From: Aurantiacibacter atlanticus | Lineage (GTDB): Bacteria; Pseudomonadota; Alphaproteobacteria; Sphingomonadales; Sphingomonadaceae | Length of the DNA stretch: 64,000 nt | Direction: 5' to 3' | Assembly (NCBI RefSeq): GCF_001077815.2 | Contig: NZ_CP011310.1 | Span: 2,418,001 to 2,482,000, forward strand | Shown: piece after piece, positions 1 to 64,000 of the stretch | How the letters are laid out: the number at the start of each line of letters is the position of its first letter | Position numbering within the stretch: position 1 is the stretch's first letter | The notes under the pieces: generated by a model | The model's input: only the letters and a program-made list of their open reading frames with translations | Told to the model about the DNA's origin: nothing | The model's database searches: none | Position numbers and translations under genes: made by a program

Positions 1-890
1 TCGCTGCCCTGATTGTGTCAGCTCCTCTCGCCGCGCAGGACATTGCTGGCGACACCGCTGTTGCCCAGCCAACTCTCGCCCAGCCCGCCAGCCTGATGGA
101 TCAGGCTCGCGATGCTCAGGAAATCGCGCGACTCATGGGCGAAGTGCAAACCGCTGTCAGCCTGGCCCAGACCCAATATGTCGGCATGGTTACCGGGGGG
201 CCTGGTGCCGGATATCAAGGCGCAATAGCTCTCCCTACTGATGAGCCGGGCGTCTGGCGCGCTGTAATTGTCGGGCGGCAGGATATCGACAAACCCGATG
301 CAGATTGGCTCGAACTGGCCGAATATGAGATCGCGAATGGTGCGATCCGTAGTGAAACCATTCACCCGCAAAGCAATATCCCTCTACTCACTGGCACCGC
401 GTCAGCCATGGCGCAGGCGCGCAGTTTTGCCCCCCGCGTTGTGCTGGCTGCCGGCAACAATGCCTTCTGCCTTGATGAGAGCGCGGGCGCATCGGTGACC
501 GCGTCTGTCACCTTTGCCACAATCGTCCTGCCCCCGCGCGACAATGGCACCTTTGATGCCTACGTCCTGAACGGCCCCATAGAAGAAGGTGCAATTCCGC
601 TGGGAAGGCATTACCGCGTCGGTTTCGATAAATTCGGGCTGCAAGGCACGCCCGATCTTATCACCGATACCTGCGAAGTGATCACCTGGTCCGCCAACGA
701 CGCCGATCTTGCCACCAAGGTCTATCTCACCAATTATGAAGGCGCAGAAACGCCCAGCCCAGTGCATATCCTGCTATCCACATTATTGCCGATGCGTTTG
801 GGCGTAACCACCGGAGATACGATGTGGCCCGTGGTCAGCGGCACAGTCGGCGAACCCATGCCCGCCGATCAGGTGCAAGTCGCGCCCTAG
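1..890 (+). CDS. Secreted protein of unknown function, 5' end outside window
   Basis: The reading frame is open to the first base of the window. The residues before the first in-window GTG (base 15) read AALIV and run straight into SAPLAAQ, which looks like the end of a signal peptide with an Ala-x-Gln cleavage region. The true start therefore lies upstream, and GTG 15 is not the natural start. About 275 residues of mature protein follow, with no transmembrane segment and no motif I recognise. A single Cys lies in the middle (NNAFCLDES) and another later (ITDTCEVITW), so one disulfide in the periplasm is possible. It is probably an exported globular protein; its function is unknown. Confidence 0.7.
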   Translation, partial: AALIVSAPLAAQDIAGDTAVAQPTLAQPASLMDQARDAQEIARLMGEVQTAVSLAQTQYVGMVTGGPGAGYQGAIALPTDEPGVWRAVIVGRQDIDKPDADWLELAEYEIANGAIRSETIHPQSNIPLLTGTASAMAQARSFAPRVVLAAGNNAFCLDESAGASVTASVTFATIVLPPRDNGTFDAYVLNGPIEEGAIPLGRHYRVGFDKFGLQGTPDLITDTCEVITWSANDADLATKVYLTNYEGAETPSPVHILLSTLLPMRLGVTTGDTMWPVVSGTVGEPMPADQVQVAP

Positions 891-907
891 GCTGAGGAAG
901 CGATCCC

Positions 908-1525
908 GTGTGCAATCTTTACAAGATGAGCAGCAGTCATGACGAGGTTGCGCAATTCTTCGAAGCAATTGCACAGGACATGGCCTTCGCCATGGCAGGA
1001 AATGCGCCGGAAAGCGTATATCCAGGCTATCCTGGCATGGTGCTGGCAGAAAGCAGCCTGCAGCAGATGATCTGGGGATTCCCGCTTCAGCGCAAGGGCG
1101 TGAAGCGCCAGCCACTCAAGCCCAAGCCGGTCAATAATGCGCGGGAGGACAAGCTGGATGGCCCCTTCTGGTCAGCCAGCTTCAATGCCCGGCGCTGCCT
1201 TATACCCATATCTGCATTTGCTGAGGCGAAGGGGCCAGTCGGCGGCAAAACGCGCACATGGTTCAGCCCTTCCACTGCACCGCTTTTTGCGGTTGCCGGC
1301 TTATGGCGCGATACGGTGGAATGGGGTCGCGCCTTCACCATGGTTATGGCCAACGCTAACGACACCATAAAACCCCTGCACGATCGCATGCCAGTGATCC
1401 TTGCGCCCGAAGACTGGCCGATCTGGCTTGATGGCGATCCGGCCCATGCCCGTAGCTCGTGCCAGCCTTACGGCGGCACAATACAGGTCGACCATACGGA
1501 CGAACCCTGGGCGGGACGGCGATAG
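908..1525 (+). CDS. SRAP domain protein (YedK/HMCES-type abasic-site crosslinker)
   Basis: SRAP proteins shield abasic sites in single-stranded DNA by a thiazolidine link through the alpha-amino group and thiol of Cys2. The GTG start at 908 puts Cys at position 2 (MCNLYKM), as the mechanism requires, and a GAGGAAG ribosome site sits 7 bases upstream. Other family landmarks are NNARE at 76-80, RRCLIP at 96-100, a glutamate at 106 and the PLHDRMPVIL block with His158. The glutamate sits in FAEA, where most relatives have FYEW. At 205 residues the length is normal for the family. The gene stands alone, 18 bases after the preceding secreted-protein gene. Confidence in the family is high. Confidence 0.93.
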   Translation: MCNLYKMSSSHDEVAQFFEAIAQDMAFAMAGNAPESVYPGYPGMVLAESSLQQMIWGFPLQRKGVKRQPLKPKPVNNAREDKLDGPFWSASFNARRCLIPISAFAEAKGPVGGKTRTWFSPSTAPLFAVAGLWRDTVEWGRAFTMVMANANDTIKPLHDRMPVILAPEDWPIWLDGDPAHARSSCQPYGGTIQVDHTDEPWAGRR

Positions 1526-1869
1526 GCGCTTTCGGCTATTTCGGAAGAAGGCTTCGGGGAGGCGGGACCGGGAGACTGGTTGGAGACCGTTGGAAGGTCC
1601 CGCCTCTATCGAAGACTTTGGATACACAAGACCTGTTGCATGCAGCGTGCCAGTTTTGCGAAACTCAGGGTTTTCTAGCAAGACGATGGTTAGCAAAAAC
1701 TTAACGCAACGCATTTGTGTAAAATTTACCGACGCTTCCGGTTAGTCACATTCGCACCGCCAGTTCGCCGCATTTGCGGGCGGGCCTTGAGACAATCGCG
1801 GACCTTTGCCGCGTCTTCATGCGTATTTGATGCAAGCCCCTAATTTTCAAGACCAAAGGCAACCGTTCC
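1526..1869. other. Intergenic region with a perfect 11-bp inverted repeat
   Basis: No credible gene lies in these 344 bases. The one notable structure is GAGGCGGGACC at 1559-1569, matched exactly by its reverse complement at 1596-1606 around a 26-base loop, about 35 bases after the SRAP stop. No T run follows on either strand, so it is a weak candidate for a Rho-independent terminator and may be a structured 3' end or leader. The AT-richer stretch at about 1670-1740 is a plausible place for the promoter of the following dehydrogenase gene, but I see no clear -35/-10 pair. Confidence 0.5.
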
Positions 1870-3252
1870 ATGACAATGATTACAACCATCAATCCCGCGA
1901 CCGGAGAACAGATCAATAGCTACGAGCCGCTGAATGCAAAGGCTGCGAGTGCAAAGGTGGATGCCTGCCACGCAGCCTTTCTGGAATGGAAGACGGTTTC
2001 GCACGAAGATCGCGCCAAGATTATCACCAGCATCGCCCAAAGCCTGCGGGATAATACGGAGGAACTTGCTCAACTGATGACTGATGAGGTCGGCAAGCTG
2101 ATCGGTGACAGCCGCGACGAAATAGAATTGTGCGCAAGCATTTGCGACTATACCGCTGAAATCGGACCGAAAGAACTGGCTGATGAAAGCCGCGATCCGG
2201 CCAACGCCGGGCGCGGCATCGTCACCTATTCTCCAATCGGCGTGGTATATGGGATTCAGCCGTGGAACTTCCCTGCTTATCAGGTTGTGCGTTATGCTAT
2301 TGCCAGCTTGATGGCGGGCAATGGCGTGCTGCTGAAACATGCCGGCAATTGCACCGGCAGCGGGCTGATGCTGGCGGATATTTTTGCCAAGGGGGGCCTG
2401 CCAGAAGATCTGTTTACAGTGCTTGTGATCGACCACGATGTTTCGGACGAAGTCATCGCGCATGACAAGGTGAGAGGCGTCACACTTACCGGATCGGACA
2501 ATGCAGGGAAGCACGTTGCGCAGGAAGCGGGAAAGCTGCTCAAGCCAGCGGTGCTCGAACTTGGTTCAAACGATGCCTATATGGTGTTGGAAGATGCCGA
2601 TGTAGATCAGGCCGCGCAGATTTGCGCGCAGGCGCGACTTTATAATAACGGCCAGACCTGCATCAACGGCAAGCGCTTCATCGTGACGGAAAAGGTCTAT
2701 GACGCATTTCTCGAAAAATTCGTGTCGCTGTTCGAAGCGGTGAAACTGGGCGATCCCAATGCCGACGATAGCGACATGGGCCCGATGGCGCGATCGGATC
2801 TGCGCGATACCTTGCAGGAACAGGTTGAAAAATCGGTTGCCAACGGAGCGAGGATCGAATGCGGCGGGTCAATCCCCGATGGCAAGGGAAACTATTATCC
2901 CGCCACGGTGCTCTCTGACGTCGCCAAGGGACAGCCCGCTTATGATGATGAATTATTCGGTCCTGTCGCATCGGTCATCCGTGCCCGGGATGATGATGAT
3001 GCCATGCGCCTTGCCAATGACAGCCGATATGGCCTGGGCGGCGGCATCATGACAAAAGATACCGACCGCGCGATCAAGATGGCCTCTCAGCATTTCGATA
3101 CAGGCATGGTCTATATCAATGTTTACGGGGTAGCCGATCCTACCATGCCTTTCGGCGGGGTGAAGAATTCAGGCTATGGACGCGAACATGGCGGTTTTGG
3201 CCTGAAAGCGTTTACCAACCCCAAAAGCATCTTTGTGGGCGCCCCTTCATAG
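1870..3252 (+). CDS. NAD(P)-dependent succinate-semialdehyde dehydrogenase (Sad/YneI-like)
   Basis: This aldehyde dehydrogenase most resembles the short succinate-semialdehyde dehydrogenases of the Sad/YneI type, which oxidise succinate semialdehyde to succinate at the end of GABA breakdown. The 460-residue length fits Sad (about 460) and not the longer GabD (about 480). Key residues are the PWNFP block with Asn133, Lys156 in LLKHAGN, the general base Glu230 in LELGSND, and the nucleophile Cys264 in GQTCINGKRF. FGGVKNSGYGREHG near the C-terminus is the usual end motif. A second ATG two codons downstream (1876) is also possible. No GABA transaminase is adjacent, so the substrate is inferred only from family likeness. 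Confidence 0.88.
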   Translation: MTMITTINPATGEQINSYEPLNAKAASAKVDACHAAFLEWKTVSHEDRAKIITSIAQSLRDNTEELAQLMTDEVGKLIGDSRDEIELCASICDYTAEIGPKELADESRDPANAGRGIVTYSPIGVVYGIQPWNFPAYQVVRYAIASLMAGNGVLLKHAGNCTGSGLMLADIFAKGGLPEDLFTVLVIDHDVSDEVIAHDKVRGVTLTGSDNAGKHVAQEAGKLLKPAVLELGSNDAYMVLEDADVDQAAQICAQARLYNNGQTCINGKRFIVTEKVYDAFLEKFVSLFEAVKLGDPNADDSDMGPMARSDLRDTLQEQVEKSVANGARIECGGSIPDGKGNYYPATVLSDVAKGQPAYDDELFGPVASVIRARDDDDAMRLANDSRYGLGGGIMTKDTDRAIKMASQHFDTGMVYINVYGVADPTMPFGGVKNSGYGREHGGFGLKAFTNPKSIFVGAPS

Positions 3253-3260
3253 GGGGAATT

Positions 3261-3269
3261 TGGCGCGCC
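3261..3269. repeat. Nine-base match to the 3' end of tRNA-Arg (possible relic att site)
   Basis: TGGCGCGCC occurs here, just after the dehydrogenase stop, and again at 10629-10637, where it forms the CCA end and part of the acceptor stem of tRNA-Arg. The two copies bracket the IS wrecks, sulfotransferases and TonB receptor. The repeat is short and GC-rich, so chance is a serious alternative. There is no integrase gene between the copies. Confidence 0.2.
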
Positions 3270-3457
3270 GGGCGTGACAAAAATGGGCACTTAAAACACT
3301 GGAAATTTCAGTGACGATGGACAGTTAATGAACGAAATCGTGATGTCTGTGGGAGCTAGCGCTACTTTGGAAGATTTTTGTTGATAGGTTTGCCTCATGG
3401 AATCCTCCGCGACTGATCCGGTCATTCATATAGAGCCATTTTTAGCGGAGGCTGGTG

Positions 3458-4047
3458 ATGGAAGCGGATTGGCGTGGCGAACTTGATGAGTGGTGGATGC
3501 CGTTTGTAGCGGCGTTGCGGCACAAGAGCGACCTCGGATGTGTCCGGCCATATTGCGGGACTGCTCGGCCCGGGGGATCGCAAGAGCATTCAGCCGATGG
3601 CTGCGCGCGACGACGGTGTCAGCCAGGACCGGTTGCATCCTTTTACTGCGAGTGGAGTGTGGGATGAAAAACCGCTGGAAGTGGCGTTGCTGACTGAAGC
3701 TTACCGACAGATTGGCGACGACGAAGCCTGGCTAATCAGCGACGATACGGCGCTGCCCAAAAAGAGGCTGCCATTCGGTTGGTGTAACGCCGTAATATCC
3801 CTTGGCGCTTGGCAAGAACGTCAACTGCTAGACGTTGGTGTAGATAACGCTGGCATCGGGCGAAGTTCAAACCATGGTCGGCTTCCCCCTGTCCCTTCCC
3901 ATGAGCTTGGCCAGCGATGTGGCCTGCATGGACCAAGATGGAGTTCCCGAAGATTGTCGCGCTTACAGAAGAGATCGCGCTGGCCGAGATCGACCGGGTT
4001 CGCGCAAGCGGTGTTCGCTTCGGCTGCGTTCTTGCGGATGCAGAGTA
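3458..4047 (+). pseudogene. Broken IS701-family transposase, N-terminal part
   Basis: The start is well preserved: GGAGG at 3447-3451, ATG at 3458, then MEADWRGELDEWW, a typical IS701 transposase beginning. The frame shifts near 3530 into GLLGPGDRKSIQPMAARDD and continues to SDDTALPKK, which carries the first catalytic Asp of the family. Another shift follows, giving HSVGVTP-stop-YPLALGKN and then SGEVQTMVGFPLSLP with in-frame stops. After one more shift it ends with EIALAEIDRVRASG and FGCVLADA. The rest of the transposase is missing; the sequence is cut at about 4047 where an IS5-type fragment begins on the other strand. It cannot make an active enzyme. Confidence 0.85.
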
Positions 4048-4555
4048 GCAACCAGAAGATGACCGTTGCGACGATGCGGATGGCAAACATGAACTGGTGG
4101 GCGCATCGGTCCTAGCGAGTATCGATGCGGTGCCAGTCCTTTAGTTTGCCGAACAGGTTCTCGACCTCGTGGCGCTGGCGGTAAAGGGTGGTGTCGTGCG
4201 GGATGGGCAGCTTGCGGTTTCTCTTTCTAATGGGATGCAGGCGGCGATTCCGCCGTCGGCCAGGGCGCGACGGAACCAGTCGCCGTCATAGCCCCGATCG
4301 GCGAGCAACGCCTAGGCCTTGGGGCAAGGGATCGATCATAAATGTAGCACCCTTTTAATCGCTCATCCAGCCTTCGCTGACCAGCATGATTAACGGTCGC
4401 CCCGCCCATCGCAGACGGTGTGGAGCTTAGAATTCAGTCCGCCTTTGGTGCCCCGCGATACGTCTTGGGTAGAGCCACATTTTTAGCAGGCTTGCCGCCG
4501 TTGAGCGCGCCTTGATGCCACCAATGGATCAACGGAGCGCTATCAGTGCAAACGA
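4048..4555 (-). pseudogene. Broken IS5-family transposase, C-terminal part
   Basis: On the minus strand the pieces of an IS5-family DDE transposase can be read in changing frames: SRGTKGGLNSKLHTVCDG, then an ADRGYDGDWFRRALADGG-like stretch, then RNRKLPIPHDTTLYRQRH, EVENLFGKLKDWHRIDTR, and finally FMFAIRIVATVIFWLLL. The YREK-type block (here RQRHEVENLFGK) contains the third catalytic residue. A TAG replaces the usual Tyr codon after DTR, and several frame changes occur. The N-terminal half is absent. The fragment abuts the IS701 remnant tail to tail at about 4047, which suggests nested insertion or deletion between two elements. Confidence 0.82.
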
Positions 4556-4572
4556 TTTAATGGCTCCTGAGC

Positions 4573-6159
4573 TTAAACTTCAGCCAATCTACCGAGGACC
4601 TTTCGCAAGGGTTCAAGGTGATGAGAATAGGGCCGCCAGACTTCCATCCCGTCACGATTGAGCGGTCGGCGAACCTGTTCGCTGCTGGGCGTGCGCACGG
4701 TTCGCTTCAGCCGGTGGAATTCAAGCAGGTCACTTTCCCACTCGAGACCCAGATATTCGAGTGTGGGCTCCAATTGTCCCTGTGCATTTTCGACCAGCGC
4801 TGGATAATCGATAGGATGAACAAGCCCCGGGCATCGCCGAGAAAAATGATCCATCAATCGCACATTTTCGACGTAGCTCCGCCCGACATGTTCCAACGTG
4901 AATGAGGATGCGTGCGCGCTGGTAAACGATTGCGTGAAATTCGAGAAACAGCAGTCCATCGCGTCTCGCCGAATGCTGATAAACTTGGCCTGTGGCAGTA
5001 TCTTCCGGATAAAGAGGACATTGCTCCAGTTCGGCGGCATCTTGTCGATGAAGAACGGGGTCCGCTCCGTAAGATGAACTTCCGCGCGGGCCATGTAATC
5101 CCGTCCAAGCGCCTCCGCGAGGTCGGTGCTCATCTCGTGGATAGCCTGGGTAACGGTGACCTTACTACGGCGCGTGGCCATTTCCATGAAGCTGCGCAGC
5201 ATTGCCGGAATGTAAGGCAGCTCGCCTGCTGGTTCGATCTGCAAATGGGATCCCAGCATTTGTTCAAGCAATGTCGAGCCCGAACGCGGCATCGAGACGA
5301 TGAATACCGGCACGGCATCGCCTACCGCCCTCTGGGGCAGTCGGGCTATATAATCGGCATCGACGCTGGAGATGATCTCGTCGACCTCCTGGGTAAGTTC
5401 TTCTGGATCGTAATTGAGCGATTCTGCGCGGATCTGATTGCCTGCTTGATAGTGCTCGAAAGCTTCGTCGAAATCTTTCCTGTCGTGGAACGCGCGGCCC
5501 AACGCAAAATGCAGGGGAGCCGAATTCCGTTCGTCCACGGCAATCGCCAAGGACGCTTGCATCGTTTTCACATCCTCGTCGGTCAGGATGGGCGATTTGA
5601 TGCTTGCCAGGCCCCACCATGCATCACCGAAGCCGTCATCGATCAGGATGGCTCGTCGATAGGCAGCGACGGCATCGTCGACTTGTCCGTTCGCACGCAG
5701 GCTGTGACCGAACGCGACCCATGCCAGAAGATGCCCTGGATGGGCCTCCGATATCGCGCAATACATCTCTCTGGCTTTCTCGCTGCGACCGGTCTTTTCG
5801 TAGATCGCCGCGAGGATGAGTTCCGTATTCGGGTCGGGCTTTTCCCGGCTTAAAGTCTCGAACATCTCACGGGCTGCATCAGGCTTGGCTTGCTGATTGA
5901 AAACCGAGGCAAGCTGCCGCCGCGTCTCGTAATCTCGTGCGCCGGCATTGATCGCCTTGCGCAGGAAATGCTCCGCTTGGCCCAATGCCCCCAGTTTCGC
6001 CGCTGCTTCGCCAAGCATGGCAAGTCCTTGGGGATGATCGGGATTGTTGCGGAGAAACCCGATCAGCTGTTTCGATGCCAGCTCGAATTTGCTGTCCTCC
6101 AGCAACTCCCTGATGGGAAACAGGCCGGGATGGACGGAAGGAACCGCTTTCGTTTGCAT
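4573..6159 (-). CDS. TPR-containing sulfotransferase (TPST-like catalytic domain)
   Basis: Residues 20-260 form a run of tetratricopeptide repeats (for example HLLAWVAFGHSLRANGQVDD). Residues 283-528 form a PAPS-dependent sulfotransferase domain of the Sulfotransfer_3 kind. The 5'-phosphosulfate loop is VSMPRSGSTLLEQML at 288-302, and the 3'-phosphate region is FISIRRDAMDCCFSNF at 393-408. Glu313 in AGELPYIP sits where tyrosylprotein sulfotransferases have their catalytic Glu. The TPRs could bind a peptide or protein acceptor. Its start overlaps the stop of the next upstream gene by one base (TGATG), so the two sulfotransferases should be co-translated. The acceptor is unknown; sulfation of a tyrosine is a hypothesis. 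Confidence 0.85.
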   Translation of the reverse strand: MQTKAVPSVHPGLFPIRELLEDSKFELASKQLIGFLRNNPDHPQGLAMLGEAAAKLGALGQAEHFLRKAINAGARDYETRRQLASVFNQQAKPDAAREMFETLSREKPDPNTELILAAIYEKTGRSEKAREMYCAISEAHPGHLLAWVAFGHSLRANGQVDDAVAAYRRAILIDDGFGDAWWGLASIKSPILTDEDVKTMQASLAIAVDERNSAPLHFALGRAFHDRKDFDEAFEHYQAGNQIRAESLNYDPEELTQEVDEIISSVDADYIARLPQRAVGDAVPVFIVSMPRSGSTLLEQMLGSHLQIEPAGELPYIPAMLRSFMEMATRRSKVTVTQAIHEMSTDLAEALGRDYMARAEVHLTERTPFFIDKMPPNWSNVLFIRKILPQAKFISIRRDAMDCCFSNFTQSFTSAHASSFTLEHVGRSYVENVRLMDHFSRRCPGLVHPIDYPALVENAQGQLEPTLEYLGLEWESDLLEFHRLKRTVRTPSSEQVRRPLNRDGMEVWRPYSHHLEPLRKVLGRLAEV

Positions 6160-6944
6160 CAGCTGTAACCCAGGAGCTTGCGTAGACCCGGCGCGTGATA
6201 ATCTACCAATGCTCGATGCCTTTCAGGCAAGGTCTCGGGAAGGTCGATCGCCACGCCAGTCAGATTTTCGCGCGCAGTGGCGCTTTCATTGCGCGCGGAG
6301 CCGGTCTTCACGCGCTCGGCCCAATCGTCCGGGATGGCAATGCCGCAAGCGCCGAGCAGTTCGCCAAAGAAATCTGCTGTGCCACTGCTACCGATATCTC
6401 GAACGTGCGAGACGAGTTCTTCATATCGGACGATATGGCATCGCGCCCCAAGCCATGCAGCCGCGTTGAGTTCGTATATGTCGTTGAGCGACGGGAGCTT
6501 GTGCGGAAGACCGAAGATCATCATCGTTAACAGCTCATCGCTCGACAGCACGCCGGTGCGCAGATGATCGACATTTCCCTGAAATTGTTGGGAAAGGATA
6601 AAACGGGCCCGGGCGATGATCCACTCGTACGGATCGCGATAAAGCAGGATCCGGCGAAGATTGGCAGTTTCGATCAGCGAAGCATCGGCGAAGAAGAGAT
6701 GGCCCCAGCTTAGTTGGGGGCGAGCCGGATCGAAGGCAGCGCGATGGGCCTGAAGATTTCCCCACTGGATGAAATCCGCTGCGTAGGTCTGATCGGTGGG
6801 TACGAACATGCGCAAAACGTTGCGAAGGAGATGGCTTCCGCTTTTGGGGATGGAATTGAGGAACACGCCCTGCTCGAGAGGCTTGCGGTCGAACCGCTCA
6901 CCGACCTCGTCGAGATTGTCACGTTGAATGAAGATTTCCGGCAT
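6159..6944 (-). CDS. Sulfotransferase domain protein
   Basis: A 261-residue soluble protein. The PAPS 5'-phosphosulfate loop reads LNSIPKSGSHLLRNVL at 29-44, and the 3'-phosphate segment RRILLYRDPYEWIIARARF lies at 97-115. I start it at the ATG at 6944 and not at the longer 7001 start, because AAGGAG lies 5 bases upstream of 6944 and the extra 19 residues carry no family signal. It differs clearly from its neighbour: no TPRs, and Lys in place of Arg after the Pro of the phosphate loop. It follows a TonB-receptor gene on the same strand, with a terminator-like hairpin between them. The substrate is unknown. Confidence 0.78.
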   Translation of the reverse strand: MPEIFIQRDNLDEVGERFDRKPLEQGVFLNSIPKSGSHLLRNVLRMFVPTDQTYAADFIQWGNLQAHRAAFDPARPQLSWGHLFFADASLIETANLRRILLYRDPYEWIIARARFILSQQFQGNVDHLRTGVLSSDELLTMMIFGLPHKLPSLNDIYELNAAAWLGARCHIVRYEELVSHVRDIGSSGTADFFGELLGACGIAIPDDWAERVKTGSARNESATARENLTGVAIDLPETLPERHRALVDYHAPGLRKLLGYS

Positions 6945-6965
6945 GTCCGCTCCTTCCCGGGAGCC

Positions 6966-6999
6966 TAACAGAAGGGGCGGCATCTTGCCATGCCGCCCC
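6966..6999 (-). terminator. Terminator-like hairpin after the TonB-receptor gene
   Basis: On the minus strand GGGGCGGCAT pairs perfectly with ATGCCGCCCC (plus-strand arms 6990-6999 and 6974-6983, 6-base loop), followed by TTCTGTTA. It sits 38 bases after the receptor stop and 22 bases before the first sulfotransferase start. It could end the receptor transcript, or act as a partial terminator that keeps sulfotransferase levels lower than the receptor. Confidence 0.65.
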
Positions 7000-7037
7000 A
7001 TCGCATCCGAACGGTCACCCGTCCGTGGCTGTCGGCC

Positions 7038-10000
7038 TCAGAACTTGAGCGAGACGTTGACGAAGGCGCGGCGTCCCACAAAGGGATACTGCGATGCCGC
7101 CACGACCGGGCCAAGCATCGAGATCTGACCGCCGTTGCGCACCGAAACACGCGGCGGACGGGTATCGAAGATATTGCTCACACCCGCGGTCAGCTCCGCA
7201 CGGCCATCGGCGATTTCCTGGCTCAACGAGAAGTTGTGATAGAAAGTCGTGCCGACCGTAAGATCAGGACAGTAGGTTCCGTAGATCGGCAAATCGTCGC
7301 TTGGGTCGTCTGTACCCTGGTTGTTGAACGAATTCAGGCATGGGCCGCCGTAGCGATCTTCGAAATCCTGCTGGTCCGAAGTCGCCCCGATCAGATTAAT
7401 GCCGTAGAACAACGTCAGGCCCGAGTCATGCGCCCACGTGGCGCGGAAGTCCGCAATCCACTTGGGTGAACCGGCCTCTCCGTTGCTCGATTCGACTGGC
7501 GAGGTCGGTAGGAGTTGGAAATCCCTGTCGAGCTGGCGAGTTGCTTCGGCGCGCAATGTGAAGAGACCTGCACTGCCCAAATCGTGAGACAGATTTGCGG
7601 AGAAATCGATCCCCGAATTCTTCTGGCTCGCGATGTTGATGAACTGGTCATAGATTTCATCGATCTGATAGACTGCAGTCTCATTCTGGCCGCGCGTGAA
7701 CTGATTACAGAGCGGTTCGCTGGCGAAGTCTTCCGAATCGTAGCACCCGAAAAGAATGTTCTGGGCACCCAGCTGCGAAATCTCGCCATTCACCTCGATC
7801 TCGAAATAGTCGACAGCGAAGCTGAGTTCCGTATCCGGCAAGAAGCCAAAGTTGGGCGTCAGGACCATCCCGAAGGTCTTGGCCTTCGAGGTTTCGGCCT
7901 CGAGAATTCCAAGGCCGCCCGATGCGAAGGAAGTCGCGGTGATACCGCCTCCTTGGTAGTCATCGGGTATCCCGTCGGCAGAGCAGTTGTCGGCCACCCG
8001 CTGCGAGGTGGTTCCGTTCTGCACCCCGGCACCATAGTTGATGCAGGGGTCGATACGCTGATTTACGAAGCTCGTTTCGTCGGCAAGGAACTGCTCGAAC
8101 AGCGCGGGGGCGCGGAACGAAGTGCCGTAACTGCCGCGGAAACGAAGCCAGTCGGTCAGCGCCCAGTTGAGGCCGATCTTGTAGGTAAAGTTACCGTTGT
8201 CCTCGTCCTGCACACCGTCGGACTGGCGCGTTGCCGTCACATTGGTGAGACGGCCTGCCAAAGACAGGGTGAGGTTTTCGAAGAACGGACGATCAGCCAG
8301 CAAAGGAACACTGAGCTCGCCGAAAGCCTCGTTGGTCAGGCTCTTGCCAGCGGTGATACCGCCAGAGCTGGCGCCCCAGGCGTTACCGGCGCGGGTGATG
8401 TCACCCGGCGTGTCCTTGATCTTGTCGCGGCGCACCGTGATACCCGCGGCGAGACCGACTGGTCCGGCAGGAAGTTCGAAGAGTTCGCCGGAGACGACTG
8501 CTTCGCCCGTCAGCTGGGTATAGATCGTGCGACCTTCTTCCCAGTCGAACAGGAAGCCGATCTGTTCCTGCGTCAGATTGCCGCGCAGAAATTCGGGATC
8601 GGCCCATGGAATATCGATACAGTTGCGGCCAGAGATCGGCGTCACGGTGCCTACACAGGAGCTCGTCTGGAAATACCCGGTGTCATAGGCATCCTGTAGG
8701 ATCTGTTGCGACCGATAGCGGCCATCGCTGCGGCTGTACTGGACATAGGCATCGTATTGCCAGTTTCCGACCGAGGAAAAGTTGCCGCGAATGCCGCCGA
8801 CGCCGCGGTAGTAATCGACCTTCTGGCTGTTGTCGGCCTGGTTGGTGATCGCCGTCGGGCTGATGAAGTTCACCCCTTCGAATCCATCGCCCCAATAATT
8901 GAAAGTGGTGCCCGGTCCGGTGCCGTAGAGCTCACCGGTGTAACCGAAGTTCCAGAACTGGCGCCAGCCGTTCTGATAGCTTTCGCGGCGGTTGAACAGG
9001 AATTCGCCAAACAATTCGACTGCGTCTGAAAGCTCGTAAGCGCCTTCAGCATAGGCAGTATAGAGGTCGGTTTCCGGAATCAGCGTCTGCTCACCAGCAA
9101 AGGGGTGGTATGCATTCTGCACCGCCATGCTTTCCGAATTGTATCCGGTCGGGAAGAATCCTTCGGGCGCACTGAAGTCACCTCCATAGGCTGGAGAACC
9201 ATAGGCAGGAACGCCGAGATTTCCGGCCGCAACGCCGTTCTGATACTGGTACTGAAGTAGAACGGTGCTTCCATTAGGCGAAGTCTGGATACCCGTATTC
9301 GGCCCGCCCGGCCCATCAAGCTGGAGGTTGTCGATCAGATTGTAGGTCCAGACATGGCCCCAACGCAGATCTTCGCACATCGACTGGCCGGTGCGCGGAT
9401 CAATTAGATCGGCGCGGCCGCCGCTTTCGTCGAAAATATAGGACTCGGGGCACGCGAGATAGTCACGATCGTTGCGAGCCAGCTCGTTCGTGTGCGAATA
9501 ATCGCCAGCGATGGTGAAATGGCCGCGATCGAAGGTCTTCGTATAGGCCAAGCTGCCACGATATTCCTCGCCGCCGCTGTCGAAGGGCACCGAGACATTG
9601 AAGTCCAGCGACAGGCCATCTTCCCGATTGCCTGTGATGATGTTCACGACGCCTGCGATGGCGTCCGACCCGTAGATCGACGACGCACCGGTCTTCAGAA
9701 TCTGGATGTCATTGACGATCGAGAGCGGAAGGACGTTCAGGTCGAAGGACGACACACCACCGCGCGTACCAGCGGGACCAGCTCGGCGACCGTTGAGCAG
9801 AACCAGTGTTCGGTTCGGGCCCAAGCCGCGAAGGTCAATCGTTTGCGCACCCGGACCGCCATTGGTCACGAAATTCGACGATAGGGCCGCCGTAATCTGC
9901 GTCGAGCCGGCGGCAACAGGCGAGCTCTGCAGCGCACTCGCGAGATCGAACTTGCCTTCCTGCCTTGCCACTTCAGGGCTGACGATCGAGATGGGATCGG

Positions 10001-10211
10001 GGCTGTTGAACGGAGTTACCGACGTAATGCGCGAGCCGGTAACGACGATAGCTTTTGGTGCAGCCGCCTCCTGAGTGGTGACGGCTACGGGAGGTTCTTC
10101 TTCGCTCTCCACTTCCTGCGCGTATGCGCCGCTGGAAAGTGCGATTGCCGCAAGACCGACACTCGCCCTCAGAACGGAGCGGCTCTTCGAATTCAACCTG
10201 CTATAATGCAT
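7038..10211 (-). CDS. TonB-dependent outer membrane receptor
   Basis: A 1057-residue outer membrane receptor. I start it at ATG 10211, where a clean signal peptide begins (about 32 residues, ending SSGAYAQ), although the frame stays open further upstream. A TonB-box-like segment AIVVTGSRI lies at 54-62. A plug domain with LRGLGPNRTLVLLNGRR and GASSIYGSDAIAGVVNII follows, then a long beta-barrel rich in aromatic and Gly residues, ending FVNVSLKF with the terminal Phe expected for outer membrane insertion. The RTLVLLNGRR plug type is common in sphingomonads, caulobacters and xanthomonads. The ligand is unknown. The two sulfotransferase genes directly downstream make a shared substrate or product plausible. 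Confidence 0.92.
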   Translation of the reverse strand: MHYSRLNSKSRSVLRASVGLAAIALSSGAYAQEVESEEEPPVAVTTQEAAAPKAIVVTGSRITSVTPFNSPDPISIVSPEVARQEGKFDLASALQSSPVAAGSTQITAALSSNFVTNGGPGAQTIDLRGLGPNRTLVLLNGRRAGPAGTRGGVSSFDLNVLPLSIVNDIQILKTGASSIYGSDAIAGVVNIITGNREDGLSLDFNVSVPFDSGGEEYRGSLAYTKTFDRGHFTIAGDYSHTNELARNDRDYLACPESYIFDESGGRADLIDPRTGQSMCEDLRWGHVWTYNLIDNLQLDGPGGPNTGIQTSPNGSTVLLQYQYQNGVAAGNLGVPAYGSPAYGGDFSAPEGFFPTGYNSESMAVQNAYHPFAGEQTLIPETDLYTAYAEGAYELSDAVELFGEFLFNRRESYQNGWRQFWNFGYTGELYGTGPGTTFNYWGDGFEGVNFISPTAITNQADNSQKVDYYRGVGGIRGNFSSVGNWQYDAYVQYSRSDGRYRSQQILQDAYDTGYFQTSSCVGTVTPISGRNCIDIPWADPEFLRGNLTQEQIGFLFDWEEGRTIYTQLTGEAVVSGELFELPAGPVGLAAGITVRRDKIKDTPGDITRAGNAWGASSGGITAGKSLTNEAFGELSVPLLADRPFFENLTLSLAGRLTNVTATRQSDGVQDEDNGNFTYKIGLNWALTDWLRFRGSYGTSFRAPALFEQFLADETSFVNQRIDPCINYGAGVQNGTTSQRVADNCSADGIPDDYQGGGITATSFASGGLGILEAETSKAKTFGMVLTPNFGFLPDTELSFAVDYFEIEVNGEISQLGAQNILFGCYDSEDFASEPLCNQFTRGQNETAVYQIDEIYDQFINIASQKNSGIDFSANLSHDLGSAGLFTLRAEATRQLDRDFQLLPTSPVESSNGEAGSPKWIADFRATWAHDSGLTLFYGINLIGATSDQQDFEDRYGGPCLNSFNNQGTDDPSDDLPIYGTYCPDLTVGTTFYHNFSLSQEIADGRAELTAGVSNIFDTRPPRVSVRNGGQISMLGPVVAASQYPFVGRRAFVNVSLKF

Positions 10212-10628
10212 TAAAGCCCCCAAAATAAGATGTTTACGGTGTCCAGTGGTAAAGGTGAGACCTAAAGTTGCAAGCACCCCACCCTGTCTACGCAACTTGA
10301 GGCTGCTAACTGCGACTTCTGCGCAACACTCACCTGAATCCTGCCACGCTCTAACCTCGACCTGCGTCAGCAATTGCCTAGCACGGCTGAGGGCCGGACA
10401 ATCGAGCATCTTGCCTTGGTGGCCGATTAGTACATGCGCCCGGGCGGGCTTCGAACAGGGCACCGATCTCGCGGGCTTGCGCGATTTCGTCAGCGCGCAA
10501 TCACTATTCAAGATGACGACGGTGCACTGCAACGAAGCGGTTATTTAATGAACGGCAGGAACGACTGCGAAGTCCCCGTAAACCGGACTGACAGCTAACG
10601 GCCCCTTTTAAGAAAGAAATTTGAGGAA
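10212..10628. other. Region between TonB-receptor start and tRNA-Arg
   Basis: These 417 bases should hold the receptor promoter and leader. The minus frame of the receptor remains open for 107 codons upstream of its ATG, but that stretch lacks a signal peptide or recognisable domain and I treat it as leader. A plus-strand frame at 10246-10548 likewise shows no protein-like features. A homopurine-rich GGGGGC lies just before the receptor ATG and may serve as its ribosome site. I see no clear operator or Fur-type box. Confidence 0.4.
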
Positions 10629-10705
10629 TGGCGCGCCCAGCAGGAGTCGAACCTGCGGCCTCAAGATTAGAAGTCTCGTGCTCTATCCAGCTGAGCTATG
10701 GGCGC
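10629..10705 (-). tRNA. tRNA-Arg (anticodon UCU)
   Basis: The minus strand gives a complete 77-base cloverleaf with encoded CCA. The acceptor GCGCCCA pairs with TGGGCGC, followed by discriminator G. The D arm is GCTC/GAGC, and the anticodon stem CGAGA/TCTTG encloses the loop CTTCTAA with anticodon TCT, reading AGA. The T arm contains GGTTCGACTCC. Its 3' end faces the patch of IS remnants, sulfotransferases and TonB receptor. Confidence 0.95.
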
Positions 10706-10781
10706 GTGGATATGGCAGATAGCGATGTTTGCGTTTTGCGCAAATGCCGATGCGACTTCTTTCAGATGGTGAGTTTGGTGG

Positions 10782-10811
10782 GGTTGCTGGCCGATCAGTT
10801 GGCCAGCAACC
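10782..10811 (-). terminator. Perfect 11-bp hairpin over the pspC stop codon
   Basis: On the minus strand GGTTGCTGGCC and GGCCAGCAACC pair perfectly around an 8-base loop that contains the pspC TGA. No T run follows. It may be a transcript-end stabiliser or a Rho-independent terminator of the atypical, U-poor kind. It separates the pspC operon from tRNA-Arg, which is read in the same direction. Confidence 0.45.
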
Positions 10812-11004
10812 ATATTACAAGATAGAAAAGGATAAAGCTGCCAAAGCCAACTATAGCCCCTATCGCAAAGATCAGCCGGACGATCAGCGGATCGATCTTG
10901 AAATAATTGGCGATCCCACCGCACACGCCGGCAATCTTGCCATTGGCACTATCAAGACGAAACCTGGCCGGGGTGCCATTGGAGGTTTTACGAATCTTGT
11001 TCAT
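10795..11004 (-). CDS. pspC: PspC domain protein (phage shock envelope stress)
   Basis: A 69-residue protein whose middle and end form a PspC domain: GKIAGVCGGIANYFKIDPLI is the hallmark, followed by one long hydrophobic helix (RLIFAIGAIVGFGSFILFYLVIWLL). PspC proteins sit in the inner membrane and take part in sensing envelope damage. The protein is shorter than enterobacterial PspC (about 119) and keeps only the core domain. Its ATG overlaps the stop of the preceding 42-residue gene (ATGA), so translation is coupled. A predicted sigma-54 promoter further upstream fits the way psp genes are controlled in enterobacteria. No pspA, pspB or pspF is in the window. Confidence 0.9.
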   Translation of the reverse strand: MNKIRKTSNGTPARFRLDSANGKIAGVCGGIANYFKIDPLIVRLIFAIGAIVGFGSFILFYLVIWLLAN

Positions 11005-11129
11005 GCCAGCATCCCGGTGAAAGTCGTGGTAGCGGGATTTGCAAAGCTGCTGAACAGCAGGGTGGCGGTGATGGCAACAGCGCCGAATGCAGCGGCAGCC
11101 TTGCCGGCAAATTCATTGGTAAAAGTCAT
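11001..11129 (-). CDS. Small 42-residue protein, second of a tandem pair
   Basis: Short frame from ATG 11129 (AGGAG 8 bases upstream) to a TGA that overlaps the pspC ATG. It has one hydrophobic segment, about residues 11-29 (AAAAFGAVAITATLLFSSF), then ANPATTTF and an end in GMLA. By my count it matches the neighbouring 42-residue protein at 22 of 42 positions, including NxFAxK near the start and SSFANP. It could be a single-pass membrane peptide or a secreted peptide cleaved after SFA. Homology, equal length, good ribosome sites and coupling to pspC argue that it is real. Confidence 0.8.
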   Translation of the reverse strand: MTFTNEFAGKAAAAFGAVAITATLLFSSFANPATTTFTGMLA

Positions 11130-11168
11130 TATATGGCTCCTGAAGTATCTGGTTTGGTCGGGGGCGAC

Positions 11169-11297
11169 TCAGGCAAGCAGGCCTGCAACGCTGGCGGCGT
11201 TGGGATTTGCAAAACTGCTGGCCATCAGGGTGACCGTCATGGCGATTGCGCCGAGACCGGCGAACAATTTGGCAGCGAAATTATTGGTGCTGAACAT
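11169..11297 (-). CDS. Small 42-residue protein, first of a tandem pair
   Basis: First gene after the predicted sigma-54 promoter. ATG 11297 is preceded by a GAGG ribosome site at about 10 bases. The protein starts MFSTNNFAAK, has a hydrophobic stretch at about residues 11-29 ending MASSFANP, and ends in AGLLA. It is a paralogue of the next gene 39 bases downstream and has exactly the same length. I do not recognise the family. By analogy with small membrane partners in other Psp systems it could sense or buffer membrane stress, but that is inference. Confidence 0.78.
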   Translation of the reverse strand: MFSTNNFAAKLFAGLGAIAMTVTLMASSFANPNAASVAGLLA

Positions 11298-11356
11298 GAA
11301 AACAATTTCCTCATTGTGGGACGTTTGCACTGTGCTGCGTCCTATACTTCACAACT

Positions 11357-11374
11357 GTGCAGGAGGCGTGCCAA
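11357..11374 (-). promoter_or_regulatory. Predicted sigma-54 (RpoN) promoter
   Basis: Minus strand TTGGCACGCCTCCTGCAC matches the consensus TTGGCACG-N4-TTGCA except for C in place of the first T of the -12 box. The invariant GG and GC are separated by exactly 10 bases. Counting from the -12 C at 11359, transcription would start at about 11347, giving a 50-base leader before the first small gene. Confidence 0.75.
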
Positions 11375-11432
11375 ACCGGAAAAATCGCAGAAATCTGCCA
11401 ATTTCGTTCAAGAAGCAGAAAGGTTTCATGTG

Positions 11433-11454
11433 ATCCTATCCCAAGAATTAGGAT
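11433..11454 (-). promoter_or_regulatory. Candidate activator site upstream of the sigma-54 promoter
   Basis: ATCCTA and TAGGAT form a perfect inverted repeat with a 10-base spacer. Flanking GTGA and TCAC extend the symmetry, with a two-base bulge on one side. Its centre lies about 97 bases upstream of the predicted start, where enhancer-binding activators of sigma-54 usually bind. The activator would be a PspF-like protein encoded elsewhere. Confidence 0.45.
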
Positions 11455-11529
11455 TTCACACCAAGTTAGAGCATTGCTGTTTTCGACTGGTGTCGGAATA
11501 GGTGCTGGCATAGGAACGACAGCGCACCC

Positions 11530-12627
11530 ATGGCGCTAGATCGCATCATCCTTTCCACCTTTCGCAATCATGCCGACACGCGGCTTGAGGACACACGCCA
11601 GCTTAATCTTCTGATCGGGGAAAACGGCGCAGGCAAAACCAATGTCCTGGAGGCAATCTCGCTTTTCGCGCCCGGACGCGGGCTGAGGCGCGCAGCATTG
11701 GCAGATATGGCGGGCGAGACCGGAGATGGCGGCTTTGCCATCAGCGCAAAATTGGACACTGGCGGCGGGACTGATCCGGTCTCGCTAGGCACCGGCATGC
11801 AAGGACAGCGGCCAGGGCGGCGTATTGTGCAGGTCAATGGTGCCGAAGCAAGCGCGGTCAGCCTTGGCGAATGGCTGGCCATAAGCTGGCTGACCCCTGC
11901 AATGGACCGTATTTTCGCTGATAGTGCGGGCGCTCGCCGCCGCTATATGGATCGGCTCGCGCTGGCCCTTTCGCCCGGGCACGCACGCCATGCCAGCCGT
12001 TATGAGAATGCACTGAGGGAACGCAACAAGCTGCTTTCCGATTTGCCGGAGCCCGAGCCCGCATGGCTCGATTCCATCGAGACGCAGATGGCGCTTGCCG
12101 GGGCGCAATTGGCGCAGGCGCGCGCGCGGTTGGTGGAGGCGTTGTCCGCTGAATTAGGCGCTCTTCCCTCCGGCCCCTTTGCCCGCCCTGCACTCACCCA
12201 TCTCCCCGGTGGCGCGCTTGAGGAAGATGCCATGCGCGATCGCCTGCATGCCGGGCGACGCCGCGATCGCGCAGCAGGGCGCACTCTCGAAGGGCCACAT
12301 CGCGATGAATTGCAGGTGGTGATGGATGCCAAGAACATGCCCGCTGCCGAATGCAGTACGGGCGAGCAAAAGGCGATGCTCATCGCTATGACGCTTGCCC
12401 ATGCCGATCTTGCTGTGCGCGGTCGCCCCGGCTTGCTGTTGCTCGATGAAGTCGCTGCCCATCTCGACCCACTGCGGCGAGATGCCCTGTTTGAAAGACT
12501 GCGCGACAATGGATCGCAAGTCTGGCTGACCGGGACGGAGCGCAGCCCTTTTCAGGGCATATCGGCAGATGCTGCCACCTGGCGCATCAGCGATGGAACT
12601 GCGGAGAGTCATTGCAGTAGTAACTGA
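11530..12627 (+). CDS. recF: DNA replication and repair protein RecF
   Basis: RecF is an SMC-like ATPase that loads RecA at single-strand gaps with RecO and RecR. The 365 residues match the family length. Walker A is GENGAGKTN at 30-38. The signature STGEQKAML and the Walker B GLLLLDEVAAHLDP lie near the C-terminus, and LDRIILSTFRNHADTRLE is the usual N-terminal strand motif. An AGGAAC ribosome site precedes ATG 11530. It stands alone here: dnaA, dnaN and gyrB, common neighbours elsewhere, are absent, as is usual in alphaproteobacteria. It shares its upstream region with the divergent small-protein/pspC operon. Confidence 0.95.
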   Translation: MALDRIILSTFRNHADTRLEDTRQLNLLIGENGAGKTNVLEAISLFAPGRGLRRAALADMAGETGDGGFAISAKLDTGGGTDPVSLGTGMQGQRPGRRIVQVNGAEASAVSLGEWLAISWLTPAMDRIFADSAGARRRYMDRLALALSPGHARHASRYENALRERNKLLSDLPEPEPAWLDSIETQMALAGAQLAQARARLVEALSAELGALPSGPFARPALTHLPGGALEEDAMRDRLHAGRRRDRAAGRTLEGPHRDELQVVMDAKNMPAAECSTGEQKAMLIAMTLAHADLAVRGRPGLLLLDEVAAHLDPLRRDALFERLRDNGSQVWLTGTERSPFQGISADAATWRISDGTAESHCSSN

Positions 12628-12789
12628 AATATTGGGGAACTTTAGTACTACCCCGCCCTATCTGACGACTAAAGGCAGATGTTGCTTCATTTGAGATGAC
12701 AAGGCCGCAATGCTTTGGATAGATTGCCGCGGTAATGGTATCAGGCATGGTGGCCTGGGCAAGGTTTTCGGCGGATTGGGACTGCTCAA

Positions 12790-13367
12790 ATGGATAGGGA
12801 ATCGGGCTTCGTCGATTATTACGACCTGCTGCAGGTCGATCATGATTGTGAGCCGCGAATTCTAGAGCTCGCCTACCATTATTTTGCCAAGATGTATCAT
12901 CCCGATAATAGCGATACGCATGATGCCAGCAGATTTCACGAAATCGTCGAGGCCTATCGCCTCCTGAAGGATCCGGAGAAGCGCGCCGAATATGATCGGT
13001 CCTACGCGACGGAAAAAAGCGAATCCCCCAGATCATTCTCGCTCAACAGTGACATCGGGATAGACGAAGAAACCACGATCAACGATGCGAAGATACAGTC
13101 CAATATCCTCCTGCGGCTTTACAAGCGGCGCAGGGAGAACACTTCCGACGCGGGTATCGTCGGCTGGTTATTGCAGGAAAAACTGGCTGTTCGGACGCCA
13201 ATTTCGAATTTCACGTCTGGTATCTCAAATCTAAGGGCTATGTGGAAATGAACGAGCAGGGCAAGCTGGTCATCACCATACAGGGCGTAGACTATGTATT
13301 CTCACTCAGCAGGGCAGCCACAGCCCCAAGGCCCATGCTTTCCCAGCTTGCCGCTACCACAGGTTGA
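12790..13367 (+). pseudogene. DnaJ-domain protein gene with a one-base frameshift
   Basis: Residues about 9-75 form a J domain with the diagnostic HPDN (MYHPDN) and the usual EAYRLLKDPEKRAEYDR end. The continuous frame stops at 13251 after LQEKLAVRTPISN. From about 13180 the +1 frame reads GCSDANFEFHVWYLKSKGYVEM and on through LVITIQGVDYVFSLSRA to a stop at 13365-13367. That reads as the natural continuation, giving about 190 residues in total. One base is missing around the A5 run at 13177-13184. The C-terminal domain resembles a small winged-helix fold. This is either a recent mutation, a sequencing error at the homopolymer, or ribosomal frameshifting. Confidence 0.75.
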
Positions 13368-13374
13368 CCGCAGC

Positions 13375-14121
13375 CTATTGCGCAGCTTCGTCCACGGGCG
13401 GCAAGGCACCGATCACCCTATCAACAGTCCGGGCGACCATTTCCTCCACCCCTTCGGCCTTGGGATGGATGCGGTCGGACTGCAACAGTTCGGGGTCCGC
13501 CACCAACGGCTCCATGAAGAAGGGCACAAGGGCGGCATCATATTCCTCGGCCAGCGCGGGATAGATATTGTCAAAAGTATTCTGGAAGGCCGGTCCGTAA
13601 TTTGGCGGGGCACGCATGCCCATCAGCACCACAGGGATGTCGCGCGCAGACAGCGCATCAAGAATGCCTTTGAGATTGGCGTGCGTCTGCTCTGGTGAAA
13701 TACTGCGCAACAGATCGTTTCCACCCAGCTCCACTATGGCAAGGTCCGGCTCCGCATCGAGATTATCGAGCACAAAGGCGATACGTTGCAAACCTGCCGC
13801 CGTGGTGTCTCCGGAAACGCCCGCATCGATAATGCGCGCATTGATACCGCGTGTCCGCATGACCGCTTCGAGCCGTTCGGGATAGCCTTCATCCTGCTCA
13901 AGACCATAGCCCGCCATCAGACTGTCGCCAAAGCCGAGGATGACCCGTTCCGGCCCCATCACCGGCATCATTTCATGCGGCGTTTCCTCTTCCTCGGCAG
14001 ACTGCCCGGTTACGGGTGTCTCCGCCCCGCAGGCAGCCAGCGCGAATACCAACGCAGAAGCTGACACAATCGGTAGAACGCCTTTACGGCCCCGCCATGG
14101 TCTTTTGTATGCCTTGTTCAT
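13375..14121 (-). CDS. SGNH/GDSL-family lipoprotein esterase (TesA-like arylesterase)
   Basis: A 248-residue esterase of the TesA/arylesterase kind. A lipobox LAAC at about residues 28-31 predicts export and lipid anchoring. The mature part has all SGNH blocks: the GFGDSLMAGYG nucleophile block (Ser), Gly in DAGVSGDTTA, Asn in ELGGNDLLR and Asp/His in SDRIHP. Family members hydrolyse short acyl or aryl esters and thioesters in the periplasm. It is divergent from an ABC ATPase/permease pair with only 27 bases between the starts, the same layout as E. coli tesA and ybbA-ybbP. Confidence 0.92.
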   Translation of the reverse strand: MNKAYKRPWRGRKGVLPIVSASALVFALAACGAETPVTGQSAEEEETPHEMMPVMGPERVILGFGDSLMAGYGLEQDEGYPERLEAVMRTRGINARIIDAGVSGDTTAAGLQRIAFVLDNLDAEPDLAIVELGGNDLLRSISPEQTHANLKGILDALSARDIPVVLMGMRAPPNYGPAFQNTFDNIYPALAEEYDAALVPFFMEPLVADPELLQSDRIHPKAEGVEEMVARTVDRVIGALPPVDEAAQ

Positions 14122-14148
14122 GATGCCAAGCTATGCCATCGGCAGGCG

Positions 14149-14877
14149 GTGACAAGTCCCCTTCCCAAATCCGCCCCTGTTTCCCATGTAATTACTGCAC
14201 GTGACCTGCGCCTGACCCTTGGCGATGGCGATGCGGCTGTAGAAATCCTGCGCGGAATAGACCTTGATGTGGAGAGTGGCGAAACGCTGGCGCTCCTGGG
14301 TCCTTCCGGCAGCGGAAAAAGCTCGCTGATGGCAGTGCTTTCAGGGCTGGAACGTGCAACTTCAGGTGCTCTCACGGTTGCGGGAGAGGATTTTACCAAG
14401 CTTGATGAAGATGCGCTGGCACTGGCGCGGCGCGGCCGCATCGGCATTGTGCTTCAGGCGTTTCACCTCCTGCCAACCATGACGTCGGTCGAAAATGTCG
14501 CCACCCCGCTAGAACTGGCTGGGACAGGTGGTGCCTGGCAGCGTGCCGCCGAAGAGCTTGAGGCAGTCGGCCTTGGCCATCGGCTTACCCACTATCCGGC
14601 GCAGCTTTCAGGTGGTGAGCAACAGCGCGTTGCCATCGCCCGCGCCATCGCATCGCGCCCACCGTTGATCTTTGCTGACGAGCCGACCGGCAATCTGGAT
14701 GCGGCCACCGGCGAAAGCGTGATTGAGATGCTGTTCAACCGCCGGGAGGAAACCGGCGCGACGCTCATCATCATCACTCATGATCGAATGCTGGCAGAAA
14801 AATGCCATCGCGTGGTGACGCTGGGCGATGGCGTGATCGCCAGCGATGTGACAATTCCTGCTAGGCAGGGCGTCTGA
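14149..14877 (+). CDS. ABC transporter ATP-binding protein (YbbA/LolD-like)
   Basis: A 242-residue ATPase of the MacB/LolD class. Walker A is GPSGSGKSS, the signature [14 protein letters not shown] and Walker [14 protein letters not shown]. The GTG at 14149 is the only reasonable start before the [11 protein letters not shown] strand. The permease gene begins 5 bases after its stop, so the two form one transport unit. Together with the divergent TesA-like esterase it matches the ybbA-ybbP locus. The transported substrate is unknown; members of this class often move lipids, lipoproteins or peptides from the inner membrane. Confidence 0.93.
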
Positions 14878-14882
14878 CCGCC

Positions 14883-17408
14883 ATGCGCAATCCTGCTATT
14901 AGCTGGAGTAAGGCCTGGGGCGTTGCGCGGCGCGACCTGTCGAGCGGATTTCGTGGATTGCGGCTGCTGCTCGTCTGTCTGTTTCTGGGCGTGGGCGCAC
15001 TGGCGGCCATTGGTAGCCTGACCTCCGCCATTCAGAGCGAACTCGACCTGCAAGGCCAATCGCTGCTGGGCGGCGATTTCGAAGTTGAATTGTGGCAGCG
15101 CCCACTAACAGAGGATGAGAGCGTATTTCTTGCACAATATGGCACGCTGTCCCCCGGTTACCGCCTGCAGGCGATGGCAAGCACGCCCGATGTCGCGGTC
15201 CCGGTCGAACTGAAGGCAGTTGCCGATAATTACCCGATGTATGGCACGCTGCTGCTTGAAGGCGTCGGCGCTTCGGGCGCGCCTGCGGGCAGCAATGCAT
15301 TTCTGGCCCCCGGCGCGGCAGAGCGGTTGGGAGTTTCAACCGGTGACAGCATCACCATCGGTACGCAGACAGTCACAGTTGCGGGTATCATAGCTGAAGA
15401 GCCTGACCGGTTGAGCGAAGGTTTTGCCCTTGGCCAGACGATCATCGTCCCCCTCACCCTGCCCGAACAGGCCGGATTGACGGCGGTGGGCGCCATGTAT
15501 GAAAGCAAAACCCGCCTTGCTTTTGACGGCAATCACGATGGCGAAGAGGTGGAGGAGGCGCTGCGTGAGGCATTCCCCCAGGTTCCCTTCGACACCCGCA
15601 CTGCTGACCGCGCTTCTCCCGGGGCAGAGCGTTTCGTCAGCCAGATGGGCGAATTTCTGACGCTGGTGGGGCTTGCCGCTTTGGTAATTGCGGGCATTGG
15701 CATTGGCGGCGGCGTAAATTCCTATCTGGAAGCCCGGCGCAATTCGATTGCTACCTTCAAGATCCTTGGTGCAACATCGCGCGACATCACTCGCATCTAT
15801 GCGCTGGAAATCGGCGCGGCGGCGCTGGCGGGGTCACTCGCAGGGTTGGTGGTTGGCGTGGCGATAACACCGATCCTTGCTGGCGCGCTAGGGTCGCTCC
15901 TGCCGGTCAGCACCGGTTTTGTAATCGACGTCTGGGCACTGGTGCGGGCACTCGCCTTCGGGCTGCTGGTTGCGCTGGTGTTTGCCGCACCGCCGCTGGT
16001 GCGGGCGCGCGATTTTCCGGCAATGGCACTGATGCGCGCCCGCGTATCACCGCTGGCGCGGCAATGGCGCGGAGCCGCGCTACCGCTTGCCATCGGCCTT
16101 GGCGGTATTGCCATTCTTGCCATCGGATTTTCGCCGCGACCGCTCTTGTCGGCAGGCTTCCTTGGCGGGGCGGCGCTGACGCTGGGCTTCCTCGCACTGC
16201 TGGGTCGCGCGATAAGGGCAGCGGCTACGCGTGCGCCGCGCCCATCCAACCCGATTATCCGTGCCGCGCTGGCCAATCTTCATCGTCCCGGCGCCGCAAC
16301 CGGTTCGCTTGTCACGGCATTGGGCTTTGGCCTGTCTGCCTTTGTCCTTCTGGCTGGGGTGCAATCCAGCCTTGATGGCAATATCCAGCACTCGGTGCCA
16401 GAGCGCGCGCCCGATTATTTCGTGCTCGACATTCCCAAGGACGGGCTTGCGCAATTCTACACCATCGTGACGGATATTTCGCCCGATGCCACCGTCGATG
16501 CGGTGCCCACCATGCGCGGATCTATCCTCTCCTATGGCCCCGAAGATGCGCCGATCGTAGTCGCCGATCTGGAAGAATTGCCCGAAGGTGCATGGGGACT
16601 GAGCGGAGAGCGCGGACTGACCTATGCCGATACGCTGCCCGATGGAAACGTCGTGGTCGAAGGCGAGTGGTGGGATGTGGGTCATGATGGCGAGCATCTG
16701 GTTTCCATCGACATTGACCTGGCACAGGCGGCGGGCATCAATGTGGGCGATGTCATCACCATTTCGATCCTCGGCGTGGAACGCAGCGCCCGTGTTGCCA
16801 ATCTGCGGCGGATCGACTGGGAAAGCCTCGGCTTCAACAATGTCTATGTCTTCACCCCCAATACTCTGGAAGACACACCGCATAATCTGGCGGCAACGAT
16901 TGATTTTCCGGAAGGCACGCAAGCGGGCGGCCTGCTGCGCAGCCTGGTCGACAGCTTCCCATCCTCCAGTGTGATCGAAGTTGGTCCTATTCTTAATGAG
17001 GCGAGAGCGATCCTTGATCAGGTTTCACTGGCTATTCTGGCCGCTGCCTCTGTCGCGGTCCTGGCGGGGATCGCTGTGCTGCTCGGCGCGATTGCCGCAG
17101 CGCGCGCTGCACGAATTTATGACACAGTCATCCTGCGCGTTCTGGGGGCGAGCCGCGGGCAATTGCTGGCACTGCAATTTGCTGAATTCGGCCTGTTGGC
17201 AGGCGTTCTGGCAGGCGTGGCGCTGACGCTGGGTTCCGGCATGGCGTGGCTGATCGTCACGCAGATGTTCGAATTTGACTGGATGCCCGATTGGACAGAG
17301 ATCGTTGCCGTCCTGGCTGGCGGATTGGTGCTGGTGCTGGCCTTCGCTCTTGGTGCTTCGCTTCCGCTACTGCGCGCCCGCCCGGCACAGGTGCTGCGCA
17401 CGCTTTAG
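14883..17408 (+). CDS. ABC transporter permease, FtsX/YbbP type
   Basis: This 841-residue permease has two FtsX-type modules. A first membrane helix (about residues 24-45, LRLLLVCLFLGVGALAAIG) is followed by a large periplasmic domain. Three helices with the FtsX signature (about 255-370, including ATFKILGATSRDITRIYALEIG) come next, then further helices, a second periplasmic domain, and a final trio with VILRVLGASRGQLLALQFAE. This fits the ten-helix YbbP layout. It partners the ATPase gene 5 bases upstream and ends 10 bases from the stop of the convergent DUF805 gene. Confidence 0.92.
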   Translation: MRNPAISWSKAWGVARRDLSSGFRGLRLLLVCLFLGVGALAAIGSLTSAIQSELDLQGQSLLGGDFEVELWQRPLTEDESVFLAQYGTLSPGYRLQAMASTPDVAVPVELKAVADNYPMYGTLLLEGVGASGAPAGSNAFLAPGAAERLGVSTGDSITIGTQTVTVAGIIAEEPDRLSEGFALGQTIIVPLTLPEQAGLTAVGAMYESKTRLAFDGNHDGEEVEEALREAFPQVPFDTRTADRASPGAERFVSQMGEFLTLVGLAALVIAGIGIGGGVNSYLEARRNSIATFKILGATSRDITRIYALEIGAAALAGSLAGLVVGVAITPILAGALGSLLPVSTGFVIDVWALVRALAFGLLVALVFAAPPLVRARDFPAMALMRARVSPLARQWRGAALPLAIGLGGIAILAIGFSPRPLLSAGFLGGAALTLGFLALLGRAIRAAATRAPRPSNPIIRAALANLHRPGAATGSLVTALGFGLSAFVLLAGVQSSLDGNIQHSVPERAPDYFVLDIPKDGLAQFYTIVTDISPDATVDAVPTMRGSILSYGPEDAPIVVADLEELPEGAWGLSGERGLTYADTLPDGNVVVEGEWWDVGHDGEHLVSIDIDLAQAAGINVGDVITISILGVERSARVANLRRIDWESLGFNNVYVFTPNTLEDTPHNLAATIDFPEGTQAGGLLRSLVDSFPSSSVIEVGPILNEARAILDQVSLAILAAASVAVLAGIAVLLGAIAAARAARIYDTVILRVLGASRGQLLALQFAEFGLLAGVLAGVALTLGSGMAWLIVTQMFEFDWMPDWTEIVAVLAGGLVLVLAFALGASLPLLRARPAQVLRTL

Positions 17409-17418
17409 GGCGCGTTGG

Positions 17419-17880
17419 TCAGCGAAAAACGCTCGCTTCGCCCGGGTCCTTCGGATCGGGGCCCCATTTATTGGCCCCTTTTTCCCCATCAAGGCATAAG
17501 AATATGAGCAGTGCGAGATAGCCGGGTAGAATAAGGAGGTTCACCAGCGGAACGAAGCCTGCAATCAGCAATCCACCATACCACCAACCCGACAGCCCCC
17601 GATCGTGTAGCCGCCTGACCGTGACTGCCAGCATCGGGATTAGCGTCGCTAAATACCAGATTAGAAATATCGCCCCGCCGAGCAAAAATGGCCCGCCGAT
17701 ATTCGAGAGTTGCGTAGTGGCATCGCGCCCGATGTCAGTCCAGGCGAGACCGGCGATGAAGAAGGTGAACAAAGCAATTGTCACAACCGAGTAGAACAGC
17801 ATGAACAGCCAGAACTCCCTGCGCCGCGAACGGCCACGGAAATCGGCATAGCGTTTGAGCGGGAGTATCATCCATTCCAT
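17419..17880 (-). CDS. DUF805 family membrane protein
   Basis: A 153-residue inner membrane protein with the DUF805 pattern: an opening LKRYADFRGRSRRREFWLFMLF, then about four hydrophobic segments, and the loop motif VRRLHDRGLSGWWYG before the last two helices. The function of the family is unknown; members are widespread and often lie beside other small membrane proteins, as here with the RDD gene. Its stop is 10 bases from the convergent permease stop. Confidence 0.9.
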   Translation of the reverse strand: MEWMILPLKRYADFRGRSRRREFWLFMLFYSVVTIALFTFFIAGLAWTDIGRDATTQLSNIGGPFLLGGAIFLIWYLATLIPMLAVTVRRLHDRGLSGWWYGGLLIAGFVPLVNLLILPGYLALLIFLCLDGEKGANKWGPDPKDPGEASVFR

Positions 17881-17907
17881 GAGGCGCTGCTGCTCCGTCA
17901 GGTGGCT

Positions 17908-17943
17908 TTTGCAAAAGAGAAAGGGGCGTCGTCGCCCTTTCTC
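17908..17943 (-). terminator. Terminator after the RDD-family gene
   Basis: GAGAAAGGG at 17917-17925 pairs perfectly with CCCTTTCTC at 17935-17943 around a 9-base loop. On the minus strand TTTTGC follows at once. It lies 33 bases after the RDD stop and 37 bases before the DUF805 start, so the two membrane-protein genes are probably separate transcripts. Confidence 0.7.
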
Positions 17944-17975
17944 CCATCAATTTCTGAAATTTCGGTGCGCGCGGA

Positions 17976-18434
17976 TCAATCAAAAACGCCCGCAGTGCCA
18001 TATTCGCCCGGTGCGCCCTTCAGAACAAGCGTTCCTGCCAGCATATCATGCAGACCCTGCTTCTTTTCAGTGAAGGCGACCATGATAAAGCCGATCAGCA
18101 CGATCAGCGCAGAAAGGATCTTGCCAAAATAACGCCCGATGCCTTTGGCAAGGCTGATGCGTTGGCCGTTTTCATCGACCACGACGAGGCCCAGCACCTT
18201 CTTGCCCAGTGTCGCCTGCCAAGATGAACTTTCCATACCGGCAAAATAGCCAATGCCGATGACAATGCTGATCAGGTTCAGCAATAGGCTGCCGCCGGCC
18301 ATGAACCCCATTGGATCATTGGCTGAACCGGCCGCACCGCCGAAGAGACCGCCGATGATACCACCCACTACCGCAAGGACGATGGCATCGATGATGTAGG
18401 CGCCTACTCTGATCCAGAAACCGGCATATGGCAT
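17976..18434 (-). CDS. RDD family membrane protein
   Basis: A 152-residue protein with the RDD fold: an opening PYAGFWIRVGAYIIDAIVL (the Arg and Asp pattern that names the family), a Gly-rich helix, a second helix near LISIVIGIGYF, the WQATLGKKVLGL motif and a final helix LIVLIGFIMV before a short tail. I start it at ATG 18434 because AGGGGA precedes that codon and the 12 residues of the longer frame look like leader. Some RDD proteins are sodium/proton antiporters or membrane-quality factors; the role here is unknown. Confidence 0.88.
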   Translation of the reverse strand: MPYAGFWIRVGAYIIDAIVLAVVGGIIGGLFGGAAGSANDPMGFMAGGSLLLNLISIVIGIGYFAGMESSSWQATLGKKVLGLVVVDENGQRISLAKGIGRYFGKILSALIVLIGFIMVAFTEKKQGLHDMLAGTLVLKGAPGEYGTAGVFD

Positions 18435-18501
18435 ATTACATTCCCCTGATTGTACCTGTCCATGTGACAAGCCATCACAAAATTATCCAGCATGCAAGAA
18501 T

Positions 18502-18525
18502 AAGGGGCCGCGAAGGACCCCCTTT
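18502..18525. terminator. Hairpin with flanking A/T runs after the second TonB receptor
   Basis: AAGGGGCC at 18502-18509 pairs with GGACCCCCTT at 18515-18524 (one bulged A, GCGAA loop). The minus-strand continuation is TATTCTTG and the plus-strand continuation TTTTCC, so it could work in both directions. It sits about 26 bases after the receptor stop and 68 bases before the RDD start. Confidence 0.6.
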
Positions 18526-18550
18526 TCCTAATCAGCTTTTATCTTGCATC

Positions 18551-21262
18551 CTACCAGCGGAAGCGGCCAGTTACGCCATATGTTGCTGGGTCATTGGGGT
18601 AACCCGACACATTGCCCGGCTGTGCAGGGCTGTCAAAGACGGTGCCAAAATACCGATCATCCAGAATGTTGCGACCCCAGACCGAGAGCTGGAAGCCGCA
18701 ATCGCACTCATAAGTGAGCGAGGCTGTTAAGTTGTTCTGGCGACCGGTGAACGGCAAGCCTGCATCAATAGCGGGCTGCCCGTCAACGATCGTGCCATCT
18801 GGAGCTCTCACCGCGAAATTGGGCAGGCCCTCGACCAGTTGATATTCCGAGGACCAGCGATAGTTGATCCGCGGGACAAGCAACCCGCCGCCAACATCCG
18901 CTTCATATTGCGCGCCTGCGATCACTGTCCATTCGGGGATGCCTGCGGGGGTGGAGCCCGAAATGTCGCCCTGTGCCGACTGCACGAAGCTATCGAACTT
19001 GGGATCGAGATAGTTCACTGCGGCATTGATCGTGAATGCAGGGGTAAGGAATATCTGACTTTCAAGCTCCACGCCGAAGGTGGACTGGCTGCCTGCATTG
19101 GCAAGGACAAAGCCCGAGCCGGTGAAGATGTTGGACTGGAAGCCCTTGATTTTCTGGTCGAACACAGTGAGGTTGATCGATGCTAGGTCGAAATTGGCCT
19201 TCACGCCAACTTCAATCACCTCGGACTCTTCCGGTCCAGCAAAACGCGAGCCATAGGTCTGGTTCGGCTGGTCCAGTCCAGCTGCAACAATGGCAGCCTG
19301 ATCCGCCAGCGCCGGACGGGAATCGCGCGACAGGTTGATAGAACTTGCCTTGAAGCCGGTCGCATAGCTGGCGTAGATATTTACATCCCGGGTGACATCG
19401 TAGGCCAGCCGCACAGTGTAACTGAAATTGTCATCGCCAACCTTCCCGTCTTCAACCGAGTTTGGCAGATTGACGAATTGCGGCAGGAATTGCAGCGCGC
19501 GGAGCGGGTTGAGCGGGTTGGCGTCCGGATTGTTGACATTGGCCGCTGCAAAGGCCTGCGCACCGGCTTGGATCGTGGGGAAGAAAGGTGCGGTCGCCGG
19601 GTCTGTGGCAAAGGCTTGCACCTCTGCCGCAGTTGCCGAACGGCCCAGATTCAGCTGCGCGCCGACGGTGGCCGCTATGGCGCCCTGGGTCAGCACTTGC
19701 CCGCGGAACGGCGCAAGTTGCGGAGAATCGAAGTCGATCGAGGAGAACACGGCGGTAGATACCGCTTCCTGCGTGAAAGTCTTGCTGTCATCGGTGTAAT
19801 TGCCACCCAGCGTCAGCACGAGACCATCAAAGATCTCGAAATCGACCTGACCGTAAATCGAGTAAGCTTCCGAGTCGAGCGTATAGGCTTCGGTGAAGCC
19901 CTGCCCTTCAAGGAAGAATGTGTCGATGAAGTTCTCACCGTAGCTGGCGCTGAACACCTGCTCCAGCGATGATACGGTGAAGGCCCCGTCCGTTGCCGAC
20001 TGAATCAGCAGATCGGCATAATTGCGGAAATCAGCTCCGTAGAGCAATTGGTTGGACTGATCGACATCCTCATTGATGTAGAACACGCCCAGCAGCAGGT
20101 CGACACGATCCCCGATGGAACCCGCCAGGCGGAATTCCTGGGTGAAGGTATCGATCCGCAAATCCTGCGAATTGGGGTAGATCAGATCGGCGCTGGAGAA
20201 GTCCGAATCCTGGAACGTCACGGCTTCGGTCGTGCGGCTGGACGTGATCGAGGTGAAGGTGAACTCACCGAAATCATAATCGAGCTGCCCGGAAATACCG
20301 TGGTTTTCGATGTCATTGGTCGAGTCGAAATTGTTGACCACGATATCGGCAAAGGGATTATTGGGATCAGTCACCTGACCGCCCGCACCAAGGATTGCCA
20401 GCACTGGCGGACCACTTTGTGCGTTCACCGCCCCGCAGCAGATTTCATCGATGCTGTCATAATCGGCAATAATGCGCAGGCTGAGGTTCGAACCATTGTC
20501 GATCAACGCCTGGCCGCGCACGAACCAGCGATCACGATTATTCGCTGAATTGCCGGTATTGAGATCATCAAAGAAGCCATCGCGTGAGGCAAGGCCAGTC
20601 GCAATGCTGACCGCCACGGAATCTTCGAGCGGCCCGGTGACATAGGCACGGGCTACAATATTGTCATAATTGCCATAGGTTAGCTCGGCAGAACCGCCGA
20701 AGTCGAACTGCGGCTCCTGCGTAACGACAGAGACGACGCCGGCAGAAGCGTTTTTACCAAACAGGGTCGACTGGGGTCCGCGCAACACCTCGATACGCTG
20801 CACATTGGGCAGGTCGCTGATGGAGGAGGCGGTGCGACTGCGATAGACGCCATCAATGAAAACTCCGACCGAAGGTTCAATGCCGGCATTGTTGGCCCCA
20901 TTACCGAAACCGCGGATGAAGAAGCCCGTGTTTGCGCTCGACTGGCGCTGGCCGACTGTAAGCGAAGGAACGACCGTCTGCAGATCGCGAATATCGCGGA
21001 TCTGATCACGCTCCAGCGTTTCCGCCCCTGTCACCGACACGGCGACGGGAATTTCCTGCAAGGTGGCTTCACGTTTGGTTGCGGTAACAACAATCCGGTT
21101 GCCCTGTGCCGCTTCCTCGCCGCCCGCTTCGGGATAAACGTCCTGACCGGCATCCGCTTCATCCTGTGCGAAGGCGAGGCCTGGCATGAACAGAGCCGCA
21201 GCAGCAACGCTGCACAGCAGATTGCGCGAAACACCGGCGTTGCCGGCACAAAGCTTTTTCAT
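18551..21262 (-). CDS. TonB-dependent outer membrane receptor
   Basis: A 903-residue receptor. I start it at ATG 21262, which has GGAG 6 bases upstream and opens a good signal peptide (MKKLCAGNAG through GLAFAQ, about 33 residues). An in-frame ATG at 21274 has its purine stretch too close. The TonB box region is NRIVVTATKREATLQEIPV (about 55-73), the plug has FIRGFGNGANNAGIEPSV and IEVLRGPQSTLFGKNAS, and the barrel ends in GVTGRFRW. The plug and barrel match the large sphingomonad group of FecA/CirA-like receptors. The ligand cannot be told from the sequence; no catabolic or transport genes flank it. Confidence 0.93.
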   Translation of the reverse strand: MKKLCAGNAGVSRNLLCSVAAAALFMPGLAFAQDEADAGQDVYPEAGGEEAAQGNRIVVTATKREATLQEIPVAVSVTGAETLERDQIRDIRDLQTVVPSLTVGQRQSSANTGFFIRGFGNGANNAGIEPSVGVFIDGVYRSRTASSISDLPNVQRIEVLRGPQSTLFGKNASAGVVSVVTQEPQFDFGGSAELTYGNYDNIVARAYVTGPLEDSVAVSIATGLASRDGFFDDLNTGNSANNRDRWFVRGQALIDNGSNLSLRIIADYDSIDEICCGAVNAQSGPPVLAILGAGGQVTDPNNPFADIVVNNFDSTNDIENHGISGQLDYDFGEFTFTSITSSRTTEAVTFQDSDFSSADLIYPNSQDLRIDTFTQEFRLAGSIGDRVDLLLGVFYINEDVDQSNQLLYGADFRNYADLLIQSATDGAFTVSSLEQVFSASYGENFIDTFFLEGQGFTEAYTLDSEAYSIYGQVDFEIFDGLVLTLGGNYTDDSKTFTQEAVSTAVFSSIDFDSPQLAPFRGQVLTQGAIAATVGAQLNLGRSATAAEVQAFATDPATAPFFPTIQAGAQAFAAANVNNPDANPLNPLRALQFLPQFVNLPNSVEDGKVGDDNFSYTVRLAYDVTRDVNIYASYATGFKASSINLSRDSRPALADQAAIVAAGLDQPNQTYGSRFAGPEESEVIEVGVKANFDLASINLTVFDQKIKGFQSNIFTGSGFVLANAGSQSTFGVELESQIFLTPAFTINAAVNYLDPKFDSFVQSAQGDISGSTPAGIPEWTVIAGAQYEADVGGGLLVPRINYRWSSEYQLVEGLPNFAVRAPDGTIVDGQPAIDAGLPFTGRQNNLTASLTYECDCGFQLSVWGRNILDDRYFGTVFDSPAQPGNVSGYPNDPATYGVTGRFRW

Positions 21263-21602
21263 CGAATTCTCCATCTCTCTCCCCGGAGCAAGGTGGGCGC
21301 TGCCGTTTTCGGCAATCGTTCCTGCCCGGAGCGACCTACTCTTGGTCGCCATCTCTCCTACCCAGCAAGTGGGCGAAGCACAATCGGCGAGGTTCTATCG
21401 CCTTTTCAATGACTCCGCCTGTGTAGCTTTTACGCAACAGTCAGACTTCTTACCTTTAGGTCAATTTAGACCAAAATCGCTGCGATGACGCATCTTCCTT
21501 GCGGCACGGGCCACACTCCGCTAGAGGCGCGCGGGTTCGCATGTGCAGCATGACTGCACTGCCCAATTTTCGGCTTCGGCCCAGACCCAGGAATAAACCA
21601 GC
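21263..21602. other. Divergent promoter region between TonB receptor and typA
   Basis: These 340 bases separate two divergent genes and hold no credible gene. GGTC-N6-GACC at 21459-21472 is an inverted repeat. On the minus strand it overlaps a TTGACC that could serve as a -35 box for the receptor, although the -10 at the right distance is poor. Near typA a GTGCAG/CTGCAC hairpin lies at about 21542-21558. I see no clear riboswitch. Confidence 0.45.
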
Positions 21603-23423
21603 ATGTCCGCGCCCCTTCGCAACGTGGCGATCATCGCCCACGTCGATCATGGCAAGACCACTCTTGTCGACCAGCTCTTCCGTCAATCCGGCACCTTCCG
21701 CGAGAACCAGCGCGTGGAAGAACGCGCCATGGATTCCAACGATCTGGAAAAAGAACGCGGAATTACCATTCTTGCCAAATGCACCAGCGTTGAGTGGCAA
21801 GACACGCGCATCAACATCGTCGATACGCCCGGACACGCCGATTTCGGTGCAGAGGTGGAACGCATCTTGTCGATGGTCGATGGCGTCATCCTGCTTGTCG
21901 ACAGTTCCGAAGGCGCTATGCCGCAGACCAAATTCGTGACCGGCAAGGCGCTTTCGCTAGGCCTGCGCCCGATCGTGGTGGTCAACAAAATTGACCGTCC
22001 CGATGGCCGCCATGAAGAAGTGCTCGACGAAGTATTCGACCTTTTCGTCAGTCTCGATGCCGATGATGACCAGCTCGATTTCCCCGTGCTCTATGCCAGT
22101 GGCCGCGATGGCTATGCCAGCGAAGACCCTGATGCGCGCGAAGGCACGCTCGATCCCTTGTTCAAGAAAATTCTCGAACATGTCCCCGCCCCCGACCTCG
22201 ATGAGGCAGCCGATTTCGCCATGCTGGCGACGCTGCTCGATCGTGACAGCTTCCTTGGCCGTATCCTGACAGGGCGCATCGAAAGCGGCCGCCTGGAAGT
22301 GGGCATGCCGATCAAGGCTCTCGACGTGGCGGGCAATATCGTTGAAACCGGGCGGGCGACCAAGGTCTTCGCCTTTGACGGTCTGGAACGCGTCCCCGTG
22401 CTCCATGCCAAGGCGGGTGACATTGTCGCCATCGCCGGTCTGACCACAGCCACTGTGTCAAACACACTGTGCGATCCCAATGTCACCGTGCCTGTTCCGG
22501 CGCAGGAAATCGATCCGCCGACCTTGTCGATGACCTTCTCGGTAAATGACAGCCCCTATGCGGGCCGCGAAGGTGAGAAGGTGCAGAGCCGCGTCATTCG
22601 TGACCGGCTTGAGCGTGAAGCTGAAACCAACGTCGCCATTCGTGTCACCGAAAGCGCCGAGAAGGACGCATTCGAAGTCGCTGGTCGCGGTGAATTGCAA
22701 CTTGGTGTCCTGATCGAGAACATGCGCCGCGAAGGGTTCGAGCTTTCGATTAGCCGACCGCGCGTCCTGTTCCGCGATGGTCCAGATGGTCGCGAAGAGC
22801 CGTATGAAACCGTCGTGGTTGACGTAGACGATGAATTTTCCGGCACAGTTGTCGAGAAGATGGCGCTGCGCAAGGCCGAGATGACCGACATGCGCCCCAG
22901 CGGCGCTGGCAAGACCCGTATTATCTTTTCCGCGCCTAGCCGCGGCCTCATCGGCTATCACGGTGAATTCCTGTCCGACACGCGCGGCACCGGCATCATG
23001 AACCGCCTGTTTGAAAAATACGGCCCCTATAAGGGCAAGATTGCTGGCCGCCAGAACGGTGTGCTGATCAGCATGGAACAGGGTGAGGCGCAGGCCTATG
23101 CGCTCAACATGCTCGAAGATCGCGGAACGCTGTTCGTAAAGCCGGGTGAGAAACTGTATGAAGGCATGATCCTGGGCGAAAATGCCAAGCCGCAGGACAT
23201 GGAAGTCAACCCGCTCAAGAGCAAGCAGCTGACCAACTTCCGCGCCAGCGGCAAGGATGAAGGCATTCGCCTGACCCCGCCCCGCCGGATGACCCTGGAA
23301 CAGGCCATCGCCTATATCCAGAACGACGAGCTGGTAGAAATTACGCCGTCGAACATCCGTTTGCGCAAGCGCCATCTCGATCCGCATGAGCGCAAGCGGG
23401 AATCGCGCAAGAGCGCGGACTGA
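21603..23423 (+). CDS. typA: Ribosome-associated translational GTPase TypA/BipA
   Basis: The 606 residues match TypA/BipA, an EF-G-like GTPase that binds the 70S ribosome and aids 50S assembly and stress responses. GTPase motifs are AHVDHGKTTL (G1), ERGITILAKCTS (G2), DTPGHADFG (G3) and NKIDR (G4). The later domains include VSISMEQGEA-like text (GVLISMEQGEAQAYAL) and the family-specific C-terminal domain through LTPPRRMTLEQAIAYIQNDELVEITP. AGGAAT precedes the ATG. It stands alone; a long hairpin follows about 70 bases after its stop. Confidence 0.97.
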   Translation: MSAPLRNVAIIAHVDHGKTTLVDQLFRQSGTFRENQRVEERAMDSNDLEKERGITILAKCTSVEWQDTRINIVDTPGHADFGAEVERILSMVDGVILLVDSSEGAMPQTKFVTGKALSLGLRPIVVVNKIDRPDGRHEEVLDEVFDLFVSLDADDDQLDFPVLYASGRDGYASEDPDAREGTLDPLFKKILEHVPAPDLDEAADFAMLATLLDRDSFLGRILTGRIESGRLEVGMPIKALDVAGNIVETGRATKVFAFDGLERVPVLHAKAGDIVAIAGLTTATVSNTLCDPNVTVPVPAQEIDPPTLSMTFSVNDSPYAGREGEKVQSRVIRDRLEREAETNVAIRVTESAEKDAFEVAGRGELQLGVLIENMRREGFELSISRPRVLFRDGPDGREEPYETVVVDVDDEFSGTVVEKMALRKAEMTDMRPSGAGKTRIIFSAPSRGLIGYHGEFLSDTRGTGIMNRLFEKYGPYKGKIAGRQNGVLISMEQGEAQAYALNMLEDRGTLFVKPGEKLYEGMILGENAKPQDMEVNPLKSKQLTNFRASGKDEGIRLTPPRRMTLEQAIAYIQNDELVEITPSNIRLRKRHLDPHERKRESRKSAD

Positions 23424-23489
23424 AGCGCGCGCAAATGGGGCTGAACCGGCCCTGGCGCTTGTTGATCTGACCAGAGTTTTTCAACGCCG

Positions 23490-23534
23490 CCACGCCAACC
23501 CTTCAGCAATGTAATGAAGGGTTGGGGTGGCGGG
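23490..23534 (+). terminator. Long 18-bp hairpin after typA
   Basis: CGCCACGCCAACCCTTCA at 23490-23507 pairs with TGAAGGGTTGGGGTGGCG at 23517-23534 with one mismatch and a 9-base loop. It is far stronger than needed for a terminator but has no T run after it on the plus strand. It may end the typA transcript, protect its 3' end, or serve as part of the leader of the glycosyltransferase gene that starts 57 bases later. Confidence 0.5.
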
Positions 23535-23591
23535 TTGCGATGCGACCTTCTTTGCTCGCCAAGTGCGATTCCCTCGCCTAAAGGCTGTCGC

Positions 23592-24773
23592 ATGAAACCT
23601 GCCGACCTCCGCGTTGCTCTTTTCAGCGGCAATTACAATTATGTCCGTGATGGTGCCAACCAGGCGCTCAACCGCCTGGTCGATTATTTGCTGCGCCAGG
23701 GAGCAGAGGTGCGTGTCTATTCACCCAAGGTGGAAGAACCTGCATTCCCGCCCGCAGGCGAATTGGTGGGCGTTCCCAATGTGCCGATCCCGGGCCGCGG
23801 TGAATATCGCCTGCCGCTGGGCTTCAATGCCGATGTGAAGCGCGATCTGGCGGCATTTGCGCCCAATGTCGTGCACGTATCCTCCCCTGACTTTACCGGC
23901 CATGCGGCGGTCAGCTGGGCGCGTGACAAAGGTCTGCCGATCCTTGCCAGCGTGCACACGCGGTTTGAAACCTATCCGCGCTATTACAGGATGGCATTTC
24001 TAGAACCGGTGGCCGTGTCCATCCTGCGGCGTTTTTATAATCGCTGCGATGCGCTGGTTGCCCCTTCGGAAAGCATGGCTGCAGTTCTGCGCGAACAGGA
24101 TATGGGAGACGACATCGCCATCTGGGCGCGCGGCGTGGACCGCACGATCTTTGATCCGTCGCGCAGGGATCTTGCATGGCGACGCAGCCACAATATCGGC
24201 GATGATGATGTTGCCATCGGTTTTCTTGGCCGGCTGGTGCTGGAAAAGGGCTTGGACGTCTTCACCCAGACGGTGGAGGAGCTGCGAAAGCGCGGCGTGG
24301 CACACAAGGTGCTTGTAGTTGGTGCAGGTCCGGCAAAGGATTTCTTCAAGGAACAGTGCCCCGATGCCGTATTCGTCGGCTTTCAGGGCGGCAACGATCT
24401 GGGCCGTGCCGTGGCGAGCATGGATTTGCTGCTCAACCCGTCAATAACGGAAACTTTCGGCAATGTGACGCTGGAGGCGATGGCAAGCGGTATTCCAGTG
24501 GTCGCTGCACGCGCGACGGGTAGCACCAGTCTTGTGCATGAGGGCGAAACCGGACGCCTGGTGACACCAGGCGATACAGCCGGCTTTGCCGATGCCGTGC
24601 AGGCTTACATCAGCGACATTGCCCTGCGCGAGGCACATGGCGCGGCGGGCGAAAGGCGCAGCCGCGATTATGCGTGGGACGCAATCAATTCTGCCGTCGC
24701 CAATGTCTATTTACGGCTGGTGTCAGAACGCGGCGGTGCAGGCAGCGAACCTGTCCAGCGCCTCCTAGCGTAG
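23592..24773 (+). CDS. GT4-family glycosyltransferase (MgtA-like)
   Basis: A 393-residue retaining glycosyltransferase with the GT-B fold. Its N-terminal domain begins LRVALFSGNYNYVRDGANQALNRL and includes HVSSPDFTGHAAVSWARDKG. The nucleotide-sugar domain has FLGRLVLEKGLDVF and the EX7E motif in SITETFGNVTLEAMASG. It resembles the MgtA/PimB-type mannosyl- or glucosyltransferases that act on membrane lipids; donor and acceptor are not certain. I use ATG 23592, because the longer frame to 23514 covers the hairpin. The 3' end overlaps a convergent gene by 9 bases. Confidence 0.88.
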   Translation: MKPADLRVALFSGNYNYVRDGANQALNRLVDYLLRQGAEVRVYSPKVEEPAFPPAGELVGVPNVPIPGRGEYRLPLGFNADVKRDLAAFAPNVVHVSSPDFTGHAAVSWARDKGLPILASVHTRFETYPRYYRMAFLEPVAVSILRRFYNRCDALVAPSESMAAVLREQDMGDDIAIWARGVDRTIFDPSRRDLAWRRSHNIGDDDVAIGFLGRLVLEKGLDVFTQTVEELRKRGVAHKVLVVGAGPAKDFFKEQCPDAVFVGFQGGNDLGRAVASMDLLLNPSITETFGNVTLEAMASGIPVVAARATGSTSLVHEGETGRLVTPGDTAGFADAVQAYISDIALREAHGAAGERRSRDYAWDAINSAVANVYLRLVSERGGAGSEPVQRLLA

Positions 24774-25223
24774 AACGCCTGCAGCCGTCTGTCTGCGAGA
24801 ATATATTGCCAGCAGCACTGTCACCACCGCGATTGCCGCACTGAACAGCATCGCATAGTTCGAAGTGAGTTCAGCGAGCACGCTGGAACCAAGCGTGTAG
24901 ATCGTGGTGCCGATGATGCCGATGACGGAAACGATAAATGCGTGAAAAGCATACCGACTGCGCAAGAGGATGAGCAGCGAGCCGAACACCGCGCCCCAGA
25001 CACCCAGCGTCCATGTGGCATCTGCCCAGGCAGGAAAACCGGTGTAATAACCGACCATCATGTCAATCGGCATGTTGACCCTGTCCGCAGTCGCTTGAAG
25101 ATAATCCATATTCCGCGACTGGGTCATCAGGTAATCATAGGCGCCGCCTGCATTCCACAGCAGCGAAACTACACCTACGACCCATATATGCCATGGCGTG
25201 GCCGGCCGATCTTCTGTAATCAT
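24765..25223 (-). CDS. Four-helix membrane protein of unknown function
   Basis: A 152-residue integral membrane protein with four hydrophobic segments, at about residues 11-30 (WHIWVVGVVSLLWNAGGAYDY), 72-90, 98-117 and 124-142. ATG 25223 is chosen over the 25262 frame start because GGGAGAGG lies just upstream. I do not recognise a named family; the opening resembles sphingomonad proteins annotated only as hypothetical. It lies 80 bases downstream of the PadR-type regulator on the same strand, and PadR genes often precede the membrane protein they control. A link is likely but not shown. Confidence 0.75.
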   Translation of the reverse strand: MITEDRPATPWHIWVVGVVSLLWNAGGAYDYLMTQSRNMDYLQATADRVNMPIDMMVGYYTGFPAWADATWTLGVWGAVFGSLLILLRSRYAFHAFIVSVIGIIGTTIYTLGSSVLAELTSNYAMLFSAAIAVVTVLLAIYSRRQTAAGVLR

Positions 25224-25303
25224 GATCCTCTCCCCCGTATTGTCCCGGAGGAGAGATATCACGTAAAGTGCGATTTACAAATTAGCGCTTCAGTTCACAT
25301 GAA

Positions 25304-26254
25304 CTACAATCGTTCAATCCTGCGGGCCAGATCGTCAATCAAATCGATCACTTCGTCCTTATCCATGCCATTGAATCCGGAATTGGACGCCTTGTTGGCG
25401 ACGACGGAAGCAAGATTTCCCAGTGATCTGAGCAGATCGGGCGAACCGGTCGGCCTTTCACCTTGTGCACGCCGCTCGAACCGGCGGCCCAACCTGTGCC
25501 AAAGATCTTCAAGCTCGTCCTTGCGCTCTTCCAGTTCGACCAGTCCGCTATCGGTGGCCTGGTAGAGCTTGCGCGCATCCTCACTGTCCTGCGCGGCAAT
25601 GACACCTTCGTCAGCGAGTAATTGCAGCGTGGGATAGATAGTGCCCGGACTGGGTGAATATGCCCCGTCGGTCATTTCTTCCAGCGCCTTGATAAGCTCA
25701 TATCCGTGACGCGGTTCCTCGGCCAGCATGGCAAGCAGCACCAATCGCAATTCGCCGGGGCCAAACATGCGTTGGCGTTTGCGCCGTGGACCGCCTTGCA
25801 TCGCGCCCCAGCCTCGGCCTTCGCGATCGCCACCGCGCGATCCGCCCTGACCGAAAAATCCGCCTGGACCAAACAGGCCCTTGGCGCCGAATGGTCCACC
25901 CGGACCGAATGGGCCTCCGGGGCCGAACGGCCCATCCGAACCGAAGAAAGCCTGCGGGTTGATCTCGCGCTTTATTTCGCGCTTGAACTGGCGTTTGAAT
26001 TCACGACGGCGACGGCGGCGCTCTGCGCGTTCCGCATTGTCTTCATCATCGTCGTCCATATCGATATCGATATCGATATCCACCTCGACATCGAAATCCT
26101 CGCCTTCAGGCGGGCCCCAGCCTTCCAGCGGCTCGATATCCTCGGCCTCAACCACCTCTTCCTGCGCTTTTTCACGGCGACTGGTGAGCTTGCCGGATTT
26201 TGCCGCCCTTCCGGGCTTGCCTCCCTTTGCGCGGCTTTCATCATTCTTGGCCAT
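25304..26254 (-). CDS. PadR-family transcriptional regulator with long disordered N-terminus
   Basis: Residues about 163-245 are a PadR winged-helix domain (ELRLVLLAMLAEEPRHGYELIKAL, GTIYPTLQLLADEGVI, then LYQATDSG), followed by a helical dimerisation tail. The first 160 residues are unusual: a basic start, an acidic run with DIDIDID at 59-65 and DDDDED at 67-72, an Arg/Lys-rich helix at 79-97, and a Gly/Phe/Pro-rich repeat at 108-138 built on GPFGPG. The DIDIDID stretch is encoded by a perfect 6-base DNA repeat. Ordinary PadR proteins are 100-200 residues. Direct repeats in its own promoter suggest autoregulation. Confidence 0.88.
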   Translation of the reverse strand: MAKNDESRAKGGKPGRAAKSGKLTSRREKAQEEVVEAEDIEPLEGWGPPEGEDFDVEVDIDIDIDMDDDDEDNAERAERRRRRREFKRQFKREIKREINPQAFFGSDGPFGPGGPFGPGGPFGAKGLFGPGGFFGQGGSRGGDREGRGWGAMQGGPRRKRQRMFGPGELRLVLLAMLAEEPRHGYELIKALEEMTDGAYSPSPGTIYPTLQLLADEGVIAAQDSEDARKLYQATDSGLVELEERKDELEDLWHRLGRRFERRAQGERPTGSPDLLRSLGNLASVVANKASNSGFNGMDKDEVIDLIDDLARRIERL

Positions 26255-26283
26255 GCCAATACTCCTGCTAACGTCCCAGTCTT

Positions 26284-26311
26284 AAGATATATCGTAGACC
26301 TATCGTAACAA
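26284..26311 (-). promoter_or_regulatory. padR promoter with direct-repeat operator in the spacer
   Basis: On the minus strand TTGTTA (26306-26311) and TATCTT (26284-26289) form a -35/-10 pair with a 16-base spacer, 30 bases before the padR ATG. Two copies of TACGATA, 11 bases apart (26301-26307 and 26290-26296), fill that spacer. An 11-base phase puts both on one face of the helix, so a bound dimer would block RNA polymerase. PadR autorepression is the simplest reading. Confidence 0.55.
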
Positions 26312-26352
26312 GAGGCGGTGCAAAATAATCTCCACCCGCTAAAGATGTCTGC

Positions 26353-27681
26353 ATGGAAGATCTTTTCGCCGATGATGTCCCGCCTGCCAATGGGCCCGAT
26401 GCGCCATCCGAGGACGCGCCGCTGGCGGACAGGCTGCGGCCCCGAAATCTTGCCGAGGTGATAGGGCAAGAACACATTACCGGCCCGGAAGGCGCCATCG
26501 GGCGCATGGTGGCGGCTGGCAAGCTATCCAGCCTTGTCCTGTGGGGTCCGCCGGGGACGGGGAAGACCAGTATTGCCCGCCTGCTGGCAGATGCCGTGGG
26601 CATGCGATACGAAGCCGTCAGCGCCGTCTTTTCAGGCGTTGCAGATCTAAAAAAAGCCTTCGCCGCCGCAGAGACCGCCAAAAAGGCGGGTCCGCCCGGC
26701 TTTCGCGGGACCCTGCTGTTCGTAGACGAGATCCACCGCTTCAACCGCGCGCAGCAAGACGGCTTTCTACCTTTCGTCGAACGCGGCGTGGTGACACTGG
26801 TGGGAGCGACGACAGAGAACCCCAGCTTCGAACTCAACGCGGCACTGCTCAGCCGCGCGCAGGTGTTGATCTTGCACCGGCTGGATGCAGAGGCGCTTGG
26901 CAGATTGCTGGCGCGTGCAGAGAAACTGGAAGGCCCCCTCCCCCTGACCGAGCCAGCACGTGACGCGCTGATCGCCAGCGCGGATGGCGATGGCCGTTTC
27001 CTGCTCAACCAGGCCGAAACGCTTTATAGCGCGAATGTTACGGCGCCGCTCGATCCGGCAGCCCTGGGGCTGTTCCTGCAAAGGCGCGTCGCTGTCTATG
27101 ACAAGGATCGCGAAGGGCATTACAATCTCATTTCCGCGCTGCACAAGGCGGTGCGCGGCTCTGATCCGCAGGCCGCGCTTTATTACATGGCGCGCATGCT
27201 GGTGGCAGGAGAAGAGCCGCTGTTTCTGGCACGCCGTCTGGTGCGCATGGCGGTGGAGGATATCGGCATGGCCGATCCCGCCGCGCTCACCCAATGCATG
27301 GCGGCGAAGGACGCCTATCAGTTTCTTGGCAGCCCCGAGGGGGAACTGGCGCTGGTGCAAGCCTGCATTTACGTGGCGACAGCACCCAAGTCGAATGCCG
27401 TTTACAAGGCGCAGAAAGCCGCATGGAAAAGCGCGAAGGAAACGGGCAGCCTGATGCCGCCTATGAACATCGTCAATGCGCCGACCAAGCTGATGAAAGA
27501 GGCAGGCTATGGCGCAGGCTACACCTATGACCATGACGCGGAAGAAGGTTTTTCCGGCGACAGTTATTGGCCTGAAGAAATGCAGCCGCAAAGCTTTTAC
27601 CAGCCCGTTGAACGCGGTTTCGAACGCAAGGTGAGGGAGCGGCTGGCCTATTGGGATAAGCTGCGTCAGGGCCGTGACTAA
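26353..27681 (+). CDS. rarA: Replication-associated recombination protein A (RarA/MgsA)
   Basis: This 442-residue AAA+ ATPase acts at stalled replication forks together with SSB. Landmarks are the opening PLADRLRPRNLAEVIGQEHI, Walker A GPPGTGKTS, Walker B LLFVDEIHRFNRAQQD, sensor 1 GATTENPSFE, and the C-terminal tetramerisation domain with SDPQAALYYMARML and the NAPTKLMKEAGYG motif. It is divergent from padR across about 98 bases. The next gene overlaps its 3' end by 8 bases, so both are read as one operon. Confidence 0.96.
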   Translation: MEDLFADDVPPANGPDAPSEDAPLADRLRPRNLAEVIGQEHITGPEGAIGRMVAAGKLSSLVLWGPPGTGKTSIARLLADAVGMRYEAVSAVFSGVADLKKAFAAAETAKKAGPPGFRGTLLFVDEIHRFNRAQQDGFLPFVERGVVTLVGATTENPSFELNAALLSRAQVLILHRLDAEALGRLLARAEKLEGPLPLTEPARDALIASADGDGRFLLNQAETLYSANVTAPLDPAALGLFLQRRVAVYDKDREGHYNLISALHKAVRGSDPQAALYYMARMLVAGEEPLFLARRLVRMAVEDIGMADPAALTQCMAAKDAYQFLGSPEGELALVQACIYVATAPKSNAVYKAQKAAWKSAKETGSLMPPMNIVNAPTKLMKEAGYGAGYTYDHDAEEGFSGDSYWPEEMQPQSFYQPVERGFERKVRERLAYWDKLRQGRD

Positions 27682-28558
27682 ACAGCAAATAGCACGCGCC
27701 TTTGACCACTTCGTCGCCATAGACTGGTCAGGTGCCATAGGCTCGCGGCACAGGGGCATAGCTGTCGCCATTGCCGATGCGGCGGGTGGCCCGCCCGTGC
27801 TGGTGCCTGCACCGCAAGGCTGGACGCGCGAGGAAATCTTGCGTCTCCTGACAGAGGAATTCCCTGCCAATTCGCTCATCGGGCTTGATCTGGGCACATC
27901 GCTGCCATTCCTGGATCGCAAGGCCTTTTTCCCCGGCTGGGAGGATAGCCCGCCCGATGCACGGTCGTTATGGGCAATGGTTGATCAGATCTGCGCAGCT
28001 GATGAACATCTTTCTGCGACCAGTTTTGTCGATCATCCGATCGCCAGCCGGTATTTTCGCCGCCACGGCGGGCGCGAAGGCGTTGCGTTTGGCGGTGGGC
28101 GTGGACGGTTCCGTGTCACCGAATGCGCGCAGGCTTTGATGGGCTGCAAACCCTATTCCAATTTCAACCTTGTGGGCGCGGCTCAGGTCGGCAAATCCAG
28201 CCTCACGGGCATGCGCGTCCTGCACCGATTGACGGGACGGCTGCCGGTCTGGCCGATAGACTCCTTGCCGCAAAATGGTTCTGTCGTGGTGGAAATCTAC
28301 ACCGCACTGGCAGCCATGGCGGCCGGACGCAGCGCCTCGCGCAGCAAGATCCGCAGCCATGAAGATCTGGACATCGCGCTGGCCAATCTGGGCAGTCCAC
28401 CGCTCGGCAAAGCAGGTCCGATAGACGACCATTCATCGGATGCGCTGGTCACTGCGGCATGGCTCCGCACTGCCAGTCGAAACGGTGCATATTGGCAACC
28501 AGAAGGCCTAAACGCGAAAATAGCACAAATGGAGGGCTGGACCTTCGGCGTAAGCTGA
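27674..28558 (+). CDS. Putative RNase H-fold protein (DUF429-like)
   Basis: A 294-residue soluble protein coupled to rarA by an 8-base overlap (GTG start). The opening strand HFVAIDWSGAIGSRHRGIAV, an acidic residue in LIGLDLGTSLPF, a glutamate in VVVEIYTALAA and the late DDHSSDALVTAAWL follow the Asp...Asp/Glu...Asp layout of RNase H-like nucleases and resemble DUF429. The family call is tentative. Close coupling with a replication-fork ATPase would suit a nuclease role in repair, but no biochemical role is known to me. Confidence 0.6.
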   Translation: MTKQQIARAFDHFVAIDWSGAIGSRHRGIAVAIADAAGGPPVLVPAPQGWTREEILRLLTEEFPANSLIGLDLGTSLPFLDRKAFFPGWEDSPPDARSLWAMVDQICAADEHLSATSFVDHPIASRYFRRHGGREGVAFGGGRGRFRVTECAQALMGCKPYSNFNLVGAAQVGKSSLTGMRVLHRLTGRLPVWPIDSLPQNGSVVVEIYTALAAMAAGRSASRSKIRSHEDLDIALANLGSPPLGKAGPIDDHSSDALVTAAWLRTASRNGAYWQPEGLNAKIAQMEGWTFGVS

Positions 28559-28590
28559 GGCAAAGGGCCGCGCAGATGCTGACGCGATGT

Positions 28591-28666
28591 GCCGGCTTAG
28601 CTCAGTTGGTAGAGCAGTTGATTTGTAATCATCAGGCCGAGGGTTCGAATCCTTCAGCCGGCACCA
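28591..28666 (+). tRNA. tRNA-Thr (anticodon UGU)
   Basis: A 76-base tRNA with encoded CCA. The acceptor GCCGGCT pairs with AGCCGGC, and the discriminator is A. The anticodon loop TTTGTAA carries TGT, reading ACA. The anticodon stem GTTGA/TCATC has one T-T mismatch at the second pair. The T arm has GGTTCGAATCC. It lies 32 bases after the stop of the RNase H-fold gene. Confidence 0.94.
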
Positions 28667-28726
28667 CGCAGCATCATCCCCATGTTTAAGTAGAAGATAC
28701 GCCAGCTGCGTTGCAGCATTATGCGA

Positions 28727-28761
28727 GAGTTACAGCGCAGCGTTAAACTGCGCCGTAACTC
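28727..28761. terminator. Hairpin between converging tRNA-Thr and ugd
   Basis: GAGTTACAGCGCAG at 28727-28740 pairs with CTGCGCCGTAACTC at 28748-28761 with one mismatch and a 7-base loop. It lies between two converging units, where a shared terminator is expected. Neither side has a good T run, so the call rests on position and stem strength. Confidence 0.45.
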
Positions 28762-28807
28762 ATCTGAAAATCCTGTCTGCGCCCAATTGTCTTGCCCAAG
28801 CCGCAGC

Positions 28808-30112
28808 TTAGCGCCCTATTGCAACATAGGTGAAACCCTGTCGCTCGACATCGGGGCGACTGTAGAGATTGCGCAAATCGACCAATAGCGGCGCTTTGAG
28901 CAATTCTTTTGCGCGCCCCAGATCCAGCGCGCGAAACGCATCCCACTCTGTCACGATGACCGCCGCATCGGCGCCGTCCAGTGCATCGTAAGGTCCATCG
29001 CAATAGGTCACATGGGACAAGACGGCAGCGGCCTGATCCATGCCTTCTGGATCATATGCTTTCACCGAAATGCCTGAATCCTGAAGCGCCTGCACAATGC
29101 TGATTGCCGGGCTGTCACGCATGTCATCGGTATTGGCCTTGAAGGTGAGACCAAGGACGGCAACGGTTTTGCCGTGCAGATCGCCTCCGCCCATCGCATT
29201 AATAACCTTGCGACCCATGGAGCGCTTGCGCTGGTCATTGCTGGCCACCACACTTTCCACGATCCGCAGCGGTGATTCGAAATCCTGCCCGGTTTTGAGC
29301 AGGGCCACCGTATCCTTGGGAAAGCATGAGCCGCCATAGCCCGGTCCCGGCATCAGGAAGCGGTTGCCGATACGGCTGTCGAGGCCAATGCCCTTGGCCA
29401 CATCGCCCACATCCGCGCCCACTTTCTCGCACAGATCCGCAATTTCATTGATGAAGCTGATCTTCGTCGCGAGGAAGGCGTTGGCGGCGTATTTGGTCAA
29501 TTCCGCGCCACGCCTGCTCATGGAGACAAGCGGAGATTCGTTACGGGTAAGCGGGCGATAAATTTCAGCCAGCACCGCTTCTGCATGCTCGTCATTCACG
29601 CCGATGACCACGCGATCGGGCCGTTTGAAATCGTCAATCGCGGCACCTTCGCGCAAGAATTCCGGGTTGGACGCAACCGAGAATTCAAGATCGGGCGCTT
29701 CTTCGCGGATGATGCGTTCCACTTCATCGCCAGTGCCCACGGGTACGGTCGACTTGTCTACCACGACAACGCCAGCGGGGAGGAGCGGGGCCATTTCGCG
29801 TGAGGCCGCATAGACATAGGACAAATCGGCATGGCCGTCACCACGCCGCGATGGCGTGCCCACCGCAATAAACACGGCATCGGTGCCGGGCATCGCCTGC
29901 GCCACATCAAGTGTAAAGGACAGCCTGCCCGCTTCGACATTCTTTGCCACAAGCTCATCCAGCCCCGGCTCGAAAATCGGGATCTCTCCCGCCAGCAGGG
30001 CGTCAATCTTGGATTGGTCCTTGTCAACGCAAACAACATCGTGGCCGAAATCTGCAAAACATGCGCCTGAAACTAAGCCCACATAGCCGGTGCCGATCAT
30101 AACGATACGCAT
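28808..30112 (-). CDS. ugd: UDP-glucose 6-dehydrogenase
   Basis: The enzyme oxidises UDP-glucose twice to UDP-glucuronate, a precursor for capsule, exopolysaccharide or glycolipids such as glucuronosyl sphingolipids. The 434 residues fit the family. Seen are the NAD site GTGYVGL at 7-13, Glu151 in ASNPEFLREG, Lys207 and Asn211 in ELTKYAANAF, and the catalytic Cys263 in GYGGSCFPKD. The C-terminal half has the second Rossmann fold (TVAVLGLTFKANTDDMRDSPA). It is a single-gene unit on the minus strand with queF upstream in the same direction. Confidence 0.95.
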   Translation of the reverse strand: MRIVMIGTGYVGLVSGACFADFGHDVVCVDKDQSKIDALLAGEIPIFEPGLDELVAKNVEAGRLSFTLDVAQAMPGTDAVFIAVGTPSRRGDGHADLSYVYAASREMAPLLPAGVVVVDKSTVPVGTGDEVERIIREEAPDLEFSVASNPEFLREGAAIDDFKRPDRVVIGVNDEHAEAVLAEIYRPLTRNESPLVSMSRRGAELTKYAANAFLATKISFINEIADLCEKVGADVGDVAKGIGLDSRIGNRFLMPGPGYGGSCFPKDTVALLKTGQDFESPLRIVESVVASNDQRKRSMGRKVINAMGGGDLHGKTVAVLGLTFKANTDDMRDSPAISIVQALQDSGISVKAYDPEGMDQAAAVLSHVTYCDGPYDALDGADAAVIVTEWDAFRALDLGRAKELLKAPLLVDLRNLYSRPDVERQGFTYVAIGR

Positions 30113-30205
30113 GAAAACTCCTTTAATTGGTCAGCTTATGAAGATTACGCCGATCCCCCGATCGTTCGCGCAATCTCCATCGCATTAGGTGATTAAATCA
30201 GTGTG

Positions 30206-30673
30206 TCAGCCGCGGCCACGATATGGCGCCACCCCTTGGTCAGGTAGCCACAACCCCTCTGGTGCAGCCCCACTCTGCCAGAAAACGTCGATGGGAATGC
30301 CGCCGCGCGGATACCAATATCCGCCAATCCGCAGCCAGCGTGGCGCCATTTCTTCAAACAGGCGCTGGCCTATGCCCACGGTCACATCCTCGTGGAAACC
30401 ATTGTGATTGCGAAACGCGCCCAGAAACAGCTTGAGGCTCTTGGATTCAACGATCGTCTCGCCCGGCGCATAATCGATGACGAGATGCGCGAAATCCGGC
30501 TGGCCGGTCACCGGGCAGAGCGAGGTGAATTCAGGCGCGGCAAAGCGCACCATATAAATCGCCCCTGCACGCGGGTTCGGCACATAATCCAGCACGGCTT
30601 CTTCAGGAGAGGCGGGCAGACCCGTCTGCTTTCCCAAATGCATCGGTTGGGCAGGTTCTTGTGTATTCGTCAT
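30206..30673 (-). CDS. queF: NADPH-dependent preQ0 reductase QueF
   Basis: QueF reduces the nitrile of 7-cyano-7-deazaguanine (preQ0) to the aminomethyl of preQ1 for queuosine in tRNA. The 155-residue protein is the single-domain type. Cys53 in [10 protein letters not shown] forms the thioimide and Asp60 is the acid. The QueF motif ESKSLK lies at 76-81, followed by [11 protein letters not shown] use ATG 30673; the frame upstream to 30796 lies across the divergent gene and has no family match. No other queuosine genes are nearby. Confidence 0.95.
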
Positions 30674-30787
30674 ATGCAGCCTGATGGCGCGAAGCGCGCG
30701 GCGGCACAAGCCGTCATAAGGCGGTTGCGCTTTCCAGGCCGGTTCATTGGTATTACGCAGTTCGGGCAAACAGGGCGATATTTGGTA

Positions 30788-31321
30788 ATGGACCAAAAAG
30801 AACAGCTGATTGAGGACGATTCTGAGGAAGCGGCCAACCCGGCGAGAGGCGCGCTTTCACTGGCGCTTGCCCCGGCCCGGATATCCATCGGGCAAAGCAA
30901 GGTGTCGCTGAACTGGCGGCTGACTATGACCAATACCGGGGATGCCCATGTCGTCTCGCTCAGGATCTGGAGCGATCTGGTCAGCGCCCACAGTTCCATA
31001 CCCAGCAATGAACAGCTTGGCGGACCGGACATGGCCGATGCACAACCACAAGCGATTCCCCTGCTGGCACCAGGCGAAAAGGAAAGTCTGGCGGGCGAGT
31101 GGCACCTGATGCGCGATGAAGTGCGGCCGGTGGACAATGCGCCTGACAGACTTATTCTGCCACTGGCGCGATTTCGGCTGGTGGGGGCAGGCATGCTGCC
31201 GTTTCGCATGGCCTTCATCATCGGCAATCCACCCAAGCCGAACGATAACCGTCTGCGCGCCTTGCAGCTTGATGGCGGATTAAAGATCCATTCGCGACTG
31301 GCCGCCCGCGCCATCTGGTGA
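30788..31321 (+). CDS. Conserved-looking protein of unknown function
   Basis: A 177-residue soluble protein, from ATG 30788, beginning [11 protein letters not shown] with an acidic tail and then a domain that looks all-beta ([52 protein letters not shown]). The TMTNTG and LAPGEKESL pattern is reminiscent of immunoglobulin-like or CARDB-type folds, but I do not recognise the family. No signal peptide is visible. It is divergent from queF with 114 bases between the starts, and lies about 65 bases upstream of the sulfurtransferase operon on the same strand. Confidence 0.65.
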
Positions 31322-31386
31322 TCTGACATGCCTTGGCGCGCGCGTGGTGATTTACCTTGGCGCGCGCACAGGCTAGGCCCGTGCTG

Positions 31387-32244
31387 ATGCAATCTCTTGT
31401 CTCCACAAATTGGCTCGAAAACCATTTGGGCTCCCCCGATCTCGTGATCCTGGATGCCTCGCTCCATCTGCCCATGGCGGCCCGCGATCCGCGCCAGGAA
31501 TATGCTGAAACCCGTATTCCGGGGGCACGCTTTCTTAACCTCAGATCGCTCACCAACAGATATAGCGATGTTCCAGCCGCACTGCCAACGCGTGCGCAAT
31601 TCGATGCCCGGATGGGCGCGCTTGGCGTTTCCCCAGCCAGCCGCATCATAATCTATGACAATAGCGATCTTCGGACTGCTGCGCGGGCATGGTTTATTTT
31701 CCGCCTGTTCGGGGTGAAGGAATTCGCGATCCTCGATGGTGGCTTGCAAAAATGGCTGGCCGAGAGCCGCCCCATTGCCAGCGGTCTGGATGAAAGCAGC
31801 CCTCCCAGTGCCTTCAGCTCCAGCGGCGGGACAGGTTCGATATCGTATAAGCAGGACATGCTCGCCAACCTTGCCACGCAGGAAAACAAGGTGGTGGATG
31901 CTCGGGATGCGCGGCGCTTCCGCGGTGACGGAGCAGATTTTCGTCCCGACGTCGCTTCCGGACACATCCCCAAATCCAGCAATTTGCCCTACGATGCAGT
32001 TCTGGCGGCGGACGGTACATTTCTGCCATCTGACCAGCTACGCAGCGTTTTTGCCGAGGCCGGAATCGCATTTGAACGCCCGGTCATCACCACTTGCGGG
32101 GGCGGTGTAACCGCCTGCGTCCTCCTGTTCGCCATGGATCTGATCGGACAGGACGGCACATTATACGATGGCAGCTGGAGCGAGTGGGGCGCGGATCCCA
32201 CGTTGGCAGTCGAAACAGGTCCGGCAAGTGGAGACGGTGCTTGA
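31387..32244 (+). CDS. sseA: 3-mercaptopyruvate/thiosulfate sulfurtransferase (SseA-like)
   Basis: A two-domain rhodanese of 285 residues from ATG 31387. The N-terminal domain has LVILDASLHLP and the conserved GARFLNL after DPRQEYAETRIP. The C-terminal domain carries the persulfide Cys237 in TTCGGGVTAC, close to the CGSGVTA of mercaptopyruvate sulfurtransferases. It moves sulfur from 3-mercaptopyruvate or thiosulfate to an acceptor. Its TGA overlaps the TTG start of the next gene (TTGA), so it is coupled to cystathionine beta-lyase, pointing to sulfur amino acid turnover. Confidence 0.9.
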   Translation: MQSLVSTNWLENHLGSPDLVILDASLHLPMAARDPRQEYAETRIPGARFLNLRSLTNRYSDVPAALPTRAQFDARMGALGVSPASRIIIYDNSDLRTAARAWFIFRLFGVKEFAILDGGLQKWLAESRPIASGLDESSPPSAFSSSGGTGSISYKQDMLANLATQENKVVDARDARRFRGDGADFRPDVASGHIPKSSNLPYDAVLAADGTFLPSDQLRSVFAEAGIAFERPVITTCGGGVTACVLLFAMDLIGQDGTLYDGSWSEWGADPTLAVETGPASGDGA

Positions 32245-33455
32245 GCGACAAAGCCCACAAGCCCGCCACGCAATTGGTGGAAGCGGGGCGGCGCAAGGCA
32301 TGGACGAGCGTTGCGGGCCAGCCCGGCGCTGTGGTCAACCCGCCCGTATGGCGCAGCAGCACCCATTTATACGAGGATACCGCCGACCTGGCGCGAGGGC
32401 GCCCCAATGCAGACGGGCATTTCTATTATGGGCGACGCGGTGGCCCCACGCAATGGGCGCTGGCCGATGCGCTGACCGGGCTTGAAGAGGGCGCAGACGG
32501 GACGGAGCTGTTCCCCAGCGGCGTCGCGGCGATTTCAGGAACGCTGCTCGCCCTGTTGACCCCGGGCGATGAATTGCTTTTCACTGATAATGCCTATGAA
32601 CCCACGCGCGCCATCGCCGCGGGTATGCTTTCGCGGATGGGCATCACGTCACGTTCGTTCGACCCGCTTGATCCGGCAGGTTTCGCCAAGATGATCGGGC
32701 CCAAAACAAAGGTGGTTATGCTGGAAAGTCCAGGCAGCCTGACGATGGAAGTGTGCGACATTCCCGCGCTTGCAGCCATCGCACGCGAACAGGGCGTTAT
32801 CTCGGTCATCGACAACACATGGGCATCTTCGCTAGGTTTTGCAGCACTGGCGCACGGCTGCGATATCAGCCTGATGAGCCTTACCAAACATGTCGGCGGG
32901 CATTCGGACCTTATGATGGGCAGTGCCTCTGCCAAAGACCCTCTGATCGGACGGATACGGCTACAAGCGCAATATATGGGGCAGGTTGTTTCACCTGATG
33001 ATGCTGCCCTCGCCCTACGTGGGCTTCGTACAATGGATGTCAGGCTAGAACGCACAAGCTCAACTGCGCTTGAACTTGCCAAATGGCTAAAATCGCGTGA
33101 TGAAGTTTCCGCAGTGCTGTGCCCCATGCTTCCCGGTGCGCCGGGCTATCAGCTTTGGGACCGCGATTTTACCGGCGGCTGCGGTCTTTTCAGCTTTATA
33201 TTGCGCAATGGTGACAAGGCAGCGCGCGCGCGCTTTATTGATACGCTTGATCTGTTCGGTATCGGCTTTAGCTGGGGCGGCTTTGAAAGCCTTGCCATTC
33301 CAGTCGATCCCGGCAAGATCCGAGACTTTCATGAATGGCCCCGGGGGCAAGACCGGGGATGCGGGCTTGGCGTTCGCCTGGCCATCGGTCTAGAGGACAC
33401 TGACGACCTTATTCGCGATCTGACACGCGGATTTTCTGCCATGGGACATACATGA
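32241..33455 (+). CDS. metC: Cystathionine beta-lyase (PLP-dependent)
   Basis: This 404-residue enzyme of the Cys/Met metabolism PLP family should split cystathionine to homocysteine, pyruvate and ammonia. The PLP lysine is Lys216 in LMSLTKHVGGHSD. Other landmarks are FYYGRRGGPTQWALADAL (the YGR phosphate-binding motif), FPSGVAAISG, and VIDNTWASSLGF with the cofactor-binding Asp. The TTG at 32241 fits the family length and overlaps the previous stop by 4 bases. The gene overlaps the next one by 4 bases too (ATGA). GRRGGPTQ is characteristic of MetC in this family. Confidence 0.92.
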   Translation: MSDKAHKPATQLVEAGRRKAWTSVAGQPGAVVNPPVWRSSTHLYEDTADLARGRPNADGHFYYGRRGGPTQWALADALTGLEEGADGTELFPSGVAAISGTLLALLTPGDELLFTDNAYEPTRAIAAGMLSRMGITSRSFDPLDPAGFAKMIGPKTKVVMLESPGSLTMEVCDIPALAAIAREQGVISVIDNTWASSLGFAALAHGCDISLMSLTKHVGGHSDLMMGSASAKDPLIGRIRLQAQYMGQVVSPDDAALALRGLRTMDVRLERTSSTALELAKWLKSRDEVSAVLCPMLPGAPGYQLWDRDFTGGCGLFSFILRNGDKAARARFIDTLDLFGIGFSWGGFESLAIPVDPGKIRDFHEWPRGQDRGCGLGVRLAIGLEDTDDLIRDLTRGFSAMGHT

Positions 33456-34705
33456 CCGCCAGCCTGCCTAATTCCGTGACCGAAATGGGGTCTGACAATC
33501 AGGCCAGCGCGTCGGCAGATGCCGTGCCACTGCTTGATCCTTCGACAGGAAAGCCACTGATCGACCCTGAAACGGGCGAGCAGATGATGGGTGTACCAGC
33601 GCGTGAAGCAGTCCCAATCCTCGATCCTGAGACCGGTGAAGCAATGCTTGACCCCGAAACAAGGGAACCCTTGCTCGCACTTGCGGATAATTCGGAAACG
33701 GATGTGCCTCTTCCCGATGTCGAACCGACCACGGCCCTGTCCTCTTCCGACGATCTGAGGGAAGCTGTCACCGAACGCAGCGAAACTATCGGCGACATTG
33801 TCACAACGCTTGATTCATGGGCGCTTGAAGTCGGGTCCATGCGCGTCTCGCTTTGGGATGCCGCCGTGTCTATCGGCGTCGTTCTGCTTGCCGTGGCAAT
33901 TGCATGGGGGCTCACCCGCCTCAGTCGCAGAGGCTTGCGGCGAGCCAGCAAGCTGGACGATTCCCAGAGACTGCTTGCCGAAAAGCTTATCACCATCATC
34001 ATCTGGGCAGTCGCCTTCCTGATCGGAATAGATCTGCTTGGCATTGATCTTACCGCCCTTGCAGTCTTTTCCGGCGCATTCGGCCTTGCCATCGGTTTTG
34101 GCCTGCAAAAAACTTTCGGTAATCTGATCGCGGGGATCATCCTGCTGATGGACAAATCCATCAAGCCAGGTGATGTGATCGCCATTGCCGATCAGGCCGG
34201 TAACGAGACATTCGGACAAATCCGCAAGATCGGTATCCGCGCCGTATCGATTACCACGCGTGACGAACGCGAATATCTGATTCCGAACGAAAATCTGATG
34301 ATTAATCAGGTAGAAAACTGGTCCTATTCCAGCCGCAGGGTGCGCATGCAGGTGCATGTCGGCATTTCCTATGCCTGCGATATGAAACTGGCGCAGGAAT
34401 TGATGCTGGAAGCTGCCCGGTCCTGCCCACGCGTTCTCGAAACGCCCGGTCCCAGCGTGTGGATGGCCGAATATGGCGACAGCAGCGTCAACTTTGCCAT
34501 CCATTGCTGGATCACCGATCCGGAACTGGGCGTGGGCAATGTTCGCAGCGATGTGCTGAACAAGCTGTGGGGCCTTTTTCAGGAAAACAACATCGAGATC
34601 CCGTTCCCCCAGCGCGATCTCAACTTGCGCGACAATGCCCAGTTCCAGCAACTTGTCGCAGCCATTGCGCAACGTATGGATGGCACCGAGAAGGACGGAA
34701 ATTAA
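33452..34705 (+). CDS. MscS-family mechanosensitive channel with N-terminal DPETG repeats
   Basis: A 417-residue small-conductance mechanosensitive channel. Membrane helices lie at about 138-154, 182-200 and 204-225. The third lines the pore and is followed by FGLAIGFGLQKTFGNLIAGI, the MscS signature, and then the beta domain with PGDVIAIADQAGNETFGQIRKIG and a C-terminal alpha/beta vestibule. The first 75 residues hold four near-copies of a nine-residue unit (LLDPSTGKP, LIDPETGEQ, ILDPETGEA, MLDPETREP), which is not part of the usual fold. It is coupled to metC by a 4-base overlap. Confidence 0.9.
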   Translation: MTASLPNSVTEMGSDNQASASADAVPLLDPSTGKPLIDPETGEQMMGVPAREAVPILDPETGEAMLDPETREPLLALADNSETDVPLPDVEPTTALSSSDDLREAVTERSETIGDIVTTLDSWALEVGSMRVSLWDAAVSIGVVLLAVAIAWGLTRLSRRGLRRASKLDDSQRLLAEKLITIIIWAVAFLIGIDLLGIDLTALAVFSGAFGLAIGFGLQKTFGNLIAGIILLMDKSIKPGDVIAIADQAGNETFGQIRKIGIRAVSITTRDEREYLIPNENLMINQVENWSYSSRRVRMQVHVGISYACDMKLAQELMLEAARSCPRVLETPGPSVWMAEYGDSSVNFAIHCWITDPELGVGNVRSDVLNKLWGLFQENNIEIPFPQRDLNLRDNAQFQQLVAAIAQRMDGTEKDGN

Positions 34706-34897
34706 CTGCTACAGACCTCCCACTCACGGTGATTTCCTGCAAAGCCTTCCAAGCCGATTACAATGAGTTAATGGCGTATTTGCGCCCTCCCCGCGACGAT
34801 TACTGCATCACCAACCGTCAGCCCTGATAGTTCATCTACACGCCCGCCAAAGCATTCTCGCTGGCGAGGTGACAATGCATTTGCCATCTCCCCACCC

Positions 34898-35653
34898 ATG
34901 CAAAGTGGCACAATCCATCTCGTTGGCGCAGGTCCGGGCGACCCTGAGCTACTGACGCTGCGCGCCGCGCGGCTTATCAAAAACGCTTCAATCATCGTGC
35001 ATGATGGGCTTGTCGGTCCAGCCATTCTGGACATGGCGCACCCCGATGCACAAATGGTCTGCGTCGCGAAAAGCCGATCCAAGCACACGCTCCCGCAGGA
35101 AGACATCAATGCCCTGCTGGTGCGTGAGGCACTGGCAGGACGCGATGTCGTGCGGCTGAAAGGCGGCGATCCCTTTGTCTTCGGTCGGGGTGGCGAGGAG
35201 ATGGAAGCAGCACAGGCAGCAGGCGTTGATGTACAGGTGGTGCCCGGTATTTCTGCCGCCAATGGCGCGGCCGCGGCCACCGGTATCGCCCTCACTCACC
35301 GCGATGCTGCCAGTATCGTCAGCTTCGTTGCCGGGCAGTGCAAGGGTCTCAGCGAACAGGACTGGGCCGGTCTTGCCGGAAAGGGCCGGACACTTGTCAT
35401 TTACATGGGCGTAAAGACCGCGCCCAGTATCGCGGAAAAGCTGATGGCCGATGGCCTTGCACCTGACACCCCGCTGGCAGTAGTCGAAAACGCCTGCCGC
35501 ACTGACATGCGCGTGCTGCGTGGACCGCTGGCGGCGCTGCCAGACATCGTGGAAGCACATAAGGTCAAAAGCCCCGCGCTCATCATCATCGGCGATGTGA
35601 CCGCGCGCGAAAACGCCGCGCTGGCCTCGCTCGTTTCGGAGATTTCGGCATGA
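34898..35653 (+). CDS. cobA: Uroporphyrinogen-III C-methyltransferase (siroheme synthesis)
   Basis: This SAM-dependent enzyme of 251 residues methylates uroporphyrinogen III at C2 and C7 to make precorrin-2. It corresponds to the C-terminal part of CysG without the oxidase/ferrochelatase half. Motifs are VGAGPGDPELLTLRA near the start, RLKGGDPFVFGRGGEE, VVPGISAANGAAA and THRD. As the first gene of the sulfite reductase operon it supplies the siroheme for CysI; the remaining steps to siroheme must be encoded elsewhere. The next gene overlaps its 3' end by 4 bases. Confidence 0.95.
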   Translation: MQSGTIHLVGAGPGDPELLTLRAARLIKNASIIVHDGLVGPAILDMAHPDAQMVCVAKSRSKHTLPQEDINALLVREALAGRDVVRLKGGDPFVFGRGGEEMEAAQAAGVDVQVVPGISAANGAAAATGIALTHRDAASIVSFVAGQCKGLSEQDWAGLAGKGRTLVIYMGVKTAPSIAEKLMADGLAPDTPLAVVENACRTDMRVLRGPLAALPDIVEAHKVKSPALIIIGDVTARENAALASLVSEISA

Positions 35654-35946
35654 AGATATTGACCGGCAATGATTTGAAAAGCGGCGCTGTCGTGTGGTGG
35701 AACGGCCAGGGCTGGACCACACATATCACCGACGCCGTCGATGCAGGCGAAGAGGCTGAGTCTATCATGGCGCGCGAAGAATCCGCCCGTCGCGTCAATT
35801 CGGTTTATTCAATCGCGGCAGAGCTGACCGATAACGGTCCGCGCCCTGCCCATATCAAGGACCGCGTTCGTGCGCTCGGCCCCACCGTGCGTCCCGATCT
35901 TGCGATGAAAGCAGCCGAGGAAAAAGGCTGGGACTGGGTGATCTGA
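35650..35946 (+). CDS. DUF2849 protein of the sulfite reductase operon
   Basis: A 98-residue soluble protein with the DUF2849 pattern: KILTGNDLKSGAVVWWNGQGW at the start, then an acidic helix AVDAGEEAESIMAREESARRV and a short Pro-rich end. In many alphaproteobacteria this gene lies between the siroheme methyltransferase and sulfite reductase genes, as here, and overlaps both (4 bases before, 1 base after). No biochemical function is known to me. A role in electron delivery to or assembly of sulfite reductase is only inferred from context. Confidence 0.9.
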   Translation: MKILTGNDLKSGAVVWWNGQGWTTHITDAVDAGEEAESIMAREESARRVNSVYSIAAELTDNGPRPAHIKDRVRALGPTVRPDLAMKAAEEKGWDWVI

Positions 35947-37580
35947 TGTATAAATATGACCAATATGACCAGGCGATGGTTGATACCCGCGTCGCTGAAT
36001 TTCGTGACCAGTGCCAGCGCCGTATCGACGGCACGCTGACAGAGGACCAGTTCAAGCCGCTGCGGCTGATGAACGGCCTTTACCTGCAATTGCATGCCTA
36101 CATGCTGCGCGTCGCCGTGCCTTATGGCACGCTGAGCAGCAGCCAGATGCACGCATTGGCAGACATCGCTGATCGTTACGACAAGGGCTACGGCCATTTC
36201 ACTACGCGGCAGAATATCCAGTATAACTGGATCAAGCTGGAAGATGCTGCAGATATTCTGGCAGACCTTGCCAAGGTAGAAATGCATGCAATCCAGACTA
36301 GTGGCAATTGCATCCGCAACATCAGTTCGGATCATTTCGCTGGTGCCGCCGCAGATGAAGTGGTCGATCCGCGACCCTATGCCGAATTGCTGCGACAATG
36401 GTCGACCTTCCACCCTGAATTCAGTTATCTGCCGCGCAAGTTCAAGTTCGCCGTGATCGCTTCTGAAAAAGATCGCGCGGCGATGCGCCTGCACGATATC
36501 GGCATCAATATTGTCCGCGATGACGCAGGTGAACTCGCCGCGGATTTCTATGTAGGCGGAGGCATGGGCCGCACCCCAATGATCGCGCCGCTTATCGGTA
36601 CCGCCATTCCGCTTGACCAGATGGTCACCTATGCGGAAGCTGCGCTGCGCGTCTACAACCGTTATGGCCGGCGCGACAACAAGTATAAGGCGCGCATCAA
36701 GATTCTCGTGCATGAATTGGGTGCGGATGAATACCGGCGTCAGGTAGCAGAAGAATTCGCCCATTTGCTGGGACAGGGTGTGGAACCGCCCTTTGCTGAA
36801 CTGGAGCGTATTCGAGGCTTTTTTCATGACCCGGCCTATCTTGGCGGCCTGCCGGTGGAGGCTGATCGGTCCGATCCCGATTTCGCGCTCTGGATGGATC
36901 GCAACACGCATCCGCACAAGGCGCCGGGCTATGTATCGGCAGTCATCAGCTTAAAGCCTGTTGGCGGCATTCCTGGCGATGCCACGGCGCAGCAAATGTA
37001 TCTGATGGCCGATCTGGCCAAGGAATACAGTTTTGACGAATGCCGCGTTATGCACACGCAGAACATCGTCCTGCCGCATGTCGAAATCGGCCGCTTGCAC
37101 GAATTGTGGCAGAAGCTCGACGAAGCCAACCTCAGCGCGCCCAATCTGGACCAGATCGGCGATATCATCGCCTGCCCTGGCCTTGATTATTGCAGCTTGG
37201 CCAATGCGCGGTCTATCCCAGTGGCACAGAAGATTTCAGAACGCTTCGCCGCCACCGGCAAGGGTGACACTCTGGGCGAATTGAAGCTGAAGATTTCCGG
37301 CTGCATCAATGCGTGCGGGCATCACCACGCGGGCCACATCGGCATCCTCGGCGTGGATCGCAAGGGTGTTGAGAGTTACCAGCTCCTGCTTGGCGGAAGC
37401 GAGGCAGAAGATGTCAGTCTCGCCAAGATCACTGGGCCCGGATTTAACGAGGACGGCATTGTCGATGCCGTTGAAAAGGTTGCGGATACCTATCTCGCCC
37501 AACGGCAGGATGGCGAACGCTTCCTCGACACCTATCGCCGCGTGGGCATGGATAGCTTCAAGGAGGCGCTTTATGGCTGA
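35946..37580 (+). CDS. cysI: Sulfite reductase hemoprotein (siroheme/[4Fe-4S])
   Basis: The 544-residue enzyme reduces sulfite to sulfide with six electrons. The [4Fe-4S]/siroheme cysteines are Cys410 and Cys416 (ACPGLDYC) and Cys453 and Cys457 (SGCINACGHH). The first ferredoxin-like half contains GYGHFTTRQNIQYNW, the substrate-arginine region. It could also reduce nitrite; the operon with cysH makes sulfite the likely substrate. There is no cysJ flavoprotein gene here, so a ferredoxin or other donor is implied. The next gene overlaps its end by 8 bases. Confidence 0.95.
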   Translation: MYKYDQYDQAMVDTRVAEFRDQCQRRIDGTLTEDQFKPLRLMNGLYLQLHAYMLRVAVPYGTLSSSQMHALADIADRYDKGYGHFTTRQNIQYNWIKLEDAADILADLAKVEMHAIQTSGNCIRNISSDHFAGAAADEVVDPRPYAELLRQWSTFHPEFSYLPRKFKFAVIASEKDRAAMRLHDIGINIVRDDAGELAADFYVGGGMGRTPMIAPLIGTAIPLDQMVTYAEAALRVYNRYGRRDNKYKARIKILVHELGADEYRRQVAEEFAHLLGQGVEPPFAELERIRGFFHDPAYLGGLPVEADRSDPDFALWMDRNTHPHKAPGYVSAVISLKPVGGIPGDATAQQMYLMADLAKEYSFDECRVMHTQNIVLPHVEIGRLHELWQKLDEANLSAPNLDQIGDIIACPGLDYCSLANARSIPVAQKISERFAATGKGDTLGELKLKISGCINACGHHHAGHIGILGVDRKGVESYQLLLGGSEAEDVSLAKITGPGFNEDGIVDAVEKVADTYLAQRQDGERFLDTYRRVGMDSFKEALYG

Positions 37581-38025
37581 AGACCTGGGAACTGGCCGCG
37601 ATAACGTGCAATTTCGTTTCCGCGACGATGCGATGGCGGATGTGCCGCAGGTGACGGTTGACGCTTTTCTCGATCAGTCGGATTCTGCCGCCGTGCGGAT
37701 AGAGCCGGGCGACGATGCCCGCGATCTGCTGCCGCATCTTGACCGCATTAAGTTGGTGGAAGTCAATTTCCCAAGCTTTGGCGACGGACGCGGCTACTCG
37801 GCCGCGCGGGTGCTGCGCGAACATGGTTATACCGGAGAATTACGCGCAGTGGGCGATGTGCTGGTGGACCAGATCGCCCATATGCGGCGCTGCGGTTTTG
37901 ATAGTTTCGCACCCGCCGCCATGCTGAACGAAACCGATGTGGCCACCGCGTTGGAACGCCTTCCACATGTCTATCAGACAGCAGCCGATCCGGCCGTTCC
38001 AATCTGGAGCCTGCGCCATGGGTGA
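37573..38025 (+). CDS. DUF934 protein of the sulfate assimilation operon
   Basis: A 150-residue protein with the DUF934 pattern (LVEVNFPSFGDGRGYSAARVLRE, then ELRAVGDVLVDQIAHMRRCGFDSF). ATG 37573 overlaps the cysI end by 8 bases, and its own end overlaps cysH by 8 bases. The family occurs almost only in oxidised-sulfur operons beside cysI and cysH. Its task is not established; the conserved RGYSxARxLRE helix suggests a binding role, not a catalytic one. Confidence 0.92.
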   Translation: MAEDLGTGRDNVQFRFRDDAMADVPQVTVDAFLDQSDSAAVRIEPGDDARDLLPHLDRIKLVEVNFPSFGDGRGYSAARVLREHGYTGELRAVGDVLVDQIAHMRRCGFDSFAPAAMLNETDVATALERLPHVYQTAADPAVPIWSLRHG

Positions 38026-38803
38026 AGCGGCGCGCAAGATCGACAGGATTGATACCGCACCCGCATTCACGCCAGCGGATGCCGATGCGCTGAATGCGCG
38101 CTTCGCAGGGGTGGCAACGCTTGATATGCTGCGCATCCTTTTTGCCGAAGACACCTTGGGCAAGGTCGCGGTGGTGTCCAGCTTCGGCACCGAGAGTGCA
38201 GTGCTGCTGGACCTTGTCGCACGTGCAGACCAGAGCATTCCGGTGATTTTCGTAGATACGCTCAAGATGTTCGATGAAACATTGGTTTATCGCGAGGAGT
38301 TGATATCGCGTCTCGGCATTGAAAACGCCGAAGTCGTGCAGCCCAGGCCGGAAGTTCTGGCCGCCAAGGATGAAACGGGTCTGCGCTGGTCATACGATCC
38401 CGACGGATGCTGCGAAATACGCAAGGTTGAGCCGCTGGCCCGCGCCAAGCAGGGCCTGCAAAGCTGGATTTCGGGTCGCAAGGCGTTTCAATCGGTTACC
38501 CGGCAGGACATCCCGCGTTTTGAAGTAGAAGATGGCCGGCTAAAGATCAATCCGCTTGGCGACTGGGTAAAAGCTGATCTCGAAGCCTATTTCGAGAAAC
38601 GTGATCTTCCGCGCCATCCGTTAGAGGCGGACGGCTTCCTTTCGGTAGGCTGTGCACCATGCACCTCGCCCGTGGAGCCAGGGGAAGACCCCCGCGCGGG
38701 GCGTTGGCGCGGATGGGACAAGACAGAATGCGGCATACATTCGCCCAATGATGTCGAGGCAGATGAAAAGGATCTGCCCCCGGGATACGAGCCCTTCCTC
38801 TAG
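38018..38803 (+). CDS. cysH: Adenylyl-sulfate (APS) reductase, iron-sulfur type CysH
   Basis: A 261-residue reductase making sulfite from activated sulfate with thioredoxin. The PP-loop-like SSFGTESAVLLDL lies near residue 54-66. Two cysteine pairs, Cys131/Cys132 (DGCCEIRK) and Cys212/Cys215 (GCAPC), are the [4Fe-4S] ligands found in enzymes that use APS directly. The catalytic Cys238 is in TECGIH. PAPS-specific CysH enzymes lack those pairs, so APS is the likely substrate. It is the last gene of the cobA-DUF2849-cysI-DUF934-cysH operon. Confidence 0.94.
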   Translation: MGEAARKIDRIDTAPAFTPADADALNARFAGVATLDMLRILFAEDTLGKVAVVSSFGTESAVLLDLVARADQSIPVIFVDTLKMFDETLVYREELISRLGIENAEVVQPRPEVLAAKDETGLRWSYDPDGCCEIRKVEPLARAKQGLQSWISGRKAFQSVTRQDIPRFEVEDGRLKINPLGDWVKADLEAYFEKRDLPRHPLEADGFLSVGCAPCTSPVEPGEDPRAGRWRGWDKTECGIHSPNDVEADEKDLPPGYEPFL

Positions 38804-38807
38804 GTGC

Positions 38808-38833
38808 AAAAAAACCCCGCAAGCAGCGGCAGG
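38808..38833 (-). terminator. Terminator of the cupin-domain gene
   Basis: On the minus strand CCGC and GCGG pair across a 5-base loop, extended by a CC/GG step beyond a two-base bulge. Seven T residues follow (plus-strand A run 38808-38814). The stem is short but the T run is excellent. It sits about 70 bases after the cupin stop and 5 bases beyond the converging cysH stop. Confidence 0.65.
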
Positions 38834-38903
38834 CTCGACCATTGCGCTGTCTCTTACGAACGTGAGCTGATGCACTCGGCGTAGTTCGCCAGGTTAGGCA
38901 TTG

Positions 38904-40094
38904 TCATTTGGGTTTTGCGACCAGCAGGCCATAGGCGACCAGTGAATCAATAACATCGCCTAGTTCTTCTGCATCGTCGACGTCGAAATCGGCCTTGGCG
39001 AGGCTGCCCTGCCCAATGCGTTCGTCCAATTGCTCTGCCAGCCTGTCTGACATGGGAATGCTCGATCCGGCGAGTACGATCTGCCGATCACCGTCCCCAC
39101 CTTCAAAGCTGAAAAGGATATGATCGCGCACTGTCAGGCGATCCTCCATCCCTATTCCATTGGCCAGCGCCCGCAATGCGCCGCGCACGCGCGGTCCCTG
39201 CGCACGAATGAAATTGCCGGAAAATGCTGCCAGTGTTGCATCGAAGCTGGCTTTCTCGGCGATGTCATCAGCCAATTGGCGAAACATCGCCGCATGGTCA
39301 GATTGCGCCTTTGACCGGTCGAAGAACAAATCCCTTGGCAGCGAACGGCGCATTTCGGGTATGCGCAGGCTGGCCTCTGCGACGGCTTCAAGCATGAATT
39401 CGGCCCATGTCTGGACAAGTATGCCGACCGTGATGTGCAGGCTCGGCTCGGTTCCGTGATTAGGTGCTCGATGCGATGTGCCGCGCGGCACATAAAGGCA
39501 CTCACCCGCCTCCAGCACGAAGTTCTCCTTCAATTCGCCCGTATCATCCTGCCCCTTGCGAAAGCCTTCCCCACGGAAAGGCAGAGCTTCACGGTCACCA
39601 TATATTTCCCATTCCTTCGCTCCGGAAAGCTGGATCACGAAGACATCATGATTGTCGTAATGGACGCCGAAACCATGCGCCTCTGGCGGGGTGAGATATA
39701 CATTGGTCTGCACGCGCGCGCCAAATTGACGTTCCAGAGCGAGGCAGAAATTATACAGTTTGCCATCAGCAAATTGCAGCTGTGGCAGAATAATGGTGGC
39801 GCCATCGCGAAAATTGTCGAGCACTGCGCCGCGATCAACCACGCCATTGCTGAAGGTATATTCATCAGCGGGAAGACTCTGTCCCGATTTCGCCATGCTG
39901 ATCGCCGATGGCGGCAACTCGCTATCGGATATGATTTCGTCAATCCGGTCGAGTGTGAGCAGCCCGGATGTTTGCGAGTGCTTCACCGGGCTTCGGTGAA
40001 ATTTGCGTTCGTAATAATGTTCAAAGAATTCAGCTGGGCTGAGCGGCGCGATCAGCATTCCCAGCGCAGTGGCAGCCGATGGATCATTCATCAT
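38904..40094 (-). CDS. Cupin-4/JmjC-type protein, ribosomal oxygenase-like (RoxA-like)
   Basis: This 396-residue protein resembles 2-oxoglutarate/Fe(II) oxygenases that hydroxylate ribosomal proteins, such as YcfD/RoxA acting on L16. The opening PLSPAEFFEHYYERKFHRSPV, the metal-binding HxD in GVHYDNHDVFVIQ and the distal His in APNHGTEPSLHITVG match the cupin-4 fold, followed by a helical dimerisation part and a C-terminal winged-helix-like domain. The residue hydroxylated here cannot be told. It is the only gene between the cysH end and the Tat-exported repeat protein. Confidence 0.85.
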   Translation of the reverse strand: MMNDPSAATALGMLIAPLSPAEFFEHYYERKFHRSPVKHSQTSGLLTLDRIDEIISDSELPPSAISMAKSGQSLPADEYTFSNGVVDRGAVLDNFRDGATIILPQLQFADGKLYNFCLALERQFGARVQTNVYLTPPEAHGFGVHYDNHDVFVIQLSGAKEWEIYGDREALPFRGEGFRKGQDDTGELKENFVLEAGECLYVPRGTSHRAPNHGTEPSLHITVGILVQTWAEFMLEAVAEASLRIPEMRRSLPRDLFFDRSKAQSDHAAMFRQLADDIAEKASFDATLAAFSGNFIRAQGPRVRGALRALANGIGMEDRLTVRDHILFSFEGGDGDRQIVLAGSSIPMSDRLAEQLDERIGQGSLAKADFDVDDAEELGDVIDSLVAYGLLVAKPK

Positions 40095-40115
40095 GAATTG
40101 AAATCAACCTCATCG

Positions 40116-40159
40116 GAAAAACAGCCGGGAGCGGGGGACCGCCCACTGTGCCCCCTCCC
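40116..40159 (-). terminator. Terminator of the Tat-exported repeat-protein gene
   Basis: On the minus strand GGGAGGGGG pairs with CCCCGCTCCC (one bulged G), giving a nine-pair GC stem. TGTTTTTC follows after a short GGC. It lies 30 bases past the stop of the repeat protein and 22 bases before the cupin start, so those two genes are separate units. Confidence 0.7.
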
Positions 40160-40188
40160 CTTTTCAAGCCATGAACCCTATCCGATTG

Positions 40189-40719
40189 TCAGGCGCAGGA
40201 ACCGCGCCCGCGTCCAAAACCTGCGGTGTCACTGTCATCGGCATCCGTCACCCCGGTGCGGCCATTGCCGCCGCGGTCGGCATTGCTGCCTGTATCGCTG
40301 TCCGTAACGCCTGTGCTGCTGCCGCGCCCGCGTCCACCGCAATCGCGGTTGGATCCATCATCGGCGTCACTTATACCACTGCCATTACCGCGACCATTAC
40401 CAGCCTTGTCAGCATTGTTTCCGGTATCGCTATCGGTAATGCCGGACGTCCTGCCGCGGCCATTGCCAGCTCTGTCCGCATTGGTACCGCTATCCTCATC
40501 CGTTACACCAGAGCCACGGCCATTGCCGCGCGGATCACCATTGGAACCCGTGTCGCTGTCTGTCAGGCCCGAGTTGGCGCCCTCGCCGATGGGATCGTTT
40601 GGATCGCTATCGGTGCGTTGTGCTGCCGCTGCTGGTGAACTGACAACAGTTGCTGCCGCAGCACCCGTTACCAATGCAACAAAAGAACGGCGCGAAACCG
40701 GTCTTGCTCTTTTCGCCAT
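40189..40719 (-). CDS. Tat-exported Asp/Gly-rich repeat protein
   Basis: A 176-residue protein with a twin-arginine signal (SRRSFVALVTGAAAATVV, then SSPAAAAQ). The mature part is six imperfect repeats of about 20 residues on the pattern G(I/V/L)(T/S)D(S/A/E)D-x-G-x-N-x-D-x-x-GxGRG. Such Asp-x-Asp loops recall calcium-binding repeats (thrombospondin type 3 or dockerin-like), but the Arg-rich GNGRG linkers are unusual. Two Cys, one in the fifth repeat and one at the very end, could pair. I know no named family. The gene ends in a good terminator and stands alone. Confidence 0.8.
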   Translation of the reverse strand: MAKRARPVSRRSFVALVTGAAAATVVSSPAAAAQRTDSDPNDPIGEGANSGLTDSDTGSNGDPRGNGRGSGVTDEDSGTNADRAGNGRGRTSGITDSDTGNNADKAGNGRGNGSGISDADDGSNRDCGGRGRGSSTGVTDSDTGSNADRGGNGRTGVTDADDSDTAGFGRGRGSCA

Positions 40720-40826
40720 GATTTTACCCCAATACCGATGCCAGAGAATTACCTGGCACCCCCTGCTTTCAGAATAACTTTCGAAGCTGCAATAGCAAGG
40801 TCAGCTATTAACAAATTACGTATTCA

Positions 40827-41735
40827 TCAGAGCCAGCCAGCATCCCGATACCATTGCGCAGTTTGGCTAAGCCCTTCGACTGCCACGATGTTTGGCAACC
40901 ATAACTCTTCGGGGACACGCTTTTTCTTATCGACCACCCAATCAGGATGCACCATATATCTTGCACGATCCGGCGTCAGCTTGGCCTTACTACCGCGAAT
41001 AAGGCGATCAAGACGCGCAGCCCCTGCCAGCAAGGCGGCCGGAATATGCGGCACCCAAACAGGCTTGCCGACCGCGCGGCCAATGGCACGCGCCAGTTCT
41101 ACATGGCTCCACCCGCCGGGCTTGCCATCATCCGGTTCAAAAATCCGTTCACCCAACTCCGGCCCCGACTGAAGCAGGTCGATCAGGAGCCGCGCAAGAT
41201 CTTCGACATGGATGATCGAGGTCCGTCCCCTTGGAGGCATGGGAACGATACGCCAATGGGCGGCACGAAACAGATCCAGCATCTCGGTATCGCGCGGGCC
41301 GTAAACGGCTGGCGGACGGATGATCGTCCAGTCCAGCCCGCTTTGCCGCACAATCTCTTCTGCCAATTGCTTGGAACGCCCATAGTCGGACAGTCCGGGC
41401 TCCCGTGCGGCGAGCGATGATACGAGGAAAAGGCGCGAAACACCTGCTTTTCGTGCAGCTTGCACCACGTTTTGCGTGCCGGTGACATTGCCTTCAAGGA
41501 AGCCCGCAGCATCAGGCGCATTCACCACGCCAGCGATATGGAGGATGGCATCGCACCCCTGCGCCATATCTGTCAGGGCATCGCTAGACGAGAGATCGCC
41601 CGCGATCCATTCGACGGCGGCACGCGATGACTGGTCACGACGGGTCAGCGCGCGGATGGAAAAGCCGCGCGCATTTGCCTGATCCAGCACGGCCTGACCG
41701 ACGAAGCCTGTGCCGCCAGTCAGCCCCAGATTCAC
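40827..41735 (-). CDS. NAD(P)-binding SDR, extended/atypical epimerase-like
   Basis: A 302-residue short-chain dehydrogenase of the atypical extended group. The nucleotide site is GLTGGTGFVGQAV at the N-terminus. SSLAAREPGLSDYGRSKQLAEE holds the Tyr-x3-Lys pair, and IIRPPAVYGPRD is typical of epimerase-like members. The C-terminal half is less conserved. Its start overlaps the proB end by 4 bases (ATGA), so the two are co-translated. The substrate is unknown; relatives include NDUFA9-like chaperones and sugar or steroid epimerases. Confidence 0.85.
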   Translation of the reverse strand: MNLGLTGGTGFVGQAVLDQANARGFSIRALTRRDQSSRAAVEWIAGDLSSSDALTDMAQGCDAILHIAGVVNAPDAAGFLEGNVTGTQNVVQAARKAGVSRLFLVSSLAAREPGLSDYGRSKQLAEEIVRQSGLDWTIIRPPAVYGPRDTEMLDLFRAAHWRIVPMPPRGRTSIIHVEDLARLLIDLLQSGPELGERIFEPDDGKPGGWSHVELARAIGRAVGKPVWVPHIPAALLAGAARLDRLIRGSKAKLTPDRARYMVHPDWVVDKKKRVPEELWLPNIVAVEGLSQTAQWYRDAGWL

Positions 41736-42865
41736 ATCATTACCAGATGGCTGCGATGAATAACAGCAGAGCGCGGCGCATGACCCAATATCTGTTCCTG
41801 TTCGTCGCTTTGATGGCCCATGATCGCTTCGACATCGTCCACGCCATATTCGACCAGCCCCTTGGCGACCACGCGGCCAGTGATATCCTTGACCTCGATG
41901 ATGTCACCACGCTCGAAATCGCCTTCAACCTGCGTGATACCTGCGGCGAGCACGCTCTTGCCCTGGTTCAACGCCCTGACACAGCCATCGTCAACGCCGA
42001 TGGAACCGTTGAAACGCATGCGTCCGCCAATCCAGGCGCGCCTGCCGCTCTCCTCGCGCTGAGGCAGGAACAAGGTGCCCGCCTGCGAAGCCATGGCGCG
42101 GGCCAGTGGCAATTCAGGACGACCATCGACAATGGCGAGCGCGATACCTGCGCGTTCGGCAATTTGCGCTGCCAGCAGTTTTGCTGTCATCCCACCCGAG
42201 CCAACGCCGGAACCCGATCCGGTATCGGCCATCGCATGAATTTCATCGGTAACGCCGTCCACCTCGTCCAGCCGTTCCGCTTCGGGGTGGTCAGGGTGTC
42301 TGTCATACAGGCCGTCGACATCGGTCAGCAGAATTACGCCATCAGCATTGCAGGCCTGTGCCACGCGGGCGGCCAGCCGATCATTGTCGCCAAAGCGAAT
42401 TTCTCCGGTGGCGATGGTATCGTTTTCGTTGATCACGGGCACTGCGCCGCTCTTCAGCAATCGGCCTATTGTTGCCGAGATATTGAGATAGCGGCGGCGG
42501 CTTTCAAAATCGTCCAGCGTCAAAAGCATCTGCGCGGCCACCAGCTTGCGTTCGGCAAGCAGCATCGACCAGACAGATGCCAGTTCGATTTGTCCGACAG
42601 AGGCAGATGCCTGCGCTTCGGCCAGTGTCTCTCGCCCACCACCGGCAAAACCCAGTTTCTTGGCGCCGATGGCGATAGAGCCCGAAGATACGACAACGAC
42701 TTCAATGCCGCGTTCGCGAGCAGTCCAGATTTCATTGACGACGGTGCGCAGCCATTCGATTTCAACCTGGCCGCTGCTATCGACCAGCAGCGCGCTGCCA
42801 ATCTTGATAACAAGGCGTTCGCAAACGTCGGGATCGCGGAAGTCTAAAAGCTTTTGTATAGGCAT
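41732..42865 (-). CDS. proB: Glutamate 5-kinase
   Basis: ProB phosphorylates glutamate in the first step of proline synthesis. The 377 residues include the amino-acid kinase domain (LVIKIGSALLVD, VVVVSSGSIAIGAKKL, INENDTIAT and the GSGVGSGGMTAKLLAA loop) and a C-terminal PUA domain (about 280-370). The partner proC lies about 4 kb further along on the same strand, and no proA is present. It follows obgE, a common order in alphaproteobacteria. Confidence 0.95.
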   Translation of the reverse strand: MPIQKLLDFRDPDVCERLVIKIGSALLVDSSGQVEIEWLRTVVNEIWTARERGIEVVVVSSGSIAIGAKKLGFAGGGRETLAEAQASASVGQIELASVWSMLLAERKLVAAQMLLTLDDFESRRRYLNISATIGRLLKSGAVPVINENDTIATGEIRFGDNDRLAARVAQACNADGVILLTDVDGLYDRHPDHPEAERLDEVDGVTDEIHAMADTGSGSGVGSGGMTAKLLAAQIAERAGIALAIVDGRPELPLARAMASQAGTLFLPQREESGRRAWIGGRMRFNGSIGVDDGCVRALNQGKSVLAAGITQVEGDFERGDIIEVKDITGRVVAKGLVEYGVDDVEAIMGHQSDEQEQILGHAPRSAVIHRSHLVMM

Positions 42866-42932
42866 AGATTGGAGCCGTTAATGGATTGACGCGGCCACGG
42901 CCAGTGCCAGCATTTCTTAAGCGCCATTTCAA

Positions 42933-44027
<1,095 letters not shown>

Positions 44028-44205
44028 TCAAGCGCCGTGGGGCAATTGCCGCCCCAGTCTGTCCTTGCCGCAGACTGCGGCGGTTGTGCGGGCGCGCGTC
44101 GCGCTGGCGGGCCGAAAGGACCCGTTTGCGCGCATGAGCCCTGCTGTTAGCCACAAGATCGTGTCGCCACAAGCGCGCTGCAAGCCCGAAGGGGAGGAAG
44201 AACAC

Positions 44206-44281
<76 letters not shown>

Positions 44282-44394
44282 GTTCCAGTATCGCCCGCGC
44301 AACACGGCTACATGCCATGCGACAACGAAGCGCCTAATAACGGTCAATCATCGCATTTGAAAGCGGCAATTGGCACCCAACCATTGCAGGATTG

Positions 44395-45315
44395 CTATTC
44401 AGACGGGGTCGATCTGATGCTGTCGTCAGGGAAAGGCTGGACGACCGGGGTGCTGGAATTCGTCTCATCCACGGGGATGACAGGGACGCCCACGCCGGTA
44501 TCAGTATCGGGAACTCTCACCGGATCACTCGGCATCTGGCCCACACCTATGACCCCGGCGTCCTGCTGCTGCGGCAAAGAGCCATAGATCGCCACCCAAC
44601 CCGGCTGCGAGCGGCCAAATCGGCTGCCCCAGCGCGCATCCCACTCTGCCGATGCAAGCTGGTAAGCTTCATACCGCTCATAAAAGCGATCAAAGGCTAT
44701 TTCATAGCGTTGCAAGCCGCTGATTGCGAAGGTGGGGAAATTGTCCGGACGCGCGGTGAGATATTCATTGGAAATCGCCAGCGCCGTATTGCAGAAATCC
44801 CCGCGCACGGGTGGCGAGGTAAAATAGTTGTAGAGTTCCGTCGAATGCGTCTCACGCGTGCGGATAGCCTGCCGGCGGTCCCCGCCAGCTTGCTGCCGAT
44901 ACCGCGCGTCCAACCGGGTATTCACTCCGGCAAGCAGGCTCGATTCCTGCTGTAACATCTGCGCATAGGCATCAAGGATGGGCTGGTGCACATCGCGGGT
45001 GCAGTTAAGTGCAGCAACGTTCCAGCCGGAACGGAAATGCCAAGTCGCCTCATCCTCGCTGAGGAATGAATTGATCGTTGTACGATTGCCGGCCGCATCC
45101 TTGACAGGAATGTCCATCTGATACGCAGCCTGCGGGGGCGGAACGGGGCGGTAGGGCACAGCCTCGGCCACCGGAGGTGGAGGCGGGGGTGGCGGCGGAG
45201 GCGGAGGAGGTGTCGCGCAAGCAGAAAGCAGCATCGCCGCGGCACCGGCCGCGACAGTGCGCTTGGCAATCTTGGTGATGGTAATCGGCGACCGATTGGG
45301 CTTGTGGCGGTTCAT
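44395..45315 (-). CDS. Proline-rich lipoprotein of unknown function
   Basis: This 306-residue protein has a lipoprotein signal (AAGAAAMLLSACATP, lipobox LSAC), so it is likely anchored in the outer or inner membrane. A run of 13 prolines follows and then PVAEAVPYRPVPPP, like a linker that crosses the cell-wall space. The globular part (about 80-240) has three Cys and no motif I recognise; the tail is Pro/Val/Asp-rich. I use ATG 45315 over a TTG at 45336. It shares strand with the flanking genes but is separated by tRNA-Ala on one side and a terminator on the other. Confidence 0.75.
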   Translation of the reverse strand: MNRHKPNRSPITITKIAKRTVAAGAAAMLLSACATPPPPPPPPPPPPPVAEAVPYRPVPPPQAAYQMDIPVKDAAGNRTTINSFLSEDEATWHFRSGWNVAALNCTRDVHQPILDAYAQMLQQESSLLAGVNTRLDARYRQQAGGDRRQAIRTRETHSTELYNYFTSPPVRGDFCNTALAISNEYLTARPDNFPTFAISGLQRYEIAFDRFYERYEAYQLASAEWDARWGSRFGRSQPGWVAIYGSLPQQQDAGVIGVGQMPSDPVRVPDTDTGVGVPVIPVDETNSSTPVVQPFPDDSIRSTPSE

Positions 45316-45390
45316 ATCTGGCTTGGGTCCTCTCAATGGAGCGATCTGACACGCCCCTGCCTTAAGCGGTCCTGACTACAGCGGTGATTC

Positions 45391-45431
45391 AACAAAGAAA
45401 ATGCCCGGAATGCACATATGCACTCCGGGCA
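45391..45431 (-). terminator. Rho-independent terminator of the Bax-inhibitor-1 gene
   Basis: On the minus strand TGCCCGGA and TCCGGGCA form a perfect 8-bp outer stem (plus 45402-45409 and 45424-45431), with an inner TGCA/TGCA stem. TTTTCTTTGTT follows directly. It lies about 50 bases after the stop of the Bax-inhibitor-1 gene and is the best-formed terminator in the window. Confidence 0.82.
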
Positions 45432-45479
45432 CGTTCAAACGAATCCTGCGTGCGACCAAGCGGGCCGCAAGGCGCAGAC

Positions 45480-46256
45480 CTATTCGCGTGCGGCACCCAT
45501 AAAGCGCAGCAGGAACAGGAACATATTGATGAAATCGAGATAAAGGCTGAGCGCGCCCATCACCACCATCTTGCCCATCGGAAAAGCGGCAGCCATCGTG
45601 GGATTGGTCATCTTCATCTGCTGGATCATCATGTATTCCTTTTTCAGGCGCTGCGTATCGTAGGCAGTGAGACCTGCGAAAACGAGCACACCGATGAAGC
45701 TAACCGCCCACATCAGCGCTTCTGACTGAAGGAACATGTTGATGACGCTGGCAATGATCAAACCGATCACGCCCATGATGAGGAAGCTGCCCCAGCCCGA
45801 AAGATCCTTCTGCGTGGTGTAGCCAAACAGGCTTAGACCAGCAAATGCGCCTGACGTGGCGAAGAACGTCGCCGCGATAGAGCCGCCCGTATAAACGAGG
45901 AAGATCGTCGAGAGCGAAAGTCCCATGAGAACCGCAAAGCCCCAGAACAGGCCCTGCAATGTCGTGGTTGAGAACTTGTCCCGCCCGAAGCTCATCGCAA
46001 AGACGATAGCGAGCGGCGACAGTGCCACCAGCCACATCATCGGCCCCTGCGCGAACTGGATCGCCAGGCCCGAGCGCGCTGTCAGCAGCGCAACGATACC
46101 TGTCAGCAAGATGCCCGATGCCATGTAATTGTAGATCGAAAGCATGTGCTTGCGCAGGCCCGCGTCGAAGGTCGTACGGCCAGCGACATCACCCGTCTGG
46201 CTCGGCGACACACCGAGGCCGCTCTGGCTCGTACGGTTGTCGTTCCAATTTGCCAT
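45480..46256 (-). CDS. Bax inhibitor-1/YccA family membrane protein
   Basis: A 258-residue membrane protein of the TMBIM/YccA family with seven hydrophobic segments. The N-terminal 35 residues are hydrophilic. MLSIYNYMASGILLTGIVALLT starts the first helix, and the late SLYLDFINMFLFLLRFMG with its conserved Asp matches the family. Relatives form calcium-permeable channels or inhibit FtsH. ATG 46256 is chosen because AAAGGAG lies 10 bases upstream. It has its own strong terminator. Confidence 0.92.
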   Translation of the reverse strand: MANWNDNRTSQSGLGVSPSQTGDVAGRTTFDAGLRKHMLSIYNYMASGILLTGIVALLTARSGLAIQFAQGPMMWLVALSPLAIVFAMSFGRDKFSTTTLQGLFWGFAVLMGLSLSTIFLVYTGGSIAATFFATSGAFAGLSLFGYTTQKDLSGWGSFLIMGVIGLIIASVINMFLQSEALMWAVSFIGVLVFAGLTAYDTQRLKKEYMMIQQMKMTNPTMAAAFPMGKMVVMGALSLYLDFINMFLFLLRFMGAARE

Positions 46257-46385
46257 GTTTTCACAAACTCCTTTGCCCGGTCTCCACGAATGGACCGGAA
46301 TGATCACAATATCGGCATAAAGTGAACGTTTTTCAAGGGAAACCGCGCGTAATCCACGTTGTCTGCGGTTAACCTTCAAAAGCGC

Positions 46386-47186
46386 CTAATCGCGCGCTTC
46401 CTTTGCCATTTCGGCACTGCGATCTCGCGCTGCTCGCAAGGTTTTGGTCATAAGTTGCGTCAATGCCTCGTCTTCGTCGAGCACATCCATGCCCTTGCGC
46501 GTCACACCGCCGGGGCTGGCGACCATATCGGCAAGACGGCCCGGCGTATGCTCTGAGCGCGCTGCCAAGGTGGCCGCGCCTTCGGTCATGGCAACCGCCA
46601 GTTCGCGCGCCTGATCTTCGGAAAGGCCGAGCCGCACAGCAGCCGCACCCAGCGCGTCGATGAAGCGATAGACGAAAGCCGGCCCGCTGCCCGCAAGTGC
46701 GGTGACTAGGTCGAAACGGTCTTCCCCCACCCAAGCGGGCGTGCCGAGATGTTCGATAAAGGCATACAGCGCATCGCGGCCGGCTTCGTCCAGCCCGCTT
46801 TCGGCCAATGCCACGGGCGATTTGCCGAGCGCGCAGGCCAGATTGGGCATGACCCGTACAACAGCGCGCGCTTGCGAGAACCGTTCGCGCAAAGTGTCCA
46901 GCTGGACCCCGGCCAGAACCGATAGAACGACCGTATCCGCTCCTGCAACACCTTGGAGAATCGGCGCAATGTCACCAAGCATATAGGGCTTGAACCCCAG
47001 CAGCACGGCATCGAAATGCCGGCCTTCGGGAACTTCGCGCAACAGTTCCACATCGCCCGGCACGCTTTCGCGCGTGGGAGTTACAACGGTGAAACGGGCT
47101 TTCGGCAAGCCGGCGGCGAGCCAGCCTTCAAGCATGGCACCTGCCATATTGCCGCAGCCGACGATCAATATCGATTCGTAAGTCAT
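46386..47186 (-). CDS. proC: Pyrroline-5-carboxylate reductase
   Basis: ProC makes proline from pyrroline-5-carboxylate with NAD(P)H. The 266 residues from ATG 47186 include the Rossmann start SILIVGCGNMAGAMLEGW, VRVMPNLACALG, and the C-terminal ALAGSGPAFVYRFIDAL, with VASPGGVTRKGMDVL as the active-site region. The YbjN gene ends only 10 bases upstream on the same strand, so they are likely one operon. Together with proB and the SDR gene this stretch covers two of the three proline steps. Confidence 0.95.
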   Translation of the reverse strand: MTYESILIVGCGNMAGAMLEGWLAAGLPKARFTVVTPTRESVPGDVELLREVPEGRHFDAVLLGFKPYMLGDIAPILQGVAGADTVVLSVLAGVQLDTLRERFSQARAVVRVMPNLACALGKSPVALAESGLDEAGRDALYAFIEHLGTPAWVGEDRFDLVTALAGSGPAFVYRFIDALGAAAVRLGLSEDQARELAVAMTEGAATLAARSEHTPGRLADMVASPGGVTRKGMDVLDEDEALTQLMTKTLRAARDRSAEMAKEARD

Positions 47187-47196
47187 CGGCGCGTGC

Positions 47197-47703
47197 TTAC
47201 GCTTCTCCCACCGCATCGACCAGCGCAGCGTCGAGCGCCTCACGCGGGCCCTTGTCGCCCCACAGCAAGAACTGGAAGGCAGGATAGAACCGGTCACATT
47301 CCGACACGGCGGATTCTATAGCAAGCTGCGCCATATCGATGCTCAACATTCCGTCATCTCCCAGCATCAGGCCGTGACGGTAAAGCAGCATGCCGCCCTG
47401 CGTCCAGATATCGAAATGCCCCAGCCAAAGCTGTTCATTGATCATCGCCAGCAATTCATAAGCAGTAGTCCGCTTGTCATCACCGACGCGCACTTCGGGT
47501 AGGCACAGCAATTGCAGGACATGATCCTCCCGGCGCCAGATGGCGCGAAGTTGATATGTTGTCCAACTTCCTGGGATTTCGACAGAAACTTCGTCCTCGG
47601 ACACATGTTGGTAGGCCCAGCCGCGCGCTTCAAACAGCGCGGCGAGCATTTCTACAGGAGCCGCATCATCGGCTTGTTCAAGCATGGCGCGATCGGTGTT
47701 CAT
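47197..47703 (-). CDS. YbjN domain protein
   Basis: A 168-residue soluble protein of the YbjN group, with a mixed alpha/beta domain (VEMLAALFEARGWAYQHVSEDEVSVEI, LRAIWRREDHVLQLLCLPEV, ELLAMINEQLWLGHFDIWTQGGMLLYRH). The WLGHFDI and YRHGL text is the family hallmark. Members are described as regulators or chaperone-like; the role is not settled. ATG 47703 is preferred over an in-frame TTG at 47715. It is followed at 10 bases by proC. Confidence 0.85.
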   Translation of the reverse strand: MNTDRAMLEQADDAAPVEMLAALFEARGWAYQHVSEDEVSVEIPGSWTTYQLRAIWRREDHVLQLLCLPEVRVGDDKRTTAYELLAMINEQLWLGHFDIWTQGGMLLYRHGLMLGDDGMLSIDMAQLAIESAVSECDRFYPAFQFLLWGDKGPREALDAALVDAVGEA

Positions 47704-47872
47704 CGAGTGCTGCAATCTGAAAATGTCATGGCATGCTTAATGCGATGGCAGCCATGTTTCGTGCAATCGGCCGGGCCGAAACGGTCGGGCAAAACTCATC
47801 TCGCCTGTTTACAAGATGTGCACAAAACCTTCTCTGCCGAGGGTGAGCCCCATTGGCCCGCGCCGCGCGGGA

Positions 47873-49483
47873 TCAGTCGATTTCACGCACTTCCTCGCCA
47901 GCAGAACTGGTAAAACGAAAGGCGCTGACGCCCTTTTCGGCCAGTTGCGTGACGAAATCCTGTGCCGCGCTCTGCGAATCGAAGGGGCCTGTGACAAGCC
48001 GGTTCGTCTGGTTCCACGGCGCGGTATAGGCTTCGCGATCATCCAGCAATCCTTCTGCATTGCGCACGATCCGCCTCCAATCGAAACGGAAAGCCGAAAT
48101 ATCCTGTCCCGTAGCAATTTGCACCCAATGGCGGCTTGGATGCGCGGGTGGAGGTGGCGGTGGAGCGGGCACCGGCTCCGGCCGCGCTGGCTCTATCGTG
48201 GTAACGTCCACCGCGCCCGCCGATGCAGCGACAGGCAATCCATCGCCCGGCAACACGAAATCCGCAAATTCCTGCGCGAGCGTGATTTGCTGGACAATTG
48301 GTGAAGCTTGGGTTGGTGCAGGTTGAGCCGATGCGGGTTCAGTCGCAGCCGTTGTGGTCAGGGTAGGTTGGGCCGCCTGCTGCGGTGGAGGTGTTGAAGC
48401 AACCTGCTGGACAACTTGCTTCGCAACAGCTTGTTGCACGGGTTCAGGCTCTGCCACCGAAAAGGACGGGCGCGCCTCTGGCTCAGGCGATACATTTGCA
48501 GGGGTCTGCGCCGGTGGTAATTCGCCCGTGCTTGCCTGCGCCAAGCTGTCCGTGCGACCAAGCGGAGGCCCGCGCGGCGTCAACCTGTCGCTCGCAGCAG
48601 CAGATGATGCGCCCCTTCGTGCGGCAGAACCTGAAACGGGCTGCACCGCGTCAGCTGCGTCCGCCTGCGCCAATGCGGTAATTTCCGCACTGTCCTGTCC
48701 GATCTGCGATGCGGCTGGAAAGCGACCAAGATTTGCAGCTGCCGCCTGCTGCGCAGAAGTCAGCCGCGGCATATAGCGCAGATAGGGTGCCAGCCGTCCT
48801 GAAATGCGGGCTGGCAACATTGTTTCAGCGATGGCGACAGCTTCTTCTTCGCGCCCCAATATAGCGAGCGCAAAGGCACGGCTGCGATAAGCGCTGCGGT
48901 CCTGTCGCTGCAATAATGGCAGCAGGGTCGTTTCTGATGCTGCTGCGTCGCCCGATATGGCGTAGGAAAGCGCGAGCCGCTGTGTCACTGCGTCATCGGC
49001 TTCGCGTGCAAGCGCCTGTCGATACAATCGCTGGGCGCGGGCATTATCGCCGACAAGATCATAGGCCAGTGCGCGATCCGCAGTGACCGCGCTAAGCGAA
49101 GCGCCAGCCGCATCGGCATTGTCGAACAGCTGGACCGCTGCAACGCCCTCGCCCCGCAGTACCGCCACCCGTGCCAGTGCGGCAAGCATCCGGCCATCTT
49201 CGGGATCTCTATTCTGTGCCCGGCGGAGGAATGCCAGCGCCGCGTCCACGTCGCCAAGTTCAAGCGATGCAATCCCCGCATCGACCAGCGCTCGAAGATT
49301 ATCCGGATTTCGCGACAAGCGGCGCAAGGCACCGCTCAAATCTTCCGACGCAGGATTAGGGAGTTGCTGTACAACTTCCTGTGCTGAAACAGGCATATGA
49401 TGGAAAGGCACCACCAGCGCCGCCAATGCGACAGCGGCAAATGGAGCAGAAGCGATACGGACAGGAAGGCGCGACCAGTTCAT
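47873..49483 (-). CDS. Exported TPR protein with C-terminal SPOR domain
   Basis: A 536-residue protein with an N-terminal signal or anchor (about residues 9-34, FAAVALAALVVPFHHMPVSAQ). A helical TPR region covers about 60-230 (DAGIASLELGDVDAALAFLRRA, ALARVAVLRGEGVAAVQLFDNA). A long Pro/Ala/Gln-rich linker covers about 250-445. A SPOR domain (about 448-530, HWVQIATGQDISAFRFDWRRI through GPFDSQSAAQDFVTQLAEKG) binds denuded septal peptidoglycan. It directly follows ftsZ in the same direction, so a role at the division site is likely. Confidence 0.88.
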   Translation of the reverse strand: MNWSRLPVRIASAPFAAVALAALVVPFHHMPVSAQEVVQQLPNPASEDLSGALRRLSRNPDNLRALVDAGIASLELGDVDAALAFLRRAQNRDPEDGRMLAALARVAVLRGEGVAAVQLFDNADAAGASLSAVTADRALAYDLVGDNARAQRLYRQALAREADDAVTQRLALSYAISGDAAASETTLLPLLQRQDRSAYRSRAFALAILGREEEAVAIAETMLPARISGRLAPYLRYMPRLTSAQQAAAANLGRFPAASQIGQDSAEITALAQADAADAVQPVSGSAARRGASSAAASDRLTPRGPPLGRTDSLAQASTGELPPAQTPANVSPEPEARPSFSVAEPEPVQQAVAKQVVQQVASTPPPQQAAQPTLTTTAATEPASAQPAPTQASPIVQQITLAQEFADFVLPGDGLPVAASAGAVDVTTIEPARPEPVPAPPPPPPAHPSRHWVQIATGQDISAFRFDWRRIVRNAEGLLDDREAYTAPWNQTNRLVTGPFDSQSAAQDFVTQLAEKGVSAFRFTSSAGEEVREID

Positions 49484-49545
49484 TGATCGCGCCCTATACC
49501 TGCCTGGCTGAACCGGGCGAGAATGAATGCGTTGCCCGGTGCGAA

Positions 49546-51234
49546 TTACTGGTTGTTCTGACGTCCGAGGAAGCGTGGCATACGCATTGCACCACCATCA
49601 TCATCGTCGTCATCATCCTCGTCGCTATCACCATCACTACCTTTGCCCTGGCGGGAAAGGTTGGCCATGCGTTCAAACAGTGTGCTGCCCGAAGAGGGCG
49701 CCGCAGCGGGGGCAGGCGCAGCCTCTGCTGAGCCGGCAGCCTCGCCAGCATCACCATCACCATCACCATCACCCTCGTCACGGGAACTGGCCGCACCAAG
49801 CATGCGAGCACGCCTGCCACCAGTACCCGGCTCCACAATATCTTCCGGCTCTTCAACACGACTTGCGTCGAGCAAAAGTTCATCATTGCCATCATCCGGG
49901 TCAATCTCGGTTTGCTCTCCGGCCCCCGACGTGGATTCATCATTGGCTTCGGCATCGGCAGTGAGATTGAAAGTTCCGTCCGAACTGTCTTCTGCATTGC
50001 CGGGCGCATAGCCATCATCGGACTGACGGCCAAAACCGCTGTCATCACTTGCCTCGGTCAGCGAATCCTCATGCTGATTGCCTTCACCGCCGGAAAAGTC
50101 GGGCTCGCCTTCATCCCCGACCTCTTCCATCGTGCCCAGATCGAGCGAATCATCGTCGGCATCGTCATTCGACAAATCGTCTTCTGCGGGAATGGGAATG
50201 GCCGGCCGCGAGGGGCCGCGCGCAGACGACAGGTCCAGCGGACGCGACGTTTCGCTGGGATATTCAGCCGATTGGTCAATCCCTGTCGCCACGACAGAAA
50301 CGCGGATTTTGCCGTCCAGATCTGGATTGAAGGCGCTGCCCCAGATGATGTTGGCTTCGGGGTCAACCAGTTCGCGAATGTGATTGGCGGCCTCGTCCAC
50401 CTCGAGCAGCTTCATGTCTTCACCCCCAATGATGGAGATGATGACACCCTTGGCGCCCTGCATGGATACGCCATCAAGCAGCGGATTGGCGATGGCCCGT
50501 TCAGCAGCTTCGAGGGCGCGGTTGTCGCCATCGCCTTCGCCGGTGCCCATCATTGCCTTGCCCATTTCACCCATGACAGAACGCACGTCGGCAAAATCGA
50601 GATTGATGAGGCCCGGCATTACCATCAGATCGGTAATCGAACGGACGCCCTGTTGCAGGACTTCGTCCGCCAGCAGGAATGCTTCCTTGAAAGTGGTATC
50701 GGCCTTGGCCACCAGAAACAAATTCTGGTTGGGGATCACGATCAGCGTATCGACGTTCTTTTGCAGCTCGTCGATGCCGTTTTCGGCAGAGCGCATGCGC
50801 CGCGTGCCTTCGAACAGGAATGGCTTTGTCACCACGCCCACGGTCAGGATACCCTTGTCACGGGCGACCTTGGCGATGACGGGCGCAGCGCCCGTTCCGG
50901 TGCCACCGCCCATGCCAGCTGCAATGAAGACCATGTTCACGCCTTCCAGCGCGCGTTCGATATCTTCTGTGGTTTCTTCAGCTGCCGCGCGGCCAACTTC
51001 GGGTCGCGAGCCTGCACCAAGGCCCTGTGTAATATCAGGGCCAAGCTGGATGCGATGTTCTGCCGTAGCGGTGTTGAGCGCCTGCGCATCGGTATTGGCG
51101 ACGATGAAATCGACACCTTCGATCTCGGATTCGATCATGTTTGCAATGGCGTTGCCGCCCGCGCCGCCCACGCCGATAACAGTGATGCGCGGGCGCAATT
51201 CTTCCACGGAAGGCGGGCCGATATTAATACTCAT
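49546..51234 (-). CDS. ftsZ: Cell division protein FtsZ with very long acidic linker
   Basis: FtsZ is the tubulin-like GTPase of the division ring. The GTPase core is residues 1-320, with GGAGGNAI at 23-30, the tubulin signature GGGTGTG at 109-115 and the T7 loop NLDFADVR at 211-218. Residues about 325-545 are a disordered, strongly acidic linker with an Ala/Pro patch, and an eight-Asp run lies just before the conserved tail MPRFLGRQ at 552-559. The total of 562 is well above the 380 or so of enterobacterial FtsZ; long linkers are typical of alphaproteobacteria. GGGAGA lies 8 bases before the ATG. Confidence 0.97.
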
Positions 51235-51342
51235 TGTAGTGTTCTCCCGGGGAGAGCTTGCAGTTCATTCGATGGCCACCTTGCCACAAAGCGAATCGCG
51301 GGGTGAATAGGCTTACAATAGTTTCCACAGATGAAGTGACGA
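51235..51342 (-). promoter_or_regulatory. ftsA-ftsZ gap, possible ftsZ promoter with a GANTC site
   Basis: At 108 bases this is the largest gap in the division cluster, so ftsZ may have its own promoter here. GAATC at 51293-51297 is a GANTC site, the target of the CcrM methyltransferase, which in Caulobacter (with GcrA) controls ftsZ. Close to the start TCTCCC-G-GGGAGA forms a short inverted repeat that includes the ribosome site. No convincing -35/-10 pair is visible. Confidence 0.35.
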
Positions 51343-52638
51343 TCAAAAATATTCCTTCATCGCGGTCCAGACGCGCAACAGCGTTGCAACAGGACCAAAA
51401 GAGGTCGTGTGGGTGAAGCGCGATCCGACCGAGCGGATATCGATCGGGTCTTCTGCGGCATAAAGCACCAGCCCCGCCAAGGTGGCAAAACCGGGAGCAG
51501 AATGGGCTTCTGGCAGGCCCTTGAGCGCCAATGGCTTGCCAATGCGGACCGGCACACCAAGGGTGCTCTGCGCATAATCGGCAAGACCCGCCAATTCCGC
51601 GCCGCCACCGGTAACCACAACTTGCCGCGCGCGTGAACCCGGCTTGCCGCCGGCAAAGCCCATCGCTTCAAGAGCCTTGCCCACTTCACGCATCATCAAA
51701 TCCAGTTCGCCAGTAATCACGCCGATCAATTCGGCACGCGGCACCTGGTTCCGGTCATCCGCCCCGCGCGCCACAGGCCCGCGCCCTTCTTCGCCCGGCG
51801 CGGTAACGGGGATCATTTCACGGTGATCCGTCGGGCTGGAAATGGCTGAACCATTGACGCATTTGAGCCTTTCAGCCTGGAACCGGCGAATGGAAAAGGC
51901 AGAGGCAATCGCATCGGTAATGTCATTGGAACCGCGCGCAATCGCGGTCAGTCCGACAAGCATCCCGCCAGCATAGACCGAGACATTGGTGACTTCGCCG
52001 CCAAATTCCACCATCGCCACGCCCAGATCGCGTTCCTCTGCCGTAAGGCAGGCAAAACCTGCAGCCAGCGGAGATGCCACGACACCCTCGACATCGAAAT
52101 GGGCGTTTTGCACCGCTTCTGTAACATTGCGCACCGGGGCGCCGTCAGCCAGCATAACGTGGATATCGACACCCAGCCGCTCGGCATGAAGGCCTTTGGG
52201 ATTGGCCACGCCATGCGCGCCATCAAGAAAATAGCAGGCGGGTTGTGCATGCAGGACAGAGCGGCCGTCAGGTTCCAGCGCATCGCGCGCCGCAAGCAGC
52301 AGCGCCTCGATATCCTCGTCCTCTATCCGACGCCCCCCAATAGAAATTTCGACAGGACGGATTTCGCTCGTCAGTCCAGCGCCCGAACATCCGATCCAGA
52401 CGTTTTCCACGGTCATGCCAGCAAATTTTTCTGCGCGGTCCAGCGCATCGTGCACCGCGTGGGTGGCTGCCGCCATATCAACCACGAAGCCGCGCGATAT
52501 GCCTTGGCTGGCGCGATGACTGCTACCGATAACCTGAACTTCGCCGTTTTCCATCAATGCAGCGATCATCGCCGACACGCGAAACGATCCGATATTCACC
52601 GCACCAATATGGCGCACCACATGTTCCTGCCCCGCCAT
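51343..52638 (-). CDS. ftsA: Cell division protein FtsA
   Basis: This actin-like membrane tether for FtsZ has 431 residues. Visible parts are the first phosphate strand GAVNIGSFRVSAMI, the SHU subdomain with GCSGAGLTSEI, phosphate 2 in VAMVEFGGEVTNVSVY, and the nucleotide loop VVVTGGGAELAGLADYA. The C-terminal end LLRVWTAMKEYF is the amphipathic membrane-targeting helix. ATG 52638 overlaps the ftsQ stop by one base (TGATG). Confidence 0.95.
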   Translation of the reverse strand: MAGQEHVVRHIGAVNIGSFRVSAMIAALMENGEVQVIGSSHRASQGISRGFVVDMAAATHAVHDALDRAEKFAGMTVENVWIGCSGAGLTSEIRPVEISIGGRRIEDEDIEALLLAARDALEPDGRSVLHAQPACYFLDGAHGVANPKGLHAERLGVDIHVMLADGAPVRNVTEAVQNAHFDVEGVVASPLAAGFACLTAEERDLGVAMVEFGGEVTNVSVYAGGMLVGLTAIARGSNDITDAIASAFSIRRFQAERLKCVNGSAISSPTDHREMIPVTAPGEEGRGPVARGADDRNQVPRAELIGVITGELDLMMREVGKALEAMGFAGGKPGSRARQVVVTGGGAELAGLADYAQSTLGVPVRIGKPLALKGLPEAHSAPGFATLAGLVLYAAEDPIDIRSVGSRFTHTTSFGPVATLLRVWTAMKEYF

Positions 52639-53549
52639 CAGCTGTCTTCCCCCAATGCCAATTCCTGCTGCTGCGCACGGCCCGGCACATTCATATACAT
52701 GCGCGGCGCATTGCGCATATCGAATGACACTGCCTGCCCACCGATCAGACGATGGACGCCATCCGCCTGCGCAAAGCTGATGAGCGCAGCAGCCGATCTT
52801 TCCTTGCCTTCGGGCAGCGCCAACCGCTGATCGGTCACGAATGTGAGGTTCCAGCGCCGGTTGCCGACCCATTCTGCGGCCTTCACCTGCGCCTGCAAGG
52901 CGGGTACGGCATCAAGCAGAGAGGTTAAATCTTCTACACGGTCCTGTACGCCCGGCCCTTCGATCAGCAAATAATCTTCTGCTCCATCGCGGCCGATCGG
53001 TTCCAGTTCAACGCCTGTAGGATCAATCAGCATCAGCCTGTCTGGACGGCGCAATACGGCGTGCGGTTCTCGCTCTATGATATCAACGATCAGCGTGGAT
53101 GGCAGCTGGCGGGACACGCGGGCATCCTTCACCCAGGGCTGCAACAGCAGTTCTTCGCGCAGCCCATCCAGATCAACGCGGGTCATTGCCAGATCGTGCT
53201 GGCCGAAAGCGCGTTCGTAAACGGTCATTTCATTCATGCGCTGCGTGCCTGTCACCTGCACGTTGGCAACTTGGAAACCGGCATTGGATGCGATTTGTGC
53301 AAACCGGTCAGATGCCATAGCGGTCGCACCGGTTATGCTGGCGATAAACAACGCCAATGCCACGCCTGCTGCCAGGATCAGGAAGGTAAAGGCCTTGTGC
53401 AATTGATCTTCGGTGAAAGGCAGCATGCCAAGGACGCGCCAGATCAGCGATTGTCCCTTGTTACGCGCCGATTGGACGCGCCTGCTGTTACCCTGCGCGC
53501 GGGCCTGCCGCCGCACACCCTTGGTCTTGCGGGTGACGGTGCGCGCCAT
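52638..53549 (-). CDS. ftsQ: Cell division protein FtsQ
   Basis: A 303-residue bitopic membrane protein of the divisome. A basic cytoplasmic segment of about 55 residues (KTKGVRRQARAQGNSRRVQ) precedes one helix (FLILAAGVALALFIASITGA). The POTRA domain follows (FQVANVQVTGTQRMNEMTVY, ERAFGQHDLAMTRVDL), then the FtsQ beta domain (ARVSRQLPSTLIVDIIEREP). Start and stop overlap ddl and ftsA by one base each. Confidence 0.94.
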   Translation of the reverse strand: MARTVTRKTKGVRRQARAQGNSRRVQSARNKGQSLIWRVLGMLPFTEDQLHKAFTFLILAAGVALALFIASITGATAMASDRFAQIASNAGFQVANVQVTGTQRMNEMTVYERAFGQHDLAMTRVDLDGLREELLLQPWVKDARVSRQLPSTLIVDIIEREPHAVLRRPDRLMLIDPTGVELEPIGRDGAEDYLLIEGPGVQDRVEDLTSLLDAVPALQAQVKAAEWVGNRRWNLTFVTDQRLALPEGKERSAAALISFAQADGVHRLIGGQAVSFDMRNAPRMYMNVPGRAQQQELALGEDS

Positions 53550-54526
53550 CAGACTGCCCCCGATCCGCTAGGCAGCTTGCCAAAGTGATGCAGCGCCTCT
53601 TCCACGATCAGTTCGCACAAATCGGGATAGGCGATATCGCAATAGCGCGCCTGTTCGGGCACCAGGCTAAGCGGGGTCATGCCCGGCTGGGTGTTGGTTT
53701 CAAGCACGAACAAGCCATCCTCGCCGCGCTCGTCATCCCAGCGGAAATCTGTCCGGCTAGTGCCGCGACAGCCCAGTGTGCGATGTGCATCTTCGGCATA
53801 GCGGCGGCACAATGCGGCAATGTTTTCAGGAATCTCGGCGGGAAAGACGTGCGTGGTCTGCCCTTCGGTATATTTATGTTCAAAATCGTAAAAACCTGAC
53901 GCGATGATCAGTTCTGTCACACCCAGCGCGCGGGCCTTGCCGCCTTCATCAATGACAGCCGTCGTCAATTCGCGGCCACGGATATAAGGTTCTGCCAGCA
54001 GGCTTTCAAAATCCTGCCAAGGGCCCTTGGCCTGCGCACTGATGGGATTGCCGTAATTGCCTTCATCGGTAATGATGGCAACGCCCACGCTGCTGCCTTC
54101 ATTCACGGGTTTGAGGACATAGGGCCGCGCGACGGGATCAGCCTTGAACAGCTCTGTGCTTTTCACCACCCGTCCACCGGGCATGGGAATGCCGTGCGGG
54201 ACAAGCGCCTGCTTGGTCAATTCCTTGTCAATGGCGACGACCGAGGTCGCCAGACCCGAATGCGTATATGGCACGCCCATGAGATCGAGCATGCCCTGAA
54301 CCGTGCCATCTTCGCCCGGAACGCCGTGCAGAGCATTGAACACGACATCGGGCGCAGCGGCGGCGATCCTTGCCGCGACGTCGCGATCCATATCGAGTCG
54401 TGTGACCGTGTGGCCCGCGCTTTCCAGTGCATCGGCCACGCCATTGCCTGACATGAGCGAGACTTCCCGTTCATTTGCCCAGCCGCCCATCAGGACGAGG
54501 ATATGCAGGGGTTGCAGACGGGCCAT
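53549..54526 (-). CDS. ddl: D-alanine--D-alanine ligase
   Basis: This ATP-grasp enzyme of 325 residues joins two D-alanines for the peptidoglycan stem peptide. Seen are VLMGGWANEREVSLMSG at the start, ALHGVPGEDGTVQGMLDLMG, the ATP-binding VLKPVNEGSSVGVAI, and the metal site FVLETNTQPGMTPLSL. ATG 54526 overlaps the murB stop by one base; the frame upstream lies inside murB. Its place between murB and ftsQ corresponds to ddlB. Confidence 0.96.
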   Translation of the reverse strand: MARLQPLHILVLMGGWANEREVSLMSGNGVADALESAGHTVTRLDMDRDVAARIAAAAPDVVFNALHGVPGEDGTVQGMLDLMGVPYTHSGLATSVVAIDKELTKQALVPHGIPMPGGRVVKSTELFKADPVARPYVLKPVNEGSSVGVAIITDEGNYGNPISAQAKGPWQDFESLLAEPYIRGRELTTAVIDEGGKARALGVTELIIASGFYDFEHKYTEGQTTHVFPAEIPENIAALCRRYAEDAHRTLGCRGTSRTDFRWDDERGEDGLFVLETNTQPGMTPLSLVPEQARYCDIAYPDLCELIVEEALHHFGKLPSGSGAV

Positions 54527-55485
54527 CAGGGGCGGCCCACCCGCTTGATTTCCCATTCCAGCGCCATACCGGTTTTCTCAGCCACGCGGCGGCGCACTTC
54601 TTCGCCCAGCCCTTCTATATCCGAACTGGTCGCCTCACCGGTATTGATCAGGAAGTTGCAGTGCTTTTCACTTACCTGCGCTCCGCCCAGGGTGAGGCCT
54701 CTGCAACCGGCCTCGTCAACCAGCTTCCACGCCTTATTGCCTTCAGGGTTCTTGAAGGTCGATCCGCCTGTCTTGGTGCGCAAAGGCTGCGAATTTTCGC
54801 GCTCTTCGGCGATACGGTCCATTTCCGTGCCGATTTCCTTCGGATCGCCTGCGACGCCCTTGAATCGCGCTGCCACGACGATAGCACCATCGGTCAGGCG
54901 CGAATGGCGGTAGGAATAATCCAGATCGCAAGCAGGAATGGTGACATATGTGCCATCGGGCATCACCACGTCGCAATCGACGAGAATGTCGGCCACTTCG
55001 CGGCCATAGGCACCGCCATTCATGCGGACAAAACCGCCCACGGTGCCGGGGATGCCGCGAAGGAATTCCAGGCCAGCAATGCCGACATCGCGCGCGTTCG
55101 ACGCAACCAGAATGCCTGGCGCACCGCCGCCGCATTCGATCACGTGATCGCGCTTCACCTCTATGCTTGAAAAGGCCTTGCCCAACCGCACGACCACACC
55201 CGGAACGCCGCCATCACGAATAATGAGATTGGAACCAAGCCCCAGCGCCATTACCGGCGTACCTCTTTCAAGGCTGGACAGGAATGCGGTAAGATCTTCA
55301 ATATCGGCGGGTTCGAATAACCAGTCCGCCGCGCCGCCGCTCTTGAACCAAACCAGCTTGGCAAGCGAGGCATCCTTCTTGAGATCGCCGCGAATGCCGC
55401 CCAGGACGACCTCGCCTACGCCCGGCTCTTCATGCGAGCCGGGGGCTTGCCCGCTATACAGATTGTCGCCCGGTTGAATTGACAT
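54526..55485 (-). CDS. murB: UDP-N-acetylenolpyruvoylglucosamine reductase MurB
   Basis: This FAD enzyme of 319 residues reduces the enolpyruvyl group to give UDP-MurNAc. The FAD site is in VMALGLGSNLIIRDGGVPGVVV. The catalytic region has GIPGTVGGFVRMNGGAYG, and the active Ser lies in TGGSTFKNPEG. It is of the type I/IIb-like size common in alphaproteobacteria. ATG 55485 lies two bases after the murC stop; the longer frame to 55575 lies inside murC. Confidence 0.95.
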   Translation of the reverse strand: MSIQPGDNLYSGQAPGSHEEPGVGEVVLGGIRGDLKKDASLAKLVWFKSGGAADWLFEPADIEDLTAFLSSLERGTPVMALGLGSNLIIRDGGVPGVVVRLGKAFSSIEVKRDHVIECGGGAPGILVASNARDVGIAGLEFLRGIPGTVGGFVRMNGGAYGREVADILVDCDVVMPDGTYVTIPACDLDYSYRHSRLTDGAIVVAARFKGVAGDPKEIGTEMDRIAEERENSQPLRTKTGGSTFKNPEGNKAWKLVDEAGCRGLTLGGAQVSEKHCNFLINTGEATSSDIEGLGEEVRRRVAEKTGMALEWEIKRVGRP

Positions 55486-55487
55486 GA

Positions 55488-56912
55488 TTACGCCTGCGCC
55501 TCCGCGGTTCGCCGCTCTGCAACATCGGCGGCGAGACCGGCTGCCCATTTCGTGATGTCGCCCGCCCCAAGGCACACGACCATGTCGCCCGGCGCAAGCT
55601 CGCCTGCCAGCTTTTCCGCAAGATCCGCGGGATTGGTCACAGCCTCTGCATGGCGATGGCCGCGCGCCTTGAGACCCGCAACCAGCGTATGTTCGTCAAC
55701 ACCCGCTATCGGCTCTTCCCCCGCAGGATAGACGGGCGCAGCATAGATAAGATCCGCATCGCTGAATGCGCCCTGAAAATCCTCAAGCAAATCGCGCAGG
55801 CGGGTAAAGCGATGCGGCTGCGCGACGGCAACCACGCGCCCGCTTGCCGCATCGCGCGCCGCTGAAAGCACGGCGCGAATTTCAACCGGATGGTGCGCAT
55901 AATCGTCGATCACGCGAATGTCCGGCGCGATTGTGCCAGTGTGGGTGAAGCGCCGCCGCACGCCGCCAAACTTGCTGAAACCGGTGCGGATAGTGTCAGG
56001 CGCGCAACCCATTTCCAGCGCCACGGCGATCGCAGCGCAGGCGTTCTGCACATTATGCCTGCCAGGCATGGGCAGTTTGATGCCGTCGATCCGCGTTTCA
56101 TTGCCATCCCTGCCCGTCTGCACCACGTCGAACCGGGTGACACCGCCATCAGGGGCGACGTTTTCGGCACGCACATCGGCATGGGAGGAAAAGCCATAGG
56201 TGATCACTCGCCTGTCACGCACCTTGGCGATGACATTGCGCACTTCATCATGATCGAGGCACAGCACAGCCGCGCCATAGAAAGGCACGTTCTCGATAAA
56301 CTGGACGAATGCATCCTTTACAGCGTCAAAACTGCCGTAATGATCGAGATGTTCGGGATCGATATTGGTGACGACCGCAATCGTGCCATCCAGCCGCAGA
56401 AAGCTGCCGTCGCTTTCATCGGCCTCCACCACCATCCAGTCACTATCGCCCAGCCGCGCGTTGGAGCCGTAGCTTTCAATGATCCCGCCATTGATGACGG
56501 TTGGATCAATGCCGCCTGCATCAAGCAGCGCAGCGACCATGCTGGTGGTCGTCGTCTTGCCATGCGTGCCCGCCACCGCGACGGTGCGTTTCAGCCTCAT
56601 CAGCTCCGCCAGCATTTCAGCCCGGCGCACCACGGGGACACGCGCTTCAAGCGCAGCGGCCACTTCGGGATTTGTGCGTTTAACCGCGGTGGATGTGACC
56701 ACCACGGCAGCATCGCCCAGATTGGCCGCATCATGCCCGATGGAAACGGCAATGCCGGAATCGCGCAAGGCCTGCACCCGCGCGCTTTCTGCCAGATCAC
56801 TTCCCTGCACACGGTAGCCAAGATTGTGCATGACTTCGGCAATCCCTGACATGCCTATGCCGCCAATGCCAACGAAATGGATCGTCCCGATATCGGTGCC
56901 GATTGCCTTCAT
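55488..56912 (-). CDS. murC: UDP-N-acetylmuramate--L-alanine ligase MurC
   Basis: MurC adds L-alanine to UDP-MurNAc. The 474 residues include the N-terminal [17 protein letters not shown], the ATP loop [15 protein letters not shown], the central [11 protein letters not shown], and the C-terminal [16 protein letters not shown]. Its ATG overlaps the murG stop by 4 bases. Confidence 0.96.
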
Positions 56913-58177
56913 CGGCCCATGCCCGGCGTCGCTGTGGCCTTTGCCGTTGCACTTGCCGATTTTTCGCGTTCGCCCACGCGGATCACGTCCTGAACATCTG
57001 CCCCGCCAAAGCTTTCGACCAGATCGGCCAGATCACTTGCCGCCTTGGGCCGCCCGCAATTCCACGCGGCATGCGCAGCATTGGCAAGCGTTTCGGGGCG
57101 CTGCGCCATCGCCTGTATTTGGCGACTGATATCCTTGGTGAGCTTTTGCAGCACGTCGGACTGGCGTTTGCGATCAGCATTGGCCCTGTCGCTGAAGCCA
57201 GCATGATCAAGATCGGCCACGCTTGACATGGGTTGGCGGATAGAACGTGCCCCGCCCGCTTCCACCATCTCGCGGACATTGGCGCTCTGGTGATCGTCTG
57301 TGGCTATGGGCAATGGCATCAGGATCGCAGGCCGCCCTACGGCGGTGAGTTCGGCAATGGTCGATGCGCCGGCACGGCCGATAAACAGATGCGCATCGGC
57401 AAGCGTTGCTGCCATATCCTCGAAATAGGTGGCAAGATCGGCGGGAATATCATGATCGGCGTATCGTTTGCGCACTGCCTCAATATCTTCTGCACGGCAC
57501 TGCTGGGTGACCTGCAAGCGGCTGCGCAAGGCGGTAGGCAGCATGGAGAGCGCATCAGGCACCACGGCAGACAGCACGCGTGCGCCCTGACTTCCGCCGG
57601 TTACAAGCACGCGGAACAGGCCGTCTTCGGTAAATGCGGGAAACGGTTCATCGCGCAGCGCCAGCACACCGGGACGCACGGGATTGCCGACCAGATGGAC
57701 CTTGCCGCCATGCTTCCTGTTGAGCCGGTCCACCTGCGGATAGGCCGTGGCAATCGCATCCACCCTGCCACTGAAGAAGCGGTTTACCCGGCCCAGCACG
57801 GCGTTCTGTTCATGAATTACGGTGGGTATGCCCAGCGATCTTGCACCCAAAAGCGCAGGCATGGCGGGATAGCCACCAAAGCCTACAACTGCGCTGGGCT
57901 GGAAAGTTTCATACAGCCGCTTGGCCATTGAACGTCCCTTGAGGACGGATAACAGCCCGCCCAGCCAGCGCAGCGGGTTCTTGCCGAACCTGCCAGCAGG
58001 AAGAACATGCGCCGTCAGGAAGTCAGGCTTGCCGGGGATAGCCGCGCCGCGTTGATCGGTGACAAGGGCGACATGATGACCGCGCCGTTCCAGTTCATGC
58101 GCCAGCGCAAAGGCGGGAGTCAGGTGGCCGCCAGTACCCCCGGCAGCCAGCACAAAGTGGCGTGACGAAGCGGTCAT
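56909..58177 (-). CDS. murG: UDP-GlcNAc transferase MurG (lipid II synthesis)
   Basis: MurG adds GlcNAc to lipid I to make lipid II on the cytoplasmic face. The GT-B enzyme has [20 protein letters not shown] at the start, [30 protein letters not shown] and [24 protein letters not shown]. At 422 residues it is about 50 longer than most MurG proteins. The excess lies in the last third, in and after [20 protein letters not shown] and in a low-complexity tail ending ATATPGMGR. It overlaps murC and ftsW by 4 bases each. Confidence 0.94.
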
Positions 58178-59403
58178 AGAACATCTTCCTTCTCAAACGA
58201 GGCCTTCAGATCGAACGGCTCGCGGTCGAGATAAGGGTTGCGCCGCGTAACTGCCAGCAGAAGACCGACAGTAAAGCAGACAGCAAGCGTGGATGATCCG
58301 CCATAGCTTACCAGCGGCAGGGTCATGCCCTTGCTGGGGAAGAGTTGCAGATTGACGAGTATGTTGATGAAGGCCTGCCCCCCGAACAGCGCAATCAAAC
58401 CGCTGGCGGCCAGAATGATGAACAAGCGGTCTTCCTCCACCATGCGCACCAACACGCGCAGGATAATGGCAAGGTAAAGCAACACCACGGCGGCGCAGAT
58501 CAACAGGCCAAATTCCTCACCGATTACAGAAAAGATATAGTCCGTATGCGCTTCAGGCAGACGCATCTTGTTGCTGCCCAGCCAGAAACCGCTGCCGGTC
58601 CAGCCGCCGCCCTGCAAAGTTCGACCCGCAAGATCCACGTGATCATAGGCCGCCGGGCCGCCAAGGAAGGAATCGATGCGGTTGCGAGCATTGTCGTAAA
58701 ACAGATACGCACCCAGCAAGGCCGCCAGCACGCCGCCCGTCATCATGCCAATTTTTTGCAACGGCAGGCCCGCCAGCATTACCATGACGAACCATGCGCC
58801 GATAAACAGGATTGCCGCACCAAGATTTGGCTGGAGCATCAGCAGGACGACGATAAGACCCAGAAAACTTGCCGAAACGCCGATCACCGGCAGGCCTGGA
58901 TCGCGCAATTTCCACGATAGGATCCATGCCATCACCATGGCAAAGGCTGGCTTCAGAAATTCGCTGGGTTGCAGCGATATACCGAGATTCAGCCACCGCC
59001 GAGCGCCGTTTACTTCTGTTCCTATAAACGGCACCAGCACCATGGCGATCAGCATGCATACGGCCAGTCCGATTGCGGCACGGCGGAGCATGGCCACAGG
59101 CAATAATGACGTGCCGATCAACACGCACAGGCCCAATATCTGCATTCGCACATGCGCCCAGAAGAAATACAGATCCGGCAAGGTAACGCTGGTTGTGGAC
59201 AGGCGGCGCGCGCTGGCAGGCGATGCTGCGGCAACCGCAAGCGTGCCCGTCACCATCAATAGCAATACGAACAGTAGCAGCCAGCGATCAACTTCACGCC
59301 ACCAAATGCGCAAATTCCGCTTCCAGTCGGTGCGGTGGCGTAGACCAGCAGAGTGGCGACCACGTTCACCGGGTCGTGGAATGAAGATCGGGCTCGCGCT
59401 CAT
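58174..59403 (-). CDS. ftsW: Septal peptidoglycan glycosyltransferase FtsW
   Basis: A SEDS-family membrane glycosyltransferase of 409 residues that polymerises lipid II at the septum. About ten helices follow a basic N-terminus of about 35 residues. Family text includes GARRWLNLGISLQPSEFLKP, ALHTDYIFS-type text (LPEAHTDYIFSVIGEEFG) and LPLVSYGGSS. The Asp needed for catalysis in SEDS proteins lies in the extracellular loop before LAGRTLQGGGWTGSG. Start and stop overlap murD and murG by 4 bases. Confidence 0.95.
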   Translation of the reverse strand: MSASPIFIPRPGERGRHSAGLRHRTDWKRNLRIWWREVDRWLLLFVLLLMVTGTLAVAAASPASARRLSTTSVTLPDLYFFWAHVRMQILGLCVLIGTSLLPVAMLRRAAIGLAVCMLIAMVLVPFIGTEVNGARRWLNLGISLQPSEFLKPAFAMVMAWILSWKLRDPGLPVIGVSASFLGLIVVLLMLQPNLGAAILFIGAWFVMVMLAGLPLQKIGMMTGGVLAALLGAYLFYDNARNRIDSFLGGPAAYDHVDLAGRTLQGGGWTGSGFWLGSNKMRLPEAHTDYIFSVIGEEFGLLICAAVVLLYLAIILRVLVRMVEEDRLFIILAASGLIALFGGQAFINILVNLQLFPSKGMTLPLVSYGGSSTLAVCFTVGLLLAVTRRNPYLDREPFDLKASFEKEDVL

Positions 59404-60746
59404 GCCGCCGATTTCCCGTCAAATCCAAATCCGGCGATGATTTCACGGAAGCTTTCGCCACGCGATTCATAATCGCGGAACTGGTCGAAACTCGCGCATG
59501 CGGGGCTGAGCATGACAACATCACCGCTGCGCGCGCCTTCAATCGCCCGGCGCACCGCCTCGACCATCATTTCGCACCGTTCTACCTTGACTGCCGGCCC
59601 CAGAATATCGGCAAACATCGCGCCCGCTTCACCGATGGTATAGGCACAGGCAACATTGCCCAGAAATGGCGCGCATTCTTCGAGATTGTCTTCCTTGGGC
59701 AGGCCACCGCAAATCCAGTGAATGCGCGGATGTCCGCCTTCCGGCGGGAATGCCGCCAGCGCAGGGGCTGTGGAAGCAGGGTTGGTCGCCTTGCTGTCAT
59801 TGATAAAAAGGATGCCCTTGCTGTTCGCCACACGCTCCATCCGGTGTGGCAGGCCACCAAAGCTGGCCAGACCGCGCAGCACATCTTCCCGCGTTAGCCC
59901 GATTTCCTGCACGAGCGCCGCTGCAATGGTGGCGTTCTGTAAGTTATGCGGCCCCTGCAAGCTGGGCCATTCCGCCTGATGATCGGCCCATGTCGACACA
60001 TCGACGCAGATTGCCCGCCCCGGTTCACGCCGAGCAGCCTCTGCCTGCTGGGCTGCGCTGGTAGGGGCATCGTCACAGCCGAACACGGCGAATTGGCCGG
60101 GCTCCTGCATTGCAAACAGTCGCGCCTTGGACGTGGAATAAGCGCCAAAACTGGCGTAGCGATCAAGATGGTCGGGCGTGACATTAATCAACGCTGCCGC
60201 ATCGCAGGCGAGTGAAAATGTCAGGTCGATCTGGTAGCTGGACAGTTCCAGCACATAGACACCATTGTTATCATCGGCCCGCTCAAGCGGCGCCTCACCC
60301 AATATGGGCACACCGATATTACCGCCCATCCGCGCAGGGACGCCCGCTGTTTCCAGCAGGTGATGGACCAGAGCGGTGGTGGTGGATTTGCCATTGGTAC
60401 CGGTGATGCCGATCACCTTGTGCGGGGGCAGCTCTGTTCGCGCCTGCGCGAATAATTCGATATCGCCAATGATCGGAACGCCCGCCCTCGCTGCCTTCTC
60501 TGTCAGCGGGTGGCTGTTGAGCGGGACACCGGGCGATACCACGATGGCCTCAAATCCTGTCAGATCAATTTCCAGCGGATCAGCTATGGTGGCACGGGAC
60601 GCCAGCATTTCCCTGGGTTCACCCCTGCGATCCCATGCGGTGAGCTCTGCCCCACTAGCAAGCAGCGATTCTGCCACGGCCATGCCCGACCGCGCCAGTC
60701 CCAGCACGCAATAGCGTTTACCGGCAAAGGCGCGCGCCGTAATCAC
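59400..60746 (-). CDS. murD: UDP-MurNAc-L-alanine--D-glutamate ligase MurD
   Basis: MurD adds D-glutamate to UDP-MurNAc-L-Ala. The 448 residues show the N-terminal [18 protein letters not shown], the ATP loop [28 protein letters not shown] with its conserved Glu, [17 protein letters not shown], and [19 protein letters not shown]. Its ATG overlaps the mraY stop by 4 bases. Confidence 0.96.
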
Positions 60747-61813
60747 CGCAGCTTCAACGTCGCAAGACCGATGACGGCAAGCACAATGGCGATGATCCAG
60801 AAGCGAACGACCACGGTCGATTCCTTCCAGCCAAGCTGTTCGAAATGATGGTGGATCGGAGCCATGCGAAAAATCCGTCTGCCTGTCCGCTTGAACCAGA
60901 AGACCTGGATAATGACGCTCACCGCTTCCAGCACGAACAGGCCGCCTACGATTGCCAACACGATTTCGTGATGGCTGGCAACAGCGATAGCTCCCAGCGC
61001 GCCGCCCAGCGCCAGTGATCCGGTATCACCCATGAAGACGGCCGCCGGCGGCGCGTTGAACCACAGAAAGGCCAGCCCGCCACCCATGATGGCAGCGCAC
61101 ATGATCGCCAGTTCACCCGCGCCTGGCACATGCGGAATGCCCAGATATTCGGAAAAGTCGACGCGCCCCACCAAATAGCAGATCAGCAGGAACGCGCCCG
61201 CCGCTATCACCACCGGCATGGTGGCAAGGCCATCTAGTCCATCGGTCAAATTGACCGCATTGCCTGCCCCCACGATGACAAAGGCGGCGAATACATAATA
61301 GAACCAGCCCAGCGGGATGGAGGTGTTGGAGAGAAACGGAATGTAGAGATTGGTATTGATCTCGCTGACGATCAGGTAACTGGCGATGCCCGCCACGACA
61401 AATTCACCCAGCAGCCGAACCTTACCCGAAACACCGTGATGGCTGCGTTTTGTAACCTTGTCGTAATCATCGAGAAAGCCGATCAGTCCAAAACCCATCG
61501 TCACTGCGAGGCAGGCCCAGACAAACGGGCTGGCAAGGTCCATCCACAACAGCATGGAAATGGTGAGAGCGGTCAGGATCATCAATCCGCCCATGGTAGG
61601 CGTGCCGACCTTCGCCTGATGGCTTTGCGGGCCATCGGCGCGGATGGGCTGGCCCTTGCCCTGCCGCACACGCAGCATGTTGATGAAGCGCGGGCCGATC
61701 ACCAGGCCGATGATCAATGCCGTCAGCATCGCCGCACCTGCCCTGAAGGTCTGGTAACGGACGAGGTTCAACAACCCTTCAAATTCAAGCAGTTCGGCGA
61801 GGAAATAGAACAT
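60743..61813 (-). CDS. mraY: Phospho-N-acetylmuramoyl-pentapeptide transferase MraY
   Basis: MraY moves phospho-MurNAc-pentapeptide onto undecaprenyl phosphate to give lipid I. The 356 residues form about ten helices. Signatures are [37 protein letters not shown] (DDYDK), [16 protein letters not shown] and [15 protein letters not shown], with a late [13 protein letters not shown]. It starts 24 bases after the murF stop, one of the few small gaps in the cluster. Confidence 0.97.
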
Positions 61814-61837
61814 GGGTGCGCGCTTCGGCCTTTACTG

Positions 61838-63307
61838 TCAGCGTTCTCGGGCGGCGAAATGCTCTACCACGCGGGATAGCCCTACCGAATTGGAACCCTT
61901 CACCAGCACAGCGTCCCCGCCTGCCAATCCGAATTCCTGTAGCGCCGCGATGGCTTCACCCGCATTATCGCAATGGGCAAAGCGAACGAGGTTGCCAAGC
62001 GCATCACGGGGAAGTTTCCCCATCTCACGAGCGAGTGCCAACATTTCCGGGCCGACTAGAACGGCATAATCCACCCCGGCTTCAATGACAGGCTGTGCCA
62101 GCTGGCCGTGGAATACTTCGGCAAAATCGCCCAGTTCCTTCATGCTGCCAAGCACAGCAATGCGGCGCGTAGCGGGGGTCTGGCCCAGCTGCGCGAGGGT
62201 GGCGCGCATGCTGGCGGGATTGGCGTTGTAACTTTCATCGATCACCAGCGCATGGCCACCCGGCATCTTGGCGCGCAACCTTGCCCCGCGCCCTTTCAAT
62301 CCGCCCATTTCTGCAAGCGCAAGACCCGCGGCGCCAAGATCGCCGCCAGCGGCATGAACAGCAGCCATGACGCACAATGAATTGTCGATCCAGTGTTCGC
62401 CCGGTTCCGCCACGGTGTAACACAGGCCGATAGCACCCAGCGCAGCGGTAACAAGCGCGCCGCCATTGTCCTGCGGGATGGCATCGAGCAGCCGCATATC
62501 GGCATCCGCTCCACGCCCGAAGGATATGACATTTGCCCCGCGCGCCTGCGCTGCATCGCGCAATTGCGCAAAATGCGGGCTGTCGGCAGGAATGACGGCC
62601 GTGCCGCCTTCTTGCAGCCCGCCAAATATCTCCGCCTTGGCAGCGGCGATTGCGTCCATGCTGCCGAGATTTTCGATATGTGCGGGCGCAATGGTCGTGA
62701 TGATAGCGATATGCGGACGCACCTGCGCGGTAAGGCCTGCGATTTCGCCAGCGTTATTCATGCCCATTTCGAACACGCCGAAGCGGCTGGGAGCGGGCAT
62801 GCGCGACAGTGACAACGGCACGCCGACATGATTGTTATAACTGCGTACGGAACGATGCGCCGCGCCGCGGCTGGTCCGCTCCAATGCGGTGAAAATCGCT
62901 TCCTTCACGCCTGTCTTTCCGACAGACCCCGTCACGCCAAGAATGCAGGCAGGCGAGCGATCCCGTGCCACCTGTGCCAACGCATACAAGGCAGCGGTCG
63001 TATCCTTGACAAGAACATGGGGGTAATCGATCGGACGATCAACGATGGCCGCTGCCGCGCCATTGGCGAAGGTTGCGTCAAGAAAGCGGTGGCCATCCAT
63101 CGCTTCCCCTTTGAGCGCAATGAACAGGTCGCCTGCCTGCACATCGCGAGAATCCATTTCAACACCGCTGACCTGGAACTGACCAGATGCCTTGCCGCCG
63201 GTTGCCTCAGCAATCTGGGCGGCGTTCCACAGTGCAAAACGCAGGCCACCAACCTGCTTGTCCACCCTTGTTCGCGGCCAGCGTAGCGTCTGGGCCAGCG
63301 CATTCAT
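61838..63307 (-). CDS. murF: UDP-MurNAc-tripeptide--D-alanyl-D-alanine ligase MurF
   Basis: MurF adds the D-Ala-D-Ala dipeptide. The 489 residues show the N-terminal substrate region VEMDSRDVQAGDLFIALKG, the ATP loop LGVTGSVGKTGVKEAI, VFEMGMNNAGEIAGL, and LVIDESYNANPASMRATL. The ATP loop has Gly-Val in place of the more common Thr-Thr after GKT, a variant I consider benign. It overlaps murE by 4 bases. Confidence 0.95.
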   Translation of the reverse strand: MNALAQTLRWPRTRVDKQVGGLRFALWNAAQIAEATGGKASGQFQVSGVEMDSRDVQAGDLFIALKGEAMDGHRFLDATFANGAAAAIVDRPIDYPHVLVKDTTAALYALAQVARDRSPACILGVTGSVGKTGVKEAIFTALERTSRGAAHRSVRSYNNHVGVPLSLSRMPAPSRFGVFEMGMNNAGEIAGLTAQVRPHIAIITTIAPAHIENLGSMDAIAAAKAEIFGGLQEGGTAVIPADSPHFAQLRDAAQARGANVISFGRGADADMRLLDAIPQDNGGALVTAALGAIGLCYTVAEPGEHWIDNSLCVMAAVHAAGGDLGAAGLALAEMGGLKGRGARLRAKMPGGHALVIDESYNANPASMRATLAQLGQTPATRRIAVLGSMKELGDFAEVFHGQLAQPVIEAGVDYAVLVGPEMLALAREMGKLPRDALGNLVRFAHCDNAGEAIAALQEFGLAGGDAVLVKGSNSVGLSRVVEHFAARER

Positions 63308-64000
63308 GACGCGTTTCCGGAGGTGATTTCCGCAGCGGATTCTCGCGCGACGGTTACATCGTCGAACGGCAAGACCTTCATATCTTCTCCCGACCCAATA
63401 ATCTGTCCCTGTTCATGTCCCTTGCCCGCGATCAGCACGATGTCATCGCGCCCCGCCCCTGCAATGGCGGCCTCTATCGCTTCGCGCCGGCCGCCAATCT
63501 CGCGCGCGCCAACTGCACCTGCCATGATGTCGGCACGGATGCGCGCGGGATCTTCTCCACGCGGATTATCGTCTGTTACTATGACCATATCGGCCCCGTT
63601 CACGGCAGCCATGCCCATCGGTGCGCGCTTACCAATATCACGATCGCCGCCCGCGCCAAAAACAGTGATTAGCTTGCCTGCGACATGTGGCCGCAAGGCG
63701 GCGATTGCTGCGGACAGGGCATCTGGCGTATGCGCATAATCGACATAAACCGGCGCGCCGGACCCGGCGATGACAGCCCGTTCAAGCCGCCCGCGCACAG
63801 GCTGGAGACGCGACACTGCATCAAACACCAGCCCCGCATCACTCCCCGTCGCAATGGCAAGACCGGCGGCGGTCAGCGCATTGGCAACCTGATATTCCCC
63901 GATCAACGGAAGCCGAAACCGGCGTGTCTCTCCACCATATTCGACTTCAAGCTTTTGCCCCAATTGCGTGACGTCGCGCGACATCAGCCGAATATCCGTG
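63304..64000 (-). CDS. murE: UDP-MurNAc-dipeptide--meso-DAP ligase MurE, C-terminal part
   Basis: The frame is open to the window edge, so the N-terminal half lies outside. Visible are VYVDYAHTPDALSAAIAAL, VFGAGGDRDIGKRAPMG, and DDNPRGEDPARIRADI. The DNPR motif marks MurE enzymes that add meso-diaminopimelate and not lysine, as expected for a Gram-negative cell wall. The last residues GKGHEQGQ are also conserved. The stop overlaps the murF start by 4 bases. Confidence 0.95.
   Translation of the reverse strand, partial: TDIRLMSRDVTQLGQKLEVEYGGETRRFRLPLIGEYQVANALTAAGLAIATGSDAGLVFDAVSRLQPVRGRLERAVIAGSGAPVYVDYAHTPDALSAAIAALRPHVAGKLITVFGAGGDRDIGKRAPMGMAAVNGADMVIVTDDNPRGEDPARIRADIMAGAVGAREIGGRREAIEAAIAGAGRDDIVLIAGKGHEQGQIIGSGEDMKVLPFDDVTVARESAAEITSGNAS

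Follow-up and report, generated by a model that had tools for sequence, protein, structure and literature searches.

The short operon that lies opposite recF in Aurantiacibacter atlanticus is probably a second PspF-controlled sigma-54 operon of the Psp system, with two small proteins as membrane effectors and a minimal PspC. This reading is the most likely one because a candidate enhancer stands at the canonical position and because, among the sites scored in the genome, this promoter and the canonical psp promoter rank at the top. Psp, PspF and PspC are known; what most likely is new, judging from sequence comparison, is a second PspF operon whose small proteins lack a family name.

Layout of the operon

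The window, that is, the whole stretch of 64,000 nucleotides analysed, belongs to a genome of two contigs and contains the following features.

11465-10795, minus strand: whole operon, from the candidate enhancer to the end of pspC
11447..11465, minus strand: PspF-type upstream activating site (candidate enhancer) CTTGGTGTGAAATCCTAAT, of the TTGG-N9-CTAA type
11433..11454, minus strand: inverted repeat ATCCTA (11454-11449)-N10-TAGGAT (11438-11433), its left arm inside the candidate enhancer
11386..11399, minus strand: palindrome-like element, consensus GGCAGAATTCTGCC, here GGCAGATTTCTGCG, between the candidate enhancer and the -24 box
11358..11373, minus strand: sigma-54 -24/-12 promoter TGGCACGCCTCCTGCA, GG and GC ten bases apart
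11169..11297, minus strand: putative small membrane protein gene 1, 42 codons, conserved and under purifying selection
11001..11129, minus strand: putative small membrane protein gene 2, 42 codons, paralogue of gene 1, its stop overlapping the pspC start (ATGA)
10795..11004, minus strand: minimal pspC, 69 codons, PspC domain alone
10782..10811, minus strand: RNA hairpin over the pspC end, -22.9 kcal/mol, z -5.35, with the pspC stop codon in the loop
11530-12627, plus strand: recF, divergent from the operon (TIGR00611, 233.5 bits, cut-off 172)
10705-10629: tRNA-Arg gene, downstream of pspC

Each of the 42-codon ORFs is preceded by a ribosome site of the GAGG/AGGAG type, and the products of the two genes share 22 of 42 residues (52%), which reproduces the count on which the sequence-only reading had called them paralogues. 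The coupling of pspC by ATGA, claimed there as well, was confirmed as a four-base overlap with small gene 2, and the product of pspC matches PF04024 (66.6 bits, cut-off 25, E 1.7e-18). The hairpin at 10782-10811 has no T run behind it and does not appear in the output of the terminator scan; it is possibly the 3' end of the transcript or an RNA-stability element.

Sigma-54 promoter and candidate PspF enhancer

The near-consensus -24/-12 promoter proposed from the sequence alone is present at 11373-11358 and conserved within the genus. The box agrees with TGGCACG-N4-TTGCA at 11 of the 12 scored positions, and transcription is predicted to start near 11347. Because the genome contains 79 strings of the form TGGCAC-N6-TGC, as against 32 for the reversed pattern, such a string is weak evidence by itself, and it is conservation that carries the case: of the 23 same-genus loci recovered by the single-protein search, 22 have an unaltered box, as do two further genomes of the genus (G016 and G021). 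The 23rd locus, that of A. xanthus (L024), has TAGCAC for TGGCAC behind a good, intact enhancer, a naturally altered promoter that might be used as a negative control.

The candidate enhancer begins 92 bases before the -24 box (hereafter -92), roughly at -118 to -100 relative to the predicted start; the canonical pspF-pspA promoter has this site too, at an equal distance from its -24 box. A 19-base matrix was built from canonical same-genus pspF-pspA regions alone (18 of the 19 fetched; L052, a same-genus pspF locus with no box by the rule used, was left out), and was used to scan, on both strands, the 150 bases upstream of every unit promoter; L024, with its TAGCAC, and G021 are not part of this set. 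The top match fell at -92+/-1, which is the canonical position, in 73 of 82 unit promoters and in 8 of 410 shuffled regions, counts that apply to regions preselected for a sigma-54 box and to related genomes that are not independent. All 27 same-genus loci behaved in this way, as did at least one locus in 33 of the 41 genera; for the other eight genera the top match was not at -92. Judged one by one against dinucleotide shuffles, 33 of the 82 regions reached p<=0.01, and the enhancer of A. atlanticus itself was weak with this canonical-only matrix (score -1.7, p 0.64 against shuffles). Since this copy scores poorly alone, the case for the enhancer rests on position and conservation. A second matrix, made from 38 same-genus sites with A. 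atlanticus excluded, was applied to 59 of the 79 sites in its genome, in a scan that took TGGCAC-N6-TGC boxes only (the first 30 in the list and, from the remaining 49, the 29 with A or G after TGGCAC); the canonical psp promoter scored 19.9, this operon 12.7 and the next site -2.7.

The inverted repeat that the sequence-only reading had pointed out is present, but it is not conserved and is not the activator site: ATCCTA-N10-TAGGAT within two mismatches was found in 3 of 82 unit promoters, that of A. atlanticus included, which is no more than chance. A perfect 6-bp inverted repeat of one sequence or another was present in 55 of the 82 unit regions, as against 32 of 82 after shuffling. The repeat was therefore rejected as a conserved activator site in favour of the overlapping TTGG-N9-CTAA site as candidate enhancer; what the upstream regions have in common is the canonical psp enhancer at the same spacing, not the repeat.

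The palindrome-like element has a wider distribution, GGCAGAATTCTGCC within four mismatches being found in 55 of 82 unit promoters and in none of the 82 after one shuffle, and we know of no protein that binds it. Situated between enhancer and promoter, it might be read by another activator, in which case the operon would be sigma-54 dependent and driven mainly by an enhancer-binding protein other than PspF, and would not be a Psp stress unit. Candidates for such an activator exist, as the PspF model has six matches in the genome with one of them above the cut-off, and the weakness of the enhancer in A. atlanticus would fit. This explanation is nonetheless improbable, given that the palindrome is found in the same place, at -26, in 7 of 18 canonical psp promoters too, that the site at -92 agrees with the canonical enhancer both in its sequence and in its spacing, and that the operon ends in a PspC gene.

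Control by PspF thus stays the preferred reading, and the proposal of a Psp-type unit gained from the follow-up on each side: rpoN and pspF (472 bits, cut-off 443.55), for which a check had been suggested, are both found in the genome, the canonical psp enhancer occurs at the same spacing, and the layout is kept. From the apparent PspF control we infer that the operon would be active under envelope stress.

Conservation of the unit

A single-protein search of 41 genomes gave matches in 26 at E<=1, including 23 of the 25 same-genus genomes (A. atlanticus counted); the matches outside the genus (G026, G033 and G038) are without such a layout and were dropped. In all 23 same-genus loci the small ORF or ORFs are followed by a PspC of 68-73 residues, the overlap between the last small ORF and pspC is four bases long (ATGA or GTGA), and recF adjoins the unit, once as a fragment at a contig end. 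One small ORF is present in seven of these loci, two in 13 and three in three, and in one of the 23 (L019) it is a third small ORF that overlaps pspC. The remaining two same-genus genomes, G016 and G021, have the unit as well, as found by profile search, and it is carried by four further Aurantiacibacter genomes from the family-wide profile search. The unit, with one to three small genes and a short pspC, is consequently present in 29 of 29 Aurantiacibacter genomes examined.

In the family as a whole, matches to the small-protein profile at E<=0.01 were obtained in 36 of 298 genomes, belonging to 14 of 91 genera, and 24 of the 27 new loci obtained with it have the box, a small ORF and an adjacent pspC. 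L091 and L092, which are canonical leaders before pspA, and L090, which is without pspC, were left out of the counts over 82 loci and 121 small proteins; L066 and L070 repeat genomes already covered. At L090 (G225, genus g89) a related small gene of 44 residues stands behind a sigma-54-like box, with no pspC within 1.4 kb and no -92 site.

The PspC profile matched 286 of the 298 family genomes, a count in which canonical PspC is included. Among the matches listed, 40 PspC loci were picked by hand, one or two per genus from 36 genera, and in this selection, which does not give an unbiased rate, 36 of 40 have a box of at least 10/12 no more than 800 bases away, and in 35 of these 36 one or more small hydrophobic ORFs precede pspC. 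At L126 box and pspC are present and no small ORF was called, and at L117, L127, L131 and L133 there is no box of at least 9/12 within 800 bases. At L127 (genus g31) two genes for PspC-domain proteins are adjacent and the 800 bases upstream contain no sigma-54 box, so that a second PspC is present in another arrangement.

Altogether, 121 small proteins from 82 loci in 40 genera (the 41 less genus g84) were collected, a set that includes L024 and leaves out G021 and the third small ORF of L019, the latter also absent from alignment A1. In other genera, the last small ORF and pspC mostly share four bases; three loci have a one-base overlap, and in four units the two genes do not overlap but are separated by 30-45 bases. 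The small genes, the -24/-12 box and pspC thus stay together genus-wide and in many other genera, which was the check proposed at the outset. Sixty-one genomes from other families of the order gave one PspC match in 48 cases, two in five and none in eight, counts by which the unit is possibly confined to the family.

Small proteins under selection

In the copy beside pspC, pN was below pS in 249 of 253 pairs, with a median dN/dS of 0.52 (174 usable pairs); the corresponding figures were 118 of 120 pairs and 0.42 for the first small gene copy, and 253 of 253 pairs and 0.34 for the PspC of the unit. Since an off-frame control, the same DNA shifted by one frame, gave 230 of 253 pairs and a dN/dS of 0.71, it is dN/dS and not the pair count that separates the true frames. 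Amino-acid selection on the small genes is mild but clear, and the ratios of 0.52 and 0.42 are not near 1, the value that had been named as speaking against conserved peptides. A C-terminal alanine, usually after a hydrophobic residue, ends 107 of the 121 small proteins, among them 71 of the 82 copies beside pspC.

The tight overlap with pspC and the low residue identity between genera could be taken to mean that the small ORFs make no functional protein and serve only as leaders for pspC translation. It is hardly credible, however, in view of the amino-acid selection, of the tandem arrangement, with two or three copies, at 16 of the 23 same-genus loci and of the upstream copies, which overlap nothing, are under no overlap constraint at the C-terminus and still keep it (36 of 39 end in Ala). 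Functional small proteins are accordingly preferred.

These proteins have 36-52 residues. A 19-residue window with a Kyte-Doolittle value of 1.6 or more is present in 119 of 121, a count that is partly circular because hydrophobicity (outside the genus) or an S-F-type motif (inside it) was among the criteria for picking small ORFs; the charges and the tail end are unaffected by this choice. K or R precedes the hydrophobic stretch in 113 of 121 and follows it in 3 of 121, D or E occurs in the tail of 27 of 121, and proline is found at or after the end of the stretch in 117 of 121. AlphaFold2 predicted for small protein 2 a helix at 2-29, a break near N31-P32 and a second helix at 32-41, with a mean pLDDT of 77.3 that is lower towards the end. 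From these predictions the small proteins look like single-helix membrane proteins of N-in/C-out topology, the N-terminus being placed inside by the positive-inside rule.

Many copies contain S-S-F-A before N/T-P, which presumably resembles a signal-peptidase site, and the short ORFs might then encode exported peptides, with a cleavable signal helix and about 12 residues released. That they do so is very unlikely: the motif is not kept elsewhere, being SYFA in several same-genus species and AIVPA in other genera, and the hydrophobic stretch and the C-terminal tail are kept where it varies. The single-helix membrane protein is thus retained as the working description.

Neither Pfam nor NCBIfam gave a match above cut-off for the small proteins (best PF13630, E 0.12), and there is no curated-family match that would place them in PspG, PspD or other named small Psp families. 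Matches to PHROGs were at chance level (best E 0.03, with 1-2 of 41 members each). One database relative was found by single-sequence protein search and 80 by alignment search; none of the 80 has a Pfam domain, and the 17 that are named are each called 'hypothetical' or 'uncharacterized protein'. In the literature searched, which covered few subscription journals, no description of the small proteins or of the unit was found, in agreement with the suggestion that they had not been described before. In their main text, the Psp surveys of 2024 (PMC11237479) and 2022 (PMC9239133) make no mention of 'small protein' or 'Sphingomon'; the former mentions PspB duplicates and the latter pspG.

The tail, which is preserved where the remaining sequence diverges, permits a further, unlikely proposal, namely that the small proteins form a new family of effectors or regulators in the Psp system and that the tail is a ligand for a PDZ-type or tail-specific protease. 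If the predicted topology is right, such a ligand would sit in the periplasm, and, if the proposal is true, recognition of the tail by the protease would tune the lifetime of the small proteins and report the state of the envelope to PspC/PspA. A cytoplasmic FtsH/ClpXP tag, an idea modelled on the LpxC-type tail, was rejected on the ground that the predicted topology places the tail outside.

Minimal PspC and the canonical psp locus

The minimal PspC reaches 53.8 of the 104 bits required by the TIGR02978 equivalog model, and thus stays below the cut-off, aligning with model positions 5-58 of 121; by these profile matches it is a PspC domain only and not a full-length envelope-stress PspC. A search for solved structures gave none at E<=1, and the AlphaFold2 model is of low confidence (65.5). 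The canonical psp locus (L004), with PspF, PspA and PspC, is about 21 kb from the operon. Its PspC has 128 residues, passes TIGR02978 (128.8 of 104 bits) and is 39% identical to the minimal PspC over 54 residues.

The operon resembles this canonical pspF-pspA-pspC locus in enhancer sequence and spacing, sigma-54 box and PspC-domain gene, as well as in having a small hydrophobic first gene that ends in -LA and overlaps the next start; it differs in that the canonical operon has pspA and a PspC of equivalog rank. The small hydrophobic protein that opens the canonical operon is encoded at L050:2672-2824 (the canonical psp locus of G000, outside the window). In the genus, canonical leaders of this kind have about 50 residues, overlap an N-extended pspA by GTGA or ATGA and were seen by eye in 18 of 18 boxed same-genus promoters, 17 of them being included in alignment A2. 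No Pfam match was obtained. An hhalign comparison with the small proteins gave a probability of 0.2% over one column, and two canonical leaders of genus g84 (L091 and L092) gave weak matches to the small-protein profile (E 0.0019); on sequence grounds, a common origin of leader and small proteins is possible.

Six loci from other families of the order (L035, L036, L037, L041, L056 and L059) have a different leader ORF after the canonical psp promoter, of about 48-59 residues, starting with MN(I/M/T)L and, by eye, mostly arginine-rich at the end. At L004:6646-7283, two ORFs follow the canonical pspC, and both show in their later parts a weak match to the C-terminal half of TIGR02978 (positions 67-121, E 8e-5, and 78-121, E 5e-4). 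Neither matches PspB at E<=0.001, and the weak matches could mean that the ORFs are pieces of a PspB or PspC that has diverged.

Proposed function and comparison with known systems

Psp is a general bacterial membrane-stress response, and in enterobacteria PspF is activated upon membrane stress and the effectors act at the inner membrane. By analogy with the Psp system of E. coli, damage to the inner membrane or to the proton motive force would cause PspA to let go of PspF, which would then bind the candidate site at about -118 to -100 and drive the sigma-54 polymerase at 11373-11358. The small proteins would be made together with the extra PspC-domain protein by way of the stop-start overlap, would insert in the inner membrane with the N-terminus inside, and would have a local effector role there, helping PspC/PspA to hold or seal the damaged membrane. 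This effector role is what we infer by analogy; the enterobacterial background for PspF activation and effector action at the inner membrane is covered in the available part of the 2022 survey (PMC9239133).

The small proteins are similar to YohP of E. coli and other stress-induced single-helix proteins in size, in having one predicted helix and in the link to stress (PMC12719787, available part). As YohP is of the same size class and single-helix form, and as it both dissipates the membrane potential and leads to higher PspA and PspC (PMC12719787, available part), the small proteins might instead be stress-induced silencers that lower membrane potential and feed back on Psp induction. We regard this as rather unlikely, since they appear to be controlled by PspF, whose work in E. 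coli is to protect the membrane, and since up to three small-gene copies are kept per unit. YohP is not given as a PspF target or as an operon partner of PspC in the part of that report available. Protection is favoured over silencing because the small proteins are made with PspC.

The enterobacteria offer a second comparison. PspG is a small inner-membrane protein, and its gene in E. coli and Yersinia is an orphan PspF target, comparable to the present operon, itself a probable second PspF operon; the present operon differs from pspG in encoding two paralogous 42-residue proteins and a minimal PspC. According to the available part of the 2022 survey, psp and pspG are the only known PspF targets in E. 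coli (PMC9239133). In Zymomonas mobilis, the hypothetical protein ZMO1062 has been placed with the psp genes ZMO1061 and ZMO1063-1065, which are induced by ethanol (PMC3495753); that observation concerns the canonical locus, and a second operon is not described in the available part of the report.

The fixed layout in at least 40 genera makes the unit a test bed for tiny membrane proteins in the Psp response. Together with the canonical psp locus, the operon would provide a clear regulon to measure in alphaproteobacteria.
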